DNA of 64,000 nt from Bacteroidetes bacterium GWE2_42_24 (GTDB lineage Bacteria; Bacteroidota; Bacteroidia; Bacteroidales; TTA-H9). The position numbers and the translations under genes were made by a program. Below the pieces are notes generated by a model. It was given only the letters and a program-made list of their open reading frames with translations, was not told the origin of the DNA and made no database searches. The DNA lies in assembly GCA_001768515.1 (NCBI GenBank), contig MEOA01000043.1, positions 124,001-188,000 on the forward strand. The letters are read 5' to 3'. Positions 1-64,000 of the stretch are shown here, piece by piece (position 1 is the first letter of the stretch; every line of letters begins with the position of its first letter).

Positions 1-151
1 CATCCTGGCCACGGTTGTGCTGCTTCTCCATCAGAAGGTGAAGTTTATTAAGGCCATAAAAGGCAGTTCCATATTTGCCGAGATAATACTCCAACGGCTG
101 TCGCAGCCTTATCATGGCGATTCCGCATTCGTGTTTTATGGCGTCACTCAT
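1..151 (-). CDS. purF: PurF-like amidophosphoribosyltransferase / class II glutamine amidotransferase, N-terminal fragment
   Basis: The gene runs off the left edge; only the first 50 codons are present, reading leftward from an ATG at 149-151. The translation begins MSDAIKHECGIAMIRL and continues to MEKQHNRGQD. A cysteine at position 9 followed by Gly-Ile, then an HNRGQD motif, is the N-terminal nucleophile region of class II glutamine amidotransferases. In Bacteroidota this extended start (MSDxIKHECGIA) is typical of the amidophosphoribosyltransferase-like protein, which makes phosphoribosylamine from PRPP and glutamine in purine synthesis. A TAnnTTTG box about 45 bases upstream on the same strand could be its promoter. 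Bacteroidota often carry two PurF-like paralogues, and the fragment is too short to say which this is. Confidence 0.8.
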   Translation of the reverse strand, partial: MSDAIKHECGIAMIRLRQPLEYYLGKYGTAFYGLNKLHLLMEKQHNRGQD

Positions 152-195
152 AAATAGAGGTTAGCATTATGTTTAAAAGTTTTTAGTAAAGGGTG

Positions 196-203
196 CAAAT
201 TTA
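196..203 (-). promoter_or_regulatory. Candidate -7 box (TAAATTTG) for the PurF-like gene
   Basis: On the minus strand this reads TAAATTTG, a full match to the Bacteroidota -7 consensus TAnnTTTG, 44 bases before the PurF-like start codon. I see no convincing TTTG -33 element. The call is inference from motif and position. Confidence 0.35.
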
Positions 204-290
204 CCACTTTTTAGCGGAGGCCGAAGGTAAAGAAACAGTTGTTCGCGCGAATCAACATGTTTTAATTTCTTGAAATCGTTGTAAAATTTG

Positions 291-298
291 CATCTTTG
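291..298 (+). promoter_or_regulatory. Candidate -7 box (CATCTTTG) for the TPR/AraC regulator
   Basis: CATCTTTG matches 7 of 8 positions of TAnnTTTG and has a TTG at 270-272 with 18 bases between, close to the usual -33/-7 spacing. The start codon at 314 would follow a leader of only about 8-10 bases. Confidence 0.35.
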
Positions 299-313
299 TG
301 CAGCTATTGACCG

Positions 314-2320
314 ATGTTGGTACATAATACCCTATATTATCCGCTTTTTTATTCTGGTAAGTATTCTTACCGGAGGATATTTTTTTTCTGTTTTTTTTTT
401 CTGCCAGTTCTTGTTATGGGAGGTGAGGTATCCAGTGAACAAGGCAAGGATAGATTATCCGGGTCGGAGTGCATTTTGTTGCCGGAACTTATGCAAATAG
501 GAGAGAAACTGGTTTCATCAAAAAAAAACGGGGATTTATATCAGATGACAATGGCTCGGTTTGAACTCGCTGGCTATTATGCCCGTAATCAGCGATGGTC
601 AATTGTAAATCAATTAGTTAAAAAATCCATAAAGGTTGCGCGATATTTGGGTGACTATTCTCTTACCAGTGACTTTATGCTGCTTGCAGCCAAGGTTGAC
701 CTTTTCTCAGGGAATACTTCTGGTTCTGAGAGAACCCTGGAGTTATTGATTAATAAGGGGGTGCGCGAGAGGGACCCTGGCCGACAGGCTCAAGCAATGA
801 TTGCATTGGCTTCTGTTTATCAGCGGAGGAGCGATGGTGGCTTGGCTTGGCCTTTATTACGTGAGGCCGCCCATATTACGTCAGAGAGCAACCTGAAAAG
901 GGAACATGCTACGATTCTGCATCAGATGGGAATTATTAGTCGTGATATGGGTGATATCGCTTTGGCAGCACGATCATTAACTGAATCATCTTCGTTGTTC
1001 GGGCAGGAGGGAGATAAGAAGAATCAAGCCATGGTTAATATTGCACTGGGAGCAATTCTTTCGGAGGCAGGATTGTACAAGGCCGCGCTGGGATATGACA
1101 ATCAGGCCGTTGAATTATATCGCAAATTGCCGGTCAGTGTACATCAGCAACGTCTGCTCGGCTATGCGCTTAATGCAGTTGGAATGTCCCAGTCATTTCT
1201 TGGCAACGTAGAGGCAGCCCGACAAGGTTATCTTGAAGCTTTTCAAACATGGGCGAAGATAGGCGATGTTAAAAATCAGGTATTCGCAGTAGATAATATG
1301 GCGAATATCGCCATCGCGAAAGGTAAAATGGATGAGGCAGAAGGTTTACTGGCAACAGCTTTCCGATTGAATGGAAATTTGAGCAAGGATATTCAATCGG
1401 CAGTTCTTCTTCATACCAAGAGTAAATATCATGAGGCTATTCATCAAACAGATAGTGCTGTTATTTTTGCACGGGCTGCTGGTGAACGATTTTTAAGTAT
1501 AGGTGTCCTTAGTCTGGCCCTGGAAGCTTATGAGGATCTGGCAAAGTACCTTCGTTTGGGAGGTAACCTTCAAGAGGCCATTCTGGCTCTTGATCAATGG
1601 AAAGTGATTTCCGATTCCCTGAATAAAGGGCTTACGGCTACAGCCATTGCCGCACTTCAGATCGAATATGATGTACGGCTTGGAAAAGAAACCATCAATT
1701 ACCTGAATCAGGAGATGGTACTGCAGGCAAAGCTTCTTGATCGCAAGACCAATTATCTGGTGACTGTTGGGATTGCTTTTTTTCTTATCCTGATACTTGC
1801 TGTTATGCTCGGGATTCAAGTTCGCAGAAGAGATCAGGCTTATGCTGTACTACTTCAGAAGAATTTGGAAATAATGGAGATAAACAAGCCATCGATCGGC
1901 GTCCCCAGCTCAGGTTCTTTAGGTTCCGGTGTTGCGGGTAAGCATGCCGGTGAACCACAAAAGGTTATTGTTGATGCTCAGGGGATCATGCGGCGTCTCC
2001 AGAAAGCTATGGAGGCAGAAAAAATCTACAGAGATTCAAACATGACACTCCCCGGCCTCGCGCAGCATCTCGGTACAAATACGTCTTACCTGAGCAGGCT
2101 TATCAATGTCGAGTACCAAACTAATTTTAATGCATTTATTAATGCTTACCGGGTACGGGAGGCATGTCGTCTACTTCAGGATGGTGCTGCTGATAGCCGT
2201 ACATTGGAGGCCCTAGGTCAGCAGGTAGGATTTAATTCCAGAGCCTCTTTTCACACGGCATTTAAACGGGTGACAGGTCTGACACCTGGAATCTTTGTTG
2301 ATCAGATAAGGCATAAGTAG
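314..2320 (+). CDS. Membrane-anchored TPR sensor with C-terminal AraC-type HTH
   Basis: A 668-residue one-component regulator. The N-terminus has a hydrophobic Phe-rich segment (about residues 20-37) that may act as signal or anchor. Helical TPR-like repeats fill about residues 50-460, with recurring alternations of Ala, Leu, Tyr and Gly. One strong transmembrane helix lies at about 480-502, followed by basic residues RRR. A linker leads to an AraC/XylS DNA-binding domain at about 560-665, with SRASFHTAFKRVTG as the second helix-turn-helix. The TPR part should be periplasmic and the HTH cytoplasmic, a common Bacteroidota layout; the ligand is unknown. A start at 288 in another frame gives no domain. 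The true start could be downstream of 314, but the promoter-like box at 291-298 favours 314. It may regulate the gene cluster that follows. Confidence 0.8.
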   Translation: MLVHNTLYYPLFYSGKYSYRRIFFFCFFFLPVLVMGGEVSSEQGKDRLSGSECILLPELMQIGEKLVSSKKNGDLYQMTMARFELAGYYARNQRWSIVNQLVKKSIKVARYLGDYSLTSDFMLLAAKVDLFSGNTSGSERTLELLINKGVRERDPGRQAQAMIALASVYQRRSDGGLAWPLLREAAHITSESNLKREHATILHQMGIISRDMGDIALAARSLTESSSLFGQEGDKKNQAMVNIALGAILSEAGLYKAALGYDNQAVELYRKLPVSVHQQRLLGYALNAVGMSQSFLGNVEAARQGYLEAFQTWAKIGDVKNQVFAVDNMANIAIAKGKMDEAEGLLATAFRLNGNLSKDIQSAVLLHTKSKYHEAIHQTDSAVIFARAAGERFLSIGVLSLALEAYEDLAKYLRLGGNLQEAILALDQWKVISDSLNKGLTATAIAALQIEYDVRLGKETINYLNQEMVLQAKLLDRKTNYLVTVGIAFFLILILAVMLGIQVRRRDQAYAVLLQKNLEIMEINKPSIGVPSSGSLGSGVAGKHAGEPQKVIVDAQGIMRRLQKAMEAEKIYRDSNMTLPGLAQHLGTNTSYLSRLINVEYQTNFNAFINAYRVREACRLLQDGAADSRTLEALGQQVGFNSRASFHTAFKRVTGLTPGIFVDQIRHK

Positions 2321-2580
2321 AAGATAGACAATGGCTTAATGATTTGTTTGTTGTGATTTATAAATTTTTACAACATTCAATCGACCAAAACAAACTGTTT
2401 CAAGCAGATTCAATTAATTTAGCAGTACTGAACAAACATTATAAAGCGATTTTTGCAAAGTCCATATATACTTTGTGCGGAATAATGGAATACAGGAACC
2501 AATCAACTTATGATATCAGAGTGCCGGCCTTTCCGGAAGACGATATATTTTTATATGTTAAACTAATTCACTAAAATCAA

Positions 2581-2943
2581 ATGGCTGAAGAAAAAGTATT
2601 TCTTGATGAACGCGGTGTGAAAGTTACGAATGCCCGTTTTGTTACTTACTCAAAAACTCATGCCCTGTCGGGTATTACTTCTGTAAGTACCTTCACAGTT
2701 TCTCCAAGCAAAAAAGGACCAATTATCGTTGCAGTTCTCGGACTGATTGCCCTTGCGATTAAATGGTGGCTGGGGATAATTCTCATTGCTGCAGGGGTGG
2801 GCTGGTTTTTAAGCCTGAAAGATGAATATCAGGTTGTGTTGAGTTCTTCATCCGGAAATGAAGATGCACTTACTGACAGAGACAGTGCTTTCATCGGCCG
2901 TGTGGTTGATGCGTTGAACGAAGCAATCATCCATCGCGGATAA
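2581..2943 (+). CDS. Small DUF6232-like membrane protein
   Basis: A 120-residue protein. The N-terminal third is a polar beta-rich stretch (EKVFLDERGVKVTNARF) followed by residues predicted to face the cytoplasm. Two close hydrophobic segments (about residues 48-58 and 60-80, rich in Ile, Leu, Ala and Gly) form a hairpin or a single long membrane region. A C-terminal polar tail follows, ending in a short amphipathic helix (VVDALNEAIIHRG). This matches the DUF6232 type of small membrane protein, whose function is unknown. It is the first gene of a same-strand group with the LamG/zinc-ribbon protein and the tandem AAA protein, but a strong hairpin separates it from them. The family name is from memory of the pattern. 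Confidence 0.7.
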   Translation: MAEEKVFLDERGVKVTNARFVTYSKTHALSGITSVSTFTVSPSKKGPIIVAVLGLIALAIKWWLGIILIAAGVGWFLSLKDEYQVVLSSSSGNEDALTDRDSAFIGRVVDALNEAIIHRG

Positions 2944-2956
2944 TTCTTCAACGGTG

Positions 2957-2997
2957 AATTATCAAGTCGTTGCAACTAATGCAACGACTTGATAATT
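2957..2997 (+). terminator. Strong perfect hairpin after the DUF6232-like gene
   Basis: An 18-bp perfect inverted repeat (2957-2974 with 2980-2997) has a 5-base loop and starts 14 bases after the stop codon. No T-run follows, so it may stabilise mRNA or bind a protein instead of, or as well as, terminating transcription. Confidence 0.5.
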
Positions 2998-3063
2998 TGA
3001 TTTTACATCTCATTTGTAATTTCTCTTTATTTGTTGCCGATAGGTGACCAAAATCTTTATTCC

Positions 3064-4698
3064 ATGATGAAAAGTATTGTTTCCTTTCTTTGTATCCTGC
3101 TGATTAGCTTAGGGGCAGTGAAAAGTCAATCTGACAGCCTCCAGATTGGTTTAGTCGCCAACTATCCGCTGGGAAGCGATGCGCGTGATGTTGGCGGAAA
3201 GAATCATAATGGTTCTTTTGTTGCAGTAGCGTCCATGGCCAACCGTTTTGGGGAAGCCAGAAAGGCCACGCATTTTGAAGCCAAAAAAGGAGGCTATGGC
3301 AGTTTAACGATTCCTTTGGATCTTAACCCAAGTGAGTATACTGAGCTCACGATAACTTTCTGGGTGAAACCTGATCAGTTGTCATCGGTATCTGACATAT
3401 TAACCATGGGGGATAAAAAATTGTACCGTTCGCTTTCAACAACCCGCGAAGATGATAATTTGGTTTGGCGGCTTGGTTGTGGCAAAAAGGGGGAAATCCT
3501 TGGTTCAAGAGTTACTGCCGGCTGGACTTTTATTGCTATGGTTTATGATCAAACAAATGAAGCTGCACGTCTGGTTGTAAACAATAGTGTATTTGCAGGC
3601 AGAGCCTCAGTAAAGAGTAGTCGGCAGAAAGCTGTTTTTGGCGGTTTTCAGGGGGCTGTAGATGATATAAGAATCTACAAGCGGATTCTTTCACTAGTGG
3701 AGCTTGAGGCGCTCAGCGGGGCTCTGATTGATCAGGATGCTGATGAATATGCCATTATCCTACGAGGTGATTTTAAAAAAGAAAAGGCATTGGCTGAACG
3801 GGTAGAACTCGATAGCCTCAGGACGAGAATTGTTGTCACCGAAGAATTGAGTATTTATGACCCAGAAACAAAGAAGTCCAAAATTGATTTTCTAACCAAT
3901 GGTGACACTATAAGAATCGTTGAGATGCGCGATGACTGGGCCATAGTTGAATTTAAAGACGCAAGGCGGGGTTCGGTAAGTTTTGGCAATCTGTATGATT
4001 ATACACGAGCAGAGAATGAATCCGGAATTGCACGTAGAATTTCCAATACCCTTTCTGATTTGTTTAATTTCACGAAGCTAAGATCATGGATATTCGTCGG
4101 ATTTTTGCTGGTACTTTTATTTCTTGCCTTTAAGTTTTATTATAAGATTGACGACTTCTTCATGCGTATGAAGAAGGACAATACAGCTCAGGCCAGTGGG
4201 GGGAAAGCCGATGCAACAGTGATTGAGCATAAGCCATCTGTCCTGGCAAGATTATTTCCGCTAAACCGTTTTCGAAAATGGCCTTTGTATATGGGGGCTA
4301 TTATTGCAACACTTGTGCTCGGATCTGTTTTATTAGATCAGCACGAAGCTGAATGGTTTCTGAACAAAGGGATTTCAATCTTTCCTAAAAATTATGACGC
4401 CACTGTTCATTGGATACTCTGGGGTGGTATGGTTTTCATCCTGCTCATGCTTATTACTCTGCTATTGGAAAGTTTTACCATAGCAGGTCCGGTATGGGGA
4501 GCCGTACGTGTTGTCTACCTGCTATTGGTGAACTTGATTATGATGATCGTTACATTTTATCTGTTCATTCTTGTATTGATCATTTTAGCAGTGATGTTCG
4601 GATTGTTTTTGTTGTCGGCTGCTGGTACCGGGAATAAGTATCGTTGTACACGATGTGGAAGAGTTTTCTATGGTTCCAGTTGCCCTAATTGTGGATAA
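3064..4698 (+). CDS. LamG / SH3-like multi-pass membrane protein with C-terminal zinc ribbon
   Basis: The protein is 544 residues from the ATG at 3064; the upstream in-frame ATG at 3031 adds 11 residues ahead of a good signal peptide (MMKSIVSFLCILLISLGAV, cleavage near KSQ). Residues about 25-235 look like a concanavalin A-like LamG_3 domain with its terminal DDIRIYKRILS motif. Residues about 255-320 resemble a small SH3-like domain (ending WAIVEFKDARRGSVS). A transmembrane helix lies at 342-362, then helices at about 408-425, 449-470 and 480-520. The last 20 residues form a zinc ribbon, CTRCGRVFYGSSCPNCG. An extracytoplasmic lectin-like domain joined to a cytoplasmic zinc ribbon is unusual. 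The next gene starts 54 bases later, so the two are probably co-expressed. Confidence 0.75.
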   Translation: MMKSIVSFLCILLISLGAVKSQSDSLQIGLVANYPLGSDARDVGGKNHNGSFVAVASMANRFGEARKATHFEAKKGGYGSLTIPLDLNPSEYTELTITFWVKPDQLSSVSDILTMGDKKLYRSLSTTREDDNLVWRLGCGKKGEILGSRVTAGWTFIAMVYDQTNEAARLVVNNSVFAGRASVKSSRQKAVFGGFQGAVDDIRIYKRILSLVELEALSGALIDQDADEYAIILRGDFKKEKALAERVELDSLRTRIVVTEELSIYDPETKKSKIDFLTNGDTIRIVEMRDDWAIVEFKDARRGSVSFGNLYDYTRAENESGIARRISNTLSDLFNFTKLRSWIFVGFLLVLLFLAFKFYYKIDDFFMRMKKDNTAQASGGKADATVIEHKPSVLARLFPLNRFRKWPLYMGAIIATLVLGSVLLDQHEAEWFLNKGISIFPKNYDATVHWILWGGMVFILLMLITLLLESFTIAGPVWGAVRVVYLLLVNLIMMIVTFYLFILVLIILAVMFGLFLLSAAGTGNKYRCTRCGRVFYGSSCPNCG

Positions 4699-4752
4699 TT
4701 ATTGAATAACAAAAGGGGAAACGATTACTTTTCCCCTCATAACGCTTTAAGC

Positions 4753-7700
4753 ATGGCTGGAAAAGAATATTTTTTTTCGGGGAAGTTTCCCGATGAAACC
4801 ATCTCCAAGATTTGGGATAAGGGACATCTGGTTCATAACCTGGCGTATGGGAATGGTCAATGGTTACTCGTGACTGACTCCAAGAGTAAAATGAGTGGTC
4901 AAAGCTGGTGGACACGAACTGAATTTCCTTCAGAGTCCATTAGTGAAGGTTGGAAGGGAAATCTGGATGTTACGCAGATTGTCTATGGCCCTGACGTCTG
5001 GGCATTGGTTATGAGTGGTGGAAACGGCTATTCCGATCAGAAATGGTTTACCAACAGTAAGTTTCCTGAGAGTGATATTGCGAAGCATCGAAAATTGGGA
5101 TACTTTATTACCAGTGCTGAGTTTGGTCTTGACAGGTGGGCTGTGATAATGAGCAAAGACACCGGTTATTCAGATCAATTTGTTGAAATATCTTCGGCAT
5201 TTCCTGCTGAAGCTGTAAAGAAAGGTTGGGATAAAGATTATTATATCACCGGTCTGTCTTATGGTAAAGGGAAGTGGGTGCTCGTCATGACCAAGGATTG
5301 TGGTTTTGATACGCAATATTATATGTGGAACGCATCATTTCCCGAAACGGAAATAAAAGCTAAACTTCGTGAAGGCTATGAAATAACCCATGTAAGCTAT
5401 GGCGCTGATGTGTGGGTCGTCGTAATGGGGGTATTGAGCGATGGTGAGGAAGGTTCAGCAGATGATGAGAAAGAGGATGATGAGAGCGGAGAGACCGAAG
5501 AAAAAGCTGCTCCTGTCGATTCAGATCTTGACCCAGATGCAGTAGCCTTTTACGAAAAAGGGCTGAAGCTTATGAACGAAAAAAAGTATCAAAAGGCTCT
5601 TGAATACTACCAGAAAGCTGTAAAGATTGAACCTGATTATGCTGATGCAATCAATGGCATGGGTGCAGCCTATTCCTGGCTTGATGACAATGTCAAGGCG
5701 GTAGAATATTATAGAAAAGCTTATGATCTTGATAAAACTGACTCGACTATTCTCGGAAACATTATTTCCTCGCTCTTTGATCAGGATCTTGATGATGAAC
5801 TGGCTGATGTCATCGACAAAGCGAAACCAGATGTCTTAAAAGAAACTTCACCCTATGCCCTGTGTATCGTGGGTGATCATTTCCTTCAAAAGAATGACCT
5901 TGAGAAGGCTGTTAAGTGCTACAAGAAGGTGGTGAAGGAAGAGCCCGATAATGAGACATATAAGGAACGACTTGCTAATGCGAAGGCAGCTGTTAAGGAA
6001 GGCCCCGGGGCTGCCCAGCCTAAGACTGAACCCTCGAAGCCGGGGGTTGAGGAGCCCCTTCTGCCAGTGGAGGAGATTATGTCGCAATTCGATAATCTGG
6101 TTGGGCTGAAGGAAATCCGTTCCGACATCGATGCGCTGATGAAGTATATTCGTGTTGAAAAGATGAGGGCTGATCGTGGCCTGACCTCCAATCCGATGTC
6201 GCTACATGCTGTTTTCTCTGGCCCTCCGGGTACCGGGAAGACAACTGTGGCAAGGTTGCTTGGAAAGATCTACCGTTCACTGGGAATCCTGAAGAGGGGA
6301 CATGTGGTAGAAGTTGACCGCAGTTCTCTTGTTGCCGAATTCATTGGCGAAACTGCCATCAAAACAAATAAACTAATCGATTCAGCCCTCGATGGCATCT
6401 TGTTTATCGATGAAGCCTATACACTCATTCCAGAAGACTCCACACGTGATTTTGGGCGTGAAGCCATAGATACTCTTCTCAAGAGGATGGAAGACGACCG
6501 TGATCGTCTGATTGTCATTGTGGCCGGCTATACGGATGAGATGGATCGTTTCATCAAATCAAATCCCGGGCTCACTTCTCGTTTTAACCGAACTTTTAAA
6601 TTTATAGACTATACCCCCGAGGAATTAAATGAAATCTTCTGCCGAACATACAAGGCTGGGAAATACCAACTGGAAGAACCTGCTGCTGAAAAGTTGAAAC
6701 GGTATTTTGCCTATATATATCGTAGCCGATCCAAGACCTTTGGCAATGCCAGGAAAATTCGAAACATATTCGAGGAAATTATTCGCAATCAATCGGCACG
6801 AATTGCGGAAGTTGACGATCTTACAGATGAAGTGTTAGTGACCATCTCCCTGGCCGATATCGAAAATTCCATCAACGATGAATTCGTTGATGATGTTACG
6901 GAATCGCTTGAAAACATCATGGCGGAGTTGAACACATTAGTCGGACTTGAAAAAGTGAAAGACGATGTTCGTATGTTACTTAACTATATCAAGGTTGAGA
7001 AGATGCGATTGGAAAAAGGTCTTTCAACTCAGCCCCCTGCGCTACATACCGTGTTTTATGGCCCTCCCGGTACAGGGAAGACAACTGTGGCTCGTATAAT
7101 CGGACGTATATACAAAGCCTTGGGGTTGCTTAGCCAGGGGCATGTAGTTGAAGTCAGCCGCTCAGATCTTGTGGGTGAGTACATAGGGCATACAGCTCCC
7201 AAGACTCAAAAGGCTGTTGAAAAGGCACTGCACGGGGTTCTCTTTATTGATGAGGCTTATACCCTGAAACCTCAGGGAGTGGGAAATGATTTTGGACAGG
7301 AAGCCATCGATACGATCCTGAAGAGAATGGAGGATGACCGCGATAAATTAGCTGTAATACTTGCCGGCTATACGGGAGAGATGCAAGCCCTTATTGAGTC
7401 AAATCCTGGCTTGAAAAGTCGTTTTAACCGGTTCTTCTATTTTAAAGACTACGAACCTGCGGAACTTTGGCAGATTTTTAGTAATTTAGCTATGAAGCGC
7501 TCTTATACCCTAACGTCTGTTGCTGAAATAGATGTTAAAAATTATCTGGAATACCAGTTTATCAATCGTGATAAATCATTCGGGAACGGACGGATGGTTC
7601 GTAATGTACTTGAAAAACTGGTACAGGTACAATCTCACCGAATCTCACAGCTGGCCGACCTTACCGACACCGATCTGGTGACCATCACTGAAGAAGATAC

Positions 7701-7776
7701 CAAAGAGGTTCTTAAACTGCCTGCAAATTCCAGTGGGGCGAGTAATAGCATAGGGTTCAGGTCAAATAAAAGTTGA
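4753..7776 (+). CDS. DUF7477-like repeats + TPR + two CbbX/SpoVK-type AAA+ domains
   Basis: The protein is 1007 residues from the ATG at 4753; a TTG 51 bases upstream could add 17. Residues 1-230 hold five repeats of about 46 residues, each with a FP(x)E/D start and a YG(x)3W(x)VVM core, resembling DUF7477 modules. An acidic linker (about 235-260) and a TPR region (about 265-420) follow. AAA1 has Walker A GPPGTGKT at about 490 and Walker B ILFIDEA at about 548. AAA2 has the same motifs at about 770 and 828. Both have the short, arginine-finger-bearing form of CbbX/SpoVK ATPases (SNPGLxSRFNR). TPR plus CbbX-type AAA recalls EccA of type VII secretion, but no other ESX gene is here. The protein has no signal peptide, so it is probably a cytoplasmic remodelling ATPase working with its membrane neighbours. 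The target is unknown. Confidence 0.85.
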   Translation: MAGKEYFFSGKFPDETISKIWDKGHLVHNLAYGNGQWLLVTDSKSKMSGQSWWTRTEFPSESISEGWKGNLDVTQIVYGPDVWALVMSGGNGYSDQKWFTNSKFPESDIAKHRKLGYFITSAEFGLDRWAVIMSKDTGYSDQFVEISSAFPAEAVKKGWDKDYYITGLSYGKGKWVLVMTKDCGFDTQYYMWNASFPETEIKAKLREGYEITHVSYGADVWVVVMGVLSDGEEGSADDEKEDDESGETEEKAAPVDSDLDPDAVAFYEKGLKLMNEKKYQKALEYYQKAVKIEPDYADAINGMGAAYSWLDDNVKAVEYYRKAYDLDKTDSTILGNIISSLFDQDLDDELADVIDKAKPDVLKETSPYALCIVGDHFLQKNDLEKAVKCYKKVVKEEPDNETYKERLANAKAAVKEGPGAAQPKTEPSKPGVEEPLLPVEEIMSQFDNLVGLKEIRSDIDALMKYIRVEKMRADRGLTSNPMSLHAVFSGPPGTGKTTVARLLGKIYRSLGILKRGHVVEVDRSSLVAEFIGETAIKTNKLIDSALDGILFIDEAYTLIPEDSTRDFGREAIDTLLKRMEDDRDRLIVIVAGYTDEMDRFIKSNPGLTSRFNRTFKFIDYTPEELNEIFCRTYKAGKYQLEEPAAEKLKRYFAYIYRSRSKTFGNARKIRNIFEEIIRNQSARIAEVDDLTDEVLVTISLADIENSINDEFVDDVTESLENIMAELNTLVGLEKVKDDVRMLLNYIKVEKMRLEKGLSTQPPALHTVFYGPPGTGKTTVARIIGRIYKALGLLSQGHVVEVSRSDLVGEYIGHTAPKTQKAVEKALHGVLFIDEAYTLKPQGVGNDFGQEAIDTILKRMEDDRDKLAVILAGYTGEMQALIESNPGLKSRFNRFFYFKDYEPAELWQIFSNLAMKRSYTLTSVAEIDVKNYLEYQFINRDKSFGNGRMVRNVLEKLVQVQSHRISQLADLTDTDLVTITEEDTKEVLKLPANSSGASNSIGFRSNKS

Positions 7777-7804
7777 GCGTTTAATATAAAATGTGATTGT
7801 CAAT

Positions 7805-7847
7805 TAATATAATGCGTCATCAACTTGTTTTATAACGCATTATATTA
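7805..7847 (+). terminator. Hairpin after the tandem AAA gene
   Basis: A perfect 13-bp inverted repeat (7805-7817 with 7835-7847) has a 17-base loop and lies 29 bases after the stop codon of the AAA gene. It is AT-rich and lacks a T-run, so its terminator role is only likely. Confidence 0.4.
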
Positions 7848-8334
7848 TTGAAACTGCCTCAAAATTTTTGATACTGTCTTCTGCATCCGCTATGTCTGGG
7901 GCGATGGTAATCCTTCCTGTTGTAAGATAGTATAAAACCGAAGGCTGACCCAGGAGGCCAGCCTTCTACTTGATATTAACCAAAATACACAGCGGAAAAA
8001 GTTGGTGAAGGTTTTTATGAAGATACCTGCACATCAGTTTGAGTGAAAAACCACCGGAATCGCCGTTAACCGTAAATACACTATTCCAAACAAAAAAATG
8101 ACTCCGGTGGTTAAAATTTTAAGCCATTAGCATTTGTGTAAATACTAAAATTGCGGAATTCTTTTTACAAAAGAACTAAAGTTAAGATTAATAAAACGCA
8201 GTTTCAATTGCATTTGACAGAAATGCTATCAATTAAAATATGAAAAAAGGCGGATCCATTCTCAACAATTGTAGAAGCATGTGAAATGGAAAAAGTGGAG
8301 TTGATGTGATGGAACTGAACGGAATCCGCCTTGA

Positions 8335-8547
8335 TTAAGCGACAATAGGTTTCGTATACCTTACGATTAAAGCCACAGTTGTAATTAATCGTAAATGGAC
8401 TTTTCGAATAAATTCTTTCAAAAGTCTGTTCCGGATTTTTTCTGGTTTCATTTTCCCCGACACCATTGCTGATGCCACAAATCTGATGTCTGCAATCCCG
8501 GTACAGATAAGCATTTCCAATATTCTCCCCAAGAGAAATATTTTGGC
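8335..8547 (-). pseudogene. Possible decayed gene fragment
   Basis: On the minus strand a frame without an ATG start runs about 71 residues (AVISAKIFLLG to TKPIVA) and is rich in Lys, Arg and Ile. It is preceded in frame by stop codons. A second, overlapping 122-codon frame at 8204-8572 covers the same DNA. The basic, hydrophobic composition recalls the C-terminal tail of some transposases, but I recognise no family and see no matching inverted ends. This is weakly supported. Confidence 0.2.
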
Positions 8548-8593
8548 GGAAATTACTGCTCATTGTTCTCATACCGGTATGTTAGGTTTCGAC

Positions 8594-8645
8594 GTCAGAC
8601 CCCGTAGGCCACTTGCCTGGTGGCTTTCCGGATCGGTTATCTGAC
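8594..8645. other. Nested hairpin downstream of the PKD gene
   Basis: The outer arms GTCAGA (8594-8599) and TCTGAC (8640-8645) enclose the inner arms GGCCAC (8607-8612) and GTGGCT (8620-8625). It lies 44 bases past the stop of the leftward PKD gene and could be its terminator or a processed 3' end. There is no T-run. Confidence 0.3.
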
Positions 8646-8688
8646 AATTAAACACCGACAAAAAGAAAGGTTGCCTGAGATCTTAATA

Positions 8689-10677
8689 TTATTCCAGAAA
8701 AAGTTTATGGGTGCTAATAATACTGTTATTGTTTTGTACTATAACGTAGTAGGCCCCTCTGGTCAACTGCCCCGATGTAAACGTAAAGTCGTTGGAGCCA
8801 GTAGATACCGGTTTATTGTATGTTGCTACCAGACGACTATCAGATGAATAAACCATGATAGTGACATTGGTGGAGGCATCTGATTCGACTGAGAGGTGCC
8901 AGCATTCTCTGGCCGGATTAGGGTATAGAAGATCAGTTTTAACCACGGTTTGTTGATCGTTGATCCCGATTCCGAAAGTCACACCAGATTCAATGACCTT
9001 AACAACCAGATTGCTTTGATTTTGATTTTGGGTACTGATTTGAATTTCGTATGGATCTATGGTCAAACCAGTAATTTCAGGTTGTAATTTCCAGTCGCCG
9101 GTAGGGACATCTAAAAATTCAAAATAACCATCTTCAAGGCTGTAGACCCCATGAATTGGTTCTCTGCCCTGGTTAAAAAGTAGTATCGGCATATAGCCTG
9201 CCGGAACATCTGAACGCATGTTCCCGCTTAGCTGATAATATATATGACCGTTGATGCTGCCTGGGCCGTCGAGCATAGTAGGGTTGGGAATCAAATGGAA
9301 ATCAAGAGTTGTAGAATCAGTGGTGAGGTTAAACGTCTGTGCATCTTCCCAGAATGCAACATTCCTATAATATGTTGTAAGATATTTCCCATAATCAGGT
9401 GACGTGATTTTTAGCCCGGCTTTAAGAATGTAGATACCTTGTGTCAAGGCATAAAAATGGAAGATGCCATATGGTCCTGAAGTAAATGATCCTGCAAAAA
9501 CTGGTAATCCATTATTTAAGCGGTAGACTTCAACCTCTGAAGAATCAGCAGGGAAGCCGCCAGCAAATATCTGTCCCGCTAAATTAAAATAATAGCCTAG
9601 ACCTACATCAATTAGTGTGGATACAGAATCGTTACATCCTGTGTCTTGATTCCCAATTTTTAGCATTACCTTATACTGCCCGTTTTGCTGGTATAGGTTG
9701 TGCGGATTGGTTAAATCCGATTGGTTTCCGTCTCCGAATTCCCAGCTCCAGGTCGCAATTTCACCTGTTGAGGCATCAGTAAAGTGAAACAATTGTGGAT
9801 TTTGAGGATCGGGGATGTACCTGAAGGCAGCCTTACAGGGCTGTATGACCTCTGAGACCTGTATTTGACCTGTATGGGTATCCTCACAACCCGAGAGGTC
9901 AACGGCTTGAACCGTGATGGTATATATGCCCGGAGCATTAAAATTGTGAGTGACATTCTTGCCGGAAGCCTGCATCCCGTCGCCTAGGAACCAGGTAAAT
10001 TCTGTGGAAAGTGAACTGGTTGTTGTTGCTTGAAATTCAATTTCAAGCCCCGATGTCTGACTATAAGTGAAAGCTACCTCACAGGTTACAGGATCAGCAA
10101 TGCTGATCGTTTCGCATCGTTTATCGAAACATCCGGTCGGACTACTAATTGTGAGGCATACCTCATGATTTCCGGGGTCAAAATAATGGATCGGGTTGGC
10201 TGTCGAGTCGAAGGTCCCATCTCCAAAGTCATAAACGATACGATCATAGTTACCCGTCGAAGTATTGGTGAACTCTACTTTACCTGAAACTGCCGGGTCG
10301 TTAAACCAGTTGAATGAGGCAACACAAGGATCAAGACCTCTAATTACCTTTATTTGTGCAGAAACTGATGGATGCATAATGGAAAAGGCCATCAGGGTGT
10401 CAACAGTACCAAAGCTTGTGTCTGAGGCTGTTATTTTAATGAAACCAGGAACATCAGTAATGAAGGAATCAGAAAACCCTCCTAATCTGTCTGTTGTGGT
10501 TATGTTAGCATATATCAGGGATCCCCAGAAAGTTTTTGCTGTAATTTCTACATTAGCACCAGGAACAGGATTTCCGGTAGTATCAGTTATACTGCCTCTA
10601 ATATGTACTGTGTAGCTGGAAGCAATCAGGTGAGAATTGACCAGTAAAAAAATAAAGAAAAGTATATTTTTTATCAT
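8689..10677 (-). CDS. Secreted PKD-domain protein with T9SS type A sorting domain
   Basis: A 662-residue protein with a signal peptide (MIKNILFFIFLLVNSHLIAS). It has a carboxypeptidase-regulatory-like beta domain (about 25-110, GSITDTTGNPVPGANVEI) and three PKD domains (about 118-190, 195-275 and 280-350) with the motifs YDFGDG, TWFLGDG and WEFGDG. One or two further beta-sandwich segments follow (about 355-560). The C-terminus carries LLYPNPARECW and a final 80-residue beta domain ending STHKLFLE, the Por_Secre_tail type A signal recognised by the type IX secretion system. The product should therefore be exported to the cell surface or medium. It begins 12 bases after the barrel gene upstream and so belongs to the sigma-factor operon. 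Its role is probably adhesion or matrix; no catalytic domain is visible. Confidence 0.88.
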   Translation of the reverse strand: MIKNILFFIFLLVNSHLIASSYTVHIRGSITDTTGNPVPGANVEITAKTFWGSLIYANITTTDRLGGFSDSFITDVPGFIKITASDTSFGTVDTLMAFSIMHPSVSAQIKVIRGLDPCVASFNWFNDPAVSGKVEFTNTSTGNYDRIVYDFGDGTFDSTANPIHYFDPGNHEVCLTISSPTGCFDKRCETISIADPVTCEVAFTYSQTSGLEIEFQATTTSSLSTEFTWFLGDGMQASGKNVTHNFNAPGIYTITVQAVDLSGCEDTHTGQIQVSEVIQPCKAAFRYIPDPQNPQLFHFTDASTGEIATWSWEFGDGNQSDLTNPHNLYQQNGQYKVMLKIGNQDTGCNDSVSTLIDVGLGYYFNLAGQIFAGGFPADSSEVEVYRLNNGLPVFAGSFTSGPYGIFHFYALTQGIYILKAGLKITSPDYGKYLTTYYRNVAFWEDAQTFNLTTDSTTLDFHLIPNPTMLDGPGSINGHIYYQLSGNMRSDVPAGYMPILLFNQGREPIHGVYSLEDGYFEFLDVPTGDWKLQPEITGLTIDPYEIQISTQNQNQSNLVVKVIESGVTFGIGINDQQTVVKTDLLYPNPARECWHLSVESDASTNVTIMVYSSDSRLVATYNKPVSTGSNDFTFTSGQLTRGAYYVIVQNNNSIISTHKLFLE

Positions 10678-10689
10678 GATATCAATTTC

Positions 10690-12093
10690 TTAAAGCGTAT
10701 AAAGCAAACCGCTGCGGAGTTCGAAAGACCAGGGTTTTCGTGTGGCTGATGCCTTTTCATATACTGAATTGAAATAATATTTCACACGCGGCTCCATCTC
10801 GATATAGAGTTTTGGTGTGAGGTGATAACTGAATCCAAGCCCTGCACTGAATTGCCAATTGGTTTTTATCCTGTCGGGGCTTAGCGTAGTTGTATTAATA
10901 ATGAGGTTTCTTCCCGGATCATAATTGCTTGTTTCTTTTGTGCTAAGCAAGATTGAAAGTGTAGGTCCGGCATTGACTGAAATGCCAAATCTGTTCTGCT
11001 CAAAAAAGCGATAACCGAAAAGTAATGGAATCTGAAGGTACGTGTATCTTTTATCTATCTCATTAATAACATTCTGCGAGACAGAGTCGTAAACATTTCT
11101 CTCAGAAAGATGGTAGATGCCGACAACCTGTCCGGTTTCATTATCGTAATAAAAGTCAAGTGAGTCAAGGTGTTGGTATGACCCTTTGAATGAATTATAC
11201 TTTACTCCAATGGCCGAAGTCCCCTTCGCAAAAGCAAGTCCTGCACCAGTTCTGATTGTGAAGTCATGATAATGAAAAAGTAATTCAAGGGCAGCATTGT
11301 GAACAAATTTCTGATCGCCATCCAGAACATTAAACATAATCTCTGGTGTATAACTAACCCCAAGCGAAAACTTACCAATATGACGTGAAAAGTTATCTGA
11401 TTGAGGAATATCATCCTGAAGAAGACGTGATCGTACGGGTTTTCTTACCGAAATCAGGGCTGGAACTTCTGGGTTGCTTCCTTTATAAAATACGGGAGTG
11501 AATTCAATCGGATGGAGTGAAAAGTTAAAAGGTTTGCAATCGTTTAATTGACTGGTTTCAGATATCTCAGGGCCAGCGGAAATGACAGCATCTGTTTTAG
11601 TTACCACAAGCTGCTGTTCATCTTTCTGCGGTTTAAAAAGTATCTCGTCATCCTGTACATCCGTCTTGGTCGTTGTATTTTCTAAATGGGCTGTAACCTG
11701 GGAGTTGGTCTTCTTGTAATCAACCTGTACATTCCCCTGATCCTGAATACTACTTCCAACTCTCTCGTTGGTTATTACTGGTTTGGAATCAGAGGATTTG
11801 GCAGTTACTGCCTGAGTTGGAACTGTGGCAGCAGGTTGAACACCGGTTATTTCAACAGGCACTTCAACAGGTATAAGGGGGTGTATTGAGAACAGATAGA
11901 TAGAGGCAGGGAGTAGCAGAAATGCTGCTGCAAGCCATAATGAACTGCGACGCATGTACCACGCTTTTTTTCGTGGTGTTGTCGCAGCCAGCTTCGACAT
12001 CAGTACATCACGTAATGCTGGTGACGGGTTTGTTGTATGCCCGCTAAGCATCTGATTTATCTGATTGTCAAATATGGTACTATCTTGTTTCAT
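10690..12093 (-). CDS. Inner-membrane-anchored N-terminus fused to a PorT-like outer-membrane beta-barrel
   Basis: The protein is 467 residues from the ATG at 12091-12093; an ATG three codons upstream (12102) would overlap the sigma gene by 8 bases. The first 50 residues are polar and basic, ending KKAWYMRR, and look cytoplasmic. One transmembrane helix follows (about 50-70), then a low-complexity Thr/Val/Lys/Gln-rich periplasmic linker of about 130 residues. The remainder (about 215-467) is a beta-barrel of the PorT/outer_membrane_beta-barrel_2 type with alternating aromatic strands, ending LRSGLLYTL. In this operon position ECF sigma genes usually have an anti-sigma factor, so the short N-terminal region may fill that role. 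No zinc-finger anti-sigma motif is visible, so that role is inference. Confidence 0.75.
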   Translation of the reverse strand: MKQDSTIFDNQINQMLSGHTTNPSPALRDVLMSKLAATTPRKKAWYMRRSSLWLAAAFLLLPASIYLFSIHPLIPVEVPVEITGVQPAATVPTQAVTAKSSDSKPVITNERVGSSIQDQGNVQVDYKKTNSQVTAHLENTTTKTDVQDDEILFKPQKDEQQLVVTKTDAVISAGPEISETSQLNDCKPFNFSLHPIEFTPVFYKGSNPEVPALISVRKPVRSRLLQDDIPQSDNFSRHIGKFSLGVSYTPEIMFNVLDGDQKFVHNAALELLFHYHDFTIRTGAGLAFAKGTSAIGVKYNSFKGSYQHLDSLDFYYDNETGQVVGIYHLSERNVYDSVSQNVINEIDKRYTYLQIPLLFGYRFFEQNRFGISVNAGPTLSILLSTKETSNYDPGRNLIINTTTLSPDRIKTNWQFSAGLGFSYHLTPKLYIEMEPRVKYYFNSVYEKASATRKPWSFELRSGLLYTL

Positions 12094-12094
12094 A

Positions 12095-12661
12095 CTAGAC
12101 ATGCTCCTTTGTGTTTTGCAGTTCCACTATACGTTTCTTAAGCATATTCCGGGCTTTGAGAAGCTGGGTTTTAGAAGTGTTTTCAGAACATCCCAACATC
12201 GCTGCAATCTCTTTGTGACCGTATTCTTCCATGACATACAGGTTAAAAACAGTACGATAACCATCGGGAAGTTTTTGAATCATTTGATGAACTTCATCAG
12301 CTGTTACGTTCGGAAAACCCGAACCCGGTTCATCATCCGGCACATCAGGCCACATCCCCGGATCACTACCTTCAACGAACAAGCGGTTACGGTTTTTATC
12401 GCGTATATGATTCAGCGCTTTGTTCACGACAATCCGTTTCATCCAGCCTTCGAATGAGGCTTCAGGTCGAACCTTGAACTCACCAATCTTTTCAAATATG
12501 CGAATAAAACATTCCTGCAAAATATCTTCAGCTTCAGCTCTGACTGGCAGATAACGCAAGCAGACACTCAACAAAACCGGTGCATACCGATCATAGAGTT
12601 TTCCAAACGCTTCCGTCTGGCCTTTAATGCATTGTCTGATCAGGTCGTAATCCTGAGCCAT
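12095..12661 (-). CDS. ECF RNA polymerase sigma factor (sigma-70 family)
   Basis: A 188-residue protein of ordinary ECF length. Region 2 spans about residues 5-95, with the core-binding segment AEDILQECFIRIF and the DNA-facing helix (FEGWMKRIVVNKALNHIRDK). Region 4 spans about 120-180, with a helix-turn-helix in YGHKEIAAMLGCSENTSKTQL. It directs RNA polymerase to its own promoter set. It is the first gene of a three-gene leftward operon, its end nearly touching the membrane-barrel gene, which suggests translational coupling and a regulatory link. In Porphyromonas the ECF factor SigP cooperates with PorX to control T9SS genes. Nothing here shows that this factor is that one, although T9SS genes and a T9SS cargo are in the same window. 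Confidence 0.93.
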   Translation of the reverse strand: MAQDYDLIRQCIKGQTEAFGKLYDRYAPVLLSVCLRYLPVRAEAEDILQECFIRIFEKIGEFKVRPEASFEGWMKRIVVNKALNHIRDKNRNRLFVEGSDPGMWPDVPDDEPGSGFPNVTADEVHQMIQKLPDGYRTVFNLYVMEEYGHKEIAAMLGCSENTSKTQLLKARNMLKKRIVELQNTKEHV

Positions 12662-13098
12662 CGATATTCTACTTAATTTAACACCTTAATTAAAAAAGGT
12701 TGCCTGTGAGGGGGATTAATTTTAAGGGTGCAAATTACACAGATTTTGGTTAGCTAAATCATTATGCACTTGAATTATTCACAAATATTGGAAATTGGCC
12801 TCTGGTTTGTGATTTGATTTCATCATGGTATTCTGTCAAATTGGTTGTTATGATGCTGTAATTGAAATAGTAATGCTTATTTCGCAATACAATGTGAGCC
12901 AACCTGACCATTTGCCAATTTGTTCCCGGTATTAGTTGTTCATATTCTGTTGTTTGGCCTTAGTTTGTTTTGATTTAATCGTCCTTGTATCTTGGTCAAT
13001 TTTTCTTTCTTTTATTTTAAATGTTTTCATTATCAATATTGTATGATTTTTTTGCGAACTTTAACCATTTTTTACATCCTGTTTTCAATCAATGTATA
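12662..13098. other. Intergenic region between divergent sigma and M23 genes
   Basis: About 440 AT-rich bases contain no supported gene. Promoters for both divergent genes should be here or just downstream. The only full -7 box I see is for the M23 gene, at 13099. Confidence 0.4.
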
Positions 13099-13106
13099 TA
13101 TCTTTG
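13099..13106 (+). promoter_or_regulatory. Candidate -7 box (TATCTTTG) for the M23 peptidase gene
   Basis: A full TAnnTTTG match lies 103 bases before the start codon. The resulting leader would contain a GC-rich segment and a 6-bp hairpin (TGCGTC at 13138-13143 with GACGCA at 13152-13157). No clear -33 box. Confidence 0.4.
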
Positions 13107-13209
13107 GACTCAATGAAGTTCTTTTTGGTTTCCGCCCTGCGTCTAACGGCTGACGCACGCCCCTGTGAAGGGTATTGCCTCCGGACTTCCGTAACCCAAA
13201 CCGTTTACG

Positions 13210-14133
13210 ATGAACTCACTTAGAATCCCCGTTTTCATTTCTCATGTTCTCTGTGGAGGACTGTTATTTTTCTTTACTTCCCAGGTTGAAGCACAAAAGA
13301 CAAATATTGTTTTACCTGTACAGAACAAAACCACTTCTTGCCTGACCGCATCCTCGGATACACTTGATAAGGATCTTGCCGATGAGGAAGACTTTGATTC
13401 TGAAGGCATCGACTCGTTGGTTTCTTCTTTTTTTGATGTCGAACAGGTGTTTGCATACCGTATCAACACACCGAGCATCGGTGATTCCATGCTCCTTACA
13501 TTGGTCGATTCTTCCCATTCTTTTTCTATGCCTTCGAATGGAAAGATTATTAGCAAGTTCGGACCTCGGCGCCGCCGCCAGCATAAAGGAGTCGATATTA
13601 AATTAAATACAGGCGATCCGGTAAAATCTGTTTTCGATGGTGTGGTTCGTTACGCTAAACGAAACCGGCATGGCTTTGGAAATCTTGTTGTTATCAGGCA
13701 TTTTAATGGACTTGAGACCTATTATGCCCATCTGAATAAGATTGACGTAAAACCCTATCAGGCGATTAAGGCAGGTGAGTTGATTGGTACTGGCGGTCGT
13801 ACCGGTCGTGCCCGTGGAAGCCATTTGCATTTTGAAATGCGTCTGTTTGACAAGCCATTTGATCCGGCTAAAGTTATAAATTTCGATTCAGCCCAACTGA
13901 TTACTGAGAAAGTATGGCTTGATCGCAATTTCTTTACGCCCCCTTCGAGAAAGATGCTGGCCAAAAACGGGAAAAACGCTACTGGATCTGAAGGCTATCA
14001 CGTGATCAAAAAGGGTGATACACTTGGTAGTATTGCACGACAATACAGAACATCCGTCAAACAATTATGTGCCCTCAATGGATTGAAAAAAACCTCCATC
14101 CTGAAAGTAGGACGGAGGTTAAAGCTGGGTTGA
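13210..14133 (+). CDS. Secreted M23 metallopeptidase with C-terminal LysM
   Basis: A 307-residue protein predicted to cut peptidoglycan cross-links. It has a signal peptide (about 1-28, ending VEAQ) and an acidic spacer. The M23/LytM domain spans about residues 112-220, with zinc ligands H125 and D129 in HKGVD and H205/H207 in HLHFEMR. A LysM peptidoglycan-binding domain covers about 262-307 (YHVIKKGDTLGSIARQY to RRLKLG). All catalytic residues are present, so it is probably an active endopeptidase rather than a NlpD/EnvC-type activator, although the M23-plus-LysM layout is found in both. It converges on the DUF3857 gene with only 13 bases between the stop codons. A GC-rich inverted repeat at 14168-14195 inside that gene could act as its terminator. 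Confidence 0.92.
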   Translation: MNSLRIPVFISHVLCGGLLFFFTSQVEAQKTNIVLPVQNKTTSCLTASSDTLDKDLADEEDFDSEGIDSLVSSFFDVEQVFAYRINTPSIGDSMLLTLVDSSHSFSMPSNGKIISKFGPRRRRQHKGVDIKLNTGDPVKSVFDGVVRYAKRNRHGFGNLVVIRHFNGLETYYAHLNKIDVKPYQAIKAGELIGTGGRTGRARGSHLHFEMRLFDKPFDPAKVINFDSAQLITEKVWLDRNFFTPPSRKMLAKNGKNATGSEGYHVIKKGDTLGSIARQYRTSVKQLCALNGLKKTSILKVGRRLKLG

Positions 14134-14146
14134 TTCCTGAGTAATT

Positions 14147-15976
14147 TTATTTCTTTGTAAATATGAGCCGCTGGTACAATTCGTTGTTCCAGCGGTTTGT
14201 CATTTCACGTAATGCCTCGTAGTCTTTTGATTCAACAATTCTGCAGATTGATTCGAGGCCGCGCTGTACTGTGATGATGTTTCCTCGCTGACGAATGTCC
14301 AGCATCAGGTTTCCCCATGCTGTTTTCTCAGTCAGGTTAACAACCGGGGTGAGTAATACGAACCCTTCCGGAATGGTGATGGTGATTATGGTTGATTCAG
14401 CAAGAACGGAAGGGAAAGCAAATGGGGCAATACGTTCAGACGGCAGGGCCGACAAACCCCATGTACTCACGCCGTTGGTAAATCCCGGGATGTCCATCGA
14501 ATAAATGCCGGGAGCAATCTCATTAAGCATTTTATCGGCTTCAATCTTCAGGATAGCTTCTGATTGTTCCGGATTTACCCTGATAGGTTGGAACTCGCTG
14601 ATTCCCTTGGCTGGAATCCCCGAGATGTAGTTTTTCATGGCCTGACCATCGGCACTCACCTTAAACCAAGGGTTGGCTGCCCATAACATATTCATTGTAA
14701 AGTCGCCGGTAGCCTTTCCGTCGGCTGTAAGCCTGATTTGTCCTTTAAGTTTTAAGGTACCTGTGCTGAGACCGGTTTCAGTTTTAGGGATGCTCTCGGC
14801 TGCTGGTTCAAGTTTTACGAGCATCTCTCCGGGGAAAAGATAACGTGCATCGCCTTGATATTGACCCGCCGTAAGACAAAAATTCTGTCCTTCAGCCCCC
14901 ATGATGCTAACCACAAATTGGTCAAACAAACCTGGATTGCCTATGTTCTGCTCAAACCTGTCACTTTTCAATACTGCTACTGGCTCAGCATTAAATCCAG
15001 CCTGTCTGAGCAATGCTGCCAACAGTACAACTTTTTCATCTGGGGTTCCTGCATTATCACTCCAAACCCTTGAAACAGGCTGGTATCGATAGCCAATGTA
15101 ACGGGCTGGGATGTTCAGAACTGCTATCTGCTGGCTTACCATATCACGGATTTTTATAATGACAGCCATGTCAGTTTTTTCGGTTTTCTTCACTGATTCA
15201 ACCCATTCTACGGCGCCTTTCGGGAGTTGTGTATCGATAAACAATGGTTGGTTTACAAACCAGTCATATCCCGAATACATTGATGGCATCGTGCTGAAGC
15301 GTAATACTGGTAGCCATTCTGAATTTTCCGGCATAAAGTTTTCATGAGGGATGGCCTTGGTGGCACCTACAGCCCACGTGTATACATCATAAGGCCCCTG
15401 ATGCGTAATAGCAGGCGCTAAGCGCAGTTTTGAGAGCTGATGGTTAAGGGTTGTTCCCGAAGGTACTTTGACAATTACAGTGTAAGAGTCGGCAGGTTCG
15501 TCTTCAGCCAGTGTCAGTTCATCAAACAGACCAGGGTATATGCCGGGTGCAGTTATAATACTGTATTCAAGATCAACAGTACAACCAACTTCCAGTCCAG
15601 TATGGGTGACAACCATTTCCTTCATCTGATTAACGCGTGCAGAGCCGGCGGCAAAACGGGGAAGTACTTCATTAAATGCATTGGCTGGTGAGGGAGTCTT
15701 TTTGCCGTCACGCATCGTTGTGACCGATTTCTCTATTTTTAACTTCTGAAAATCGGGGTTATAAACGATAAATGTTTCACCATAAAGGCTGTGGAAGGCG
15801 CGATGCGTGAGATACTTTAATTGATGCGTGTAGCGGTATACCTGACTTCCGTCGGGCATAAGCTGGTATTCACGGGTAATGTTCAGGTATCGGGCATCCG
15901 ATTCAGGCTTCTGGGCTGAGGCCATTATTCCGGCTAAGAGTAACCAAAGAAGTGTACAGTATTTAATTATTTTCAT
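14147..15976 (-). CDS. DUF3857 protein with degenerate transglutaminase-like domain
   Basis: The protein is 609 residues from the ATG at 15974-15976; 14 further in-frame codons upstream lie ahead of a clean signal peptide (MKIIKYCTLLWLLLAGIMASAQ) and are probably untranslated. DUF3857 covers about residues 40-230. A transglutaminase-like fold follows at about 240-380, and a beta-rich C-terminal domain completes the protein. The usual active-site motif GDCKDKA is replaced by GTPDEKV at the same place in the fold, so the catalytic Cys is a Pro. Family members are periplasmic or outer-membrane-associated proteins of uncertain role. This one should be catalytically inactive and may only bind peptide or protein. 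Confidence 0.85.
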   Translation of the reverse strand: MKIIKYCTLLWLLLAGIMASAQKPESDARYLNITREYQLMPDGSQVYRYTHQLKYLTHRAFHSLYGETFIVYNPDFQKLKIEKSVTTMRDGKKTPSPANAFNEVLPRFAAGSARVNQMKEMVVTHTGLEVGCTVDLEYSIITAPGIYPGLFDELTLAEDEPADSYTVIVKVPSGTTLNHQLSKLRLAPAITHQGPYDVYTWAVGATKAIPHENFMPENSEWLPVLRFSTMPSMYSGYDWFVNQPLFIDTQLPKGAVEWVESVKKTEKTDMAVIIKIRDMVSQQIAVLNIPARYIGYRYQPVSRVWSDNAGTPDEKVVLLAALLRQAGFNAEPVAVLKSDRFEQNIGNPGLFDQFVVSIMGAEGQNFCLTAGQYQGDARYLFPGEMLVKLEPAAESIPKTETGLSTGTLKLKGQIRLTADGKATGDFTMNMLWAANPWFKVSADGQAMKNYISGIPAKGISEFQPIRVNPEQSEAILKIEADKMLNEIAPGIYSMDIPGFTNGVSTWGLSALPSERIAPFAFPSVLAESTIITITIPEGFVLLTPVVNLTEKTAWGNLMLDIRQRGNIITVQRGLESICRIVESKDYEALREMTNRWNNELYQRLIFTKK

Positions 15977-16018
15977 TCCGGGTGATGTTTTGAGTTTACG
16001 TATGGGTTGATGAGGCAA

Positions 16019-16561
16019 ATGTAGGGAATTTGCATAGACTGATTGCCCTTCTGGTCATCAAATTATTGAGACTGGGTATTGGCCGATTTACAACGTTCAG
16101 CTTAGGAAATGAATCAATTTTCATAGGTTGTTTTACTATGGCTGTTTGCGCCAATACGCTGTCTGTAACTTTTTTTTAACGCTGAGAAAAGATATGTATA
16201 CTTTCGACTTAGGGTCGGGTATCTTTCGTTTTTGAATTAGATTACCTTATCGTTTTAAAGAAACTATAAGTGAAATTAGCCCCGGTAAAATCTTAAAAAA
16301 GAACAAGGCCGGATAAAATTCAGCATTATTGCAGAGTCATTTCCGGGCCTTAGGCTTCATGACTATTCAAGGATCAACGATTCAAAAATTCCGGATATCC
16401 AACTCAGTTATTAAGATGTAGTGTGTCTGATATTTGATTCAGAATTTGTTAATTTCAGGCAGGCTGGCTGAAGAAGTTTTTTCCCAGATTGATGGTGCAC
16501 TTAAGAGCGATGGTACTCGATGAATGGCTGGGGTAGAGGCCGACATCTGTTGGAAAAAAGC
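16019..16561. other. Intergenic region upstream of the TlpA-like gene
   Basis: About 540 bases without a supported gene. An imperfect inverted repeat (AAGGCCGGA at about 16303 with TCCGGGCCTT at about 16345-16354) is the only structure noticed. Confidence 0.35.
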
Positions 16562-16569
16562 TATCTTTC
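16562..16569 (+). promoter_or_regulatory. Weak -7-like box (TATCTTTC) for the TlpA-like gene
   Basis: A 7-of-8 match to TAnnTTTG ends 20 bases before the preferred ATG at 16590. It lies inside the longer open frame starting at 16524, which supports the shorter start. Confidence 0.3.
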
Positions 16570-16589
16570 GCCCGAAAAAATTCGTTGTT

Positions 16590-17834
16590 ATGTTTAAATC
16601 ATTAGTCCTTGGATTTTTGATCTTTATATCAATCCTTGCATGCTGGAGTTGTAAAAAGAAACTTTCGGACCGATTAACCGAAGGCCCCTGGTTGGGGACA
16701 ATTGCTTTTGATAGTCTTGATCAGGTACCCTTCAATTTTGAAGTCAGCCGCGATTCCGCTGGAGCGTATCTGATTACCGTGATCAATGCCGGTGAAAGAA
16801 TTCGTGTTACGGAGACGACCTTTGACGGCGATACAATCGAATGGCGTATGCCAGTATTTCAGAGTGTAATCAGGGCAGGCTATAAATCCAAGGGGCTAAT
16901 GGGTTGGTATTACCCCAAAGGAACAGGCAATGGGGGCGCTTTTCCCTTCGCAGCCGTAGAGAACCAGACCTTAAGATTTCCGCATCTGACACAAAATGCA
17001 GAGGCCGATCTGACAGGCCGGTGGAAAATTACGGAGAATCCCGGGACGCCTGAGGAGGCAATTCTTATAGGCGAATTTAAACAGGAAAACAACAGGCTTA
17101 CAGGTACAATTCTTTCGCCGTTTGGTGATTACCGTTTTCTGGAGGGTGTTGTCTCGGGTTCATTGATGACGCTTTCAGGATTTGATGGTTGTCATGCCGT
17201 TGTTTTGACTTCCCGCATCGATAAAGATGGTACTCTTACCGAAGGACGTTTTGCCGGAAGTTCCAGTTGGAAAAGCCATTGGGTGGCTGAGCGTAATGAT
17301 ACTATTCAGTTACCCTCTCAGCAATCATTGGTTCGAATTAAACCTGACTCACCCAAGCCCTTCTTTAGTTTGAAAAACATTGACGGAAAAATGATTAGTC
17401 TGTCGGATGAAAAGTTCGCCAATAAGGTTGTTGTTATGCAGGTTTCAGGTACCTGGTGCCCCAATTGCATGGATGAAGCCCGTCTATTTTCCATATTGTA
17501 CGGTGAGTATAAGGACCGCGGACTTGAAGTGGTTAGCCTTTTCTTTGAAACAGCCAATTTTGATGAGTCCGCAGCACGCATAAAACGGTTTGCCGACCAT
17601 ACTAATTTGAATTATACGCTTTTATGGGCAGGGAAAAGAGGCCGGCAGGAGCGTGATTCTCTCATTTTCATGGTTGACGGGAAGATGGCCTTCCCGACAA
17701 CGATTTATCTCGACAGGAAGGGAAATGCCCGCTTTGTCGAAACCGGATTCAGTGGGCCTGGAACAGGGAAGCATTACGATGAAACGATTGCGGATGTGAA
17801 GCAGAAAATTGAGCTACTGCTCAACGAGAAGTGA
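16590..17834 (+). CDS. Lipoprotein TlpA-family thiol-disulfide oxidoreductase
   Basis: The protein is 414 residues from the ATG at 16590. The signal segment MFKSLVLGFLIFISILACWSC has a lipobox-like LAC, so the product is probably a lipoprotein. Residues about 25-265 are a beta-rich N-terminal region, a DUF4369-like extension in style. Residues about 270-410 are a thioredoxin fold with the active site WCPNC (C290 and C293) and the cis-Pro segment MAFPTTIYLD. It should reduce or exchange disulfides in the periplasm or at the outer membrane. The earlier start at 16524 would place 22 polar residues in front of the signal sequence and is rejected. The next gene (fucosidase) starts about 90 bases downstream and may be co-transcribed. 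Confidence 0.87.
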   Translation: MFKSLVLGFLIFISILACWSCKKKLSDRLTEGPWLGTIAFDSLDQVPFNFEVSRDSAGAYLITVINAGERIRVTETTFDGDTIEWRMPVFQSVIRAGYKSKGLMGWYYPKGTGNGGAFPFAAVENQTLRFPHLTQNAEADLTGRWKITENPGTPEEAILIGEFKQENNRLTGTILSPFGDYRFLEGVVSGSLMTLSGFDGCHAVVLTSRIDKDGTLTEGRFAGSSSWKSHWVAERNDTIQLPSQQSLVRIKPDSPKPFFSLKNIDGKMISLSDEKFANKVVVMQVSGTWCPNCMDEARLFSILYGEYKDRGLEVVSLFFETANFDESAARIKRFADHTNLNYTLLWAGKRGRQERDSLIFMVDGKMAFPTTIYLDRKGNARFVETGFSGPGTGKHYDETIADVKQKIELLLNEK

Positions 17835-17923
17835 TATGTTGTCATTATCAGGGTGATTAACGTCTGTCTTGATAGTTTTTTGTGTTTTATGGCAGGGACT
17901 CTGCAATCTATAACCTTAACAAT

Positions 17924-19237
17924 ATGAAATCTGGAGCCCGATTATTAGCAGTTTTTATCATGGTGATGCTGTTGGCTTATCCCTGGCAGGGTAAAGCCGG
18001 AAACGAAGATTCTGCCCGAATGCAATGGTTTGCTGATGCTAAGCTTGGGATTTTTATTCATTGGGGAATTTATTCGGTGAAAGGAATTGATGAGTCATGG
18101 TCGTTTTTTAACGGGTATACAAGCCATGAAAACTATCTGGAACAATTGAAAGGATTCACGGCTGATCGTTACAATCCTGATGGGTGGGCGGCTCTGATTA
18201 AAGGGAGTGGCGCCCGCTATGCTGTACTTACTACGAAACATCATGATGGTGTCGCCTTATGGGACACCAGGACTAATGCCCTGAATGTCGCACAGCACAC
18301 ACCGGCGGCAACAGATATGGTTGGCCCGTTGGTGAATGCTTTGCGTAAGGAGGGTGTCCGCGTTGGGCTGTATTATTCACTTCCCGATTGGTCTCATCCC
18401 GACTACCCGTTGAAAGCCCGTGATCAGTTTCGGTACCAAAAGGACTCTGTACGCTTTAATAAGTTTTTGGCTGTTCAACGTGATCAACTCGATGAGCTGA
18501 TGAAGCGTTATGAACCCGATCTGATTTGGTTTGATGGTGACTGGGAGCATAGTGCTGCCGAATGGAAGTCTCCTGAAATCAAAATGCATTTATTAAACAT
18601 CAATCCGAATCTGATTGTAAATTCACGTTTGCAGGGTTATGGCGACTATGCCACACCCGAACAGGGTGTCCCGATTACCAGACCTGAGGCACCATACTGG
18701 GAGCTTTGCCTGACAATGAATGACTCTTGGGGTTATCAGAAAACCGACCATAATTATAAGTCGGCCAATCAGATCATCAACATTTTTGCTGATTGTATAG
18801 GTATGGGAGGTAATCTTTTACTCGACATCGGCCCGAAACCTGACGGGACGATTCCTGATGAGCAGGTTGCCTTGTTGAAAGAGTTGGGCCGTTGGACAAA
18901 AAAGCACAAACGTGCCATCTTCGGGACAACAGCAGGCATTGCACCTGGCTATTTCAATGGGCCCACCACTTTGTCGAAAGACCATCGAACCCTTTATCTC
19001 TTTATCAGTGGTCGGCCAAATGGTCCTGTTGCCCTGAAAGGATTGAAAAGCAATATTGCCCATGTCAGGCTTGTTGGTGATGGTAATTCGCTCAACTATA
19101 ATATTAACGGGAAGGTATGGTGGAGTGAAGTGCCTGGAATTCTCTATATCGATTTGCCTGAAGAACTGTGCGACTCCCAGATATCAATAATTGCAGTAAC
19201 GTTAAGAGAGCCGGTTGATATGTTTATTGAGCGTTGA
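17924..19237 (+). CDS. GH29 alpha-L-fucosidase
   Basis: The protein is 437 residues from the ATG at 17924; an upstream GTG start (17882) precedes the signal peptide (MKSGARLLAVFIMVMLLAYPWQGKAG) and is unlikely. Family features are the N-terminal MQWFADAKLGIFIHWGIYSV, the TTKHHDG loop, and WFDGDWE, whose Asp204 is the likely catalytic nucleophile. The (beta/alpha)8 barrel fills about residues 30-350, and a short C-terminal beta domain follows. It removes terminal alpha-L-fucose from glycans, probably in the periplasm. No SusC/SusD pair or other fucose-utilisation gene is nearby, so it is not in a typical polysaccharide-utilisation locus. A repeated element starts about 70 bases after its stop. 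Confidence 0.93.
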   Translation: MKSGARLLAVFIMVMLLAYPWQGKAGNEDSARMQWFADAKLGIFIHWGIYSVKGIDESWSFFNGYTSHENYLEQLKGFTADRYNPDGWAALIKGSGARYAVLTTKHHDGVALWDTRTNALNVAQHTPAATDMVGPLVNALRKEGVRVGLYYSLPDWSHPDYPLKARDQFRYQKDSVRFNKFLAVQRDQLDELMKRYEPDLIWFDGDWEHSAAEWKSPEIKMHLLNINPNLIVNSRLQGYGDYATPEQGVPITRPEAPYWELCLTMNDSWGYQKTDHNYKSANQIINIFADCIGMGGNLLLDIGPKPDGTIPDEQVALLKELGRWTKKHKRAIFGTTAGIAPGYFNGPTTLSKDHRTLYLFISGRPNGPVALKGLKSNIAHVRLVGDGNSLNYNINGKVWWSEVPGILYIDLPEELCDSQISIIAVTLREPVDMFIER

Positions 19238-19689
19238 CAGACAATTATTAACCAAAGATTCATGCACGAATACCTGTTGGCTGTCTCACAGAATAAACGT
19301 AGGGATACCTGACAAGCCATAAAAGATAAGATACTTGTCGTTAGCGGGTAAATAAAAGTAAACAGCCTTGATACTTAGCCCTGTTGATTCTTTTGCCGGA
19401 TAACTTTATCGGCCCTTATTGCCATACTTCAACATTACGTTGATGAAAGTTCCGGATACTGAAACATGCCGTTGTATGAAGTCTTGTCTGGTTTGGCCAG
19501 ACAATTATTAAGGGAATATTGCCGAATGATGGAGTTATATCTATTCGGCAGACAGCGGCATGAACCGATCATTTATATTCAAAATCAACTGCCAGTATGA
19601 ACTCAAATACTGGCAAAATCCCACATTATTCTACCACAAAAGGGAGAATTGCCAAACTACTGACACACAGGGGGCAAACATAGTACCGG

Positions 19690-19728
19690 TTCGAAGTCGC
19701 TTCGAAGTCGCTTCGAAGTCGGTTCGAA
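19690..19728. repeat. Four TTCGAA palindromes at 11-bp spacing
   Basis: TTCGAA starts at 19690, 19701, 19712 and 19723, exactly 11 bp apart, about one helical turn. The same spacing is kept in copy B although spacer bases differ. It may be an iterated protein-binding site or a remnant of a coding repeat. Confidence 0.7.
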
Positions 19729-19743
19729 ACGCGTTTGTAGCTC

Positions 19744-19761
19744 TTTCGTATTTTTACGAAA
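19744..19761. other. Conserved hairpin in copy A
   Basis: TTTCGTA (19744-19750) and TACGAAA (19755-19761) pair around a TTTT loop. Copy B keeps a 6-bp version of the same stem, so the structure is retained across the diverged copies. Confidence 0.5.
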
Positions 19762-20159
19762 CGACAACGAAACGGCTTCAAATGAAGCACAACTTTGGTA
19801 TAACTCATGTAATAAAATGAGAGGAACAGTTTTTCAGCATGAAAAGTAAAATCGGTAAGTGAGGTTAATGCTTCATGCTTAGAAGCAAACAGACCGACTC
19901 CATCAGGAAAAGTCTGATACGTTGATTGTTAGTAACTTAGTGATGAATATCGGGGAGTAGCTGCATGAAAAAATGCAACTTTGGTCTGTTATTCATTAAT
20001 GATGCATGTATGAAAACAGGCAGACTATCAAACATGTATGAAGTGTTTGTAATAGCAGGAGTTTAAAGATTAGGTGATTCAGAGCTGTAAATTGGTGAGC
20101 GCCCTGCATGACGGGTGGACTATGGTTTCTCAGGAATACCTATTTACTGAGATTAATAA

Positions 20160-20189
20160 AAAAGGCTGTCTCGGTAGAGACAGCCTTTT
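20160..20189 (-). terminator. Rho-independent terminator of mdh
   Basis: A 13-bp perfect stem (20160-20172 with 20177-20189), a 4-base loop and a T-run on the minus strand lie 25 bases past the mdh stop. Confidence 0.9.
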
Positions 20190-20213
20190 CAGGATGGAAT
20201 AAATTGTTCAGGC

Positions 20214-21158
20214 TTAGTCTTCGAAAAGGCCAAGAGCATCGAGAGCATTCATGGTTTCCTTTACCGAAGCAGCCGACTCGTGTAGCATCTTCATTTCGTC
20301 TTCGTTCAGTTTGATTTCGATAATTTCTTCGATACCGTTTTTGCCGAGTTTAACGGGAACGCCAAGGTAAATATCATTTAGTCCAAATTCACCTGTAAGG
20401 TACGCGCATACGGGGAACACACGTTGCTGGTCATCAACGATGGCTTCAACCATTTGGGCAGCAGCGGCGCCCGGGGCATACCATGCCGAAGTGCCCATCA
20501 GATTTACGAGTTCACCGCCACCTTTACGCGTACGTTCAACGATTTTGTCAAGTTCTTCTTTGCCGAGGAGGTCGGTCACAGGGATTCCATTAATTGATGT
20601 ATAGCGTGGCAGTGGTACCATGGTGTCGCCATGACCACCGAGCAGCAGGCCATGAACATCTTTGGCTGAAACGTTCAGTGCATTTGAGATGAATGTTTTA
20701 TAGCGTCCGGTATCCAGAATGCCGGCCATTCCAAATACTTTGCGTGAGTGTTTACGGGCAGCCTTGTAAGCGGCATAAGTCATTACGTCTAGGGGATTGG
20801 AAACCACGATGATGATAGCCTCTGGCGAATATTTGATCACTTTCTCGGTCACCTCCTTGACGATGGCGGCATTGGTTTTAATGAGGTCATCGCGGCTCAT
20901 ACCGGGTTTCCGGGGGAGACCAGAGGTGATGACTACGACGCCTGAGCCTTTGGTACGCAGGTAGTCGTTGGTAACGCCGATGACGTGGGTATTGAAATTG
21001 TTGATCGGACCGGTTTGCCAGATATCGAGGGCTTTCCCTTCGGCAGTTCCTTCTTTGATGTCGACCAACACCACTTCACGAGCGAGGTCTTTGTGGGCAA
21101 TTACGTTTGCCACGGTTGCGCCAACATTCCCGGCGCCAATTACTGTGATTTTGTTCAT
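20214..21158 (-). CDS. mdh: Malate dehydrogenase (NAD, LDH-like type)
   Basis: A 314-residue cytoplasmic enzyme that interconverts malate and oxaloacetate with NAD. It opens with the Rossmann motif GAGNVGATVA and has the substrate-binding arginines in GLPRKPGMSRDDL. Other motifs are VSNPLDVMTYAA and the catalytic His in GGHGDTMVP. The length is normal for the tetrameric LDH-like class. The gene is followed by its own terminator, and the PEP carboxykinase gene upstream also has one, so it is probably transcribed alone. With pckA and the malic enzyme gene next to it on the same strand it covers the malate/oxaloacetate/PEP/pyruvate node, central to fumarate-succinate fermentation and gluconeogenesis in Bacteroidota. 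Confidence 0.97.
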   Translation of the reverse strand: MNKITVIGAGNVGATVANVIAHKDLAREVVLVDIKEGTAEGKALDIWQTGPINNFNTHVIGVTNDYLRTKGSGVVVITSGLPRKPGMSRDDLIKTNAAIVKEVTEKVIKYSPEAIIIVVSNPLDVMTYAAYKAARKHSRKVFGMAGILDTGRYKTFISNALNVSAKDVHGLLLGGHGDTMVPLPRYTSINGIPVTDLLGKEELDKIVERTRKGGGELVNLMGTSAWYAPGAAAAQMVEAIVDDQQRVFPVCAYLTGEFGLNDIYLGVPVKLGKNGIEEIIEIKLNEDEMKMLHESAASVKETMNALDALGLFED

Positions 21159-21239
21159 ACGAAGAAAAAGTTTTTAACTGTTATACAAAAGCGCTCAGGG
21201 TTGAAATTGTTCAATTTATAGCGACCCGATGTTGAAAAA

Positions 21240-21265
21240 ACCGGGCAGACAATATGCTGCCCGGT
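21240..21265 (-). terminator. Rho-independent terminator of pckA
   Basis: ACCGGGCAG (21240-21248) pairs with CTGCCCGGT (21257-21265). On the minus strand a run of T follows immediately. Confidence 0.9.
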
Positions 21266-21310
21266 GACGATGAGATCGATTCGGTCCGGTTACATGAGAA
21301 AACGAATTTC

Positions 21311-22945
21311 CTATAGTACGGGACCAGCCGAAACGAGTCGTTTACCCTCTTCGTTATCGGTGAAGCTATTAAAGTTGGCAACAAACTTAGCGGCGAGATC
21401 CTGAGCAGCTTTATCCCAGCCGGTTGCGTCGGGCCAGAGGTTACGTTGGTTCAGCAGCTTACTTTCAACGCCATTGACGTGTTTTGGTATGGCCAGGTTG
21501 AAGTAAGGGATGTTTTCGAACCCGGCATTGTCGATGCTGCCATCGAGGATGGCATCAATGATTGCACGGGTCGAAGGTATGTCGATACGTTTTCCGGTGC
21601 CGTATGGTCCACCGATCCAACCGGTGTTCACAAGGTAGGCAGTGCTGCCATGTTCTTCCATTTTTCGGGCAAGTTCACGGGCATAGGCCGTTGGATGGAG
21701 CAACAGGAATGCGGCTCCAAAGCAGCTTGAGAAAGCAGGTGACGGTTCTTTGATGCCGCGTTCGGTGCCTGCAACTTTAGCTGTATAACCACTGAGGAAG
21801 TAATACATGGTCTGTTCTTTCGTCAGACGTGAAACGGGAGGCAGCACGCCAAATGCATCTGCCGTGAGGAAAATTACCCGTTTGGCATGGCCGGCTTTAG
21901 AGACCGGTTTCACGATGTTGTGGATGTGGTAAATGGGGTATGAAACACGGGTATTCTCGGTCTTTGCATTACTTGCAAAGTCGATGCTGCCATCGGCATT
22001 GTATACCACGTTTTCGAGCAATGCATCGCGCTTGATAGCATTGTAGATATCTGGTTCGTTTTCTTTGCTCAGGTTGATGCACTTTGCATAGCATCCGCCT
22101 TCAAAGTTGAACACGCCATTATCATCCCAGCCGTGTTCATCATCACCAATAAGGTAACGTTTAGGGTCGGCTGAGAGGGTTGTTTTTCCGGTTCCCGACA
22201 GACCAAAGAAAATGGCAACATCACCGTCTTTGCCTACGTTGGCCGAGCAATGCATGGCTGCAATCCCTTTCAGGGGAAGGTAGTAATTCATGATACTGAA
22301 GAACCCCTTCTTGATTTCACCGCCATACCATGTACCACCGACAACAGCCAGGCGTTCTTTCAGGTTGAACACCACGAATACTTCACTGTTCAGATTGTGC
22401 TTCTGCCATTCCGGATCGTTGGTTTTGCATGCGTTTAGCATAACGAAGTCAGGCTCGAAGTTATCGAGTTCATGGTCTTCGGGACGAATGAACATGTTTT
22501 TGACGAAGTGAGCCATCCAGGCCACTTCAGTAACTACGCGGATCTTAATGCGTGTGTCGGGGTTAGCTCCTGCATAACCATCCATAACATAGATCTTCTT
22601 GCCGTTCAACTGCTGTACTGCCAGCCCGTAGAGTTCCTTCCACGTGCCCTCCGAAACGGGCTTGTTGTCCGACGATTTGCGACCAGAGGTTTTCCACCAG
22701 ATGTTTTCATGTGAGGTCTCTTCCTCCACAATGTATTTGTCCTTAGGTGATCGGCCGGTGAAGATACCGGTATCAACGGCCACAGCTCCGGTATTCGTTA
22801 CGAAGCCTTTTTCAAATCCTTCGAGCGAAGGATTGGTCTCATGGGCAAACAGTTCATCGTACGAGAGATTGTGATAAATCTCAGTTAGGTCGCCGAAACC
22901 GTACTTATTGAGGGCTGTTCTGAGTTTGTTCGTTCGTTCTGTCAT
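21311..22945 (-). CDS. pckA: Phosphoenolpyruvate carboxykinase (ATP)
   Basis: A 544-residue enzyme of the ATP-dependent family. It catalyses oxaloacetate + ATP to PEP + CO2 + ADP, and in many Bacteroidota it runs toward CO2 fixation. Visible motifs are FTGRSPKDK near the N-terminus, the kinase-1a loop [14 protein letters not shown] at about residue 245, and the kinase-2 metal site [13 protein letters not shown]. The C-terminal part has the [11 protein letters not shown]-like segment and the adenine-binding region. The length equals the usual 530-545. It has its own candidate promoter and a strong terminator. Its neighbours, malic enzyme and malate dehydrogenase, share substrates with it. Confidence 0.97.
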
Positions 22946-23016
22946 GCTTTTTGTCTTTTAGAATTGAACGGGTTAATTTTTTGTTCCGTGATAAACGGAG
23001 AAATTTATTGTTGGGT

Positions 23017-23024
23017 CAAAATTA
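23017..23024 (-). promoter_or_regulatory. Candidate -7 box (TAATTTTG) for pckA
   Basis: On the minus strand this is a full TAnnTTTG match, 71 bases before the pckA start. No clear -33 element. Confidence 0.35.
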
Positions 23025-23132
23025 CATATAATAATTGTCGTATGTAACTTACCCCGATTTTGTGGATGTATTGCGGGTTGAAACAAACGTTTACGAAAAA
23101 TGTTTGGGTCGTAAATAAATTGGTATGAAAAA

Positions 23133-23157
23133 AAGCCCGGATGATAATTCCGGGCTT
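23133..23157 (-). terminator. Rho-independent terminator of the malic enzyme gene
   Basis: AAGCCCGGA (23133-23141) pairs with TCCGGGCTT (23149-23157). Eight T residues follow on the minus strand. It is 46 bases after the stop codon. Confidence 0.9.
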
Positions 23158-23202
23158 AAGCAGTTAACTGATTCAATTATATATAATACCTGTCTAATGG
23201 TT

Positions 23203-25497
23203 CTAGTGTATGTCGTCCGCCTTGTTTTGAGCATCCACTACGGCAATAGTTACCATATTGACAATTTCTGTTACTGAACTTGCGAGTTGAAGTACATGAA
23301 CCGATTTCCTCAGGCCATTCAGGACTGGTCCGATCGGTTCTTGATCGATGACTTCCTGGACCAGCTTGTAAGCAGTATTGCTGGCCGTAAGATAGGGGAA
23401 GATGAATGTGTTGGCAGCACCGCCCACCAACCGTGAAAAAGGGAAATACTCTTTCATCTTTTCGGTATTGATGGCAAAGTCGGCCTGTATATCACCATCA
23501 ACAATCAGGTCCGGGTTTTCTTTATGGAGACGATGAACTGCTTGTTGTACAAGCTCCGGGATTCTTCCTTTTACTGATCCGAAATTGGAATACGACAGCA
23601 TGGCTACCCGTGGTATAATACCGAATTTTCTGACGGCTTCTGAAGTTTGAAGCGTAATCTCAACCAATTGATCGGCAGTTGGGTTCATGTTGACTGTAGT
23701 ATCGGCAAAGAAGAGCATTCCTTTGATCGTGCTGAGAATATACATACCGCTCACGATGTTCCAGCGATCCTGTTTACCAATGATTTGTAAGGCAGGCCGT
23801 ATGGTTTCAGGGTAGCTGGTAGTTATTCCGGAGACCATGCCATCAGCAAATCCCTTTTCCACCATGAAAGCTGCAAAGTAGTTTCGATGGGTCATGAAGT
23901 CGAGTGCTTGTTGCATCGTGATTCCTTTACGTTTTCTTTTTTCGTAAAACTCTCTGGCAAACTCTTTCCTGCGTTCGGTTTGATCCATTGCGAATGGATC
24001 AATGATTTCCATCCCGTCGATTTCAATGTCGTGTTCGAGAGCTATACGGGCGATGGTAGCATGATTTCCCATTAAAATGGGATCGGCAATCTGTTCCATT
24101 CTGCTGATTTCGGCCGCTTTCAACACCTTGTATTGGTCGGCTTCGGCAAAAATGATGCGCTTAGGGTTTTTCTGTGCTTTGACCTTGATCTGACGGATGA
24201 GCGGATTACCAAATCCCATCCTGCGGATAAGTGATTCACGGTATGCATCCCAATCGGTTATCTTATGGCGTGCTACCCCGGTTTCCATGGCTGCCAGTGC
24301 AACTGCCGGGGCCACCCGTTCGATTAAACGGTGGTCGTTGGGTTTCGGAATGATATAATCGGTACCGAACTTTAGGTTAGAGATGCCATAAGCAAGGTGC
24401 ACTTCTTCCGGAACAGGTTCTTTGGCCAATGCTGCCAAAGCATGTGCGGCCGCAAGCTTCATGGCATCATTGATTTTAGTGGCTCTGACATCGAGTGCAC
24501 CCCTGAAGATGTATGGAAATCCCAGTACGTTGTTTATCTGGTTAGGGAAGTCGCTGCGGCCGGTGGCCATGATCAGATCAGGGCGGGTTTCAAGGGCTTC
24601 CTCATAACCTATTTCCGGAACGGGATTAGCCAAAGCGAATACAATCGCGTTTGGGTTCATGTGGTGGAGCCATTCTTTTTTCAGGGCGCCACCTTTGCTC
24701 AACCCAAGAAACATATCGGCACCCTTTAAAGCATCCTCAAGGGTGAAAAGGTCACGGGTTGTTACAAACTGTTGTTTTCTGGAATTGAGGTCAGTTCGAT
24801 CTGCACGTAACACTCCTTTGCTGTCAAGCATGATAATGTTTTCGGGTTTGGCCCCCAGCATTATGTAGAGCTTGGTACATGAAACAGCTGCTGCCCCTGC
24901 TCCACTTACGACAATTTTTATCTCATCAATCTTTTTGTCATTGATTTGTAGTGCATTGAGTAATCCTGCTGAGGTTATGATGGCAGTGCCATGCTGATCG
25001 TCGTGCATGATTGGGATATCAAGCATCTCTTTTAGCCGCTCCTCAATTTCAAAGCATTCGGGCGCTTTAATATCTTCGAGGTTAATACCCCCGAAAGTAG
25101 GACTTATTGCCTTAACAATTTCAATGAGTTTGTCGGGGTCTTTCTCGTCTACTTCTATGTCGAACACATCAATGTCGGCGTAGATTTTAAACAGCAACCC
25201 TTTTCCTTCCATTACCGGTTTCCCTGCTGCAGCACCAATATCACCCAACCCCAGAACAGCGGTTCCATTGCTGATTACTGCAACGAGGTTTCCTTTGGCG
25301 GTGTACTTGTAAACATCCTCCGGATTCTTTTCAATTTCAAGACAGGGGAGGGCCACTCCGGGGGTGTAGGCCAGCGAAAGTTCGCGTTGCGTGTTGTATG
25401 GTTTGGTGGGCTTGACTTCAATTTTGCCCGGGCGCCAGGCTGAGTGGTAGGTCAGGGCATCTTTGGTAATGCTTGATTTATCTGGTTTGGTTTCCAT
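23203..25497 (-). CDS. maeB: NADP-type malic enzyme with C-terminal phosphotransacetylase-like domain
   Basis: A 764-residue protein of the large MaeB type. Residues about 1-430 are the malic enzyme: [25 protein letters not shown], the metal-binding [12 protein letters not shown] and HDDQHGTA, and the NADP-binding [12 protein letters not shown]. It decarboxylates malate to pyruvate and makes NADPH. Residues about 440-760 resemble phosphate acetyltransferase ([34 protein letters not shown]). In MaeB proteins this part is regulatory and not known to be catalytic. The order malic enzyme, ruvA, sprA is common in Bacteroidota. Here the malic enzyme gene is divergent from ruvA, with about 410 bases between. 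Confidence 0.95.
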
Positions 25498-25822
25498 TGT
25501 TAATGTGATTTTATTTTCTTACGATAGTTCTGGACTAAGATTCTTAATTCATATCCTGACGGACGGCGGTGTTGAGGGTATTCTCATTCACTGCAATTTC
25601 TTTTCATAAGCTACTGAGACTAAGATGTGATTTGTTGAATAAAGAAAAACATGAGCCGGAGTTCAAAGATTCCGGAATATTTCTAACGTAAATATAAGCA
25701 AGATTTGGGTGGTCTGAAAGTATTTTTTTTTATCCGTGTTCATCTTTCAGGGTTGAACCCGATCCACTCATCGAATTATCATGAAACCAAAGGATGACGA
25801 ACCTTTAGTTGATTAAAAATTG
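25498..25822. other. Divergent intergenic region between maeB and ruvA
   Basis: About 325 bases hold no supported gene. The region should carry the maeB promoter, but I see no full -7 box for it. The ruvA box lies at its right end. Confidence 0.35.
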
Positions 25823-25830
25823 TACTTTTG
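25823..25830 (+). promoter_or_regulatory. Candidate -7 box (TACTTTTG) for ruvA-sprA
   Basis: A full TAnnTTTG match lies 76 bases before the ruvA start. It would serve both ruvA and sprA. No clear -33 TTTG. Confidence 0.4.
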
Positions 25831-25906
25831 CCAGTTTAAGTTGCTGCACACACGTTTTCAGAGTTTCCAGATGAATCCGGCCTAAAATATATAGAATCAA
25901 GTTGAT

Positions 25907-26491
25907 ATGTTCGCATACGTTGAAGGTATACTCACCGAAAAGAATCCGGCTTATGCTGTTGTTGACTGCACAGGTGTGGGTTATCAGGTACATATCTCAT
26001 TACATACCTATACGCAGATCAAAGACCTTTCGAGGGTCAGGCTGCTTACTCATCTGATCGTGAGGGAGGATGCTCATCTTTTATACGGCTTTTTTACTGA
26101 GGAAGAGCGTCGTATATTCAGATTGCTGATCAGTGTTTCGGGGATTGGTTCCAATACTGCGCGAATGATCTTGTCATCTATGGCGCCACAAGAACTCATA
26201 CTGGCAATTCTGGCAGGCAATGAGCCACTGTTAAAGAAAGTAAAGGGAATCGGAGCCAAAACAGCCCAACGTCTCATCCTTGAACTTAAGGATAAAGTGT
26301 CAAAGGATGTTCGTCCGGGAGATTTTGGTTCCCTGTATAACAATACAAACCGTGAAGAAGCGTTATCAGCCTTGGTCATACTTGGTTTTGCCCGGCCGGC
26401 AGTCGAAAAGGCACTCGACGGTTTGCTGCGTGAACATGGTATGACTATTCCCGTTGAGCAACTTATCCGTTTGGCCCTGAAAGTATTGTAA
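25907..26491 (+). CDS. ruvA: Holliday junction DNA helicase subunit RuvA
   Basis: A 194-residue protein of normal length that binds four-way DNA junctions and loads RuvB for branch migration in recombination repair. Domain I is an OB fold (MFAYVEGILTEKNP, TGVGYQVHIS). Domain II has two helix-hairpin-helix motifs (LLISVSGIGSNTARMI and LLKKVKGIGAKTAQRL). Domain III, which contacts RuvB, is about 145-194. No ruvB or ruvC lies in the window. sprA follows after 22 bases, a pairing frequent in Bacteroidota although the functions are unrelated. Confidence 0.97.
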   Translation: MFAYVEGILTEKNPAYAVVDCTGVGYQVHISLHTYTQIKDLSRVRLLTHLIVREDAHLLYGFFTEEERRIFRLLISVSGIGSNTARMILSSMAPQELILAILAGNEPLLKKVKGIGAKTAQRLILELKDKVSKDVRPGDFGSLYNNTNREEALSALVILGFARPAVEKALDGLLREHGMTIPVEQLIRLALKVL

Positions 26492-26513
26492 AACCTTATA
26501 AATCCGGGTACCG

Positions 26514-29500
26514 TTGAAAAAATATCTCCTACCCCTTTTTCAGTTGTCAATCATCGCGTCTACCCTTCTGACACTAGGTGCTCTTGCATCATCTACCGGT
26601 GTTGGTAAGCGACAGATGGAAACAATCACACCTCCTGATTCCACTCCCGATACTACAGGGGGATTACGTTATCCGTTTTTTGATGCGCCCGTTCTTCAGG
26701 GTGACTTAGTGCCAGTACCGAGTGCCATGCATCTGAGTCAGCCTGCCAATATCAAGTCGGAGGTGGAGTACGATCCGACAACCAATTCCTATGTAGTAAC
26801 CGATAAGGTAGGTTCGTTTAACTACAGAAATCCGAAGGTGTACGATTTTAAGGAGTACCAGGAGCTTGATGCCAATCAGTCGGTTCGTAAATATTTCCGC
26901 GAAAAAGCCAAAACATCTGCGGGTGGAACAGGCGATGGGATCATTCCTTCAATCTATATCGGAGGTCAAACATTTGACCGTATTTTTGGCGGCAGCACCA
27001 TTGACATCAGACCTACAGGATCGGCCGAACTGATCTTTGGTCTGACAGGCAACACCCGTGATGATCCTACCATAAGTGAAAGACAGCGATCAACCCTTAA
27101 CTTTGACTTTCAGGAAAAGATCCAGATGAATGTCGTAGCCAAGATTGGTAAGAAAATTGAATTCAAAGCAAACTATAACACCGAAACCAGTTTCAATTTT
27201 GAAAACAAGCTGCAACTTAAGTACGAAGGTGATGAAGATGAGATCATCAAATTAATCGAGGTCGGTAATGTGAATCTTCCGCTCAACTCTACCCTTATTC
27301 AGGGTAGCCAGAGCCTGTTTGGCGTAAAGTCAAAGATGAAATTCGGGAAAACAACAGTCACTGCTGTCGTTTCACAGCAGGAGAGCCAAACTTCTTCAAT
27401 AACTGTTCAGGGAGGTGCCCAGACGAATACTTTCTCGCTTAAGGCTGATCAATATGAGGAGAATAAGCACTTTTTTCTCGCCCAATATTTCAGAGATAAT
27501 TACGAAGGAGGCCTTTCGCGTTTACCCTTGGTGATCTCCAATGTCAACATCACCAAGATGGAGGTGTGGGTTACCAACATTGGTGCTGCTGTGACCGATA
27601 ACCGTAACATCGTTGCTTTTCAGGATCTTGGAGAGGCAGATCCATATAGTCCTGTCATACAGCCTGTTGTTGGGAGGCCGGCTTTTCCTGACAACAAATC
27701 AAACCGGTTGCTCAATCAGCTTGACATGAGTATTGTACGCGATGTAAATCAGGTATCGAATTATTTGAAAGGGGGGCCGTTTTTGTTTACTGCAGGAACA
27801 GATTTTGAGAAAGTAGAGAGTGCCCGTAAGCTCAATACTTCAGAATATAGCTACAACAGTAAGCTCGGTTTCATTTCACTGAATACTACCCTCAATAGCG
27901 ATCAGACCCTTGCAGTTGCATTTCAGTATACAGTAGTAGGTGATACAGGTGTCTTTCAGGTAGGAGAATTCTCAGATGGTGGAATAAGTGCTCCCAAGTG
28001 TTTGATGGTAAAGTTGTTGAAGAGCACTTCTCTTAATCCCGGGATTCCTATCTGGAAACTGATGATGAAAAACGTGTATTCTCTTGGCTCATACCAGATA
28101 AATTCCCAGGATTTCATACTCAACATACTCTATTCGGGTAATACTAATGGTGTCCCAACAGGTTATATCAATGCCGGTAAAATTAAAGGGTTACCCCTGA
28201 TTCAGGTGATGAATGTTGATAATCTTGATGCTCAGCTTAATAAGACCTATATTGTAAAAGATGGCGACAGTATTCTGATTCCGGATGGAATCTTCGATTT
28301 CCTCGACAATGCTGCCTTACAGGGCGGGACCATCAATTCCAAGAACGGACGTGTCTATTTTCCTGTACTCGAGCCTTTCGGTAGTTACCTTAGAAAGAAA
28401 ATCGGTAATGATCAGGAAGCCGACCGTTATTGTTATGATTCGCTTTATACCATGACCAAAGTTGGTGCACAGCAGTATCCGGAGAAGAATAAATTCTTAA
28501 TTGATGGTTTCTACAAGTCATCTTCGAGTAGTGAGATTTCCCTCAATGCGCTTAATGTGCCACAGGGATCCGTGACGGTGATGATGGGAGGGGTGAAACT
28601 TAACGAGAACGTTGATTATACTGTAGATTATACCTTAGGGCGGGTAAAGATTATCAATGAGGCTTTGCTGAGTTCTGGAACGCCAATCAATATCTCGCTT
28701 GAGAACAATTCAATGTTCAGCATTCAGTCGAAGACTTATCTTGGCATGCATGTTGATCATGAGTTTAATAAGGATTTCGTGATGGGCGCTACCATCATCA
28801 ACCTGACCGAGCGGCCGCTCACACAAAAGACGATCTTAGGAGATGACCCCATCAGCAATACCCTTTGGGGTCTTAATCTTTCATACCAGCAAGAATCGCA
28901 GCTCATCACAAAGTTGATTGATAAGCTCCCCGGTATTGAAACAAAAGCGCCCTCCAAGATTACCGTGAATGCTGAGTTTGCTCATTTTATCCCCGGTCAT
29001 TCGAGCGCCATTGGCAGCGAAGGAACGTCTTACATTGATGATTTCGAAGGGGCGCAAACGACCATTCGACTTTCCGAGCCCTATTGGTGGTTCATGGCCA
29101 GTACCCCTCAGGGACAGACCCAGCAGGGCATGTTCCCAGAGGCTGCTCTTGGAACCGGGCTATCTTACGGATTTAACCGGGCAAAAATTGGCTGGTACGT
29201 CATTGATCCAATCTTCTACGACAGGACAGGTGGCACACGCCCTGATAATATTTCGAAAGATGATCTGTCGAAAAACTCTGTTCGTCAGGTACTCGAAAAT
29301 GAGGTGTTTCCGAATAAAGAAATAGCCAATGGACAGGCAACCAGTATTTCGGTACTCAACCTCGCCTATTATCCCGATGAACGTGGCCCAAATAATTATG
29401 ATGTGGAGGGTTTGCCTGGTATATCACAAGGTATTGACGAGTATGGAAAGCTCAGGAGTCCTTCTTCCCGATGGGGTGGAATCATGCGGAAGATCGAATC

Positions 29501-32500
29501 AACCGATTTTGAAGCTACTAATATTGAATACCTCGAGTTCTGGATGATGGATCCCTTTACTGAAGATCCTGATCAAATGGGCGGGGATCTCTTTTTTAAC
29601 CTTGGAGATATCAGCGAAGACATCCTGCGCGATTCGCGGAAGAGCTTTGAGAATGGCCTGCCAACATCCGCCGTTCAGGTTGACGTGGATACAACCATTT
29701 GGGGACGGGTTCCAAAGCAGCAGGCTCTGGTAAATGCATTTGATAATAATACGGGAACCCGACTTTTTCAGGACATAGGTTATGATGGCCTCAATGATGA
29801 GGATGAAAGGTCATTCTTTGACCAGTCATATCTGCAAAAGATACTCAATATGTATGGTTCCGGATCCGGAGCTTACAATCTGGCTTTTAATGATCCTTCA
29901 GGTGACAATTATCATTATTTCAGAGGAACTGATTACGATAATGATAATGTTACATTTAACAGTGTACTTGAACGCTACAAAAAATACAATGGTGTTCAGG
30001 GTAATTCTCCAGCAACGGAGGATGTAAACGAAAGCTATATTACTTCAGCTACAGATGCCCCTAATGTCGAAGACATTAATTTTGATAATACGCTTTGGGA
30101 GGATGAGCGATATTTTCAATATAAGGTAAGTTTGCGCCCAAAGGATATGGTCATTGGGCAAAACTTTATTACCGACATCTATACCACAAAGTCGATTGCA
30201 CTAGAAAACGGCGACTACACCACTGTGAAGTGGTACCAGTTTAAAATACCGGTAAATGATCCTACAAAAATTGTAGGCGATATCAAAGATTTTAAGTCCA
30301 TCAGGTTTATCAGGATGTTTTTTAAAAATTTCAGCCGCCCGATTATCACCAGATTTGCGACACTTGAGTTGGTAAGAGGAGAGTGGCGTCGTTATAAATA
30401 CGACCTGTTGTCTGCCGGTGAATACATACCTAATGATGATCAGTGGGGTGCGAAATTCGAGATTAGTACAGTAAACGTTGAGGAAAACGGGAGTAAACAG
30501 CCCATACCTTATGTAATTCCTCCAGGGATAGAGCGTGAAATTAATTATGGGTCAACCAACAACACGCGTTTGAATGAGCAGGCAATGGTGCTTCGCGTAC
30601 AGGATTTGGTTGATGGTGATGCCAGAGCTGCCTATAAAACCAGCAGTTTTGATTTCCGACAATACAAGCGGTTGAAGATGTTTGTCCACGCGGAAGATAT
30701 GTATGAATCACAGCCAAATAATTATGGCGACATGACTGTCTTTATCAGGCTGGGATCCGACTTTACGCAAAACTATTATGAGTACGAAATTCCGTTGACT
30801 TTTACTCTATGGGGAACAAAAAATGATGAGGAAATTTGGCCTGAAGCCAATCGATTCGATATTGATCTCGAGAATATCGTTAGTATTAAACAGCAACGAA
30901 ATGTTGATCTGGTAGCCTCTCTTGCTGGGGTTTCAATGACAATACCGTATATTGCTTATGATGGAAAGAACAAGATTTCGGTGGTTGGTAGTCCGAGTCT
31001 CAGTGATGTACGCTCCATCATGATTGGTGTGAGAAATCCAAAACGTCAGAGTATTCAAAGTATTGATGACGGGAATCCCAAGAGTGCAGAAATCTGGGTT
31101 AACGAACTTAGGCTGAGTGATTTTGTTGATGAACAGGGATGGGCTGCAACTGCACGATTTACAGCAACTCTTGCTGATCTGGGCAATGTAGCCTTTGCCG
31201 GGACATACTCTACGCCTGGTTTTGGGTCAATTGAAAAGAAAGCCAATGAACGCCAGAAAGAAACTGTTCAGGCATTTGATTTTAGTACAAATCTTCAGTT
31301 TGGAAAGTTCTTTCCCGAAACCTCTGGAATTAGAGTTCCTTTTCATTTCGACTATTCCCGCACTGCCAAAACACCTGAATACAATCCACTTGACCCCGAT
31401 GTAAAGATGGAAGATGCGCTGGCATCCTTGGCTACCGATGAGCAAAGAGACTCTCTTTCGAGAATTGCAGAAGACCTTGTAGTTCGTAAAAATTTCAGCT
31501 TTCTTAATGTAAGGAAGGAACGCGTTGGAAATACCGGCACACCGATGCCATGGGATGTTGAGAATTTTGATGTTAGTTATTCCTATAGCGAAACGAACAT
31601 TCATAATATCGATTTAGAATACGATAACAAAAGAACCTATCGTGGTGGACTTGGGTATAATTACCAGATACAACCACCATTAGTGAAGCCTTTCGAGAAG
31701 ATTGGTTTTATCTCAAAGTCGAAATCGTTGCAGTTGATCCGTGATTTTAATTTTTATTACCTCCCCCGGACCTTTAGCTTCCGGACTGAAATGAATCGGG
31801 ATTATACCGAACGAAAGCTCCGTAACAAGAGTACAGCCGATGTAATCCTGACGCCAAGCTACCTGAAGTCATTTGTGTGGAATCGTACCTATGATCTGAA
31901 GTTTGATCTGACGCAGTCGCTGAAGTTCGAATTCAATGCTTCTGCAAATGCCCTGATAGATGAATTGCCTGGTTCGATTGACAAGGATGACTATTATACC
32001 GTTGAGGAGAAGAATAGTGAGATATGGAGTAATATCACCGGTTTCGGTCGTATGAACCGATATAATCAGCAAGTGAATTTAAACTATACAATCCCCGTCA
32101 ACAAGATACCACTGCTCGATTGGGTGACTGCCAGTGCCCGTTATCAGGGCACCTATACGTGGACTGCATCGGCAAGATCAATTCAGGATATCATGGGTAA
32201 TACAATCGAAAACTCCAATTCGAAACAGATCAACGGACAATTTAAATTCACAACACTATACAACAAGATAGGTTACCTGAAGAAACTCAACCAGCCCAAA
32301 CGACCTTCTTCAAAGAAAACGCCTGCTACAAGGACTTCGAATGCTCAGATAAAGAACCAGCAAAAGGTTGCCGATTCAACAAAACAGGATGAAGGTCCGA
32401 GTGTTGCCCGCGTTATCGGTGACGGGATTTTGAGGTTTGCTATGCTGATCCGTGACGGGAGAATATCCTATACCGAAACAAACGGAACCCTGCTTCCTGG

Positions 32501-33782
32501 TGTCACTTTTACTCCCGGTATGATTGGTAATGACTTCAACCTGAGTGCTCCGGGCGTAGGTTTTGCCTTTGGATTACAGGATGACATCCGCACCAGAGCT
32601 GCCGAAGGCCATTGGCTTACCGAGGACACTCTGTTTAATGGTGCCTTTTCCACCAAGTATACTACTTCGCTTAATCTGGGTCTAACGCTTGAGCCTATTC
32701 GTGACCTGAAGATTGACCTGACAGGAACGCGTACCTATTCGCTCGATCATTCTGAATATTTCAGGGCTTCTGATGGGCTTCTGGAAACATACAGTGAAGT
32801 TGACCGCGGTAGTTTTAGCATCAGTTATATAACAATAGGAACCGCCTTCAGTGGCATTCGTGACGATAACACTTCTGAGGTATATGAACGGATGAAAGAG
32901 TACCGCCTCGATATCGCCCGACGTCTGGCCGAGGCCAATCCTAACTGGTTAGCCGATCCGCAATGGGATAGCCTTGGCTTTCCACTGGGCTACGGACAGA
33001 ACCAACAAGAAGTTTTGCATTATGCCTTTTTAGCTGCTTATGGCAATAAGTCAGCACGAGATGTAGCCACTAATGCATTCCCCAAAATTCCGCTTCCTAA
33101 CTGGCGAATTACTTACAAAGGGCTTATGTCGATCGACTTCATCAAGGAATATCTGAAAGACATTACTCTGTCGCACACTTACAGGTCAACCTATAATGTC
33201 GGGTCGTTCAGCTCCAATGTCTTATATAGTGAAGTCAATGGGGCTCCTGCCGCCCGTGATGCTTCAAACAACTATATCCCTGAACTGCAGATTACACAGA
33301 TTACTATTACTGAACAGTTTGTTCCGCTGTTCGGTGTTGATATGACATGGAAAAACAGTATGTTGACGCGCATAGAGTTTAAAAAGACCCGTAACCTGTC
33401 ACTGAGTTTCAGCAATGGTCAGGTGACCGAAGTAGCCAGTAACGAGATTGTCCTTGGTATGGGGTATCGCATTAAGGATCTTCAATTGATCTTCAAGGGT
33501 GGTGGCTCTCCCCAGAAATTCAAGAGCGACTTGAATTTGAAAGCCGACTTCTCCATCAAGGATAATAAAACGGTATTGCGCCGCATCGAAGAAGGGATTG
33601 ATCAGGTGTCGTCTGGTATGCGTGTCATTTCATTGAGTCTTTCAGCCGATTATCAGATGAATCAGCGATTAACAGTCAGGGCCTTCTTCGAGAAAAGCCT
33701 CAACAATCCCTATGTGTCGAATCAATATGCAACCAGTCTGACGAAGGGAGGCATAAGCCTTCGCTTCTCGCTTGCACAATAG
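26514..33782 (+). CDS. sprA: Type IX secretion translocon SprA (Sov)
   Basis: A 2422-residue outer-membrane protein, close to known SprA/Sov lengths (about 2400-2500). SprA forms the very large barrel through which T9SS cargo crosses the outer membrane. The N-terminus KKYLLPLFQLSIIASTLLTLGALA is a signal peptide. The start appears to be TTG at 26514, since the next in-frame ATG lies past the signal sequence. The body has long beta-rich regions with repeated aromatic strands, an early segment (GGSTIDIRPTGSAELIFG), and TSYIDDFEGAQTTI in the middle third, typical of this family. The protein ends in a barrel strand, ISLRFSLAQ. It sits 22 bases after ruvA and is probably co-transcribed. It would export the PKD protein encoded at 8689-10677. 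Confidence 0.96.
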   Translation: MKKYLLPLFQLSIIASTLLTLGALASSTGVGKRQMETITPPDSTPDTTGGLRYPFFDAPVLQGDLVPVPSAMHLSQPANIKSEVEYDPTTNSYVVTDKVGSFNYRNPKVYDFKEYQELDANQSVRKYFREKAKTSAGGTGDGIIPSIYIGGQTFDRIFGGSTIDIRPTGSAELIFGLTGNTRDDPTISERQRSTLNFDFQEKIQMNVVAKIGKKIEFKANYNTETSFNFENKLQLKYEGDEDEIIKLIEVGNVNLPLNSTLIQGSQSLFGVKSKMKFGKTTVTAVVSQQESQTSSITVQGGAQTNTFSLKADQYEENKHFFLAQYFRDNYEGGLSRLPLVISNVNITKMEVWVTNIGAAVTDNRNIVAFQDLGEADPYSPVIQPVVGRPAFPDNKSNRLLNQLDMSIVRDVNQVSNYLKGGPFLFTAGTDFEKVESARKLNTSEYSYNSKLGFISLNTTLNSDQTLAVAFQYTVVGDTGVFQVGEFSDGGISAPKCLMVKLLKSTSLNPGIPIWKLMMKNVYSLGSYQINSQDFILNILYSGNTNGVPTGYINAGKIKGLPLIQVMNVDNLDAQLNKTYIVKDGDSILIPDGIFDFLDNAALQGGTINSKNGRVYFPVLEPFGSYLRKKIGNDQEADRYCYDSLYTMTKVGAQQYPEKNKFLIDGFYKSSSSSEISLNALNVPQGSVTVMMGGVKLNENVDYTVDYTLGRVKIINEALLSSGTPINISLENNSMFSIQSKTYLGMHVDHEFNKDFVMGATIINLTERPLTQKTILGDDPISNTLWGLNLSYQQESQLITKLIDKLPGIETKAPSKITVNAEFAHFIPGHSSAIGSEGTSYIDDFEGAQTTIRLSEPYWWFMASTPQGQTQQGMFPEAALGTGLSYGFNRAKIGWYVIDPIFYDRTGGTRPDNISKDDLSKNSVRQVLENEVFPNKEIANGQATSISVLNLAYYPDERGPNNYDVEGLPGISQGIDEYGKLRSPSSRWGGIMRKIESTDFEATNIEYLEFWMMDPFTEDPDQMGGDLFFNLGDISEDILRDSRKSFENGLPTSAVQVDVDTTIWGRVPKQQALVNAFDNNTGTRLFQDIGYDGLNDEDERSFFDQSYLQKILNMYGSGSGAYNLAFNDPSGDNYHYFRGTDYDNDNVTFNSVLERYKKYNGVQGNSPATEDVNESYITSATDAPNVEDINFDNTLWEDERYFQYKVSLRPKDMVIGQNFITDIYTTKSIALENGDYTTVKWYQFKIPVNDPTKIVGDIKDFKSIRFIRMFFKNFSRPIITRFATLELVRGEWRRYKYDLLSAGEYIPNDDQWGAKFEISTVNVEENGSKQPIPYVIPPGIEREINYGSTNNTRLNEQAMVLRVQDLVDGDARAAYKTSSFDFRQYKRLKMFVHAEDMYESQPNNYGDMTVFIRLGSDFTQNYYEYEIPLTFTLWGTKNDEEIWPEANRFDIDLENIVSIKQQRNVDLVASLAGVSMTIPYIAYDGKNKISVVGSPSLSDVRSIMIGVRNPKRQSIQSIDDGNPKSAEIWVNELRLSDFVDEQGWAATARFTATLADLGNVAFAGTYSTPGFGSIEKKANERQKETVQAFDFSTNLQFGKFFPETSGIRVPFHFDYSRTAKTPEYNPLDPDVKMEDALASLATDEQRDSLSRIAEDLVVRKNFSFLNVRKERVGNTGTPMPWDVENFDVSYSYSETNIHNIDLEYDNKRTYRGGLGYNYQIQPPLVKPFEKIGFISKSKSLQLIRDFNFYYLPRTFSFRTEMNRDYTERKLRNKSTADVILTPSYLKSFVWNRTYDLKFDLTQSLKFEFNASANALIDELPGSIDKDDYYTVEEKNSEIWSNITGFGRMNRYNQQVNLNYTIPVNKIPLLDWVTASARYQGTYTWTASARSIQDIMGNTIENSNSKQINGQFKFTTLYNKIGYLKKLNQPKRPSSKKTPATRTSNAQIKNQQKVADSTKQDEGPSVARVIGDGILRFAMLIRDGRISYTETNGTLLPGVTFTPGMIGNDFNLSAPGVGFAFGLQDDIRTRAAEGHWLTEDTLFNGAFSTKYTTSLNLGLTLEPIRDLKIDLTGTRTYSLDHSEYFRASDGLLETYSEVDRGSFSISYITIGTAFSGIRDDNTSEVYERMKEYRLDIARRLAEANPNWLADPQWDSLGFPLGYGQNQQEVLHYAFLAAYGNKSARDVATNAFPKIPLPNWRITYKGLMSIDFIKEYLKDITLSHTYRSTYNVGSFSSNVLYSEVNGAPAARDASNNYIPELQITQITITEQFVPLFGVDMTWKNSMLTRIEFKKTRNLSLSFSNGQVTEVASNEIVLGMGYRIKDLQLIFKGGGSPQKFKSDLNLKADFSIKDNKTVLRRIEEGIDQVSSGMRVISLSLSADYQMNQRLTVRAFFEKSLNNPYVSNQYATSLTKGGISLRFSLAQ

Positions 33783-34133
33783 TCCTGTTTGCATAGCAGG
33801 TATTCATACTTTGCCGGCAGCCTGATGGTTGCCGGCTGAATTGCTTATTGTGTCGTTTTTGTAGTTGTATTACTTTTGAATATTTCCAGTAGAAACAGAT
33901 TTGAAAGGAGCATAGAGGCAGTACTTGCCCTCCGGGAGTGATCTCCATTGTTTAGTAGCCGGGCTTTACCCAATATCTGACCCCCTGACCTGGCGAAGAA
34001 TCAATTGTTGCGGTTTTATATATTTAGCCTGAGGTTAGTGCGTAGGGATTCAGTTTCGCAATCATTTAACCGGGCACAAATTTTGGCCATGGTTTCGTTG
34101 TCTTTTTGGGAAGCCAGGGCTACCGGAGTTGTC

Positions 34134-34315
34134 CACGAATTACACGAATTAGCACGAATAAGGACGAAGAAGAGATTCGTGGATAAGAAAAAAGCGTTCA
34201 CGAATTACTCGAATTAACACGAATAAGGATGAAGAAGAAATTCGTGGATAAAAAAGAAACGTCCCCGGGTCGCATGATTTACGCGAATTAGCACGAAAAA
34301 CAATTCGTGAAATAT
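34134..34315. repeat. Degenerate tandem repeat, about 65-73 bp unit, two and a half copies
   Basis: Units begin at about 34134, 34199 and 34272. Each starts with CACGAATTAC-like sequence, continues with GAATTAGCACGAATAAGG-like sequence, and has an ATTCGTGGATAA-like 3' part. The first two units are about 85 percent alike by eye and the third is decayed. Internal CACGAATT and AATTCGTG are inverted, so each unit could fold. Confidence 0.75.
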
Positions 34316-35050
34316 AGAAATTCCTGCTGAAACACGAACCAGCAATGGTTGTTTTACTTGGGGGGAGTAACTTCCTGGCAGAGCGCGCCAAAGAAAACAA
34401 ATCTTACGGCTTATGTGAAAATAACTAATTAGCCGGCCTGTCCCGATGCAATCTTTCTCAGTAGCAAATTTGCTCTCGTATCCCTTCCAAATTTTCAATC
34501 ATTTCCTATTTTACAGGCATGTTTTCACACCTGATTTCACCCGCTTTTTAAAATTTTTAATTTTTTTTTATGCGAAAATAATCACATAAGTCAATTGTTT
34601 AATAAATTGATTACGCGTTATTTGCAACTCTGCTTTACCCCAAAGTCATACCAAAGTTAGGGCAAAGTTATGTTTCTCTTATGAATCGCCTATTGCTGTA
34701 GTAATTATGGAGTATGTTTTATATGAAGAGATCATAACTATATAAATTTTTTGGCACGATTTTAGCAGGAGCTATATTAGAGCCACATTATTCTGATGAA
34801 TGATCGGTGCAGAACCCCTGACGGTCATCGGTGATATCGTTATAGATTTAACAGCGGGTATGGCATTCTGCATCGCAACAACCCTGATAGCCACCCCATA
34901 GCATCACCTGGGTTCGTGTTGTAACGGCATGAAGGTAATAAACGCGAATTTTTGCCCGTCTTGGCATATCTTTAAGAAAAGGCCAGAATAGTTTCAGTTT
35001 CAGTAATATATTCTGTCAGAAGAATTTTGCACCGATGCCTGGTGGGGCAA

Positions 35051-35096
35051 AGCTAAAGTCAATGGCTCACTTTAGCTATCGGGACTCTCCTGATAG
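35051..35096. other. Two adjacent hairpins
   Basis: AGCTAAAGT (35051-35059) pairs with ACTTTAGCT (35069-35077). CTATCGGGA (35076-35084) pairs with TCCTGATAG (35088-35096), with one G-T pair. The two stems share two bases, so they may be alternatives. They could be part of an unrecognised RNA or of a degraded mobile element. Confidence 0.35.
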
Positions 35097-35545
35097 CTGG
35101 TCATTCCTTCGGGATTTGTTTTGTTTTAACCCCGAAGTGGTGATATTATTAATCAACCATCTGACGATTATTTTCTCCAACTATTATTTATCTTTTATAA
35201 AACGGCCCGATTTGTTTTAATCTCTCCCACCATGCCTTGGTTAGCCATTAACGGTTTTACCAACAAGGTTTTCATGTCCTTTCATAGTAAAGACGGTTTG
35301 ATTTTTTTTTGTGTAAATAAACCAGGCATAATTGATTGTTTTCATGCCACCCTTTCGGGGTTGTGGCCTTTTTGTTTAATCTTTAGCGCTGTGTTCCTCT
35401 GTGGTTCTCTGTGTAACTATCGCTTCACCAACACTCGCGTTTATTAATTTGGTGGTTTGCGGAAAAATCAGAAATCGCATCTGTATAAATTATTTCTTTT
35501 ATGAAAAATTCGACTTTTTGGCTTACGATTAAATCACACTAACAT

Positions 35546-35570
35546 CCTGATCTTTAACCACCAGATCAGG
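35546..35570. other. Hairpin upstream of the carA promoter
   Basis: CCTGATCT (35546-35553) and AGATCAGG (35563-35570) form a perfect 8-bp inverted repeat. It lies about 98 bases upstream of the candidate carA -7 box and could be an operator or the end of an upstream transcript. Confidence 0.35.
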
Positions 35571-35667
35571 AGTTCAGAAATTTAAATTTTGAGTAATTTT
35601 ACTGTATTTATGATTGCTTCTCTGAGGAAAGTTTGGTAGCAATTACAGCTCTCGTGCGAACTTTTAG

Positions 35668-35675
35668 TATCTTTG
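35668..35675 (+). promoter_or_regulatory. Candidate -7 box (TATCTTTG) for the carAB leader
   Basis: A full TAnnTTTG match with transcription expected near 35682, giving a leader of about 150 bases before carA. No clear -33 element. The terminator at 35761-35793 is inside this leader. Confidence 0.45.
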
Positions 35676-35718
35676 TGCGACCTAAGCATTCAGCCTGGTC
35701 GATAGACTATTTTATCAG

Positions 35719-35799
35719 ATGGCATTACTAACGCTTCAAAGCGATCATATAAACCCATTCAAAAAGAACAACGTTTCGTTGTTCTTTTTTTTTGCCTGA
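35719..35799 (+). CDS. Putative 26-residue leader peptide upstream of carA
   Basis: An ATG at 35719 opens a 26-codon frame (MALLTLQSDHINPFKKNN followed by VSLFFFFA) ending in TGA at 35797-35799, 32 bases before carA. The intrinsic terminator stem and T-run lie entirely inside this frame, so a ribosome on the frame would cover the stem. This is the geometry of transcription attenuation by a leader peptide. The run of Phe codons comes from the terminator T-run and may not be meaningful. There is no similarity to a named peptide. It could be chance, since a T-run downstream of a hairpin often gives Phe codons. Confidence 0.4.
   Translation: MALLTLQSDHINPFKKNNVSLFFFFA
35761..35793 (+). terminator. 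Intrinsic terminator in the carAB leader (candidate attenuator)
   Basis: A 13-bp stem (35761-35773 with 35777-35789) has a TTT loop and is followed by more T. It lies between the candidate promoter and carA, so it either ends an upstream transcript or attenuates carAB. No gene ends just before it, which favours attenuation. Confidence 0.75.
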
Positions 35800-35831
35800 A
35801 TTTTTTTATTCACTTATCAACTCTTTGAATT

Positions 35832-36932
35832 ATGAGCCAATTATCCAGCATGACACTGGAACTTGAGAACGGCAGCCGGTTTGAGGGCTTTTCTTTTGGT
35901 TATCATGCGCCCGCCGCCGGGGAGGCTGTGTTTAATACCGCTATGAACGGCTACCCCGAGAGCCTCACCGACCCTTCTTACCGTGGGCAAATATTAATCG
36001 CCACCTATCCCCTGATTGGTAATTACGGGGTGCCGGCCGACACGATCATCGATGGTTTGTCGGCCTTTTTTGAATCAGAGCAAATCCATATCAGCGGATT
36101 GGTTATTGCCGATTACTCGTTTGAGTATAGTCACTGGAATGCTCAACGGAGTCTGGGTGAATGGCTTCAACAGCACAGAATACCTGCTATGTACGGGGTC
36201 GATACCCGTTCACTTGCTCCGCTAATTCGTGAATCGGGTGCCATGAAAGCACGGTTGGTAACTTCGGATCAGACAGTCGACTGGGATGACCCCAATCAAC
36301 GTAATCTGGTGGCTGAGGTTTCTATTCCTGAACCTGTGGTTTATGGCACAGGTCGCCACCGTATCATGCTTGTCGATACAGGTGTAAAGACAAACATACT
36401 TCGTTGCCTGCTACGACGTGATACTACCGTGATTCGTGTTCCATGGAATTATGACTTCACCGGTGAAGAATTTGATGGTCTTTTTTTGACTAATGGGCCT
36501 GGCGATCCTCGGCAATGTGAAAGAACCATTACTCATCTGAAAGTAGCTCTTGAACGAGATAAACCCATCTTTGGCATCTGTTTAGGCTCACAGTTGATGG
36601 CATTGGCGGCCGGAGCCGAAACGTATAAGTTAAAATATGGGCATCGCGGACACAACCAGCCTGTCAGATTGGCTGGAACCAATCGTTGCTTTATAACATC
36701 CCAGAATCACGGCTTTGCGGTTGATACCGACTCATTGCCAGCGCAATGGACCCCCTTGTTTTCGAACATTAATGATGGTAGTTGCGAGGGAATCCGTCAT
36801 ACGGAAAAACCTTTTTTCTCCGTGCAATTCCATCCTGAAGCTGCCGGAGGCCCGGCTGATACAGAATTCTTATTTGATCATTTTATTAGGTGCATCGGGG
36901 AACCGGGGATCTTTTCTTTTACAAACCAATAA
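35832..36932 (+). CDS. carA: Carbamoyl phosphate synthase small subunit (glutaminase)
   Basis: A 366-residue subunit that releases ammonia from glutamine and feeds it to CarB for carbamoyl phosphate, used for pyrimidines and arginine. The N-terminal CPSase_sm_chain domain is at about 8-140 (FNTAMNGYPESLTDPSYRGQ). The class I glutamine amidotransferase domain is at about 175-355 and has the oxyanion strand GLFLTNGPGDP, the nucleophile Cys250 in GICLGSQ, and the His-Glu pair in QFHPEA. All catalytic residues are present. The stop is 15 bases before carB, giving an operon. The leader upstream, with promoter, short frame and terminator, suggests regulation by attenuation. Confidence 0.97.
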   Translation: MSQLSSMTLELENGSRFEGFSFGYHAPAAGEAVFNTAMNGYPESLTDPSYRGQILIATYPLIGNYGVPADTIIDGLSAFFESEQIHISGLVIADYSFEYSHWNAQRSLGEWLQQHRIPAMYGVDTRSLAPLIRESGAMKARLVTSDQTVDWDDPNQRNLVAEVSIPEPVVYGTGRHRIMLVDTGVKTNILRCLLRRDTTVIRVPWNYDFTGEEFDGLFLTNGPGDPRQCERTITHLKVALERDKPIFGICLGSQLMALAAGAETYKLKYGHRGHNQPVRLAGTNRCFITSQNHGFAVDTDSLPAQWTPLFSNINDGSCEGIRHTEKPFFSVQFHPEAAGGPADTEFLFDHFIRCIGEPGIFSFTNQ

Positions 36933-36947
36933 AGTAAAACGGCTATT

Positions 36948-39900
36948 ATGAAAACTAATATAAAGAAAGTGCTGGTGCTCGGATCGGGTGCACTTAAGAT
37001 TGGTGAGGCTGGTGAATTCGACTATTCCGGATCGCAAGCACTGAAAGCGCTACGTGAGGAAGGCATCGAAACGGTATTGATTAACCCTAACATTGCAACC
37101 GTACAGACATCGGCCGACATTGCTGACCATATTTACTTTCTCCCTGTGACACCTGAATTCGTTGAAAAAGTAGTGCGGAAGGAGCGACCTCAGGGTATTA
37201 TGCTGGCTTTTGGCGGACAAACGGCTCTGAACTGTGGGGTTGATCTCTTCCGAAGCGGAAAGCTTGAACAATATGGGCTTGAAGTGCTGGGAACACCAGT
37301 GCAATCCATTATTGACACCGAGGATCGCGAATTGTTTGCCCGAAAGCTTGATGAGATTAATGTAAAGACTGCCCGCAGTTTTGCCTGCAATTCTGTTAGC
37401 GAAGCACAGGATGCCGCCAATAGTCTTGGTTACCCGGTGATCTGCCGAAGTGCTTTTGCGCTGGGTGGCCTGGGCAGTGGCTTCTGTAATAATGATGAAG
37501 AACTTCTGGCGCTTACTGCCAACGCCTTTGCATATGCGCAGCAGGTGTTGGTAGAAGAATCGCTGAAAGGGTGGAAAGAGGTTGAGTATGAGGTGGTGCG
37601 CGATATTTATGATAACTGCCTTACTGTATGTAATATGGAGAACTTTGATCCGCTGGGAATTCATACGGGAGAAAGTATCGTTGTTGCGCCCAGCCAGACG
37701 TTGAGCAATACGGAATATCATAAGCTTCGTGAGTTGTCAATGAGGATTGTAAGACATGTCGGAATTGTAGGGGAGTGTAATGTGCAATTTGCCCTCGATC
37801 CGCAATCTGAAGATTACCGGGTCATTGAGATGAATGCACGTCTATCACGATCCTCTGCGCTGGCAAGCAAAGCAACTGGTTACCCACTGGCCTTCGTGGC
37901 GGCCAAACTAGGGTTGGGGTATGGACTCCATGAAGTAAAGAATGCCGTTACGCGGTGCACTACCGCCTGTTTTGAGCCAGCGCTCGATTACATCGTGGTG
38001 AAGATTCCCCGTTGGGATCTCGATAAGTTTATCGGGGTGTCAAAAGAAATTGGTTCCAGCATGAAAAGCGTGGGCGAGGTGATGGCCATTGGCCGGTCTT
38101 TCGAAGAAGCCATTCAGAAAGGACTCAGGATGATCGGGCAGGGAATGCATGGGTTTGTTGCCAACCATGAATGGTTTTCGGATGATATTGAATTTGAACT
38201 TACCCATCCGACCGACAAACGGATTTTTGTAATTTATCAGGCATTTCTTGAGAATTTTACAGTAGATAGGATACATCAACTGACAGGAATAGACCGTTGG
38301 TTTCTTGAAAAGCTGCACCGTATCTTCAGACTCGAGCACAAGTTGTTTCGCGTAGCATCATTGGCTGAATTCCGGCCTGATTTATTGTGGGAGGTCAAAC
38401 AGGCTGGGTTCAGTGATTTTCAGGTAGCCAGATGTGTCCTGAAGCTTCAGGGTGCTGAACTGAAAGCCGGGGTACAGTTGGTTCGTGAGCATCGGAAAAG
38501 GCTTGGCATAGTCCCTGTGGTAAAACAGATAGACACTATGGCAGCAGAATATCCCGCTGCTACAAATTACCTTTACCTTACCTATAATGGAACAGCACAT
38601 GATATTCAGTATGAAGGCGATAAACGATCAGTCATCGTTTTGGGTTCCGGGGCCTATCGTATTGGTTCTTCTGTTGAGTTTGACTGGTGCGCAGTGAATG
38701 CTCTCACCACGGCGGGGAGATGCGGTTACCGTAAGGTGATGATTAATTTTAACCCTGAGACGGTGAGTACCGATTATGATTTGTGCGACAGGCTCTATTT
38801 TGATGAGTTAACTTTTGAAAGAGTGATGGATATCATCGAGCTTGAGGATCCTAAAGGAACCATTGTTTCGGTTGGCGGTCAGATTCCCAATAATCTGGCC
38901 ATGCGACTGGCTGAACAACATGTAATTATTCTCGGAACAAGTGCTTCATCGATTGATGCAGCCGAAGACCGCCATAAGTTTTCTTCTATGCTCGATCGCC
39001 TTGGTGTTGATCAGCCACGCTGGAAAGAACTAAATAATTTGAAGGAAGTACATCAGTTTGTTGAAGAAACGGGCTTTCCAGTTCTGATCAGGCCTTCTTA
39101 TGTGTTATCGGGTGCTGCGATGAATGTGGTATCAAACAGCGAGGAACTTGACCATTTTCTTACACTTGCCGCAAGGGTATCAGGTGAACATCCTGTGGTA
39201 ATCAGCCAGTTTATTGAGCAGGCAAAAGAGATCGAAATAGATGCAGTAGCTAACAATGGGGAGGTGATTCTGTATGCTGTTTCAGAGCATGTAGAGTATG
39301 CCGGGGTTCATAGTGGTGATGCGACGCTGGTTTTCCCTCCGCAGAAAATATACCTGGGGACCATACGGCGCATCAAGAAAATTACCCGACAGATTGCCCG
39401 TGAACTCAATATCACGGGGCCGTTTAACATCCAATTTTTGGCACGTGACAATGACATCAAGGTGATTGAATGCAACCTGAGGGCTTCCCGCAGCTTTCCG
39501 TTTGTGTCGAAAGTGCTGAAGATAAATATGATTGAAGCAGCTACACGTGTTATGCTGGGTGAACATGTAGGCAAGCCGGATAAAACACTTTTCGATCTGG
39601 AGTACGTTGGCGTGAAGGCTTCTCAGTTTAGCTTTTCTCGTTTGTCCAAAGCCGATCCGGTTCTGGGTGTTGAAATGGCCTCAACAGGCGAAGTCGGCTG
39701 CATTGGTGAAGACTTTTACGATGCGTTATTAAAGGCCATGCTGGCTGTTGGTTATCGCTTGCCGAAAAAAAATGTCCTGATTTCTTCGGGACCCACGCGA
39801 TCAAAGACCCAATTACTGGAAGGCTGCCGCCTGTTAGCCGATCGTGGCTTCAATCTCTTTGCAACACATGGCACTGCTAAGTTTCTCAAAGATCAGGGTC

Positions 39901-40175
39901 TGAAGGTAACCGGTGTAAACTGGCCTGATGAGGAAGGGTCTCCTAATGCACTCGACCTGATTCGTAACAAACAGGTTGAGTTGATCATTAATATTCCCAA
40001 AGACCATAGCAAGACTGAATTGTCGAACGATTATATCATCCGGCGCGCGGCTATAGACCACAACATTCCACTGCTGACAAACGACCGTCTTGCGGCTGCC
40101 TTCATTGCTGCCTTCTGCCGGAAACCTGTCTCGGAGTTGAGCATTAAGTCATGGCAGGAGTATGAGGTCATCTGA
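36948..40175 (+). CDS. carB: Carbamoyl phosphate synthase large subunit
   Basis: A 1075-residue subunit of normal length that forms carbamoyl phosphate from bicarbonate, ammonia and two ATP. It has two homologous ATP-grasp halves. The first half opens VLGSGALKIGEAGEFDYSG and the second opens at about residue 560 with VLGSGAYRIGSSVEFDWC. The C-terminal MGS-like allosteric domain (about 940-1075, LISSGPTRSKTQLLEGC) is where UMP and ornithine act in enterobacterial enzymes. The motif order is complete. A short inverted repeat (CTGATCA at 40172-40178 and TGATCAG at 40189-40195) overlaps the stop codon and may help termination. Confidence 0.97.
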   Translation: MKTNIKKVLVLGSGALKIGEAGEFDYSGSQALKALREEGIETVLINPNIATVQTSADIADHIYFLPVTPEFVEKVVRKERPQGIMLAFGGQTALNCGVDLFRSGKLEQYGLEVLGTPVQSIIDTEDRELFARKLDEINVKTARSFACNSVSEAQDAANSLGYPVICRSAFALGGLGSGFCNNDEELLALTANAFAYAQQVLVEESLKGWKEVEYEVVRDIYDNCLTVCNMENFDPLGIHTGESIVVAPSQTLSNTEYHKLRELSMRIVRHVGIVGECNVQFALDPQSEDYRVIEMNARLSRSSALASKATGYPLAFVAAKLGLGYGLHEVKNAVTRCTTACFEPALDYIVVKIPRWDLDKFIGVSKEIGSSMKSVGEVMAIGRSFEEAIQKGLRMIGQGMHGFVANHEWFSDDIEFELTHPTDKRIFVIYQAFLENFTVDRIHQLTGIDRWFLEKLHRIFRLEHKLFRVASLAEFRPDLLWEVKQAGFSDFQVARCVLKLQGAELKAGVQLVREHRKRLGIVPVVKQIDTMAAEYPAATNYLYLTYNGTAHDIQYEGDKRSVIVLGSGAYRIGSSVEFDWCAVNALTTAGRCGYRKVMINFNPETVSTDYDLCDRLYFDELTFERVMDIIELEDPKGTIVSVGGQIPNNLAMRLAEQHVIILGTSASSIDAAEDRHKFSSMLDRLGVDQPRWKELNNLKEVHQFVEETGFPVLIRPSYVLSGAAMNVVSNSEELDHFLTLAARVSGEHPVVISQFIEQAKEIEIDAVANNGEVILYAVSEHVEYAGVHSGDATLVFPPQKIYLGTIRRIKKITRQIARELNITGPFNIQFLARDNDIKVIECNLRASRSFPFVSKVLKINMIEAATRVMLGEHVGKPDKTLFDLEYVGVKASQFSFSRLSKADPVLGVEMASTGEVGCIGEDFYDALLKAMLAVGYRLPKKNVLISSGPTRSKTQLLEGCRLLADRGFNLFATHGTAKFLKDQGLKVTGVNWPDEEGSPNALDLIRNKQVELIINIPKDHSKTELSNDYIIRRAAIDHNIPLLTNDRLAAAFIAAFCRKPVSELSIKSWQEYEVI

Positions 40176-40495
40176 TCAGGATAGCTGCTGATCAGTGTTT
40201 CTTGCATTGGCCTTTCCTGTGATAATTGAGCCTGTATCGTATATATTGTAAGCTCAAAATCCATTCTGTCGGTTCATGCTTTACCTGAGGGTTACTGTAA
40301 GTTTTATGGATCTATAGCGCTGGATTACTTGTTAAAATCAGTGCTTTTTAGTTATTGTTTACTGACCATGAATGATTTTCGATTATATTTTTTGCGTGTT
40401 GTATTATTTTTTTGCCAAGATTGAATTAACTTTGTTGTAGTTTGCTACGTCAGTGCAATAGCACCCAATTAAAGTCTATCTAAATCCTTAATGTT
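40176..40495. other. Intergenic region between carB and the lysozyme cassette
   Basis: 320 bases hold no gene. A short hairpin overlaps the carB end. The candidate promoter of the next cassette is at 40427-40434. Confidence 0.4.
40427..40434 (+). promoter_or_regulatory. Candidate -7 box (TAACTTTG) for the four-gene lysozyme cassette
   Basis: A full TAnnTTTG match, 61 bases before the first gene of the cassette. No clear -33 element. Confidence 0.4.
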
Positions 40496-41812
40496 ATGTT
40501 TGGTTCACCTATTTTGGACATTGCCCTTGGCCTTATGTTCATTTTTTTGATTTACAGCCTGCTTGCAACAACATTGATGGAACTTCTTGCGTCGATATTT
40601 GGATTAAGGGCTAGGCTGCTTCGCAGCACTATCTATCGAATGCTGAATGATGACCCGACCGGGAAACCGTGGTCTTTAATCCGGCTTAAAAAAGGGATCA
40701 TCAGTTTTTTCTGTTTCTTCATTCCACCCCGCTGGTGCTGGTTCAGACATGACCCATCATTGGCATGGACGTTTTATAACATGCCAGGAATAAAGTATCT
40801 TGGATTAAACAACTGGTTTAAACGGCCTTCCTATATCAATCCTGACCGGTTTTCGAAGACGATTTGCGATATTCTTAAAGAGTCGGCTTCATCTTGCGAT
40901 AAGAAGGACGAGGAAGCAATATCAGAGATTCTTGAAAGCGGCGAGATCAATTGCGGTGAATTTTCCTGTAGTATTGATCCCGAAACGCAACGGTTTTTGC
41001 GTTCACTTTGGAAAGAAAAGCCGGTAGAAAATCAAACGCACGAGGAACAATTCAGGCAGCAATTGGTGGCATGGTATAATGAGACCATGGAACTCCTTAC
41101 TGGCCGGTATAAGCGGAGAATGCAGTATAATACACTGGCTCTTGGGTTTGCCATTGCTGTGGTTTTCAATGTTAATACCATTGAAATCGCGTCACGCCTT
41201 TCTACGAATGATAATGCCCGGGAGGCCCTGGTTCAGTTAGCAGGTTCATGGATTGAGTCCAACGGTAGTAATCCGGATTTCATTAAGAGCCCGGCTGACT
41301 CATTGGTTCCACTCAACCAACTGTCTGATAATGTCATTAATATGCTGAATGATGAAATCAGGACGCCCAATAATCTGCTTGCTTTAGGCTACGGGATACC
41401 CGATGATTTTATGGCCCTGTCACCAAAAGCCATGACCAGACGTTCGGGGGACACAGATACCATTACCAATACTGTGCAGGCGACAAAAGTGACTACATCA
41501 AAGCGTGATTCGGTTGAGTGGATGCAATGTCTTCAGGAGGTATATAACAAACGTTGCAATGCCTTGGAACCAAAGGTCAGCACAACAGCGTTGTCCATAG
41601 GTCCAAAAAATCAAGGTCCCTGCCGTGCTGTTTCCTATTCTGATAAACTCACTTTCAACGACAGGATAACTTTCGTGTTTAACAGGGTTAGACGGAATTA
41701 CTCACTGTTTGGGTTTTTGTTAACGGCTATTGCTATTTCTTTGGGTGCACCGTTCTGGTTTGATCTGCTGAATAAAGTTGTTAAAATAAAAAACGAAGGA
41801 AAGAAGCCATAA
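40496..41812 (+). CDS. Uncharacterised three-helix membrane protein
   Basis: A 438-residue protein. Transmembrane helices are visible at about residues 5-28 (ILDIALGLMFIFLIYSLLAT), about 212-232 (TLALGFAIAVVFNVNTIEIA) and 403-421 (FGFLLTAIAISLGAPFWFD). It belongs, as I recall, to a widespread bacterial family without a named function, recognisable by the N-terminal DxAxGLxFxxL pattern, NVNTIEIA in the second helix, and the C-terminal GAPFWFDLLNK. The region between helices 2 and 3 is large and polar, with several Cys (for example MQCLQEVYNKRC), and is likely extracytoplasmic. It leads a tight cassette: 11 bases to the next gene, an 8-base overlap after that, then a lysozyme. Confidence 0.7.
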   Translation: MFGSPILDIALGLMFIFLIYSLLATTLMELLASIFGLRARLLRSTIYRMLNDDPTGKPWSLIRLKKGIISFFCFFIPPRWCWFRHDPSLAWTFYNMPGIKYLGLNNWFKRPSYINPDRFSKTICDILKESASSCDKKDEEAISEILESGEINCGEFSCSIDPETQRFLRSLWKEKPVENQTHEEQFRQQLVAWYNETMELLTGRYKRRMQYNTLALGFAIAVVFNVNTIEIASRLSTNDNAREALVQLAGSWIESNGSNPDFIKSPADSLVPLNQLSDNVINMLNDEIRTPNNLLALGYGIPDDFMALSPKAMTRRSGDTDTITNTVQATKVTTSKRDSVEWMQCLQEVYNKRCNALEPKVSTTALSIGPKNQGPCRAVSYSDKLTFNDRITFVFNRVRRNYSLFGFLLTAIAISLGAPFWFDLLNKVVKIKNEGKKP

Positions 41813-41823
41813 TACCTTAAGTC

Positions 41824-42207
41824 ATGGAAAGCAATCGTACAGTAAAAATTGTCGTAATTCTGATTCTGCTTATCGTAGTGGTTCAGTTTGTGATTACACT
41901 CCTGAGCAGAGGAGATGCAAACAGTGCCATCAGGGAGATGAAGGCTGCCCGCGAGAGCCTTGGAAAAGCCATTGAAACATTGGATGAAGCACGTTCTTCG
42001 ATAAATATGCTTACCCTGCAGCTTGATAGTGCACGTGCCGACCTGCATGCACTTGATTCACAAGTTGAACAACTGGATATAGATATGCGTACCCGTCTGG
42101 CTGCAGTCGATAAAAGACTGAATACGACCCTGTCCGACATTCGGAAAGAGAATAAAACTATTGTCGATCTCCAGAAGAAACTCTCAACCCTTGAATATCA
42201 TGAATAA
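41824..42207 (+). CDS. Membrane-anchored coiled-coil protein, i-spanin-like shape
   Basis: A 127-residue protein with an N-terminal transmembrane helix at about 7-27 (KIVVILILLIVVVQFVITLL) and no cleavable signal. The rest is one continuous coiled coil (about 35-125), rich in Leu, Ala, Glu, Lys and Asp heptads. The predicted topology is cytoplasmic N-terminus with the coiled coil in the periplasm. This is the shape of phage Rz-type inner-membrane spanins, but also of many small envelope proteins, and I claim no homology. It starts 11 bases after the preceding gene and overlaps the next by 8 bases, so the three are almost certainly co-translated. Confidence 0.75.
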   Translation: MESNRTVKIVVILILLIVVVQFVITLLSRGDANSAIREMKAARESLGKAIETLDEARSSINMLTLQLDSARADLHALDSQVEQLDIDMRTRLAAVDKRLNTTLSDIRKENKTIVDLQKKLSTLEYHE

Positions 42208-42724
42208 TTATTTAACCATTTTTATATCAATGCTCTTATTGTGTTCCCTTCCTGTTAGCGGGCAACACACTGTGATCACAGATATTGAACAGGTAGCACC
42301 TCCGGTACTTATCACCAGGGGGATGGTGGTGGATGTCGAATGTGATTCTATATGGTTGGTGAGCCCATTCAGGCTTGGATTGTATGAAGAAGCTCGACAG
42401 CTTGTAATGTCGCTGAATACCGGGAATATTGAATCTCTGATAAGCCAGTATGAGCATAAACTCAAACTCTATTCATACTGGAACGATTCACTCCGGGAAT
42501 CTTACCGGCTGTTGAGCTATCAATATGATTCAACACTTGTTAAAACCACATCGCAACTCTCAATGGTAGATGAAAGACTTAGTCGGGTTGATAATTCGAT
42601 ACTCGAGTCGAAGGAGCAACTCGATAAAGCGATTCAGGAGGTCAAACGATCCAGAACAGATAAATGGTTATGGGGTCTGGGTGGTATTCTGGTGGGGTTG
42701 GGTGTTGCTGCAATTTTAAGATAA
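42200..42724 (+). CDS. Secreted coiled-coil protein with C-terminal membrane helix
   Basis: The protein is 174 residues from the ATG at 42200, which overlaps the stop of the previous gene by 8 bases; the in-frame ATG at 42161 lies too far inside that gene. It has a signal peptide (MNNYLTIFISMLLLCSLPVSG), a short beta-like region, then coiled coil at about 85-150. A final hydrophobic helix is at about 155-173 (WLWGLGGILVGLGVAAIL), ending in Arg. The body would thus be periplasmic and anchored at its C-terminus. The function is unknown. Together with the partner upstream it gives two membrane-anchored coiled coils, one at each end, next to a lysozyme. Confidence 0.7.
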   Translation: MNNYLTIFISMLLLCSLPVSGQHTVITDIEQVAPPVLITRGMVVDVECDSIWLVSPFRLGLYEEARQLVMSLNTGNIESLISQYEHKLKLYSYWNDSLRESYRLLSYQYDSTLVKTTSQLSMVDERLSRVDNSILESKEQLDKAIQEVKRSRTDKWLWGLGGILVGLGVAAILR

Positions 42725-42746
42725 TAATTAATTAAAGGTATCAATT

Positions 42747-43241
42747 ATGCAAAAAAAAGTCACTAAGGTCTCAGATCAATGTATCAGGTTGATTGAATTT
42801 TTCGAATGCAGTGGTGATGTTACTCGCTTTCTAAAAGCATACAAATGCCCGGCAGGTGTTTGGACTATCGGTATCGGAACGACCTGTTACCCTGATGGGT
42901 CGAAGGTGAAGCCAGGCGATACCTGCACTGTTGCCCTTGCCTATGAGTACCTGCGTCATGAGTTGACATTGACCGAATCCAGAGTTGATTCTTTCACCAC
43001 CGATTCTGTAACGCAACAACAATTCGATAGTTTGGTCAGTTTCGCGTACAACCTTGGTTGTGGCGCCCTGAAGGGAAGCACTCTTCTGAAGAAAGTAAAC
43101 CTGAACCCGAAAGACCCTTCCATTGAAATTGAGTTTAATAAATGGGTCTATGCTAAAGGGGTGAAGCTGAAAGGTCTCATCAGACGACGAAAAGCAGAAG
43201 CCTGGCTGTACTTTCATGGTTCTCTGAAGTTCGATTTCTAA
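42747..43241 (+). CDS. GH24 phage-type lysozyme (endolysin-like)
   Basis: A 164-residue protein of the T4-lysozyme/GH24 muramidase family, which cuts the glycan backbone of peptidoglycan. The active-site region reads FFE (Glu20), then Lys-Ala-Tyr-Lys-Cys34, and WTIGIG with Thr40, matching the Glu/Cys-or-Asp/Thr pattern of R21-type endolysins (E..LKAYxCPAGVWTIGYG). The spacing between Glu20 and Cys34 is about five residues longer than usual, which may affect activity. There is no signal peptide, as in phage endolysins that need a separate export route. It ends a four-gene cassette with three membrane proteins and is followed by a very strong terminator. Confidence 0.85.
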   Translation: MQKKVTKVSDQCIRLIEFFECSGDVTRFLKAYKCPAGVWTIGIGTTCYPDGSKVKPGDTCTVALAYEYLRHELTLTESRVDSFTTDSVTQQQFDSLVSFAYNLGCGALKGSTLLKKVNLNPKDPSIEIEFNKWVYAKGVKLKGLIRRRKAEAWLYFHGSLKFDF

Positions 43242-43252
43242 ATGTTTACTAT

Positions 43253-43287
43253 AAAAAGCCCCGGTCAATTGTTGACCGGGGCTTTTT
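43253..43287. terminator. Bidirectional terminator between lysozyme and TonB-like genes
   Basis: A 16-bp perfect stem (43253-43268 with 43272-43287) has a 3-base loop and T-runs on both strands, placed between convergent genes. It ends transcripts from both sides. Confidence 0.95.
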
Positions 43288-43305
43288 TGACCGACTATTG
43301 TTCGA

Positions 43306-43986
43306 TTACTTCAGTATAAATTTGACTGTCATGGTTAGGCTGACCCTTACGGGTTTGTTGAGCTGGTGGCCAGGCTTCCATTTAGGCATGGATCTGATCA
43401 CCCGAAGAGCTTCTTCATCGCAGCCACCTCCAATACCACGTTTTATTTCTGTGTTGCTGATACTGCCATCCTTTTCTATTACAAATCCTATATAAACTGT
43501 CCCCTGGATGTGTGTTTCACGAGCTATCTGTGGGTATATTATATGACTACTCAGGTATTCGAGACGTCCTTGCTCACCCCCCGGAAACTCCGGCATAGCT
43601 TCAACGATGATGAATGGAATCGTTTCATCAGGCTCGGAATAAGCCGGAGGTGGGATTGGCTGAAAAACATCAATGGACGCGGTAGGAGTTGTCTCTGCGT
43701 CAATGACAGGATCTATTGTATTGGCCGACGGATCATCTGTTGATATAAAAATGGTGGTCGGTGGTGGGGGGGGTAATGGAGGTGCAGGTGGTTTTACTCC
43801 TGTATTAATAACCGGAACTTCATCAACAAAGATTGGATTTTCAGTCACTTTGAGGGTAAAAGGCTTTATCGGGCTTTCCCATTCAAAAGCCAGAAGGACG
43901 AGCGTCAGGGCTGTAATTAGCCCAATTTGTGTAAAGGCGAACCGGTTCGATTCAAGCCTTTGTTGTTTGATGTGTTTTGGTTTCAT
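43306..43986 (-). CDS. TonB-like energy-transducing protein (paralogue 1)
   Basis: The protein is 226 residues from the ATG at 43984-43986; the longer frame to 44049 adds 21 residues in front of the usual start. A short basic N-terminus leads to one transmembrane helix (about 18-35, TQIGLITALTLVLLAFEWE). A Pro-rich periplasmic spacer (PAPPLPPPPPTT) follows. The C-terminal TonB domain is at about 140-226, with YPxIARExxIxGTVYxxFVIEKDG and GGGCDEEALRVI. TonB proteins couple the proton motive force to outer-membrane transporters. A close paralogue lies just upstream; the two share most of the C-terminal domain sequence. No ExbB/ExbD genes are nearby. Confidence 0.88.
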   Translation of the reverse strand: MKPKHIKQQRLESNRFAFTQIGLITALTLVLLAFEWESPIKPFTLKVTENPIFVDEVPVINTGVKPPAPPLPPPPPTTIFISTDDPSANTIDPVIDAETTPTASIDVFQPIPPPAYSEPDETIPFIIVEAMPEFPGGEQGRLEYLSSHIIYPQIARETHIQGTVYIGFVIEKDGSISNTEIKRGIGGGCDEEALRVIRSMPKWKPGHQLNKPVRVSLTMTVKFILK

Positions 43987-44163
43987 GGCTGCTGGTATTA
44001 AACATTCGATGTGATATGAACGTATGCCGTGGGTGGCCGTGAATCCCATCTGCTATGACGGGTGAGAAGAAAACCGTAAGCTACTTGCCGGATTTAACAG
44101 ATATTATTGTATAGACGGATAATCCAATCCGTTTCGTTTACGTCCAAACGCTGAAATGCAAAA

Positions 44164-44195
44164 AAAAGCGCCACCCGATACCGGATGGCGCTTTT
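44164..44195 (-). terminator. Rho-independent terminator of TonB-like paralogue 2
   Basis: AAAAGCGCCA (44164-44173) pairs with TGGCGCTTTT (44186-44195), with T residues beyond on the minus strand. It is 23 bases after the stop. Confidence 0.85.
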
Positions 44196-44218
44196 AAGGA
44201 TTACAATTATCAGTATAA

Positions 44219-44899
44219 TTATCCCTGCAGGGTAAATTTTATAGGCATGTTAAACTGAACACGAACAGGCTTGCCACGTTGTTTTCCGGGTTTCCAACGA
44301 GGCATGGCTTTAATAACACGCATGGCTTCTTCATCACATCCACCACCAATACCACGTAGAATTTTAATATCGGTTACCCGGCCGTCTTTCTCAACGACAA
44401 AGGTTACATAAACTGTACCTGAAATACTGCTTTCGCGAGCAATCTGGGGATACTTGATATTATCACGCAGGTAGGTCATTCGGGCTTCATCACCACCTGG
44501 AAAATCAGGCATCGATTCAACAATCTGGAAGATTTCGGCTTCAACGATCTCTTCTTCTTCATGCTTTACTGGGACGTACTGCTGAACCTCTGAGGTAGCT
44601 GTAGCTTCAGCATCAATAACGATTTCATCATCAATCGCAACGTCATCTTCAACGATGTTGATAATGGTAGTAGTAGCAGGTGGGGGAGCAGCGGCAACCT
44701 CAACTTTCTGCTGAGTGATGAGAACAATTTCTTCTGCTACATTGGTCACCTGACGCTGAAAAGTTTCGACTACTTTCTTGTCGTAAGTCTTCCATTCAAA
44801 ACCTAAAAACACCAGGACCAGTGCCAGAATCAACCCGATTTGAATAAAATATACTTTTTTATTCTCCAAGTCGGCTTTCGGCGTTTTTTTGTCAACCAT
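44219..44899 (-). CDS. TonB-like energy-transducing protein (paralogue 2)
   Basis: A 226-residue protein with the same layout as its neighbour: basic N-terminus, one transmembrane helix (about 17-34, FIQIGLILALVLVFLGFEW), an acidic and Ala/Pro-containing periplasmic spacer (about 65-130), and a C-terminal TonB domain (about 135-226). YPQIARESSISGTVYVTFVV and RGIGGGCDEEAMRVI match the paralogue closely, with divergence in the spacer. This suggests tandem duplication and specialisation for different transporters. A terminator separates the two genes, so they can be expressed independently. Confidence 0.9.
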   Translation of the reverse strand: MVDKKTPKADLENKKVYFIQIGLILALVLVFLGFEWKTYDKKVVETFQRQVTNVAEEIVLITQQKVEVAAAPPPATTTIINIVEDDVAIDDEIVIDAEATATSEVQQYVPVKHEEEEIVEAEIFQIVESMPDFPGGDEARMTYLRDNIKYPQIARESSISGTVYVTFVVEKDGRVTDIKILRGIGGGCDEEAMRVIKAMPRWKPGKQRGKPVRVQFNMPIKFTLQG

Positions 44900-45093
44900 A
44901 TCTTTGTTTTTAAATGATAATTACATCTATACTCTAGTGCGCTAAAATACAACAAAATCTGTTAATGAGCAATGTGTTGAGTCCTGAAAAATCTTAATAT
45001 GGGCATTAATAAACCTAAAAGCATGCCTTAATACTTCCTCTTATAACGAAGTTAAAGCCCTTTTATTGTAGTAAGTCAGCCCGGGTCAGAATT

Positions 45094-45483
45094 TTAGTGA
45101 GCCGATTCAGCTACATGTTTTTCATAGGCAACAGCATCAAGCAGTGAGGCAACCTCAGATGGATTGGTCACTTTAATCCTGACTACCCATCCACCTTCGT
45201 ATGGCTCTTTATTGATAAGTTCAGGATTTGCGTTGAGCGCTTCGTTGAACTCAAGAATTTCACCCGAAACTGGAAGGTAAATGTCTTCAACTGTTTTTAC
45301 AGCCTCGATGGTGCCAAAACTTTCACCTTTCTCAAGGATTTCACCAACAGTTTCAACTTCAACAAAAACGATGTCGCCGAGTTGGCTTTGAGCAAAATCA
45401 GTTACCCCAACCAATGCTTCGTCACCTTCAAGTTGTAACCACTCGTGATTTGGGGTGTACTTCAGAGTATCAAGGATTTTCAT
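45094..45483 (-). CDS. gcvH: Glycine cleavage system H protein
   Basis: The protein is 129 residues from the ATG at 45481-45483. The open frame continues 66 codons further upstream, but those residues are not part of GcvH and a promoter box lies among them. GcvH carries the lipoyl arm that moves the aminomethyl group between the P, T and L proteins. The lipoylated lysine is Lys63 in IEAVKTVEDI, with the flanking ESFGT and YLPVSG. The length is standard. No gcvT or gcvP is nearby, so the system's genes are dispersed. Confidence 0.96.
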   Translation of the reverse strand: MKILDTLKYTPNHEWLQLEGDEALVGVTDFAQSQLGDIVFVEVETVGEILEKGESFGTIEAVKTVEDIYLPVSGEILEFNEALNANPELINKEPYEGGWVVRIKVTNPSEVASLLDAVAYEKHVAESAH

Positions 45484-45521
45484 ATGGTATATTTTTTTGA
45501 AAATTTGTGATTTAATGGCTG

Positions 45522-45529
45522 CAAAAGTA
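45522..45529 (-). promoter_or_regulatory. Candidate -7 box (TACTTTTG) for gcvH
   Basis: A full TAnnTTTG match on the minus strand, 38 bases before the gcvH start. It supports the short start over the 195-codon frame. Confidence 0.45.
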
Positions 45530-45645
45530 CAATTTTTTGTGTCTGAATAGCTGTTGGTTGCTAAATTGTACTTTTTTTTTGATATTTGTCTGAACTTCAA
45601 ACAGCCGTTCTGCAACTGTTTCTCTGTTAACCCAGCTTTCATTTT

Positions 45646-46458
45646 ATGAATACAAAGCGAATATGGATTGTGAGCCTTCATTCTCTGGCAATGTTTTTAC
45701 TGTCGTGGATAATGCTGTTTCTGTTGTTGAACCTGATGATGGCAGTCTTCTCTTTCTCCATAGGAATCCCTATGGAATTACACTTTCATAGAAGTTATTT
45801 TCTAATTCCCCCTTCTTCGTGGACCGCCGATATCGTTAAATTATTGTTTATCAGTCCTCAGGTTGTTTCCTTCAGCTACGCTGCAGGATGTCTGCTCGTA
45901 TTATACTATGTGAACCAATATAGCGGTTTACTGAAACTATTTTTCATCTGGGGTTTTGTACATGGCTGGGCTGGCTGTTTCGGGGGTATGGTTGCCGGAA
46001 TGCTTACCAACACGGGGTTTGGTTATGCCGCAGATTGGATGTATTTGTTTGATACCATGAAGCTGTTTCTATCTTTGTTATCGATGGTATTCCTGCTTCT
46101 TGGAGGATTCATGATAAGTCGCTCTTTCCAAATGTCGGCCAATATCTGTTTCTCCGAAATAAAAGAAGATATGTTTCCCCGGTTCATTTTTTTTCAGGTT
46201 ACAGTGGTTGTAGTGGCAGGAACAGTAATCCAGTTATTCATGCGGATACCTGCCCCTGTCGGACTTCAGCTTGTTCTTCCGGCCAACGTTGTTATGTTAT
46301 TACCTGTTATACTAAAAGGGCGTGGTTTTAATGACCTGCAGTTCGACGAAAGCGTACGCGATTTCCACCTACATTGTCAACTGTTGATTGCAACATGTAT
46401 CATTCTTGCTATTGCAAGGCTCATATTCGGTTATGGTGTTCGGGTAGGAGGAGCATAA
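45646..46458 (+). CDS. Uncharacterised six-helix integral membrane protein
   Basis: A 270-residue, very hydrophobic protein with about six transmembrane helices (around residues 10-35, 63-85, 95-122, 135-160, 183-203 and 240-260). There is no clear signal peptide cleavage and no recognised catalytic motif. Two conserved-looking loops stand out: the long loop after helix 1 (GIPMELHFHRSYF) and a loop with several Gly and Trp (WGFVHGWAGCFGGMVAG). I do not recognise the family. It is divergent from gcvH and about 75 bases before hrpB, which has its own promoter box. Confidence 0.6.
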   Translation: MNTKRIWIVSLHSLAMFLLSWIMLFLLLNLMMAVFSFSIGIPMELHFHRSYFLIPPSSWTADIVKLLFISPQVVSFSYAAGCLLVLYYVNQYSGLLKLFFIWGFVHGWAGCFGGMVAGMLTNTGFGYAADWMYLFDTMKLFLSLLSMVFLLLGGFMISRSFQMSANICFSEIKEDMFPRFIFFQVTVVVVAGTVIQLFMRIPAPVGLQLVLPANVVMLLPVILKGRGFNDLQFDESVRDFHLHCQLLIATCIILAIARLIFGYGVRVGGA

Positions 46459-46521
46459 TCCATTCCTCATTTCATTTCACTGTTTTAGGAAAAGGACTGC
46501 CCGAAGCTGAGAATGCCTTGC

Positions 46522-46529
46522 TACCTTTG
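46522..46529 (+). promoter_or_regulatory. Candidate -7 box (TACCTTTG) for hrpB, almost leaderless
   Basis: A full TAnnTTTG match ends 4 bases before the preferred hrpB ATG at 46534. Transcription would then begin at or very near the start codon. It also argues against the longer frame from 46513. Confidence 0.45.
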
Positions 46530-46533
46530 CATA

Positions 46534-49062
46534 ATGAACCCGTTACTTCCCATCGAAAGTTTGCGTGAAGAAATCTGCCAGACGCTGGCAAAAGGCCATC
46601 AGTTGATCCTTAAAGCTCCGCCGGGATCGGGGAAGTCGACCATGGTACCACAGTTTATTTTTGATAGTGTTATTTCAGCTCCTTCCCAGATATGGATATT
46701 GCAGCCACGCCGTATGGCCACAAGGATGCTGGCCCGCTATGTGGCAAGCCTTCGGGGACGACCGCTTGGACAAGAGGTTGGATATCTGGTTAGAAATGAG
46801 CGGCAGGCCGGGTCATCAACGCGCATTTTATTCGTGACGGAAGGTGTCCTGATGCGCAGGTTGCTTTCGGGCGATCATTTGTTGGAGGTAGGTGCCGTGG
46901 TTTTCGATGAATTTCATGAACGTCACGCTGAAACGGACATCACGCTTGCATTGGCGCTTCAGCTTCAGCAGACTTTTAGACCCGACCTGAAGATTATCGT
47001 GATGTCGGCCACCCTCAATACTCAGGTGCTTACTGGTTTTATGCCCGGGGCTGTCGTTTTGGAAATTAAGGGCCGCCTGTTTCCTGTCAATATCCGCTAT
47101 GTACCGGGCCGTCGCGACGAACAGGTTTGGGAGGCCGCTGCCTTACAGATTGAAGCGTTCCGGCAGCTGTTACAGAATGGGACGGCACTGGTGTTTATGC
47201 CGGGAGCCTTCGAGATCAGAAAAACCATTGAAGCCATAAGCCGGCGTTCTTCGCTGGCTGCATTTGATGTATGCCCGCTATACGGATCATTATCAGGAGA
47301 CGAACAAGAAGCGGCAGTCAGGGCCGGCAAACCTAAGATTATTGTAAGTACCAATGTGGCCGAAACTTCCATCACTATTCCAGGTGTTACACTCGTTGTT
47401 GATAGTGGAATGGTAAGGGTATCGCGTTTTGATCCACGGCGTGAAATCGACACCCTGCATACTGAATTTATAAGTCGCTCCTCATCAGACCAGCGGGCCG
47501 GGCGTGCAGGTCGTACAGCTGATGGAACATGTATCAGACTCTGGAGTGAATTTCACCATCAACAATTAGCTGAAACCGATACACCCGGAATTTATCTGGT
47601 CGATATGGCTGGCGTTTTGCTTGGGCTGATCAACAACCCTGATACTGATCTGGAAACCTTTAATTGGATTGAGGCCCCAAAGAAGGATGCTGTTGCCGCG
47701 GGATTCTCTTTGCTTCAGCGTCTGAAAGCCTTGTCGCCTGATTTAAAAATTACCGAAACAGGGCGAAAGATGGCGCAGTTTCCTCTTCATCCACGGTATG
47801 CCCGCTTATTTGTTGAAGCTGAAAAAGAACACTGTGCCCATTTTGGTGCTATTGCTGCTGTATTAGCAGAATCGGATGCCCTGCTCATCGCCTCCGGCGA
47901 TCAGGTAATCAGGCAGGAGAGGTTGTATCATGGTGGGACTTCCGACTCTGATCTTATAGCGGGGGTTAATCTTTTAATCTATGTCGCCAATAACCGGTTT
48001 GACTTAAACCTTTGCCGGCAGGCAGGGATCAATCCGAATCAGGCCAGGCAACTTATGGAATCGGCTTCTCAGTTATTGAAACTGTCGGGCAGCAGGATTA
48101 CATTGCCTGACCAGTCTCCCTCGGTCGAAGAGACTGAAATATTACGTAAGTGTATTTTTCTGGCTTTTGCTGATCGGGTGGCCGTCAGGCCTGATTATGC
48201 AGCCGGCAGTTTTAGGCTTTCGGGTGGAAGGGTCGGCCGCCTGAGTCCGGACAGCCTTGTTCAGCAGGCACGTATTGTGGTAGTAACCGATCTGGAGGAG
48301 ACAAAGCAACGGGGAGGTACTGTTCTGACTCTTCGGAAGGTAACAATAGTCGATGAGTCCTGGATCATCAAATTAAGTGAAGAAGGTTTTATGCGGCATG
48401 AATCGGTGTCGTATGACAAAAAAAGTGGCCGGGTGATTCGAAAGACCGAATTCGTGTTGAATGATATGATTTTTAACCGGCAGATCACCGAAGATGTTGG
48501 AGCAGAGGAGATCGCCTCGGTATTGGCCGGGGCCGTTCTGTCGGGTGAAATCCAATTCAGTCAGTGGGATGATAGGGTTGAGGCTTTTATCAACAGGGTC
48601 AACTTTGCTGCAGCTAATGCCCCGCAATATGGCCTGCCGGTGATAGATGCCGATGCGAGGCGCTTTATTCTGGAGCAAATATTATATGGATGCCGCAGCC
48701 TGAAAGAAGTTGGTCGTGCAGATCCATGGCATGCCCTGCGTGGCTGGCTCAGTGTTCTTCAGTTGTCGGCTGTTGATGTGGTCGCTCCCGAAACAATTGA
48801 CCTTCCCCACAGGCATCGCCCTGTCAGGTTGCGTTATGACGTTAACGGAAACGTCGTGTTGTCGGAAACCATTCAGGCGTTTTATGACTGCCCGACACCA
48901 ATCACTGTGGCCGAAGGGCGTGTTGAGGTAATGTATGAACTGCTTTCACCTGCTCGCAGGCCTGTTCAACTGACCCGTAACCTTGAGCAATTCTGGAAGG
49001 GTTCATACCTTGAAATCCGAAAGGAGTTGAAGGGGAGGTATCCCAAACATGAATGGCGGTAA
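46534..49062 (+). CDS. hrpB: ATP-dependent helicase HrpB (DEAH type)
   Basis: The protein is 842 residues from the ATG at 46534. It is a superfamily 2 RNA/DNA helicase with motif I APPGSGKST, motif II DEFHERH (the DExH form found in HrpB), motif III MSATL, and motif VI QRAGRAGR. It continues through the HA2 domain and OB fold and ends in the HrpB C-terminal domain. The length fits HrpB (about 810-850). HrpB's precise cellular role is not settled in most bacteria. The candidate promoter is so close to the start codon that the mRNA may have almost no leader. Confidence 0.95.
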   Translation: MNPLLPIESLREEICQTLAKGHQLILKAPPGSGKSTMVPQFIFDSVISAPSQIWILQPRRMATRMLARYVASLRGRPLGQEVGYLVRNERQAGSSTRILFVTEGVLMRRLLSGDHLLEVGAVVFDEFHERHAETDITLALALQLQQTFRPDLKIIVMSATLNTQVLTGFMPGAVVLEIKGRLFPVNIRYVPGRRDEQVWEAAALQIEAFRQLLQNGTALVFMPGAFEIRKTIEAISRRSSLAAFDVCPLYGSLSGDEQEAAVRAGKPKIIVSTNVAETSITIPGVTLVVDSGMVRVSRFDPRREIDTLHTEFISRSSSDQRAGRAGRTADGTCIRLWSEFHHQQLAETDTPGIYLVDMAGVLLGLINNPDTDLETFNWIEAPKKDAVAAGFSLLQRLKALSPDLKITETGRKMAQFPLHPRYARLFVEAEKEHCAHFGAIAAVLAESDALLIASGDQVIRQERLYHGGTSDSDLIAGVNLLIYVANNRFDLNLCRQAGINPNQARQLMESASQLLKLSGSRITLPDQSPSVEETEILRKCIFLAFADRVAVRPDYAAGSFRLSGGRVGRLSPDSLVQQARIVVVTDLEETKQRGGTVLTLRKVTIVDESWIIKLSEEGFMRHESVSYDKKSGRVIRKTEFVLNDMIFNRQITEDVGAEEIASVLAGAVLSGEIQFSQWDDRVEAFINRVNFAAANAPQYGLPVIDADARRFILEQILYGCRSLKEVGRADPWHALRGWLSVLQLSAVDVVAPETIDLPHRHRPVRLRYDVNGNVVLSETIQAFYDCPTPITVAEGRVEVMYELLSPARRPVQLTRNLEQFWKGSYLEIRKELKGRYPKHEWR

Positions 49063-49280
49063 ATTATAACCCCTCCATACTGGCAGGCTTAATTTATTAA
49101 AAATAGTACCTGTAAGGCGGCGATCTGCCGCTTCATGAATGTGCTGCAATGGCTGGATGGTTGGTTTAGATCATGAGGTGATCAGCCACTAAACTTCGTT
49201 TGTGCTTTTTGATCTTCTATCGGCTATTCCTGCTATATTGCCTCAATGAACCGGGTTAACAGGGTAATAGCACAATTAGC

Positions 49281-49288
49281 TATCTTTG
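49281..49288 (+). promoter_or_regulatory. Candidate -7 box (TATCTTTG) for the HD phosphohydrolase gene
   Basis: A full TAnnTTTG match ends 17 bases before the ATG at 49306. It lies inside the longer open frame from 49246, favouring the shorter start. Confidence 0.4.
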
Positions 49289-49305
49289 CCGAAAAACAGC
49301 TCAAC

Positions 49306-50523
49306 ATGGTCAGACGTAAAATTTTTAATGATCCGGTACATGGTTTTATCAGTATTCCTGACGGGCTGCTGTTTAATTTGGTAGAACATCCGTGGTTTCA
49401 ACGTTTGCGGCGAATCAAACAGCTCGGGCTGACGCATCTTGTTTACCCTGGTGCTTTGCATACCAGATTTCATCATACGCTGGGTGCCATGCATCTGATG
49501 GAGGAGGCCATCGATGTACTGAGGTCTAAAGGACATGTCATTACACCTGAAGAGGCCGGGGCTGCTGCTGCCGCCATCTTGCTTCACGACATCGGACATG
49601 GCCCTTTTTCTCATGCACTTGAGCATTCCATCGTGAGCGATGTGCCACATGAGGCCTTGTCAGAAGTATTCATGCGCAGGCTGAACGAGCAGTTTAATGG
49701 AGATCTGGATCTTGCCATTTCAATTTTCAATGGCAGCTATCATAAACGGTTTCTGCATCAGTTGGTGAGTGGTCAGTTGGATGTCGACAGGCTTGATTAC
49801 CTGAAACGCGACAGTTATTTTACCGGTGTAATAGAAGGTTCAATAGGTACCGACAGAATCATTAAAATGTTGGAAGTCGATGGTGATGAGTTGGTTTTGG
49901 AAGCAAAAGCCCTCTATTCGATCGAGAATTTTCTCGTTGCCCGGAGGCTGATGTACTGGCAGGTTTATCTGCATAAAACGGTCTTGTCGGCCGAGTATCT
50001 CCTGGTCAACATCCTGGCACGGGCCCGCGAAATGGTAACCGAAGGAAACGAACTCTTTGCAACACCTTCGCTGCAGCTTTTTCTTAAAGAGAATTTTACA
50101 CGGTCAGGTTTTAATCAGCGCCCCGAACTGATCGAATCGTTTGCCTTGCTCGATGATTTCGATATATTTAGTGCCATCAAGGTGTGGAGTACCCACAGCG
50201 ATTATGTGCTTCGTCAGTTGTCGGGACAGCTTGTTAACCGGCGCCTGTTCAAAATTGTGATGCAGGAGGAGCCCTTCGGCGAAGCCATTATCGAGAAGGC
50301 CGGGAAGGAGGCTATTGAACGGGGAATCCCCGCTGATGCTGTCAATTACTTTGTCTTTACAGGTGCTGTTGAGAACCGTGCCTACGATCCTTCATTCAGT
50401 TCCATCAGGCTCATGGACCGTAACGGAGCAACCCGTGATGTAACTGAGGCGTCAGGGCGCCTCGGACTTCAATACCTCTCGGAATCTACCAGAAAGTTCT
50501 TTCTTTGCTCGATGAAACAATAA
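49306..50523 (+). CDS. HD-domain phosphohydrolase (SAMHD1/dGTPase-like)
   Basis: The protein is 405 residues from the ATG at 49306; the frame from 49246 has a promoter-like box inside its extra part. The N-terminal segment RRKIFNDPVHGFISIP is characteristic of this family. The HD metal site is formed by the His of FHHTLGAMHLM, H94-D95 in HDIGHGPFSHALE, and Asp in LDVDRLDYLKRD. Members hydrolyse nucleotides such as dNTPs or related phosphates; the substrate here is not known. In many Bacteroidota, as I recall, this gene lies directly upstream of lpxD. Here about 8.6 kb of other genes and a repeated element lie between them. Confidence 0.93.
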   Translation: MVRRKIFNDPVHGFISIPDGLLFNLVEHPWFQRLRRIKQLGLTHLVYPGALHTRFHHTLGAMHLMEEAIDVLRSKGHVITPEEAGAAAAAILLHDIGHGPFSHALEHSIVSDVPHEALSEVFMRRLNEQFNGDLDLAISIFNGSYHKRFLHQLVSGQLDVDRLDYLKRDSYFTGVIEGSIGTDRIIKMLEVDGDELVLEAKALYSIENFLVARRLMYWQVYLHKTVLSAEYLLVNILARAREMVTEGNELFATPSLQLFLKENFTRSGFNQRPELIESFALLDDFDIFSAIKVWSTHSDYVLRQLSGQLVNRRLFKIVMQEEPFGEAIIEKAGKEAIERGIPADAVNYFVFTGAVENRAYDPSFSSIRLMDRNGATRDVTEASGRLGLQYLSESTRKFFLCSMKQ

Positions 50524-50969
50524 CTGTCAGGTCTTTTCTGAAAGCAAAGGGTGGCCGGATCAGGGTTTATATCAGTATCAACTAATCTTGCTTTGTGACG
50601 GCATATTTTCAGGTATTTAATGCCATGCCATAAACTCTTGTTGAGCTTTAGTTTGAATGTGGTAGCCTTATATTATGCCCTTGCCAAAATCAACGTTCTC
50701 TTCATACTATTCTCCTGCTTCTGAAACATCTTCAGATTATACTCTTTTTCCGGGTAAGTTGTTCTTATGGTTTTTGCCTTTAAGCCATAATTATACAGTG
50801 CCTTACCAATAGAGGAAATCTTTTTACTATCCTTTTCATTAATCTCGCCTGCTGACCCTTCTGTTCAATAAGTTCCTGAAATGGCCGTCTCAACTTTATT
50901 TGACTAAAAAATCAGCACAATGGCTTTCCATGGATGGATAAGTAATTGAATGGTGCATTTTATGTGTGC
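50524..50969. other. Intergenic region downstream of the HD phosphohydrolase
   Basis: About 450 bases without a supported gene. The next 0.7 kb is the repeated element copy B, then about 265 bases of unassigned sequence to the GH125 gene. Confidence 0.4.
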
Positions 50970-51680
50970 TGACAATCAGATGTTCATGTGATCAAAGTTT
51001 TTGTTTGAGGTGAGAGAGATAATTCCATTCCCCGTTAAGTTGCCAACCATACGATCATCAGCCTTTGCCTGATAGAGCCTGCCTGTCTGTAACTAAGCCT
51101 GATGCATATCAGGCTGTAGCTGGTTTTGCTTTTAATAATGAAATACTGTTCCGCTCTTTTTATTACATGAGGTATACCTTTGTTATGTCTCATTTGGAGT
51201 CGCTTCATAGCAGCTTCGTTATCGTTTCGTGAAAATACGAAAGAGCTACAAACGCGTTTCGAACCGACTTCGAAGCTACTTCGAAGCTACTTCGAACCGG
51301 TAATATGTTTGATCTCTGTAAGTCAGTAGTTTGACAATTTCTTCTTTGTTGTAGAATAATGTGGGTTTTTGCCAGTTTTTGAGGTCATACTGACAGTTGG
51401 TTTTGAGCATAGCTGATTGTTCCGTGTCGCTGCCATCAGCATTATAAAACTACTTCATCGGGTATCATTTCGTTAATGGTTGTCTGGCCAAATCAGGCAT
51501 GACTTTCCACGATGAGACATCTCATGATCCGGAGCTCTTGACAAAGTATTGTTGGTGTATGGCAAACAGAGCCGGTATCGTTACCCGATAAAAGAAATCA
51601 ACAGGATTAGCTGCTAATGTTGTGTATTTCCCTTTACCTGCCTCCGACACGAGTCTTATCTTTCAAGGCCCGTCAATTTA
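50970..51680 (-). repeat. Copy B of the diverged dispersed element, inverted relative to copy A
   Basis: Its reverse complement aligns with about 19310-20050. The core keeps TTCGAA at 51258, 51269, 51280 and 51291, again exactly 11 bp apart, and the neighbouring hairpin. A 44-codon frame (51276-51410, minus, beginning MLKTNCQYDLKNW) is better preserved than in copy A and reads into the palindrome array, where it stops. I see no intact transposase, no terminal inverted repeats and no target duplication. It lies downstream of, and in the same direction as, the GH125 gene. Boundaries are approximate. Confidence 0.75.
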
Positions 51681-51944
51681 TTTTTTGCGCTGATTCAGTA
51701 AATGGTTAAGCATAAGAACTTCCGTAGGGTGAATGACAGAAGTTTTTGTTCTGTGCTGCCAATGGCAAACGCTTCCACACCTGGTAATGAATAGTATCAG
51801 AGTGTCCACAGGTAATGGAATTGAATACAACGGTTTTTTATCGTGTAGCGATTACAAATTGTAACCATTCAGAATCAATCAACCATCGCTTTTTCTTTTT
51901 TCTTATGCCTGATAATCAGCCTGCTTTCCTGTGGGGGACTTTTG

Positions 51945-53381
51945 TTAATGAGAAAGTATTTCCGGTTTTTCTGCAGCAACCCTGATGATGAGTTCGCCAA
52001 ACAGCGTATTGGCCCAGGCAAACCATTTACGTGAGAATTTTGTGGCATCGTCCATGTCGAAGCTTTCGTGCATAAAGCCTGTACCGGCATGGGTGTTCCT
52101 GAGCATCGCGAGGCAATGGCTGATCTCTGCGCCATCGATGCAGGTCATCGCCCGCAGGATGATCCCCATAGGCCAGATGCTTCGTTTGCCTGTATGCGGG
52201 CTTCCCTGTCCGTTGGCGGCTTTGCCTTTCAGGTACCATGGGTTAGAGTCGCTAAGCAGGAACCGGCGGGTGTTGATGTACAATGGATCGTCTGTCTTAT
52301 GAACCCCCAGATAAGCCAGCGACATCAGTGAAGGTACATTGGCATCATCGAGGAGTAATTGTCCACCGAAACCGTCAACCTCATAGGCATAGATTTCACC
52401 AAAGGCGGGGTGATGAATAATCGCGTACTTTCTGATAGCTTCCTCTACTTCATCTGCAAAATCTTTACATTCGCCGGCAAAGATCTTGTCGTTAATGATG
52501 GCTGTATAGATATCGGAGAGCTGTCGTAGTGACTGGACGGCCATCAGGTTCGATGGGATCAGGTAAGGTAAAACCGTGCTATCATCGCTGGGTCTGAACA
52601 TAGAGCAGATCATCCCGGTGTATTTTACAGGTTGTCCTGTGCCGTTGTATGGTGGTGCATCAATAACACTGGAAGTGTGCCTGGTAAACCGGTAAGGGCT
52701 GGTACCATCAGCTCTTTGTTCGGTGCGGAGGGTTTTTACAATGAGCCTCATGGCTTTATCCCACTGGCTGTCGAAGGGAGTTGTATTGCCCGTGATGTGG
52801 TAGTATTCATGTGCCAGCCGTACCACATAACACAATGAATCGATTTCCCATTTGCGTTCATGAACTCCGGGTATGGGCTCAGGCCGGTCGCTTTTCCATT
52901 CCGACTCCTTTGTAAGGTCTTTGTAAAACGCGTTGGCATAGGGATCTTTCAAGACGCATTTTGCCTGACGATTAATCAGTCCTTCGATCATGATGCGAAG
53001 CTTCTCTTCTTTTGTGATCAGGGGCAAATACGGCCAGACTTGTGCTGTGCTGTCTCTCAGCCACATGGCATCGATATCGCCGGTTATCACGAAGGTGTCA
53101 GGTTTGCCGTCGATGATCCCGAAATCAATGGTTGTGTCGAGCGTGTTGGGATAACAGTTTTCAAATAACCAGGCGAGTTCTGGTTCGGCGATCCCGGGTT
53201 TCAATTCAGCAATTAATTTCTCCACTGCTTCGCTAATAAATGTCCTCTTCGAAGGGGCAGGTCTTTGGCTGATAAAACCAGCCGGAGAGAACGAAGACAT
53301 TGCTTTAAGTGTGGCTGATTGAGCGGCGCATATTCCTGCCGCTGCCAGCCCGCCGCGGGTAATGAATTTTCTGCGGTTCAT
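51945..53381 (-). CDS. GH125 exo-alpha-1,6-mannosidase
   Basis: A 478-residue protein. The N-terminus MNRRKFITRGGLAAAGICAA has an RRKF twin-arginine motif and looks like a Tat signal. The remainder matches the metal-independent alpha-mannosidase family: ITGDIDAMWLRDSTAQVWPYL, KWEIDSLCYVVRLA, MICSMFRPSDD, GFGGQLLLDDANVPS and TGFMHESFDMDD. The catalytic acid and base of this family are an Asp and a Glu; good candidates here are Asp in KWEIDS and Glu in MHESF. It removes alpha-1,6-linked mannose from glycans such as N-glycan or mannan fragments. Like the GH29 gene it has no SusCD pair nearby. It is divergent from the MazG-like gene. Confidence 0.93.
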   Translation of the reverse strand: MNRRKFITRGGLAAAGICAAQSATLKAMSSFSPAGFISQRPAPSKRTFISEAVEKLIAELKPGIAEPELAWLFENCYPNTLDTTIDFGIIDGKPDTFVITGDIDAMWLRDSTAQVWPYLPLITKEEKLRIMIEGLINRQAKCVLKDPYANAFYKDLTKESEWKSDRPEPIPGVHERKWEIDSLCYVVRLAHEYYHITGNTTPFDSQWDKAMRLIVKTLRTEQRADGTSPYRFTRHTSSVIDAPPYNGTGQPVKYTGMICSMFRPSDDSTVLPYLIPSNLMAVQSLRQLSDIYTAIINDKIFAGECKDFADEVEEAIRKYAIIHHPAFGEIYAYEVDGFGGQLLLDDANVPSLMSLAYLGVHKTDDPLYINTRRFLLSDSNPWYLKGKAANGQGSPHTGKRSIWPMGIILRAMTCIDGAEISHCLAMLRNTHAGTGFMHESFDMDDATKFSRKWFAWANTLFGELIIRVAAEKPEILSH

Positions 53382-53505
53382 TGGCTTTGGGTATAGTTTG
53401 GATGGTAAAGGTAAAAGAAAAGTGTACGCCCAATATCTTCCGCCCTTTATATGGGCTGTTTTTCCCTTTATTGTTGATAATGGCTGATTTCATTCCTGAA
53501 AATTC

Positions 53506-53513
53506 TATCTTTG
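53506..53513 (+). promoter_or_regulatory. Candidate -7 box (TATCTTTG) for the MazG-like gene
   Basis: A full TAnnTTTG match ends 20 bases before the start codon. Confidence 0.45.
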
Positions 53514-53533
53514 CCTCCAAAACCTGATTAACC

Positions 53534-53863
53534 ATGACACTCTCTGAAGCGCAGTCGACCGTCGATCAATGGATTCAAACCATCGGGGTACGCTACTTCA
53601 GTGAACTCACCAACATGGTGCTCCTTACCGAGGAGGTGGGAGAACTTGCCCGGATTATTGCCAGAAAGTATGGTGAACAGTCGTTCAAGGAATCTGATAA
53701 AGAAGTCGATCTGGCTGATGAAATGGCTGACGTGTTGTTTGTCCTTATCTGCCTGGCTAACCAGACCGGCGTTGACCTGACCGAAGCCCTTAAGAAAAAC
53801 CTTCAAAAGAAGACGCAACGTGATGCCACCCGCCACCTGAATAATCCAAAACTAAACCCTTAA
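53534..53863 (+). CDS. MazG-like nucleotide pyrophosphohydrolase
   Basis: A 109-residue single-domain all-alpha NTP pyrophosphohydrolase. Metal-binding acidic motifs are visible: EEVGELA (about residues 33-39) and EVDLADEMADVLFVL (about 57-72), the ExxE and ExxD pairs of the MazG fold. It likely converts non-canonical or excess (d)NTPs to monophosphates and pyrophosphate. The promoter-like box sits close to the start. The gene is alone on this strand, divergent from the GH125 gene, and about 250 bases ahead of the ABC exporter genes. Confidence 0.93.
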   Translation: MTLSEAQSTVDQWIQTIGVRYFSELTNMVLLTEEVGELARIIARKYGEQSFKESDKEVDLADEMADVLFVLICLANQTGVDLTEALKKNLQKKTQRDATRHLNNPKLNP

Positions 53864-54115
53864 TAATTCCGGACAGAGGATGTACGGCGGTGGACAAGTT
53901 ACTTCCTTCCGGCAGATTCTGAAGTCATTTGGACAAGGATAACGAGCTATAATTTTAAAACCTGAAATTGATTACCGTGTCAAGATAATATTTGTTAGTG
54001 CTTTAAAGCCAAATATTTAACTATTACCCTGACCTGTTTAAAATATAAATAGTCCGATTACAACACATTGCTTGCATGGTTTTTGATAGACGGTGCAAAA
54101 TCAAATTTCAACGAT

Positions 54116-55594
54116 ATGATAAAATGGCTGTTACTGATTGAATGGAAAAAATCGCTGCGCTCGTCGATATGGCAGCGAAATGTATTCCTCAACATTTTTC
54201 TGGGTCTCTTCATGGTGTATATGCTGCTCATTTTTTTTGTGATGGGCCTGATGCTCTCACGGGCCATCGGTGAAGGCATGGAGATTGAAGGGGCTGATGT
54301 AATACGTGTTTTTGGAGGCGGATTGCTCTACTACATAGGTTTTGATCTCGTGTGGCGCTTCTTCCTTCAGAAGATGCCTGAGATGTCGGCCCGCCCGTTG
54401 CTTCACATGCCCATCAGAAAATCACGCATGGCAGGGTTTGTACTGCTCAGGACATTGTTCTCGCCGCTTAACCTGCTCCCTTTGCTTGTTGTTATTCCTT
54501 TCTTTGTGACCACCTATGCCGATTTTCCGGGAGGTGCAGCCTGGCCATGGCTTGTGGCCATTCTGAGCTTGGTTCTGGCCAATAACTTCATCACCTTCAT
54601 GCTGAAGCGCTACCTTGCCGACAAGACCTGGGTGCTAATATTGATTCTGGTACTGCTGGTAATCCTGTTTTTCCTTGAACGTACCGGCCTGATCTCTCTT
54701 TTCGCTGTTTCGCAGATTCTATTTAGTGTGGTGCTCGACTATCCGCTGATCGCGCTTGCCTTCATTGCACTGCCTGTGCTTTTCTATATGCTTGATGTGA
54801 AAATGGTGGTAAATCGCCTCTACCTTGAAGACATCGACCGGCGCAAATCGTATCAGGTAAATGCAGGTAGAATGGAAGGATTGCGACGCTTTGGCGAGAT
54901 CGGTGAGTTGTTGTTGGTGGAGCTTAAGCTTATGATGCGGAATAAGCGTACACGTACTGTGTTGTTCATGGCTCCCCTGCTGTTGCTTTATGGTTTTTTC
55001 TTTTACGGAACGCCCATGTATCAGGATAAAACGGGTTGGCTCATCTTCGCGGGTCTGTTTGTTACAGGGGGCTTTCTTATCAGCTATGGCCAGTTTCTGG
55101 TGGCCTGGGAGAGTAGTTATTTCGATACAATCCTTACCAAGAACATCAATTTCAGCCAGTATTTTAAGGCTAAATACCTTATTCTTCTGCTGCCTACCGT
55201 GGCTGCCTGGCTAATCACTATCCCTTATGTTTTCTTAGGCTGGAATATTTTGAAAATCAACACGGCTGCTTTCCTTTTCAATGCCGGATTTAACATATAT
55301 GTTTACATGTATTTCGCGGCCTATAATAGCAAAAGGATCGATTTGAGCAGAAGTGGCATGATGAACTATCAGGGCGTAGGTGCCAAACAGTTTCTGGTGG
55401 CGTTGCCTGTGATGGTACTTCCGATACTTATTTACCTGCCTTTCGGCTTCTTCTTCGGCGAAGATGTTGGTTTGCTGGTGGTTGGTGGAATTGGCTTACT
55501 CGGATTGCTGTTGCGTAATCTGATACTCAAGCAGATAGTCATGTTTTTCGTTACGCGTAAATACCAGCTTGCCAGTGGTTTCAGACAAAATTAA
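54116..55594 (+). CDS. DUF5687-family ABC exporter membrane subunit
   Basis: The protein is 492 residues from the ATG at 54116; the frame begins at 54068 but those 16 residues precede the natural MIKWLLLIEWKKSLRSS start. It has about 10-12 transmembrane helices and an N-terminal WKKSLRSS segment typical of ABC-2-like permeases. DUF5687 is a Bacteroidota family that pairs with an ATPase in the next gene, and the spacing here is only 18 bases. The transported substrate is unknown. I assign the family by overall shape and neighbour. Confidence 0.8.
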   Translation: MIKWLLLIEWKKSLRSSIWQRNVFLNIFLGLFMVYMLLIFFVMGLMLSRAIGEGMEIEGADVIRVFGGGLLYYIGFDLVWRFFLQKMPEMSARPLLHMPIRKSRMAGFVLLRTLFSPLNLLPLLVVIPFFVTTYADFPGGAAWPWLVAILSLVLANNFITFMLKRYLADKTWVLILILVLLVILFFLERTGLISLFAVSQILFSVVLDYPLIALAFIALPVLFYMLDVKMVVNRLYLEDIDRRKSYQVNAGRMEGLRRFGEIGELLLVELKLMMRNKRTRTVLFMAPLLLLYGFFFYGTPMYQDKTGWLIFAGLFVTGGFLISYGQFLVAWESSYFDTILTKNINFSQYFKAKYLILLLPTVAAWLITIPYVFLGWNILKINTAAFLFNAGFNIYVYMYFAAYNSKRIDLSRSGMMNYQGVGAKQFLVALPVMVLPILIYLPFGFFFGEDVGLLVVGGIGLLGLLLRNLILKQIVMFFVTRKYQLASGFRQN

Positions 55595-55612
55595 TCAGTA
55601 AAAACTAAAAAA

Positions 55613-56344
55613 ATGGATACCAAATTTATCACCGATTACAATGGCCCTGTTATCAAGGTTGCCAACCTCTCCAAAACATATAGCAGCGTTAAGGTTCTTG
55701 AGCTCCCACAGCTCGACATTCCCAGGGGAGAGACCTTTGGCCTCGTGGGAAACAATGGTGCCGGAAAGACCACCTTCTTCAGGCTCATTCTGGATCTTAT
55801 CAGAGCCGACAGTGGTGAAATTTTGTCGTATGGGAATAACGTGGCTAAATCTGAATTGTGGAAGAATTATACCGGATCGTACCTTGACGAAGGATTTGTT
55901 ATCGATTTCCTGACACCTGAGGAGTATTTCGATTTTGTAGCAGCCCTTAATGGTATGTCGAAAGGAGATGTTGATAATTTCAAGGCCCGTTTTGCAGATA
56001 TCTTTAACGACGAAATTCTGGGAAAGAAAAAATATATCCGGGATCTGTCAAAGGGAAACCAAAAGAAGGTGGGCATCGCCGCTGCCATGATGAGTCGGCC
56101 TGCCATTCTCGTACTGGATGAACCATTCACGAACCTCGATCCCTCATCACAGATACGCCTGAAGAACATGCTTCGTGCCGAACGTGCCGAACGCGATGTG
56201 ACGATGTTGATATCCAGTCACGACCTGAACCATGTTACAGAAGTATGTAACCGTATAGTTGTTCTGGAAAAGGGGGCTGTCGTTCATGATATGGCTACCA
56301 ATGACTCTACGCTGGAGGTACTTGAGCAATATTTTGCCGGATAA
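55613..56344 (+). CDS. ABC transporter ATP-binding subunit
   Basis: A 243-residue ATPase with Walker A GNNGAGKTTFF, a degenerate signature LSKGNQKKVG, Walker B AILVLDEPFTNLDP, and the switch His in SSHDLNHV. LSKG(N/x)QKK is typical of CcmA/NatA-type ATPases of ABC-2 exporters. It pairs with the DUF5687 membrane protein immediately upstream. The two subunits are in the same operon and the pair is complete for a homodimeric exporter. Confidence 0.95.
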   Translation: MDTKFITDYNGPVIKVANLSKTYSSVKVLELPQLDIPRGETFGLVGNNGAGKTTFFRLILDLIRADSGEILSYGNNVAKSELWKNYTGSYLDEGFVIDFLTPEEYFDFVAALNGMSKGDVDNFKARFADIFNDEILGKKKYIRDLSKGNQKKVGIAAAMMSRPAILVLDEPFTNLDPSSQIRLKNMLRAERAERDVTMLISSHDLNHVTEVCNRIVVLEKGAVVHDMATNDSTLEVLEQYFAG

Positions 56345-56453
56345 TTGGTTTCTTCTGAGCGAGTTTTTTGGAATAATAGAATAGTTCTGTTTTTTGCCCC
56401 CGTGGCCTGAAAGCAGTTGTCTGCAACTTCTGTATCCCCAATATGCCAGATTC

Positions 56454-58880
56454 ATGAAGAAAATCTTTGTTCTGTTTATCCTGTCCATTTTAACAGGACT
56501 ATCTGCCACTCAGGCGCAAAACACTATCACCGGCAGTGTGCTTGATGCACGTTCCGGAGAACCTTTAGCCTTTGTGAATCTTCTTTTGGATGACGGTCCT
56601 GAAGGTAGTGCCACCGATATTGACGGCAAGTTTTCAATAGTAGTGAACAGGCCGGTGAAAGCGATCAGCCTGAGTTATGTTGGTTATCAGGCTGCCCGGA
56701 TACCTGTTGACAAGACACAGGGTTTGTTGTTGAAGATGAGCCGCCGGAATATCGAACTTGCCGAGGTGATTATCGTTCCGGGTGAGAATCCCGCCCATAG
56801 GATCATCCGTAATGTAATTGCCAGTCGGGGAATCAACGACTACGAGAAACTCGACGCTTTTAAATATAAAGCTTACGAAAAGATGGTATTTGCCATTAAT
56901 GCCGATTCCATCATGCTGGCCGATACAGCTTTGCTTGATACCTCGGCATTGAAGCTTCGAAAGTTTGTGGAAAAGCGCGATTTTTTCATGATCGAGAACG
57001 TCTTTGAGCGTTTGTTCAAGGCTCCCAACAGGAGCGTCGAGAAAGTTGCCGCAACAAGGATGTCGGGATTCCGTGATCCGGTTTTCGTCTTTCTGCTCTC
57101 GCAGCTTCAGACAAGTACCTTTTACAAAGAGGAGTTCCGCATAGGCGATCGAACCTATATCAACCCAATCAGCAGTGGTAGTCTCAATCGTTATTTCTAT
57201 CAGATTGAGGATACCGTTATCACCCGGACGGATTCGACGTTCGTGATTTCTTTCCGTCCCTGGAAAGGAACTAACTTCGATGGACTGAAAGGGGTTATTT
57301 CCATTACCTCCGATGGTTGGGCTATTCGGAATGTAATTGCAGAACCTGCCGTTACCGAAAAAACCATGTCGGTGAAGATCCAGCAACTGTATTACAAACC
57401 CGACAGTATTCACTGGTTTCCCAAGCAGTTGAATACCGACATCGTGTTTCGGAACATGGAAGTGCAGGCAGGAAAGGGAGCCAACAACAGGTTCCACATG
57501 ATCGCACGGGGCAGAACCTACATCAGTGAAATTCAAATTAACCCTGAAATTAAGGGAAGTGAGCTGGCGATGCTGGGCACCGACGTTGATCCCAAAGCCA
57601 CTAATCAAAGCACTGATTTCTGGAAACAACACAGAATCGATTCACTGTCTGCCCGTGAATTGGAAACTTTTCGTTTTATCGACAGCGTTGGGCGTAAGGC
57701 AAATTTCGACCGATTAGGCCGGATAATGGATGCAGCCATGAGTGGGCGTATTCCTGTAGGGTTGGTAGATCTCGATTTTAACAGGCTGTTTCGGTATAGT
57801 AAATATGAGGGCTGGTATGCCGGATTGGGATTGATAACCAACGATCGTATCTCGCGAAGGTTTAACCTGAATGGTTTCTGGGGTTATGGTTTCCATGATA
57901 AAGCGGCCAAATATGGTGGAGGGTTCGAAGTGGTGGTTGATCGTATTCATGAAATTGCCCTGGGGTATCAGTATAATTTCGATATCCGTGAGAATGGCAG
58001 CACTGAATTTCCTTTTGCGCGGAAGAGTATGATTGACGAGACCTTCTTTCGGGAGATTCTTACCAGCAGGTATGATCGTTACGAGCAGAATGAGGTAAGG
58101 CTTAAGTTCAGAGCCATGCGTCATTTTCTGTTTGGTATTTCAGCAGGTACAACCATCAACAGATCCGGCTTCGATTACCAGTTTACCCCTCTAAAGGATA
58201 TGGCCGGTCCTGCTTTTCGATTCACTGAACTGAAGGCCGGTTTCAGGTACGCCTTCAGGGAACGTTTTGTGAGAACTGTTCGCAACAAGATTAGTCTGGG
58301 TAGCGATTATCCGATCGTCACATTTAATTATACCCACGGGTTTGATGATGTATTGAACGGTGGGTTCAATTACGATAAACTGGATATCAATCTAGTGGCA
58401 TCTAAATATTTCCGTTTTACAGGTCGTAGTACCCTTCGGGTACAGGCCGGGCTTGTCGAAGGTGATGTGCCGCTGGCGGTACTCTATAATGCTCCTGCTG
58501 CATACGCCGGCTTTTCGGTACAGAGTGACGGGTCGTTCAGTACAATGCGGATGAACGAGTTTTATTCTGATCGCTATGTGGCTTTGTTTTTCAGCCATGA
58601 CTTTGAAAGTCTCCTCTTTAAGGCCGGATGGTTTCAACCCCGCCCTGAACTCCTTTTTAATGCATTATGGGGCGATATGACAAAACCCATGCTTCATCAG
58701 GGAGTCGTCTTCGACGTGCCCCGGCTTGGTTATTATGAAGCTGGTATTAACATCAACAACCTGCTTAACCTTCAGTTCTACAGTCTGGGTATAGGCGGTG
58801 CCTGGCGATTTGGCCCATATAGCCTTCCCGCTTTATCCGATAACCTGGCATTGATGCTCACTTTTAAATGGGGTTTCTGA
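56454..58880 (+). CDS. DUF5686-family outer-membrane protein with carboxypeptidase-like regulatory domain
   Basis: The protein is 808 residues from the ATG at 56454; 20 upstream codons of the open frame are not signal-peptide-like. The signal peptide is KKIFVLFILSILTGLSAT, cleaved near QAQ. Residues about 22-110 form a CarboxypepD_reg-like domain (ITGSVLDARSGEPLAFVNL and DIDGKFS). The rest is DUF5686, predicted to be a beta-barrel ending in the aromatic FKWGF. The function is unknown, but family members are outer-membrane proteins of Bacteroidota. It is 109 bases after the ABC ATPase gene, so co-expression is possible but not shown. Confidence 0.88.
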   Translation: MKKIFVLFILSILTGLSATQAQNTITGSVLDARSGEPLAFVNLLLDDGPEGSATDIDGKFSIVVNRPVKAISLSYVGYQAARIPVDKTQGLLLKMSRRNIELAEVIIVPGENPAHRIIRNVIASRGINDYEKLDAFKYKAYEKMVFAINADSIMLADTALLDTSALKLRKFVEKRDFFMIENVFERLFKAPNRSVEKVAATRMSGFRDPVFVFLLSQLQTSTFYKEEFRIGDRTYINPISSGSLNRYFYQIEDTVITRTDSTFVISFRPWKGTNFDGLKGVISITSDGWAIRNVIAEPAVTEKTMSVKIQQLYYKPDSIHWFPKQLNTDIVFRNMEVQAGKGANNRFHMIARGRTYISEIQINPEIKGSELAMLGTDVDPKATNQSTDFWKQHRIDSLSARELETFRFIDSVGRKANFDRLGRIMDAAMSGRIPVGLVDLDFNRLFRYSKYEGWYAGLGLITNDRISRRFNLNGFWGYGFHDKAAKYGGGFEVVVDRIHEIALGYQYNFDIRENGSTEFPFARKSMIDETFFREILTSRYDRYEQNEVRLKFRAMRHFLFGISAGTTINRSGFDYQFTPLKDMAGPAFRFTELKAGFRYAFRERFVRTVRNKISLGSDYPIVTFNYTHGFDDVLNGGFNYDKLDINLVASKYFRFTGRSTLRVQAGLVEGDVPLAVLYNAPAAYAGFSVQSDGSFSTMRMNEFYSDRYVALFFSHDFESLLFKAGWFQPRPELLFNALWGDMTKPMLHQGVVFDVPRLGYYEAGININNLLNLQFYSLGIGGAWRFGPYSLPALSDNLALMLTFKWGF

Positions 58881-59105
58881 AATCATGCACTCCTTTACTG
58901 GTTTTTGCTGCAAAAATGTTAATTGTTGTATTGTTTCTTATAACCTCAATTTTAAGTGAGTGATCGAAATTATGTAACTGGCAGGATAGTTTTATTACTG
59001 ACAGTCCGATTCATCATGTAGATAATAATTGGATAATAAGTTAATACTCAACGCTCCATTTGTGGTAGGATAAAAGCCTGAAAATTATTCGTAAACTTGC
59101 AAGAT

Positions 59106-59113
59106 TAATTTTG
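59106..59113 (+). promoter_or_regulatory. Candidate -7 box (TAATTTTG) for the lpx operon
   Basis: A full TAnnTTTG match ends 12 bases before the lpxD ATG. It overlaps the upstream alternative start (TTG at 59111), which therefore cannot be in the transcript. Confidence 0.45.
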
Positions 59114-59125
59114 ATACCCATACAG

Positions 59126-60163
59126 ATGAAATTTACTGCACGGCAGGTTGCGGAAATGCTTCAGGGTCATGTTGAAGGTAATCCTGATGCTACGGTTTGG
59201 TCGCTGGCAAGAATTGAAGAAGGTGCCCCTGGTTGCATCTCCTTTCTTGCCAACCCGAAGTATACCCCCTTCATCTATTCTACCACCTCCTCGGTTGTCA
59301 TTGTAAACGAAGATTTTGTAGCCGATAAGCCGGTGCCATGTACGATGGTTCGGGTGGCCGATGCCTACTCTTCTTTTGGCCGGTTGCTGGAGCTTTATAA
59401 TGAGATAAAGCTCAACAAGACTGGTGTTTCGGTACATGCTACCATTTCAGTATCAGCAACACTGGGCGAAAATGTTTATGTAGGTGATTTTGCCAGCATT
59501 GGTGATCATGTGCAGATCGGATCGAATGTGAAGATTTATCCTCACGTGTACATCGGCGACAATGTAGTGGTTGGCGATAATACCACCTTCTTCTCGGGTG
59601 TTAAAGTGTATTCTGATAACATCATCGGATCGCACTGTACATTCCACAGCGGCGCCGTGATCGGGGCCGATGGCTTTGGATTCGCACCCCTGAAGAACAA
59701 CGCCTATGCCAAACTGGCTCAGATCGGCAATGTGGTGATAGAGGATTATGTTGAGGTTGGGGCCAACACCACCATCGACCGTGCTACGATGGGGAGTACT
59801 TTCATCAGAAGAGGAGTAAAGCTTGATAACCTGATTCAGATAGCGCATAATGTCGATGTGGGTTCCAATACAGTTATCGCTGCCCAGACCGGAATCAGCG
59901 GATCAGCAAGTATTGGTCAGAACTGTATGATAGGAGGGCAGGTGGGCATTGTGGGTCATTTACACATTGCCGAAGGAACACAGATAGCCGCACAATCGGG
60001 TGTTGGTAATAAAGTTACAAATCCGGGAACTAAAATTCAGGGATCACCGGCCTTTGATCTCGGGAAGTACCAGCGCAGTTACGTGGTCTTCAGGAAGTTG
60101 CCAGATATTTATACCCGCATCTGCGATTTGGAAAAGCGGCTTAAGGAGCTGGAAAAAGAATGA
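59126..60163 (+). CDS. lpxD: UDP-3-O-acylglucosamine N-acyltransferase LpxD
   Basis: The protein is 345 residues from the ATG at 59126. It transfers a second hydroxyacyl chain to UDP-3-O-acylglucosamine, the third step of lipid A synthesis. The N-terminal LpxD domain (about 1-100, AEMLQGHVEGNPD, FLANPKY) precedes a left-handed beta-helix of hexapeptide repeats (about 105-320). The catalytic His lies in the segment LIQIAHNVDVG, and GADGFGF is a family hallmark. The order lpxD, lpxC-fabZ, lpxA is the usual Bacteroidota lipid A operon. A promoter-like box precedes lpxD and another precedes lpxC. Confidence 0.97.
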   Translation: MKFTARQVAEMLQGHVEGNPDATVWSLARIEEGAPGCISFLANPKYTPFIYSTTSSVVIVNEDFVADKPVPCTMVRVADAYSSFGRLLELYNEIKLNKTGVSVHATISVSATLGENVYVGDFASIGDHVQIGSNVKIYPHVYIGDNVVVGDNTTFFSGVKVYSDNIIGSHCTFHSGAVIGADGFGFAPLKNNAYAKLAQIGNVVIEDYVEVGANTTIDRATMGSTFIRRGVKLDNLIQIAHNVDVGSNTVIAAQTGISGSASIGQNCMIGGQVGIVGHLHIAEGTQIAAQSGVGNKVTNPGTKIQGSPAFDLGKYQRSYVVFRKLPDIYTRICDLEKRLKELEKE

Positions 60164-60231
60164 CTTTTTACTCATAGCGAACACCTTATATTACACTGTG
60201 GTATAAGGCGTTTTGTTTTGGAAATTATTCT

Positions 60232-60239
60232 TACTTTTG
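60232..60239 (+). promoter_or_regulatory. Candidate internal -7 box (TACTTTTG) for lpxC-fabZ
   Basis: A full TAnnTTTG match ends 10 bases before the lpxC-fabZ ATG, with TTTG at 60212-60215 upstream. It would give an almost leaderless lpxC-fabZ/lpxA transcript in addition to read-through from lpxD. Confidence 0.45.
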
Positions 60240-60249
60240 CCGACTGATT

Positions 60250-61659
60250 ATGAGCGAAAAACAAAGAACTATACTTGAACCTGTATCTGTATCAGGTACA
60301 GGCCTTCATACGGGTAAACAGGTGACTGTTACCTTTCGTCCTGCCCCGGAAAATTTCGGCTATAAATTTGTCCGTACTGACCTTGAAGGTTCACCAATGG
60401 TTGAAGCCGATATTGATTATGTGAAAGATACAGAGCGGGGTACTAACCTTGTCAAGGATGATGTCAGGATCAGTACTACGGAGCATCTGCTAGCTGCTGT
60501 TTTTGGCCTTGGAATCGACAACCTGATGATTGAAACCACCAGCGTGGAGTTACCTATCCTGGATGGAAGTTCCCGTTATTGGGTTGAAGCTCTCGACAAG
60601 GCCGGGGTCGTTGAGCAGAATGCCGATCGTGTGTATTTTGAATTGAAGGATAACATCTCTTTTCGCAACCCTGATAACAAGGTTGAAATCATCGCCATAC
60701 CGTCAACGGAACTCCGTTTTTCGGTGATGATTGATTATGAGTCGAAGGTACTCGACACCCAACATGCTGCCCTCAATCATATCGATGATTTCAGAAAGGA
60801 AATTTCTAACAGCCGCACTTTTGTCTTTCTACATGAACTTGAATACCTGATTCATCATAACCTGATAAAGGGCGGTGACCTGAACAATGCAATTGTCTTC
60901 GTGAATCGGTTGATTTCTCAACCAGAACTCGATCGGTTATCTACATTTTTCAACAGACCGCGTATAGAAGTGCTGAAAGAAGGAGTTCTCAATAATATTG
61001 ACCTGAACCACCAAAATGAACCGGCGCGTCATAAACTACTCGATGTAGTAGGTGACCTGGCGCTTCTTGGTATTCGTGTCCGTGGACATATCATTGCAAC
61101 CCGCCCGGGACATGCCTCCAATGTGGCTTTTGCCCGCATCCTGCGTGAGCATATCCGCGCCGAAAAGAAACACGCCGGCGTTCCGCAATATGATCCCAAT
61201 CAGGTGCCCCTTTTTGATATTAATGCCATTAAGCGACTATTGCCTCATCGGCCTCCTTTCCTGTTGGTAGATAAGGTTTTGGAGATGAGTACAGAGCATG
61301 TAATAGGTGTGAAGAATGTGACGATGAACGAGAGTTTCTTTGTTGGCCATTTTCCCGATGAACCAGTGATGCCTGGTGTGCTTCAGATTGAAGCCATGGC
61401 GCAGACCGGGGGGATACTCATTTTAAGCAGCGTACCCGATCCCGAGAATTATATTACCCTTTTCATGAAGATTGACAATGTTCGGTTCCGCCATAAAGTT
61501 GTACCCGGCGATACCCTCTTGTTCTCTTTAAAGCTCCTTTCTCCCATCCGTCGCGGATTGTGCCATATGGCCGGTCAGGCATACGTTGGTGATAGAGTGG
61601 TAATGGAAGCTGAAATGCTTGCACAAATTGCCCGGAAGCCTGATGATACTGCGAAGTAA
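60250..61659 (+). CDS. lpxC: Bifunctional LpxC deacetylase / FabZ dehydratase
   Basis: A 469-residue fusion of two enzymes that are separate in most Gram-negatives, a hallmark of Bacteroidota. Residues about 1-300 are LpxC, the zinc deacetylase of the committed lipid A step: SGTGLHTGK, TTEHLLAAVFGL (zinc His), ELPILDGSS, and the C-terminal NHQNEPARHKLLDVVGDLALLG. Residues about 320-465 are FabZ, the beta-hydroxyacyl-ACP dehydratase: LLPHRPPFLLVDKVLE and the catalytic His/Glu motif GHFPDEPVMPGVLQIEAMAQ. All key residues are present. It lies 87 bases after lpxD, with its own promoter-like box, and 17 bases before lpxA. Confidence 0.97.
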   Translation: MSEKQRTILEPVSVSGTGLHTGKQVTVTFRPAPENFGYKFVRTDLEGSPMVEADIDYVKDTERGTNLVKDDVRISTTEHLLAAVFGLGIDNLMIETTSVELPILDGSSRYWVEALDKAGVVEQNADRVYFELKDNISFRNPDNKVEIIAIPSTELRFSVMIDYESKVLDTQHAALNHIDDFRKEISNSRTFVFLHELEYLIHHNLIKGGDLNNAIVFVNRLISQPELDRLSTFFNRPRIEVLKEGVLNNIDLNHQNEPARHKLLDVVGDLALLGIRVRGHIIATRPGHASNVAFARILREHIRAEKKHAGVPQYDPNQVPLFDINAIKRLLPHRPPFLLVDKVLEMSTEHVIGVKNVTMNESFFVGHFPDEPVMPGVLQIEAMAQTGGILILSSVPDPENYITLFMKIDNVRFRHKVVPGDTLLFSLKLLSPIRRGLCHMAGQAYVGDRVVMEAEMLAQIARKPDDTAK

Positions 61660-61676
61660 ATATAAACTATTCTTAA

Positions 61677-62468
61677 ATGAACCAACCCCTTGCATATGTT
61701 CACCCACAGGCGAAAGTGGCCAAAAATGTGGTGATTGAACCGTTTGTGAACATTGAAAAAAATGTTGAAATCGGAGAAGGTACCTGGATCGGCTCCAATG
61801 TAACCATCATGGAGGGTGCCCGGATTGGAAAAAATTGTAAGATTTTCCCCGGAGCCGTTGTCTCAGCAATTCCTCAGGATTTGAAATTCAATGGTGAGGA
61901 AACCATCGTGAAGATTGGCGATAATACAACTGTCCGTGAATTCGTGACCATCAACCGAGGGACCAAAGCAAGCTATGAGACTATTGTAGGGAACAACTGT
62001 CTGTTGATGGCCTACGTTCATATCGCTCATGACTGTATCGTCGGAAACAATGTGATACTGGCCAATGCTGCAACACTTGCAGGACATATTACCATTGATG
62101 ATTATGCCATCGTGGGCGGATTGTCGGCTGTTCATCAATTCTGCAAGATTGGCGCGCATACCATGATCAGCGGGGGATCGCTGGTCAGGAAAGATGTACC
62201 TCCTTATACCAAGGCCGCCCGTGAGCCGCTTTCATACGTTGGGATTAATTCAATCGGTTTGCGCCGGCGCGGCTTCACCAGCGAGCAAATCAGCCTGATT
62301 CAAAATGTTTATCGGATCATCTACCTGAAGGGGCTCAATGTCTCACAGGCTGTTAACCTGATTGAAGCCGATGTGCCAGCTACACCTGAACGTGATGAAA
62401 TACTTAGGTTTATTGAAAATTCAAGCCGGGGTATCATGAAAGGGCTGGGAAAGAACATTAAAGAATAA
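61677..62468 (+). CDS. lpxA: UDP-N-acetylglucosamine acyltransferase LpxA
   Basis: A 263-residue protein of standard length that performs the first acylation in lipid A synthesis. It is a left-handed beta-helix with hexapeptide repeats (VVIEPFVNI, VEIGEGTWIGSNV). Family-specific motifs are IPQDLKF, TVREFVTINRGT, the catalytic His in AYVHIAHDC, and the C-terminal helical domain with NSIGLRRRGF. It is the last gene of the lpx operon. A T-rich hairpin follows 22 bases after the stop. Confidence 0.98.
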   Translation: MNQPLAYVHPQAKVAKNVVIEPFVNIEKNVEIGEGTWIGSNVTIMEGARIGKNCKIFPGAVVSAIPQDLKFNGEETIVKIGDNTTVREFVTINRGTKASYETIVGNNCLLMAYVHIAHDCIVGNNVILANAATLAGHITIDDYAIVGGLSAVHQFCKIGAHTMISGGSLVRKDVPPYTKAAREPLSYVGINSIGLRRRGFTSEQISLIQNVYRIIYLKGLNVSQAVNLIEADVPATPERDEILRFIENSSRGIMKGLGKNIKE

Positions 62469-62490
62469 GTGCCATCATCAGTTATTTTTC

Positions 62491-62520
62491 AAAAGCCTTG
62501 TGGTTAGCCATGAGGCTTTT
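62491..62520 (+). terminator. Terminator of the lpx operon
   Basis: AAAAGCCT (62491-62498) pairs with AGGCTTTT (62513-62520), extended inward by five more pairs including two G-T, and is followed by T-rich sequence. Confidence 0.8.
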
Positions 62521-62595
62521 CTGTTTTTCCTAACATTCTTTAACCCTTCTCCGGATAATTAATCAGGCGGCGAAACGTTTGCTCCTTGAATTTGT

Positions 62596-62603
62596 TACTT
62601 TTG
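62596..62603 (+). promoter_or_regulatory. Candidate -7 box (TACTTTTG) for porX
   Basis: A full TAnnTTTG match, 78 bases before the preferred porX ATG at 62682 and beyond the lpx terminator, so porX appears to have its own transcript. Confidence 0.4.
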
Positions 62604-62681
62604 AAAGCGGCATCCCTCACTTACATCAAGGACTGACTGATTGGCAGGATGATCGTCGCTACACTTAAACCCCACCTTCTC

Positions 62682-64000
62682 ATGGAAAACAAGATTAAAA
62701 TACTCTGGGCCGATGACGAAATCGACATGCTCAAAGCACACATCATCTTTCTTGAACAGAAAGGTTATGCCGTAGATACCACCAATAATGGCGACGAAGC
62801 AATTGACCTGATCAGAGAAAATATCTACGATATTGTATTTCTGGATGAGAATATGCCAGGCCTTTCAGGGCTTGAAACACTTCAACTGATTAAAGGCCTT
62901 CACCCCCGGATGCCGGTGGTGATGATTACCAAAAGCGAGGAAGAAACTATCATGGAAGAGGCAATCGGCTCTAATATCAGTGATTACCTTATTAAACCGG
63001 TGAAGCCACAACAGTTACTGCTCTCTCTGAAGAAAAATCTTGATACTAAGGAACTTGTAAGTCAAAAGACCTCGTTCACTTATCAGCAGGAATTCAGATC
63101 ACTGGGGATGGAGATTTCAAATAATCTGACAGTTGCAGAATGGAAAACCGTTTACAAGAAACTCGTCGATTGGGAACTCAGGCTTACCCTCTCGGGCGAT
63201 GAAAGCATGATGCAGATACTTCAGATGCAGAAAGAAGAAGCCAATCATGTATTTGCACGGTTCGTTGAGAAGAATTATATCGATTGGATATGGAATCGCT
63301 CTGAAGAGAAACCGCTCATGTCGCATACCCTCCTTCGCGACAAATTGTTCCCTATGCTCGATAAACCTGAACCTGTTTTTTTAATTCTGATCGACAATCT
63401 GAGGTACGACCAGTGGAAGACCATACAACCCCTGATCGAGGAGGGTTTCCGGATCGAAACCGATGATGTTTACTATAGCATTCTGCCCACGGTAACCCAA
63501 TTCGCACGCAATGCCCTCTTTTCGGGATTGATGCCTGCCGAGATCGAGAAGAAATATCCACAGTACTGGATTCAGGAATGGGATGAAGGAACCAAGAATC
63601 AGTTTGAAGGTGACCTCTTCGGTGAGTTTTTAAAACGGCACGGGCGTGATATCCGATTTAGCTTTACCAAGGTACTGAATCTTGGTGTAGGCCGGAAGCT
63701 TGTCGACAACCTGTCAAATCTGATGGAAAATAAGCTGAATGTGGTAGTCTATAATTTTGTTGATATGCTCTCGCACGCCCGTACAGAGATGGAGATCATC
63801 CGTGAACTGGCTGACGATGAACCCGCCTACCGCTCGCTTACCCGTAGTTGGTTTGAGCATTCTCCGCTGATCGACATCATCCGCTACCTTGCCTCCAAAA
63901 AGGTGAATATTCTGCTCACTACCGATCATGGAAGCATCAGGGTGCAGTCGCCGGTTAAAGTAGTAGGTGACAAGCAAACCAACACTAACCTCCGTTTTAA
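62682..64000 (+). CDS. porX: T9SS response regulator PorX (receiver + PglZ domain), truncated at the window edge
   Basis: 439 codons are present; the gene continues past the right edge (full PorX is about 520 residues). The ATG at 62682 gives MENKIKILWADDEID, the usual PorX start; an in-frame ATG at 62649 would add 11 residues. Residues 1-120 are a CheY-like receiver: acidic pair D11-D12, phosphoacceptor Asp55 in FLDENMPG, and Lys in YLIKPVKP. A helical linker (about 125-205) leads to a PglZ/alkaline-phosphatase-like domain with LIDNLRYDQW, ILPTVTQFARNA and TTDHGS, the metal-binding elements. PorX, with the sensor PorY, regulates type IX secretion genes in Porphyromonas and is a zinc-dependent phosphodiesterase in other Bacteroidota. 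The window also holds sprA. Confidence 0.95.
   Translation, partial: MENKIKILWADDEIDMLKAHIIFLEQKGYAVDTTNNGDEAIDLIRENIYDIVFLDENMPGLSGLETLQLIKGLHPRMPVVMITKSEEETIMEEAIGSNISDYLIKPVKPQQLLLSLKKNLDTKELVSQKTSFTYQQEFRSLGMEISNNLTVAEWKTVYKKLVDWELRLTLSGDESMMQILQMQKEEANHVFARFVEKNYIDWIWNRSEEKPLMSHTLLRDKLFPMLDKPEPVFLILIDNLRYDQWKTIQPLIEEGFRIETDDVYYSILPTVTQFARNALFSGLMPAEIEKKYPQYWIQEWDEGTKNQFEGDLFGEFLKRHGRDIRFSFTKVLNLGVGRKLVDNLSNLMENKLNVVVYNFVDMLSHARTEMEIIRELADDEPAYRSLTRSWFEHSPLIDIIRYLASKKVNILLTTDHGSIRVQSPVKVVGDKQTNTNLRF

Follow-up and report, generated by a model that had tools for sequence, protein, structure and literature searches.

Why does a bacterial chromosome carry a phage-type lysozyme without a signal peptide as the last gene of a compact operon of envelope proteins? 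The operon lies in a 64,000-nucleotide stretch of DNA from Bacteroidetes bacterium GWE2_42_24, which is referred to here as the window (Table 1). An earlier note had read its four genes as a possible domesticated phage lysis cassette. Our analysis partly confirmed that observation and partly supported its interpretation; the first protein, which the note had called a recurrent family of unknown function, proved to be the key part.

Table 1 Features of the four-gene operon and its flanks in the window
Feature	Position	Strand	Description
Isolated Bacteroidota-type -7 box TAACTTTG	40427..40434	+	Candidate promoter element upstream of ORF1
ORF1	40496..41812	+	438 aa, inner-membrane protein; hydrophobic segments at residues 6-24, 214-232 and 404-422; C-terminal motif LGAPFWFDLL
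ORF2	41824..42207	+	127 aa; N-terminal membrane helix at residues 9-27, heptad-patterned helix (predicted periplasmic)
ORF3	42200..42724	+	174 aa from ATG; signal peptide, C-terminal glycine-rich membrane helix at ~156-173, no lipobox
GH24 muramidase gene (ORF4)	42747..43241	+	164 aa, phage lysozyme PF00959, no signal peptide
GH24 Glu20 codon and insertion CSGDV codons	42804..42821	+	Ahead of the remaining active-site loop (Cys34, Thr40)
Strong intrinsic terminator	43253..43287	+	z -6.8

A conserved four-gene operon

The genes are tightly packed, as had been described, with 11 nt between ORF1 and ORF2 and 22 nt between ORF3 and the GH24 gene. The overlapping starts are confined to a single pair, ORF2 and ORF3 (8 nt), and an alternative TTG start at 42161 would give an ORF3 of 187 aa. 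The very strong terminator held up, with a stem of 16 pairs and -27.1 kcal/mol for the folded stretch. The claim of one promoter did not: promoter-like sites occurred at chance level (9 found against 7.8 expected), leaving an isolated -7 box that matches what we take to be the Bacteroidota-type consensus. Inspection by eye of the ORFs listed at 35.8-49.1 kb revealed no phage structural genes, in agreement with the earlier note.

The four genes occupy the same place, with carB upstream and two tonB-like genes downstream, in all three genomes of the genus examined, and gene order and strong constraint are retained in the three at ORF1 identities of 59-74%. Against the nearest relative, dN/dS ranged from 0.03 to 0.13 across the four genes (0.034 for GH24), with silent sites near saturation (ORF1 dS of 3.2). 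The four genes and the terminator are real, and the genes are under purifying selection. Among the loci surveyed, ORF2 and ORF3 were seen in the three genus members only; the nearest other family member with ORF1 (G006) carries it without the cassette, adjoining a TauE-type gene. This restriction to one genus would fit a loose assembly, in which a captured phage lysozyme gene sits on the ORF1 transcript and shares no function with it, as would the eight ORF1 loci from the phylum of G393, of which just one had a recognised enzyme partner (a patatin). Such an assembly is a very remote prospect given the order and constraint kept in all three genomes and the recurrent association of ORF1 with hydrolases described below.

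Search for phage relatives of the operon genes

The GH24 protein scored 126.8 bits on the PF00959 profile (cut-off 22.3) and is the sole GH24 found in its genome. Its open frame of 169 codons leaves just a few codons ahead of the ATG, and the endolysin-type lysozyme without a signal peptide is borne out, here within a conserved chromosomal operon. Glu20, Cys34 and Thr40, placed by alignment to solved endolysins, are invariant in all three GH24s; we take them to represent the catalytic triad Glu - Asp/Cys - Thr, with Glu20 presumed catalytic from the alignment. Cysteine at the triad position is compatible with GH24 activity and was present in 79 of 79 GH24 segments from viral contigs, which were fetched largely by the pattern YKCPAGVW. 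A five-residue insertion after Glu20 is absent from all 79 segments and present in two near-identical viral contigs (L284 and L296), whose GH24 is of the YKCPAG type, carries a FECSGDVT insertion like that of the window and is identical in 91 of 173 alignment columns. Its context differs, the gene being preceded by that of a 77-aa membrane protein. Viral contigs L147, L149-L151 and L153 likewise encode YKCPAG-type GH24s, there preceded by genes for a hydrophobic protein (56 aa) and a lipoprotein-like protein (145 aa, C-terminal helix). As phage contigs encode the same subtype, the GH24 gene of the window is probably phage-derived.

Within the operon, phage relatives were found for GH24 alone. 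None of 50,697 phage records held an ORF1 relative, and a viral-contig scan restricted to places carrying the conserved motif returned one among 21 motif-bearing stretches. The best phage E-values were 0.4 for ORF2 and 0.2 for ORF3; ORF3 had no relatives in viral contigs, and models of ORF2 and ORF3 gave no match to viral contigs L147-L226. Judged by phage relatives of the operon genes and by structural genes in the interval given above, the locus does not resemble a prophage remnant.

ORF2 and ORF3 had been described as two anchored coiled coils in a spanin arrangement. The anchors stand, an N-terminal helix in ORF2 and a C-terminal one in ORF3, as does the coil of ORF2, whose heptad pattern is significant (p 0.0005). 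ORF3 residues 58-150 show no heptad pattern (p 0.38), one appearing only in a shorter stretch, 103-150, that was chosen afterwards (p 0.003). By sequence, ORF2 has the N-terminal inner-membrane helix and periplasmic coil of an i-spanin, a topology shared with the two-component Rz/Rz1 spanins, and ORF3 shares a C-terminal membrane helix with the unimolecular spanin T1 gp11, as these are portrayed in the relevant passages of PMC6139136. Both known types differ from the window pair in that ORF3 lacks a lipoylation signal: no lipobox is found in the first 45 residues of any of the three homologues, which departs from an o-spanin and, the C-terminal helix notwithstanding, from a unimolecular spanin. 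Read by eye, a glutamine follows the likely signal-peptidase-I cleavage site in all three genomes, as the Bacteroidetes Q-rule (PMC5837995) would predict. Because of the missing lipobox and this glutamine, the pair does not qualify as a canonical spanin, and since ORF3 has no lipoylation signal in the three genomes, nothing recognised anchors it in the outer membrane. The best PHROGs row for ORF2 was an Rz-like spanin (E 8e-4), and LysB matched at E 2e-4. We discounted these candidates, given that ORF2 also scores with many unrelated coiled coils, some of which beat LysB in NCBIfam (for example an archaeal SMC-related family, E 1e-5). As both proteins were seen in one genus only, other genomes give no clue to their role.

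A domesticated phage lysis cassette of holin, spanins and endolysin can draw on the GH24 subtype, on the topology of ORF2 and on its Rz-like match. The absent lipobox and the coiled coils that outscore lysis models for ORF2 count against it. With no phage relative found for ORF1-3, domestication of the whole cassette is unsupported, and we consider this already weakened explanation improbable.

The ORF1 family

All features of the ORF1 family, namely three hydrophobic segments, a WF...M.R..G.YKR..Q region and the C-terminal LGAPFWFDLL motif, were found in the window protein (two alignments); the three segments recur in 62 of 73 family members. Among the motif-bearing GTDB genome stretches listed (at least 591), at least 559 encode ORF1 relatives. 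Within its phylum ORF1 is scattered, occurring in 21 of 296 genomes (about 7% of those sampled). Searches of Pfam, PHROGs and NCBIfam gave nothing better than E 0.08, and no holin family matched in the profile searches. An AF2 model (mean pLDDT 80) yielded nothing usable in fold searches (best E 1.6 in the PDB and 1.2 in a viral library), and VIA-align reached a best Z of 4.3 over 64 residues, its rows being unrelated transporters, kinases and others; such weak matches are no proof of a new fold. The charges flanking the helices leave the topology undecided. A literature search, with most subscription journals outside its reach, found no description of this ORF1-based system.

Enzymes encoded beside ORF1 relatives

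The genes downstream of ORF1 relatives were surveyed, leaving out the window and the L024 and L025 loci, together with rows that duplicated a locus (L031 and L032, equal to L024 and L025; L065, equal to L026) and those in which the gene finder did not recover ORF1 (L066 and L089). The 108 operonic downstream proteins from 57 loci, which remained after 25 of 133 rows, those of barrel clusters c2 and c35, had been removed before scanning, included 16 S8 subtilases, 7 patatins, 5 GH25, 5 GH46, 4 Amidase_2 and 3 CHAP proteins among the 25 of 49 Pfam families listed. None of these families had two or more members among 108 control genes of less than 700 aa, a shuffled draw from 377 distant genes of the same locus set, for which 25 of 164 families were listed, including every family with at least two members. 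Trypsin showed no enrichment (3/108 in both sets), and RidA-type proteins, which are not exported hydrolases, made up 7 of the 108 downstream proteins. A class search labelled 41 of 151 operonic genes and 16 of 902 others, an enrichment that is partly circular because the seeds were drawn from these operons; the two sets of 108 are the independent pair. That search labelled no enzyme in 53 of 89 ORF1 loci, and in 6 of the 89 trypsin-like domains are fused to the ORF1 C-terminus. The partners are not wall-cutting enzymes alone, the commonest labelled ones being signal-less subtilases. ORF1 operons in Bacteroidota often encode such partners, which include subtilases, GH25, amidase, CHAP, trypsin and patatin.

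By a hydrophobicity threshold rather than a trained predictor, none of 39 class-labelled downstream enzymes had an N-terminal hydrophobic signal at the first start. Under a lenient rule allowing six starts, 2 of 39 ORF1-adjacent enzymes passed, both from later start codons, against 28 of 30 S8 and 6 of 7 GH25 proteins in non-adjacent controls. The S8 control comprised 28 proteins from 8 related genomes (30 loci listed of 45 places, 2 of them ORF1-adjacent) and 2 from the window's own genome; in 6 of its 30 members the chosen frame lacked a subtilase motif, so that a few frames may be wrong. The absence of signals suggests an undescribed way to release or export such enzymes. An alternative is another secretion route, with the enzymes as antibacterial effectors of a contractile or other system and ORF1 as an accessory. 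The amidase, GH25, CHAP, Tle1-like lipase and patatin classes found in ORF1 operons, which we take to resemble T6SS-type effectors, are in its favour. We judge it highly improbable, since no secretion-system family occurs among the operonic matches listed (25 of 49 Pfam families) and enzymes fused to ORF1 itself cannot be freely injected.

Adaptor domain and predicted barrel partner

Many of the signal-less partners share an N-terminal domain that is almost confined to ORF1 neighbourhoods. Of 296 genomes, 6 contain it; 5 of these are ORF1-positive, and in them it lies just downstream of ORF1 (Fisher p 6e-6). By eye the domain is SH3-like; we call it simply an adaptor because only one of eight scanned segments touched a bacterial SH3 model (E 0.08). 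In many ORF1 operons there is also a predicted outer-membrane barrel protein, with a signal peptide in 26 of 27 cases and a C-terminus that is barrel-like in the model. For the c2 representative (L099; model of fair quality, pLDDT 69.9, pTM 0.51) Foldseek gave nothing at E 0.001 or better; in a second structure search 15 of the first 17 rows were membrane barrel proteins or designs, nearly all over residues ~460-620 (Z 3.3-4.9). The modelled resemblance is suggestive and not a proof. Neither adaptor nor barrel partner was found in the window's own genome.

The barrel partners elsewhere hint at a trans-envelope complex and thereby bear on non-lytic wall remodelling, in which ORF1-3 would use GH24 locally to open a wall gap for their own assembly while the cell survives. 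Purifying selection and the conserved place near carB and the tonB-like genes also suit this explanation. We think it unlikely all the same: a dedicated remodelling lysozyme would be expected to have a signal peptide, and the wide variety of ORF1's enzyme partners is ill-suited to one assembly job.

Comparison with described systems and proposed function

According to the sections of PMC10847048 on them, the Type 10 secretion systems, or phage-derived lysis cassettes (Serratia ChiWXYZ, Yersinia entomophaga YenLC), share with the window a chromosomal, non-prophage operon with an endolysin-type enzyme and envelope proteins alongside. The window has the endolysin in a non-phage locus, as the last gene of its operon, and lacks a lipoprotein spanin partner. 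ORF1 differs as well, with 438 aa, three helices and no holin relative found, and many of the enzymes that accompany it elsewhere are not wall-cutting. For conflict systems 3 and 4 (Kaur et al. 2020, PMC7159879), the sections that deal with them describe an arrangement shared with ORF1 operons: a peptidase core or membrane component whose interchangeable effectors (peptidase, lysozyme or nuclease) are connected by a small common domain. The EACC1 component has one helix against three hydrophobic segments in ORF1, those sections do not mention the barrel partner, and the four window proteins include no trypsin, NucA or caspase family, so that neither trypsin with NucA nor EACC1 with caspase is represented.

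A conflict or abortive-infection function, with ORF1 sensing envelope damage or phage attack and releasing toxic hydrolases inside the cell, nevertheless agrees with the sporadic distribution of ORF1, with the likeness of the trypsin, S8 and patatin partners to those in the same sections of PMC7159879, with a NucA-type endonuclease two genes upstream in L018 and with a caspase-like gene adjoining one barrel protein. PADLOC gave no match for ORF1, ORF3 or GH24 and weak coiled-coil matches only for ORF2 (best E 1.1e-4), the window copy adjoins housekeeping genes, and a muramidase in the cytoplasm can meet its substrate only if the membrane is opened; on balance we find this explanation distinctly unlikely.

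We tentatively favour a chromosomal module for deploying hydrolases, with ORF1 at its core. ORF1, the key component of the operon, would represent a new family of inner-membrane platform that deploys exchangeable signal-less hydrolases, here an endolysin. GH24, made without a signal peptide, would wait in the cytoplasm until a trigger makes ORF1 assemble or open within the inner membrane, giving the enzyme access to the periplasm; that ORF1 opens the membrane is an inference. ORF2 and ORF3, as predicted inner-membrane anchors with periplasmic helical parts, may hold the platform or link it to the wall. GH24 would then cut peptidoglycan, most likely lysing the cell or a subpopulation. The module would be akin to holin plus endolysin, with an unrelated protein as holin and no canonical spanin. 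In other Bacteroidota ORF1 relatives accompany other signal-less hydrolases, many of them adaptor-tagged, and often a predicted barrel partner. Counting against this reading are the loci in which no enzyme was labelled, the unenriched trypsin, the RidA-type neighbours, the single enzyme partner recognised in eight loci from the phylum of G393, the ORF1 of G006 that stands without the cassette, the lack of any holin match, and the failure to find adaptor or barrel partner in the window's own genome.

It is possible, if doubtful, that ORF1 defines an undescribed Bacteroidota envelope system, in which platform, adaptor tag and barrel move cytoplasmic hydrolases without Sec signals and of which the window is a reduced version with a captured phage endolysin as cargo. 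Should ORF1 indeed let enzymes through the inner membrane, it would act as a secretion or holin-like component without relatives among those already known. This would also explain why export signals, present in non-adjacent subtilases and GH25 muramidases, are missing from the operonic ones. Proteases and patatins could also work inside the cell and would then need no export, a consideration that runs against the platform reading.

A conserved operon with a phage-type lysozyme

The operon comprises four plus-strand genes encoding ORF1 (438 aa), a predicted inner-membrane protein, ORF2 (127 aa), ORF3 (174 aa) and a GH24 lysozyme (164 aa), which are separated in turn by an 11 nt gap, an 8-nt overlap and a 22 nt gap. 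It ends in a strong terminator and is flanked by carAB on one side and two tonB-like genes on the other (carAB and tonB named by eye). An earlier note, made from the sequence alone, had described tight packing with overlaps, one promoter and a very strong terminator; the packing and the terminator are present, although a single overlap occurs, and the one promoter could not be confirmed from the sequence. The four genes occupy the same location in G001 and G002, the other two genus genomes searched, whose ORF1 proteins are 59% and 74% identical to that of the window. Relative to the nearer of these, dN/dS was 0.05 for ORF1, 0.11 for ORF2, 0.13 for ORF3 and 0.03 for GH24, with silent sites near saturation, most of all in ORF1. 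Conservation of all four genes and of their location in 3/3 genus genomes, together with the low dN/dS, indicates that the operon is maintained. The tandem TonB-like pair also lies downstream of the cassette in both other genus genomes. The carB relative adjoining ORF1 shares its strand in the window's genus, and in three genomes from another family of the phylum (L136, L137, L139) ORF1 adjoins a carB relative on the opposite strand.

Profile search matched the lysozyme to PF00959 at 126.8 bits, and its best match among solved endolysins had an E of 1e-33. Glu20, Cys34 and Thr40 are conserved in all three genus genomes, and there is neither a signal peptide nor space upstream for one; the description of a phage-type endolysin lacking a signal peptide therefore held. 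A second GH24 was not found by searching the window's genome. No GH24 relative in 1,406 phage records reaches 60% identity to the window protein. A five-residue insertion after Glu20, retained in 3/3 genus genomes, is absent from all 79 viral-contig GH24 segments read in one set and was found in two near-identical viral contigs, L284 and L296, whose GH24 matches that of the window at 91 of 173 alignment columns. There, a 77-aa membrane protein precedes GH24, and in L284 it is followed by a 132-aa protein whose N-terminal part includes a hydrophobic stretch. The GH24 gene probably derives from a phage.

ORF2 and ORF3 as a candidate spanin

ORF2 shows i-spanin topology and a clear heptad pattern. 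In 3/3 genus genomes ORF3 carries a signal peptide whose likely cleavage site is followed by glutamine, as the Bacteroidetes Q-rule predicts (PMC5837995), and it has no lipobox. Its heptad pattern is restricted to about residues 103-150 and its C-terminus is a glycine-rich helix. Spanins require either a lipoprotein of the outer membrane or an N-terminal lipoylation signal (PMC6139136); ORF3 lacks this defining feature, and the spanin-like reading of the pair is not supported. Phage searches returned no relative of ORF2 or ORF3, and viral contigs none of ORF3. The earlier note was largely right in what it observed and half right in its interpretation as a possible domesticated lysis cassette: GH24 is an endolysin of phage type, and the searches turned up no phage relative of the other three proteins, ORF1 having none in phage records.

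In viral contigs L147, L149-L151, L153, L155 and L156 a 53-60 aa hydrophobic protein precedes GH24. All except L155 also encode, before GH24, a lipoprotein-like protein bearing a C-terminal helix, possibly a unimolecular spanin, and in L147, L149, L150, L151 and L153 it lies directly upstream.

ORF1 relatives repeatedly stand beside signal-less hydrolases

Scanning GTDB species genomes for a conserved motif gave at least 591 stretches; 559 of those listed encode ORF1 relatives, and 80 of these 559 were kept for further work. A motif scan of viral contigs found one relative, and 12 were found on plasmids. ORF1 occurs in 21/296 genomes drawn evenly from the window's phylum, the window's own genome counted, and in 10/299 from the phylum of G393, a Parvularcula MAG picked because it carries ORF1. 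Three hydrophobic segments were present in 62/73 family members, and the charges flanking them hint at an orientation without settling it. AlphaFold modelled ORF1 with fair confidence (pLDDT 80), and structure searches with the model gave no convincing match to a known fold. On Rhizobium, Paracoccus and Agrobacterium plasmids (L017, L021, L022), three conserved uncharacterised genes and a vanadium haloperoxidase precede ORF1.

Genes were called in the fetched loci, and downstream genes were considered operonic when on the same strand as ORF1 with gaps of at most 60 nt. The resulting 108 proteins from 57 loci included 16 S8 subtilases, 7 patatins, 5 GH25, 5 GH46, 4 Amidase_2, 3 CHAP, 3 trypsin-like and 7 RidA-type proteins. 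Among 108 distant control genes, S8, patatin, GH25, GH46, Amidase_2 and CHAP each had fewer than two members, and trypsin-like proteins were equally numerous, showing no enrichment. An operonic or fused labelled enzyme was present in 36/89 loci and a peptidoglycan hydrolase in 13/89, the class labels behind both counts having been seeded from these same operons. Read from their first start codons, all 39 labelled downstream enzymes lack a hydrophobic N-terminus. The control for this comparison takes the best of six starts, and by that rule such an N-terminus is found in 28/30 non-adjacent S8 and 6/7 non-adjacent GH25 enzymes versus 2/39 ORF1-adjacent enzymes. Six ORF1 proteins carry a trypsin-like domain fused to the C-terminus, and a Caballeronia plasmid encodes an amidase one base downstream of ORF1. 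Of 8 loci in the G393 phylum, one had a recognisable enzyme partner, a patatin.

The window holds a conserved operon with a signal-less muramidase, and its membrane family recurs beside signal-less hydrolases. This association is the general finding, and no description of it was found in the literature searched.

Proposed function and known parallels

ORF1 would let signal-less hydrolases through, ORF2 and ORF3 would assist in the periplasm, and the outcome would be lysis. In function the nearest counterpart is the type 10 secretion system, described as holin, endolysin and spanin outside phages (PMC10847048), and the operon may well work like one. In organisation it comes closest to conflict systems that combine one constant part with variable effectors (PMC7159879). 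Because the spanin test failed and the window operon has no recognised holin, it was assigned to neither.

Adaptor and barrel partner

Many ORF1-adjacent enzymes have in common an N-terminal region of ~75 residues, the adaptor. It was found in 6/296 genomes, 5 of the 6 ORF1-positive (Fisher p 6e-6), and six of its seven places lie just downstream of ORF1. So close a tie between a domain and one membrane family is the strongest indication of a shared system. Putative outer-membrane partners, clusters c2 and c35, also stand beside ORF1; a signal peptide is present in 23/23 c2 proteins and in 26/27 of c2 and c35 together, and in the c2 model a helical domain precedes a C-terminal barrel. Genome search found neither adaptor nor c2 in the window's own genome. 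c2 was present in 11/296 genomes, in 5 of these beside ORF1 (Fisher p 4e-4). The six others include three loci without a full ORF1 (L268, L269, L270), with patatin-like, caspase-like and CHAP-like neighbours (by eye). L270 encodes a 75-aa ORF1-like protein.

Coordinates of c2 loci and of genes flanking the window operon
Feature	Location	Coordinates	Strand
c2 without full ORF1	L268	6523-11260	
c2 without full ORF1	L269	4239-8276	
c2 without full ORF1	L270	4846-10193	
carB relative	window	36948-40175	as ORF1
TonB-like energy transducer (by eye)	window	43306-44049	-
TonB-like energy transducer (by eye)	window	44219-44899	-
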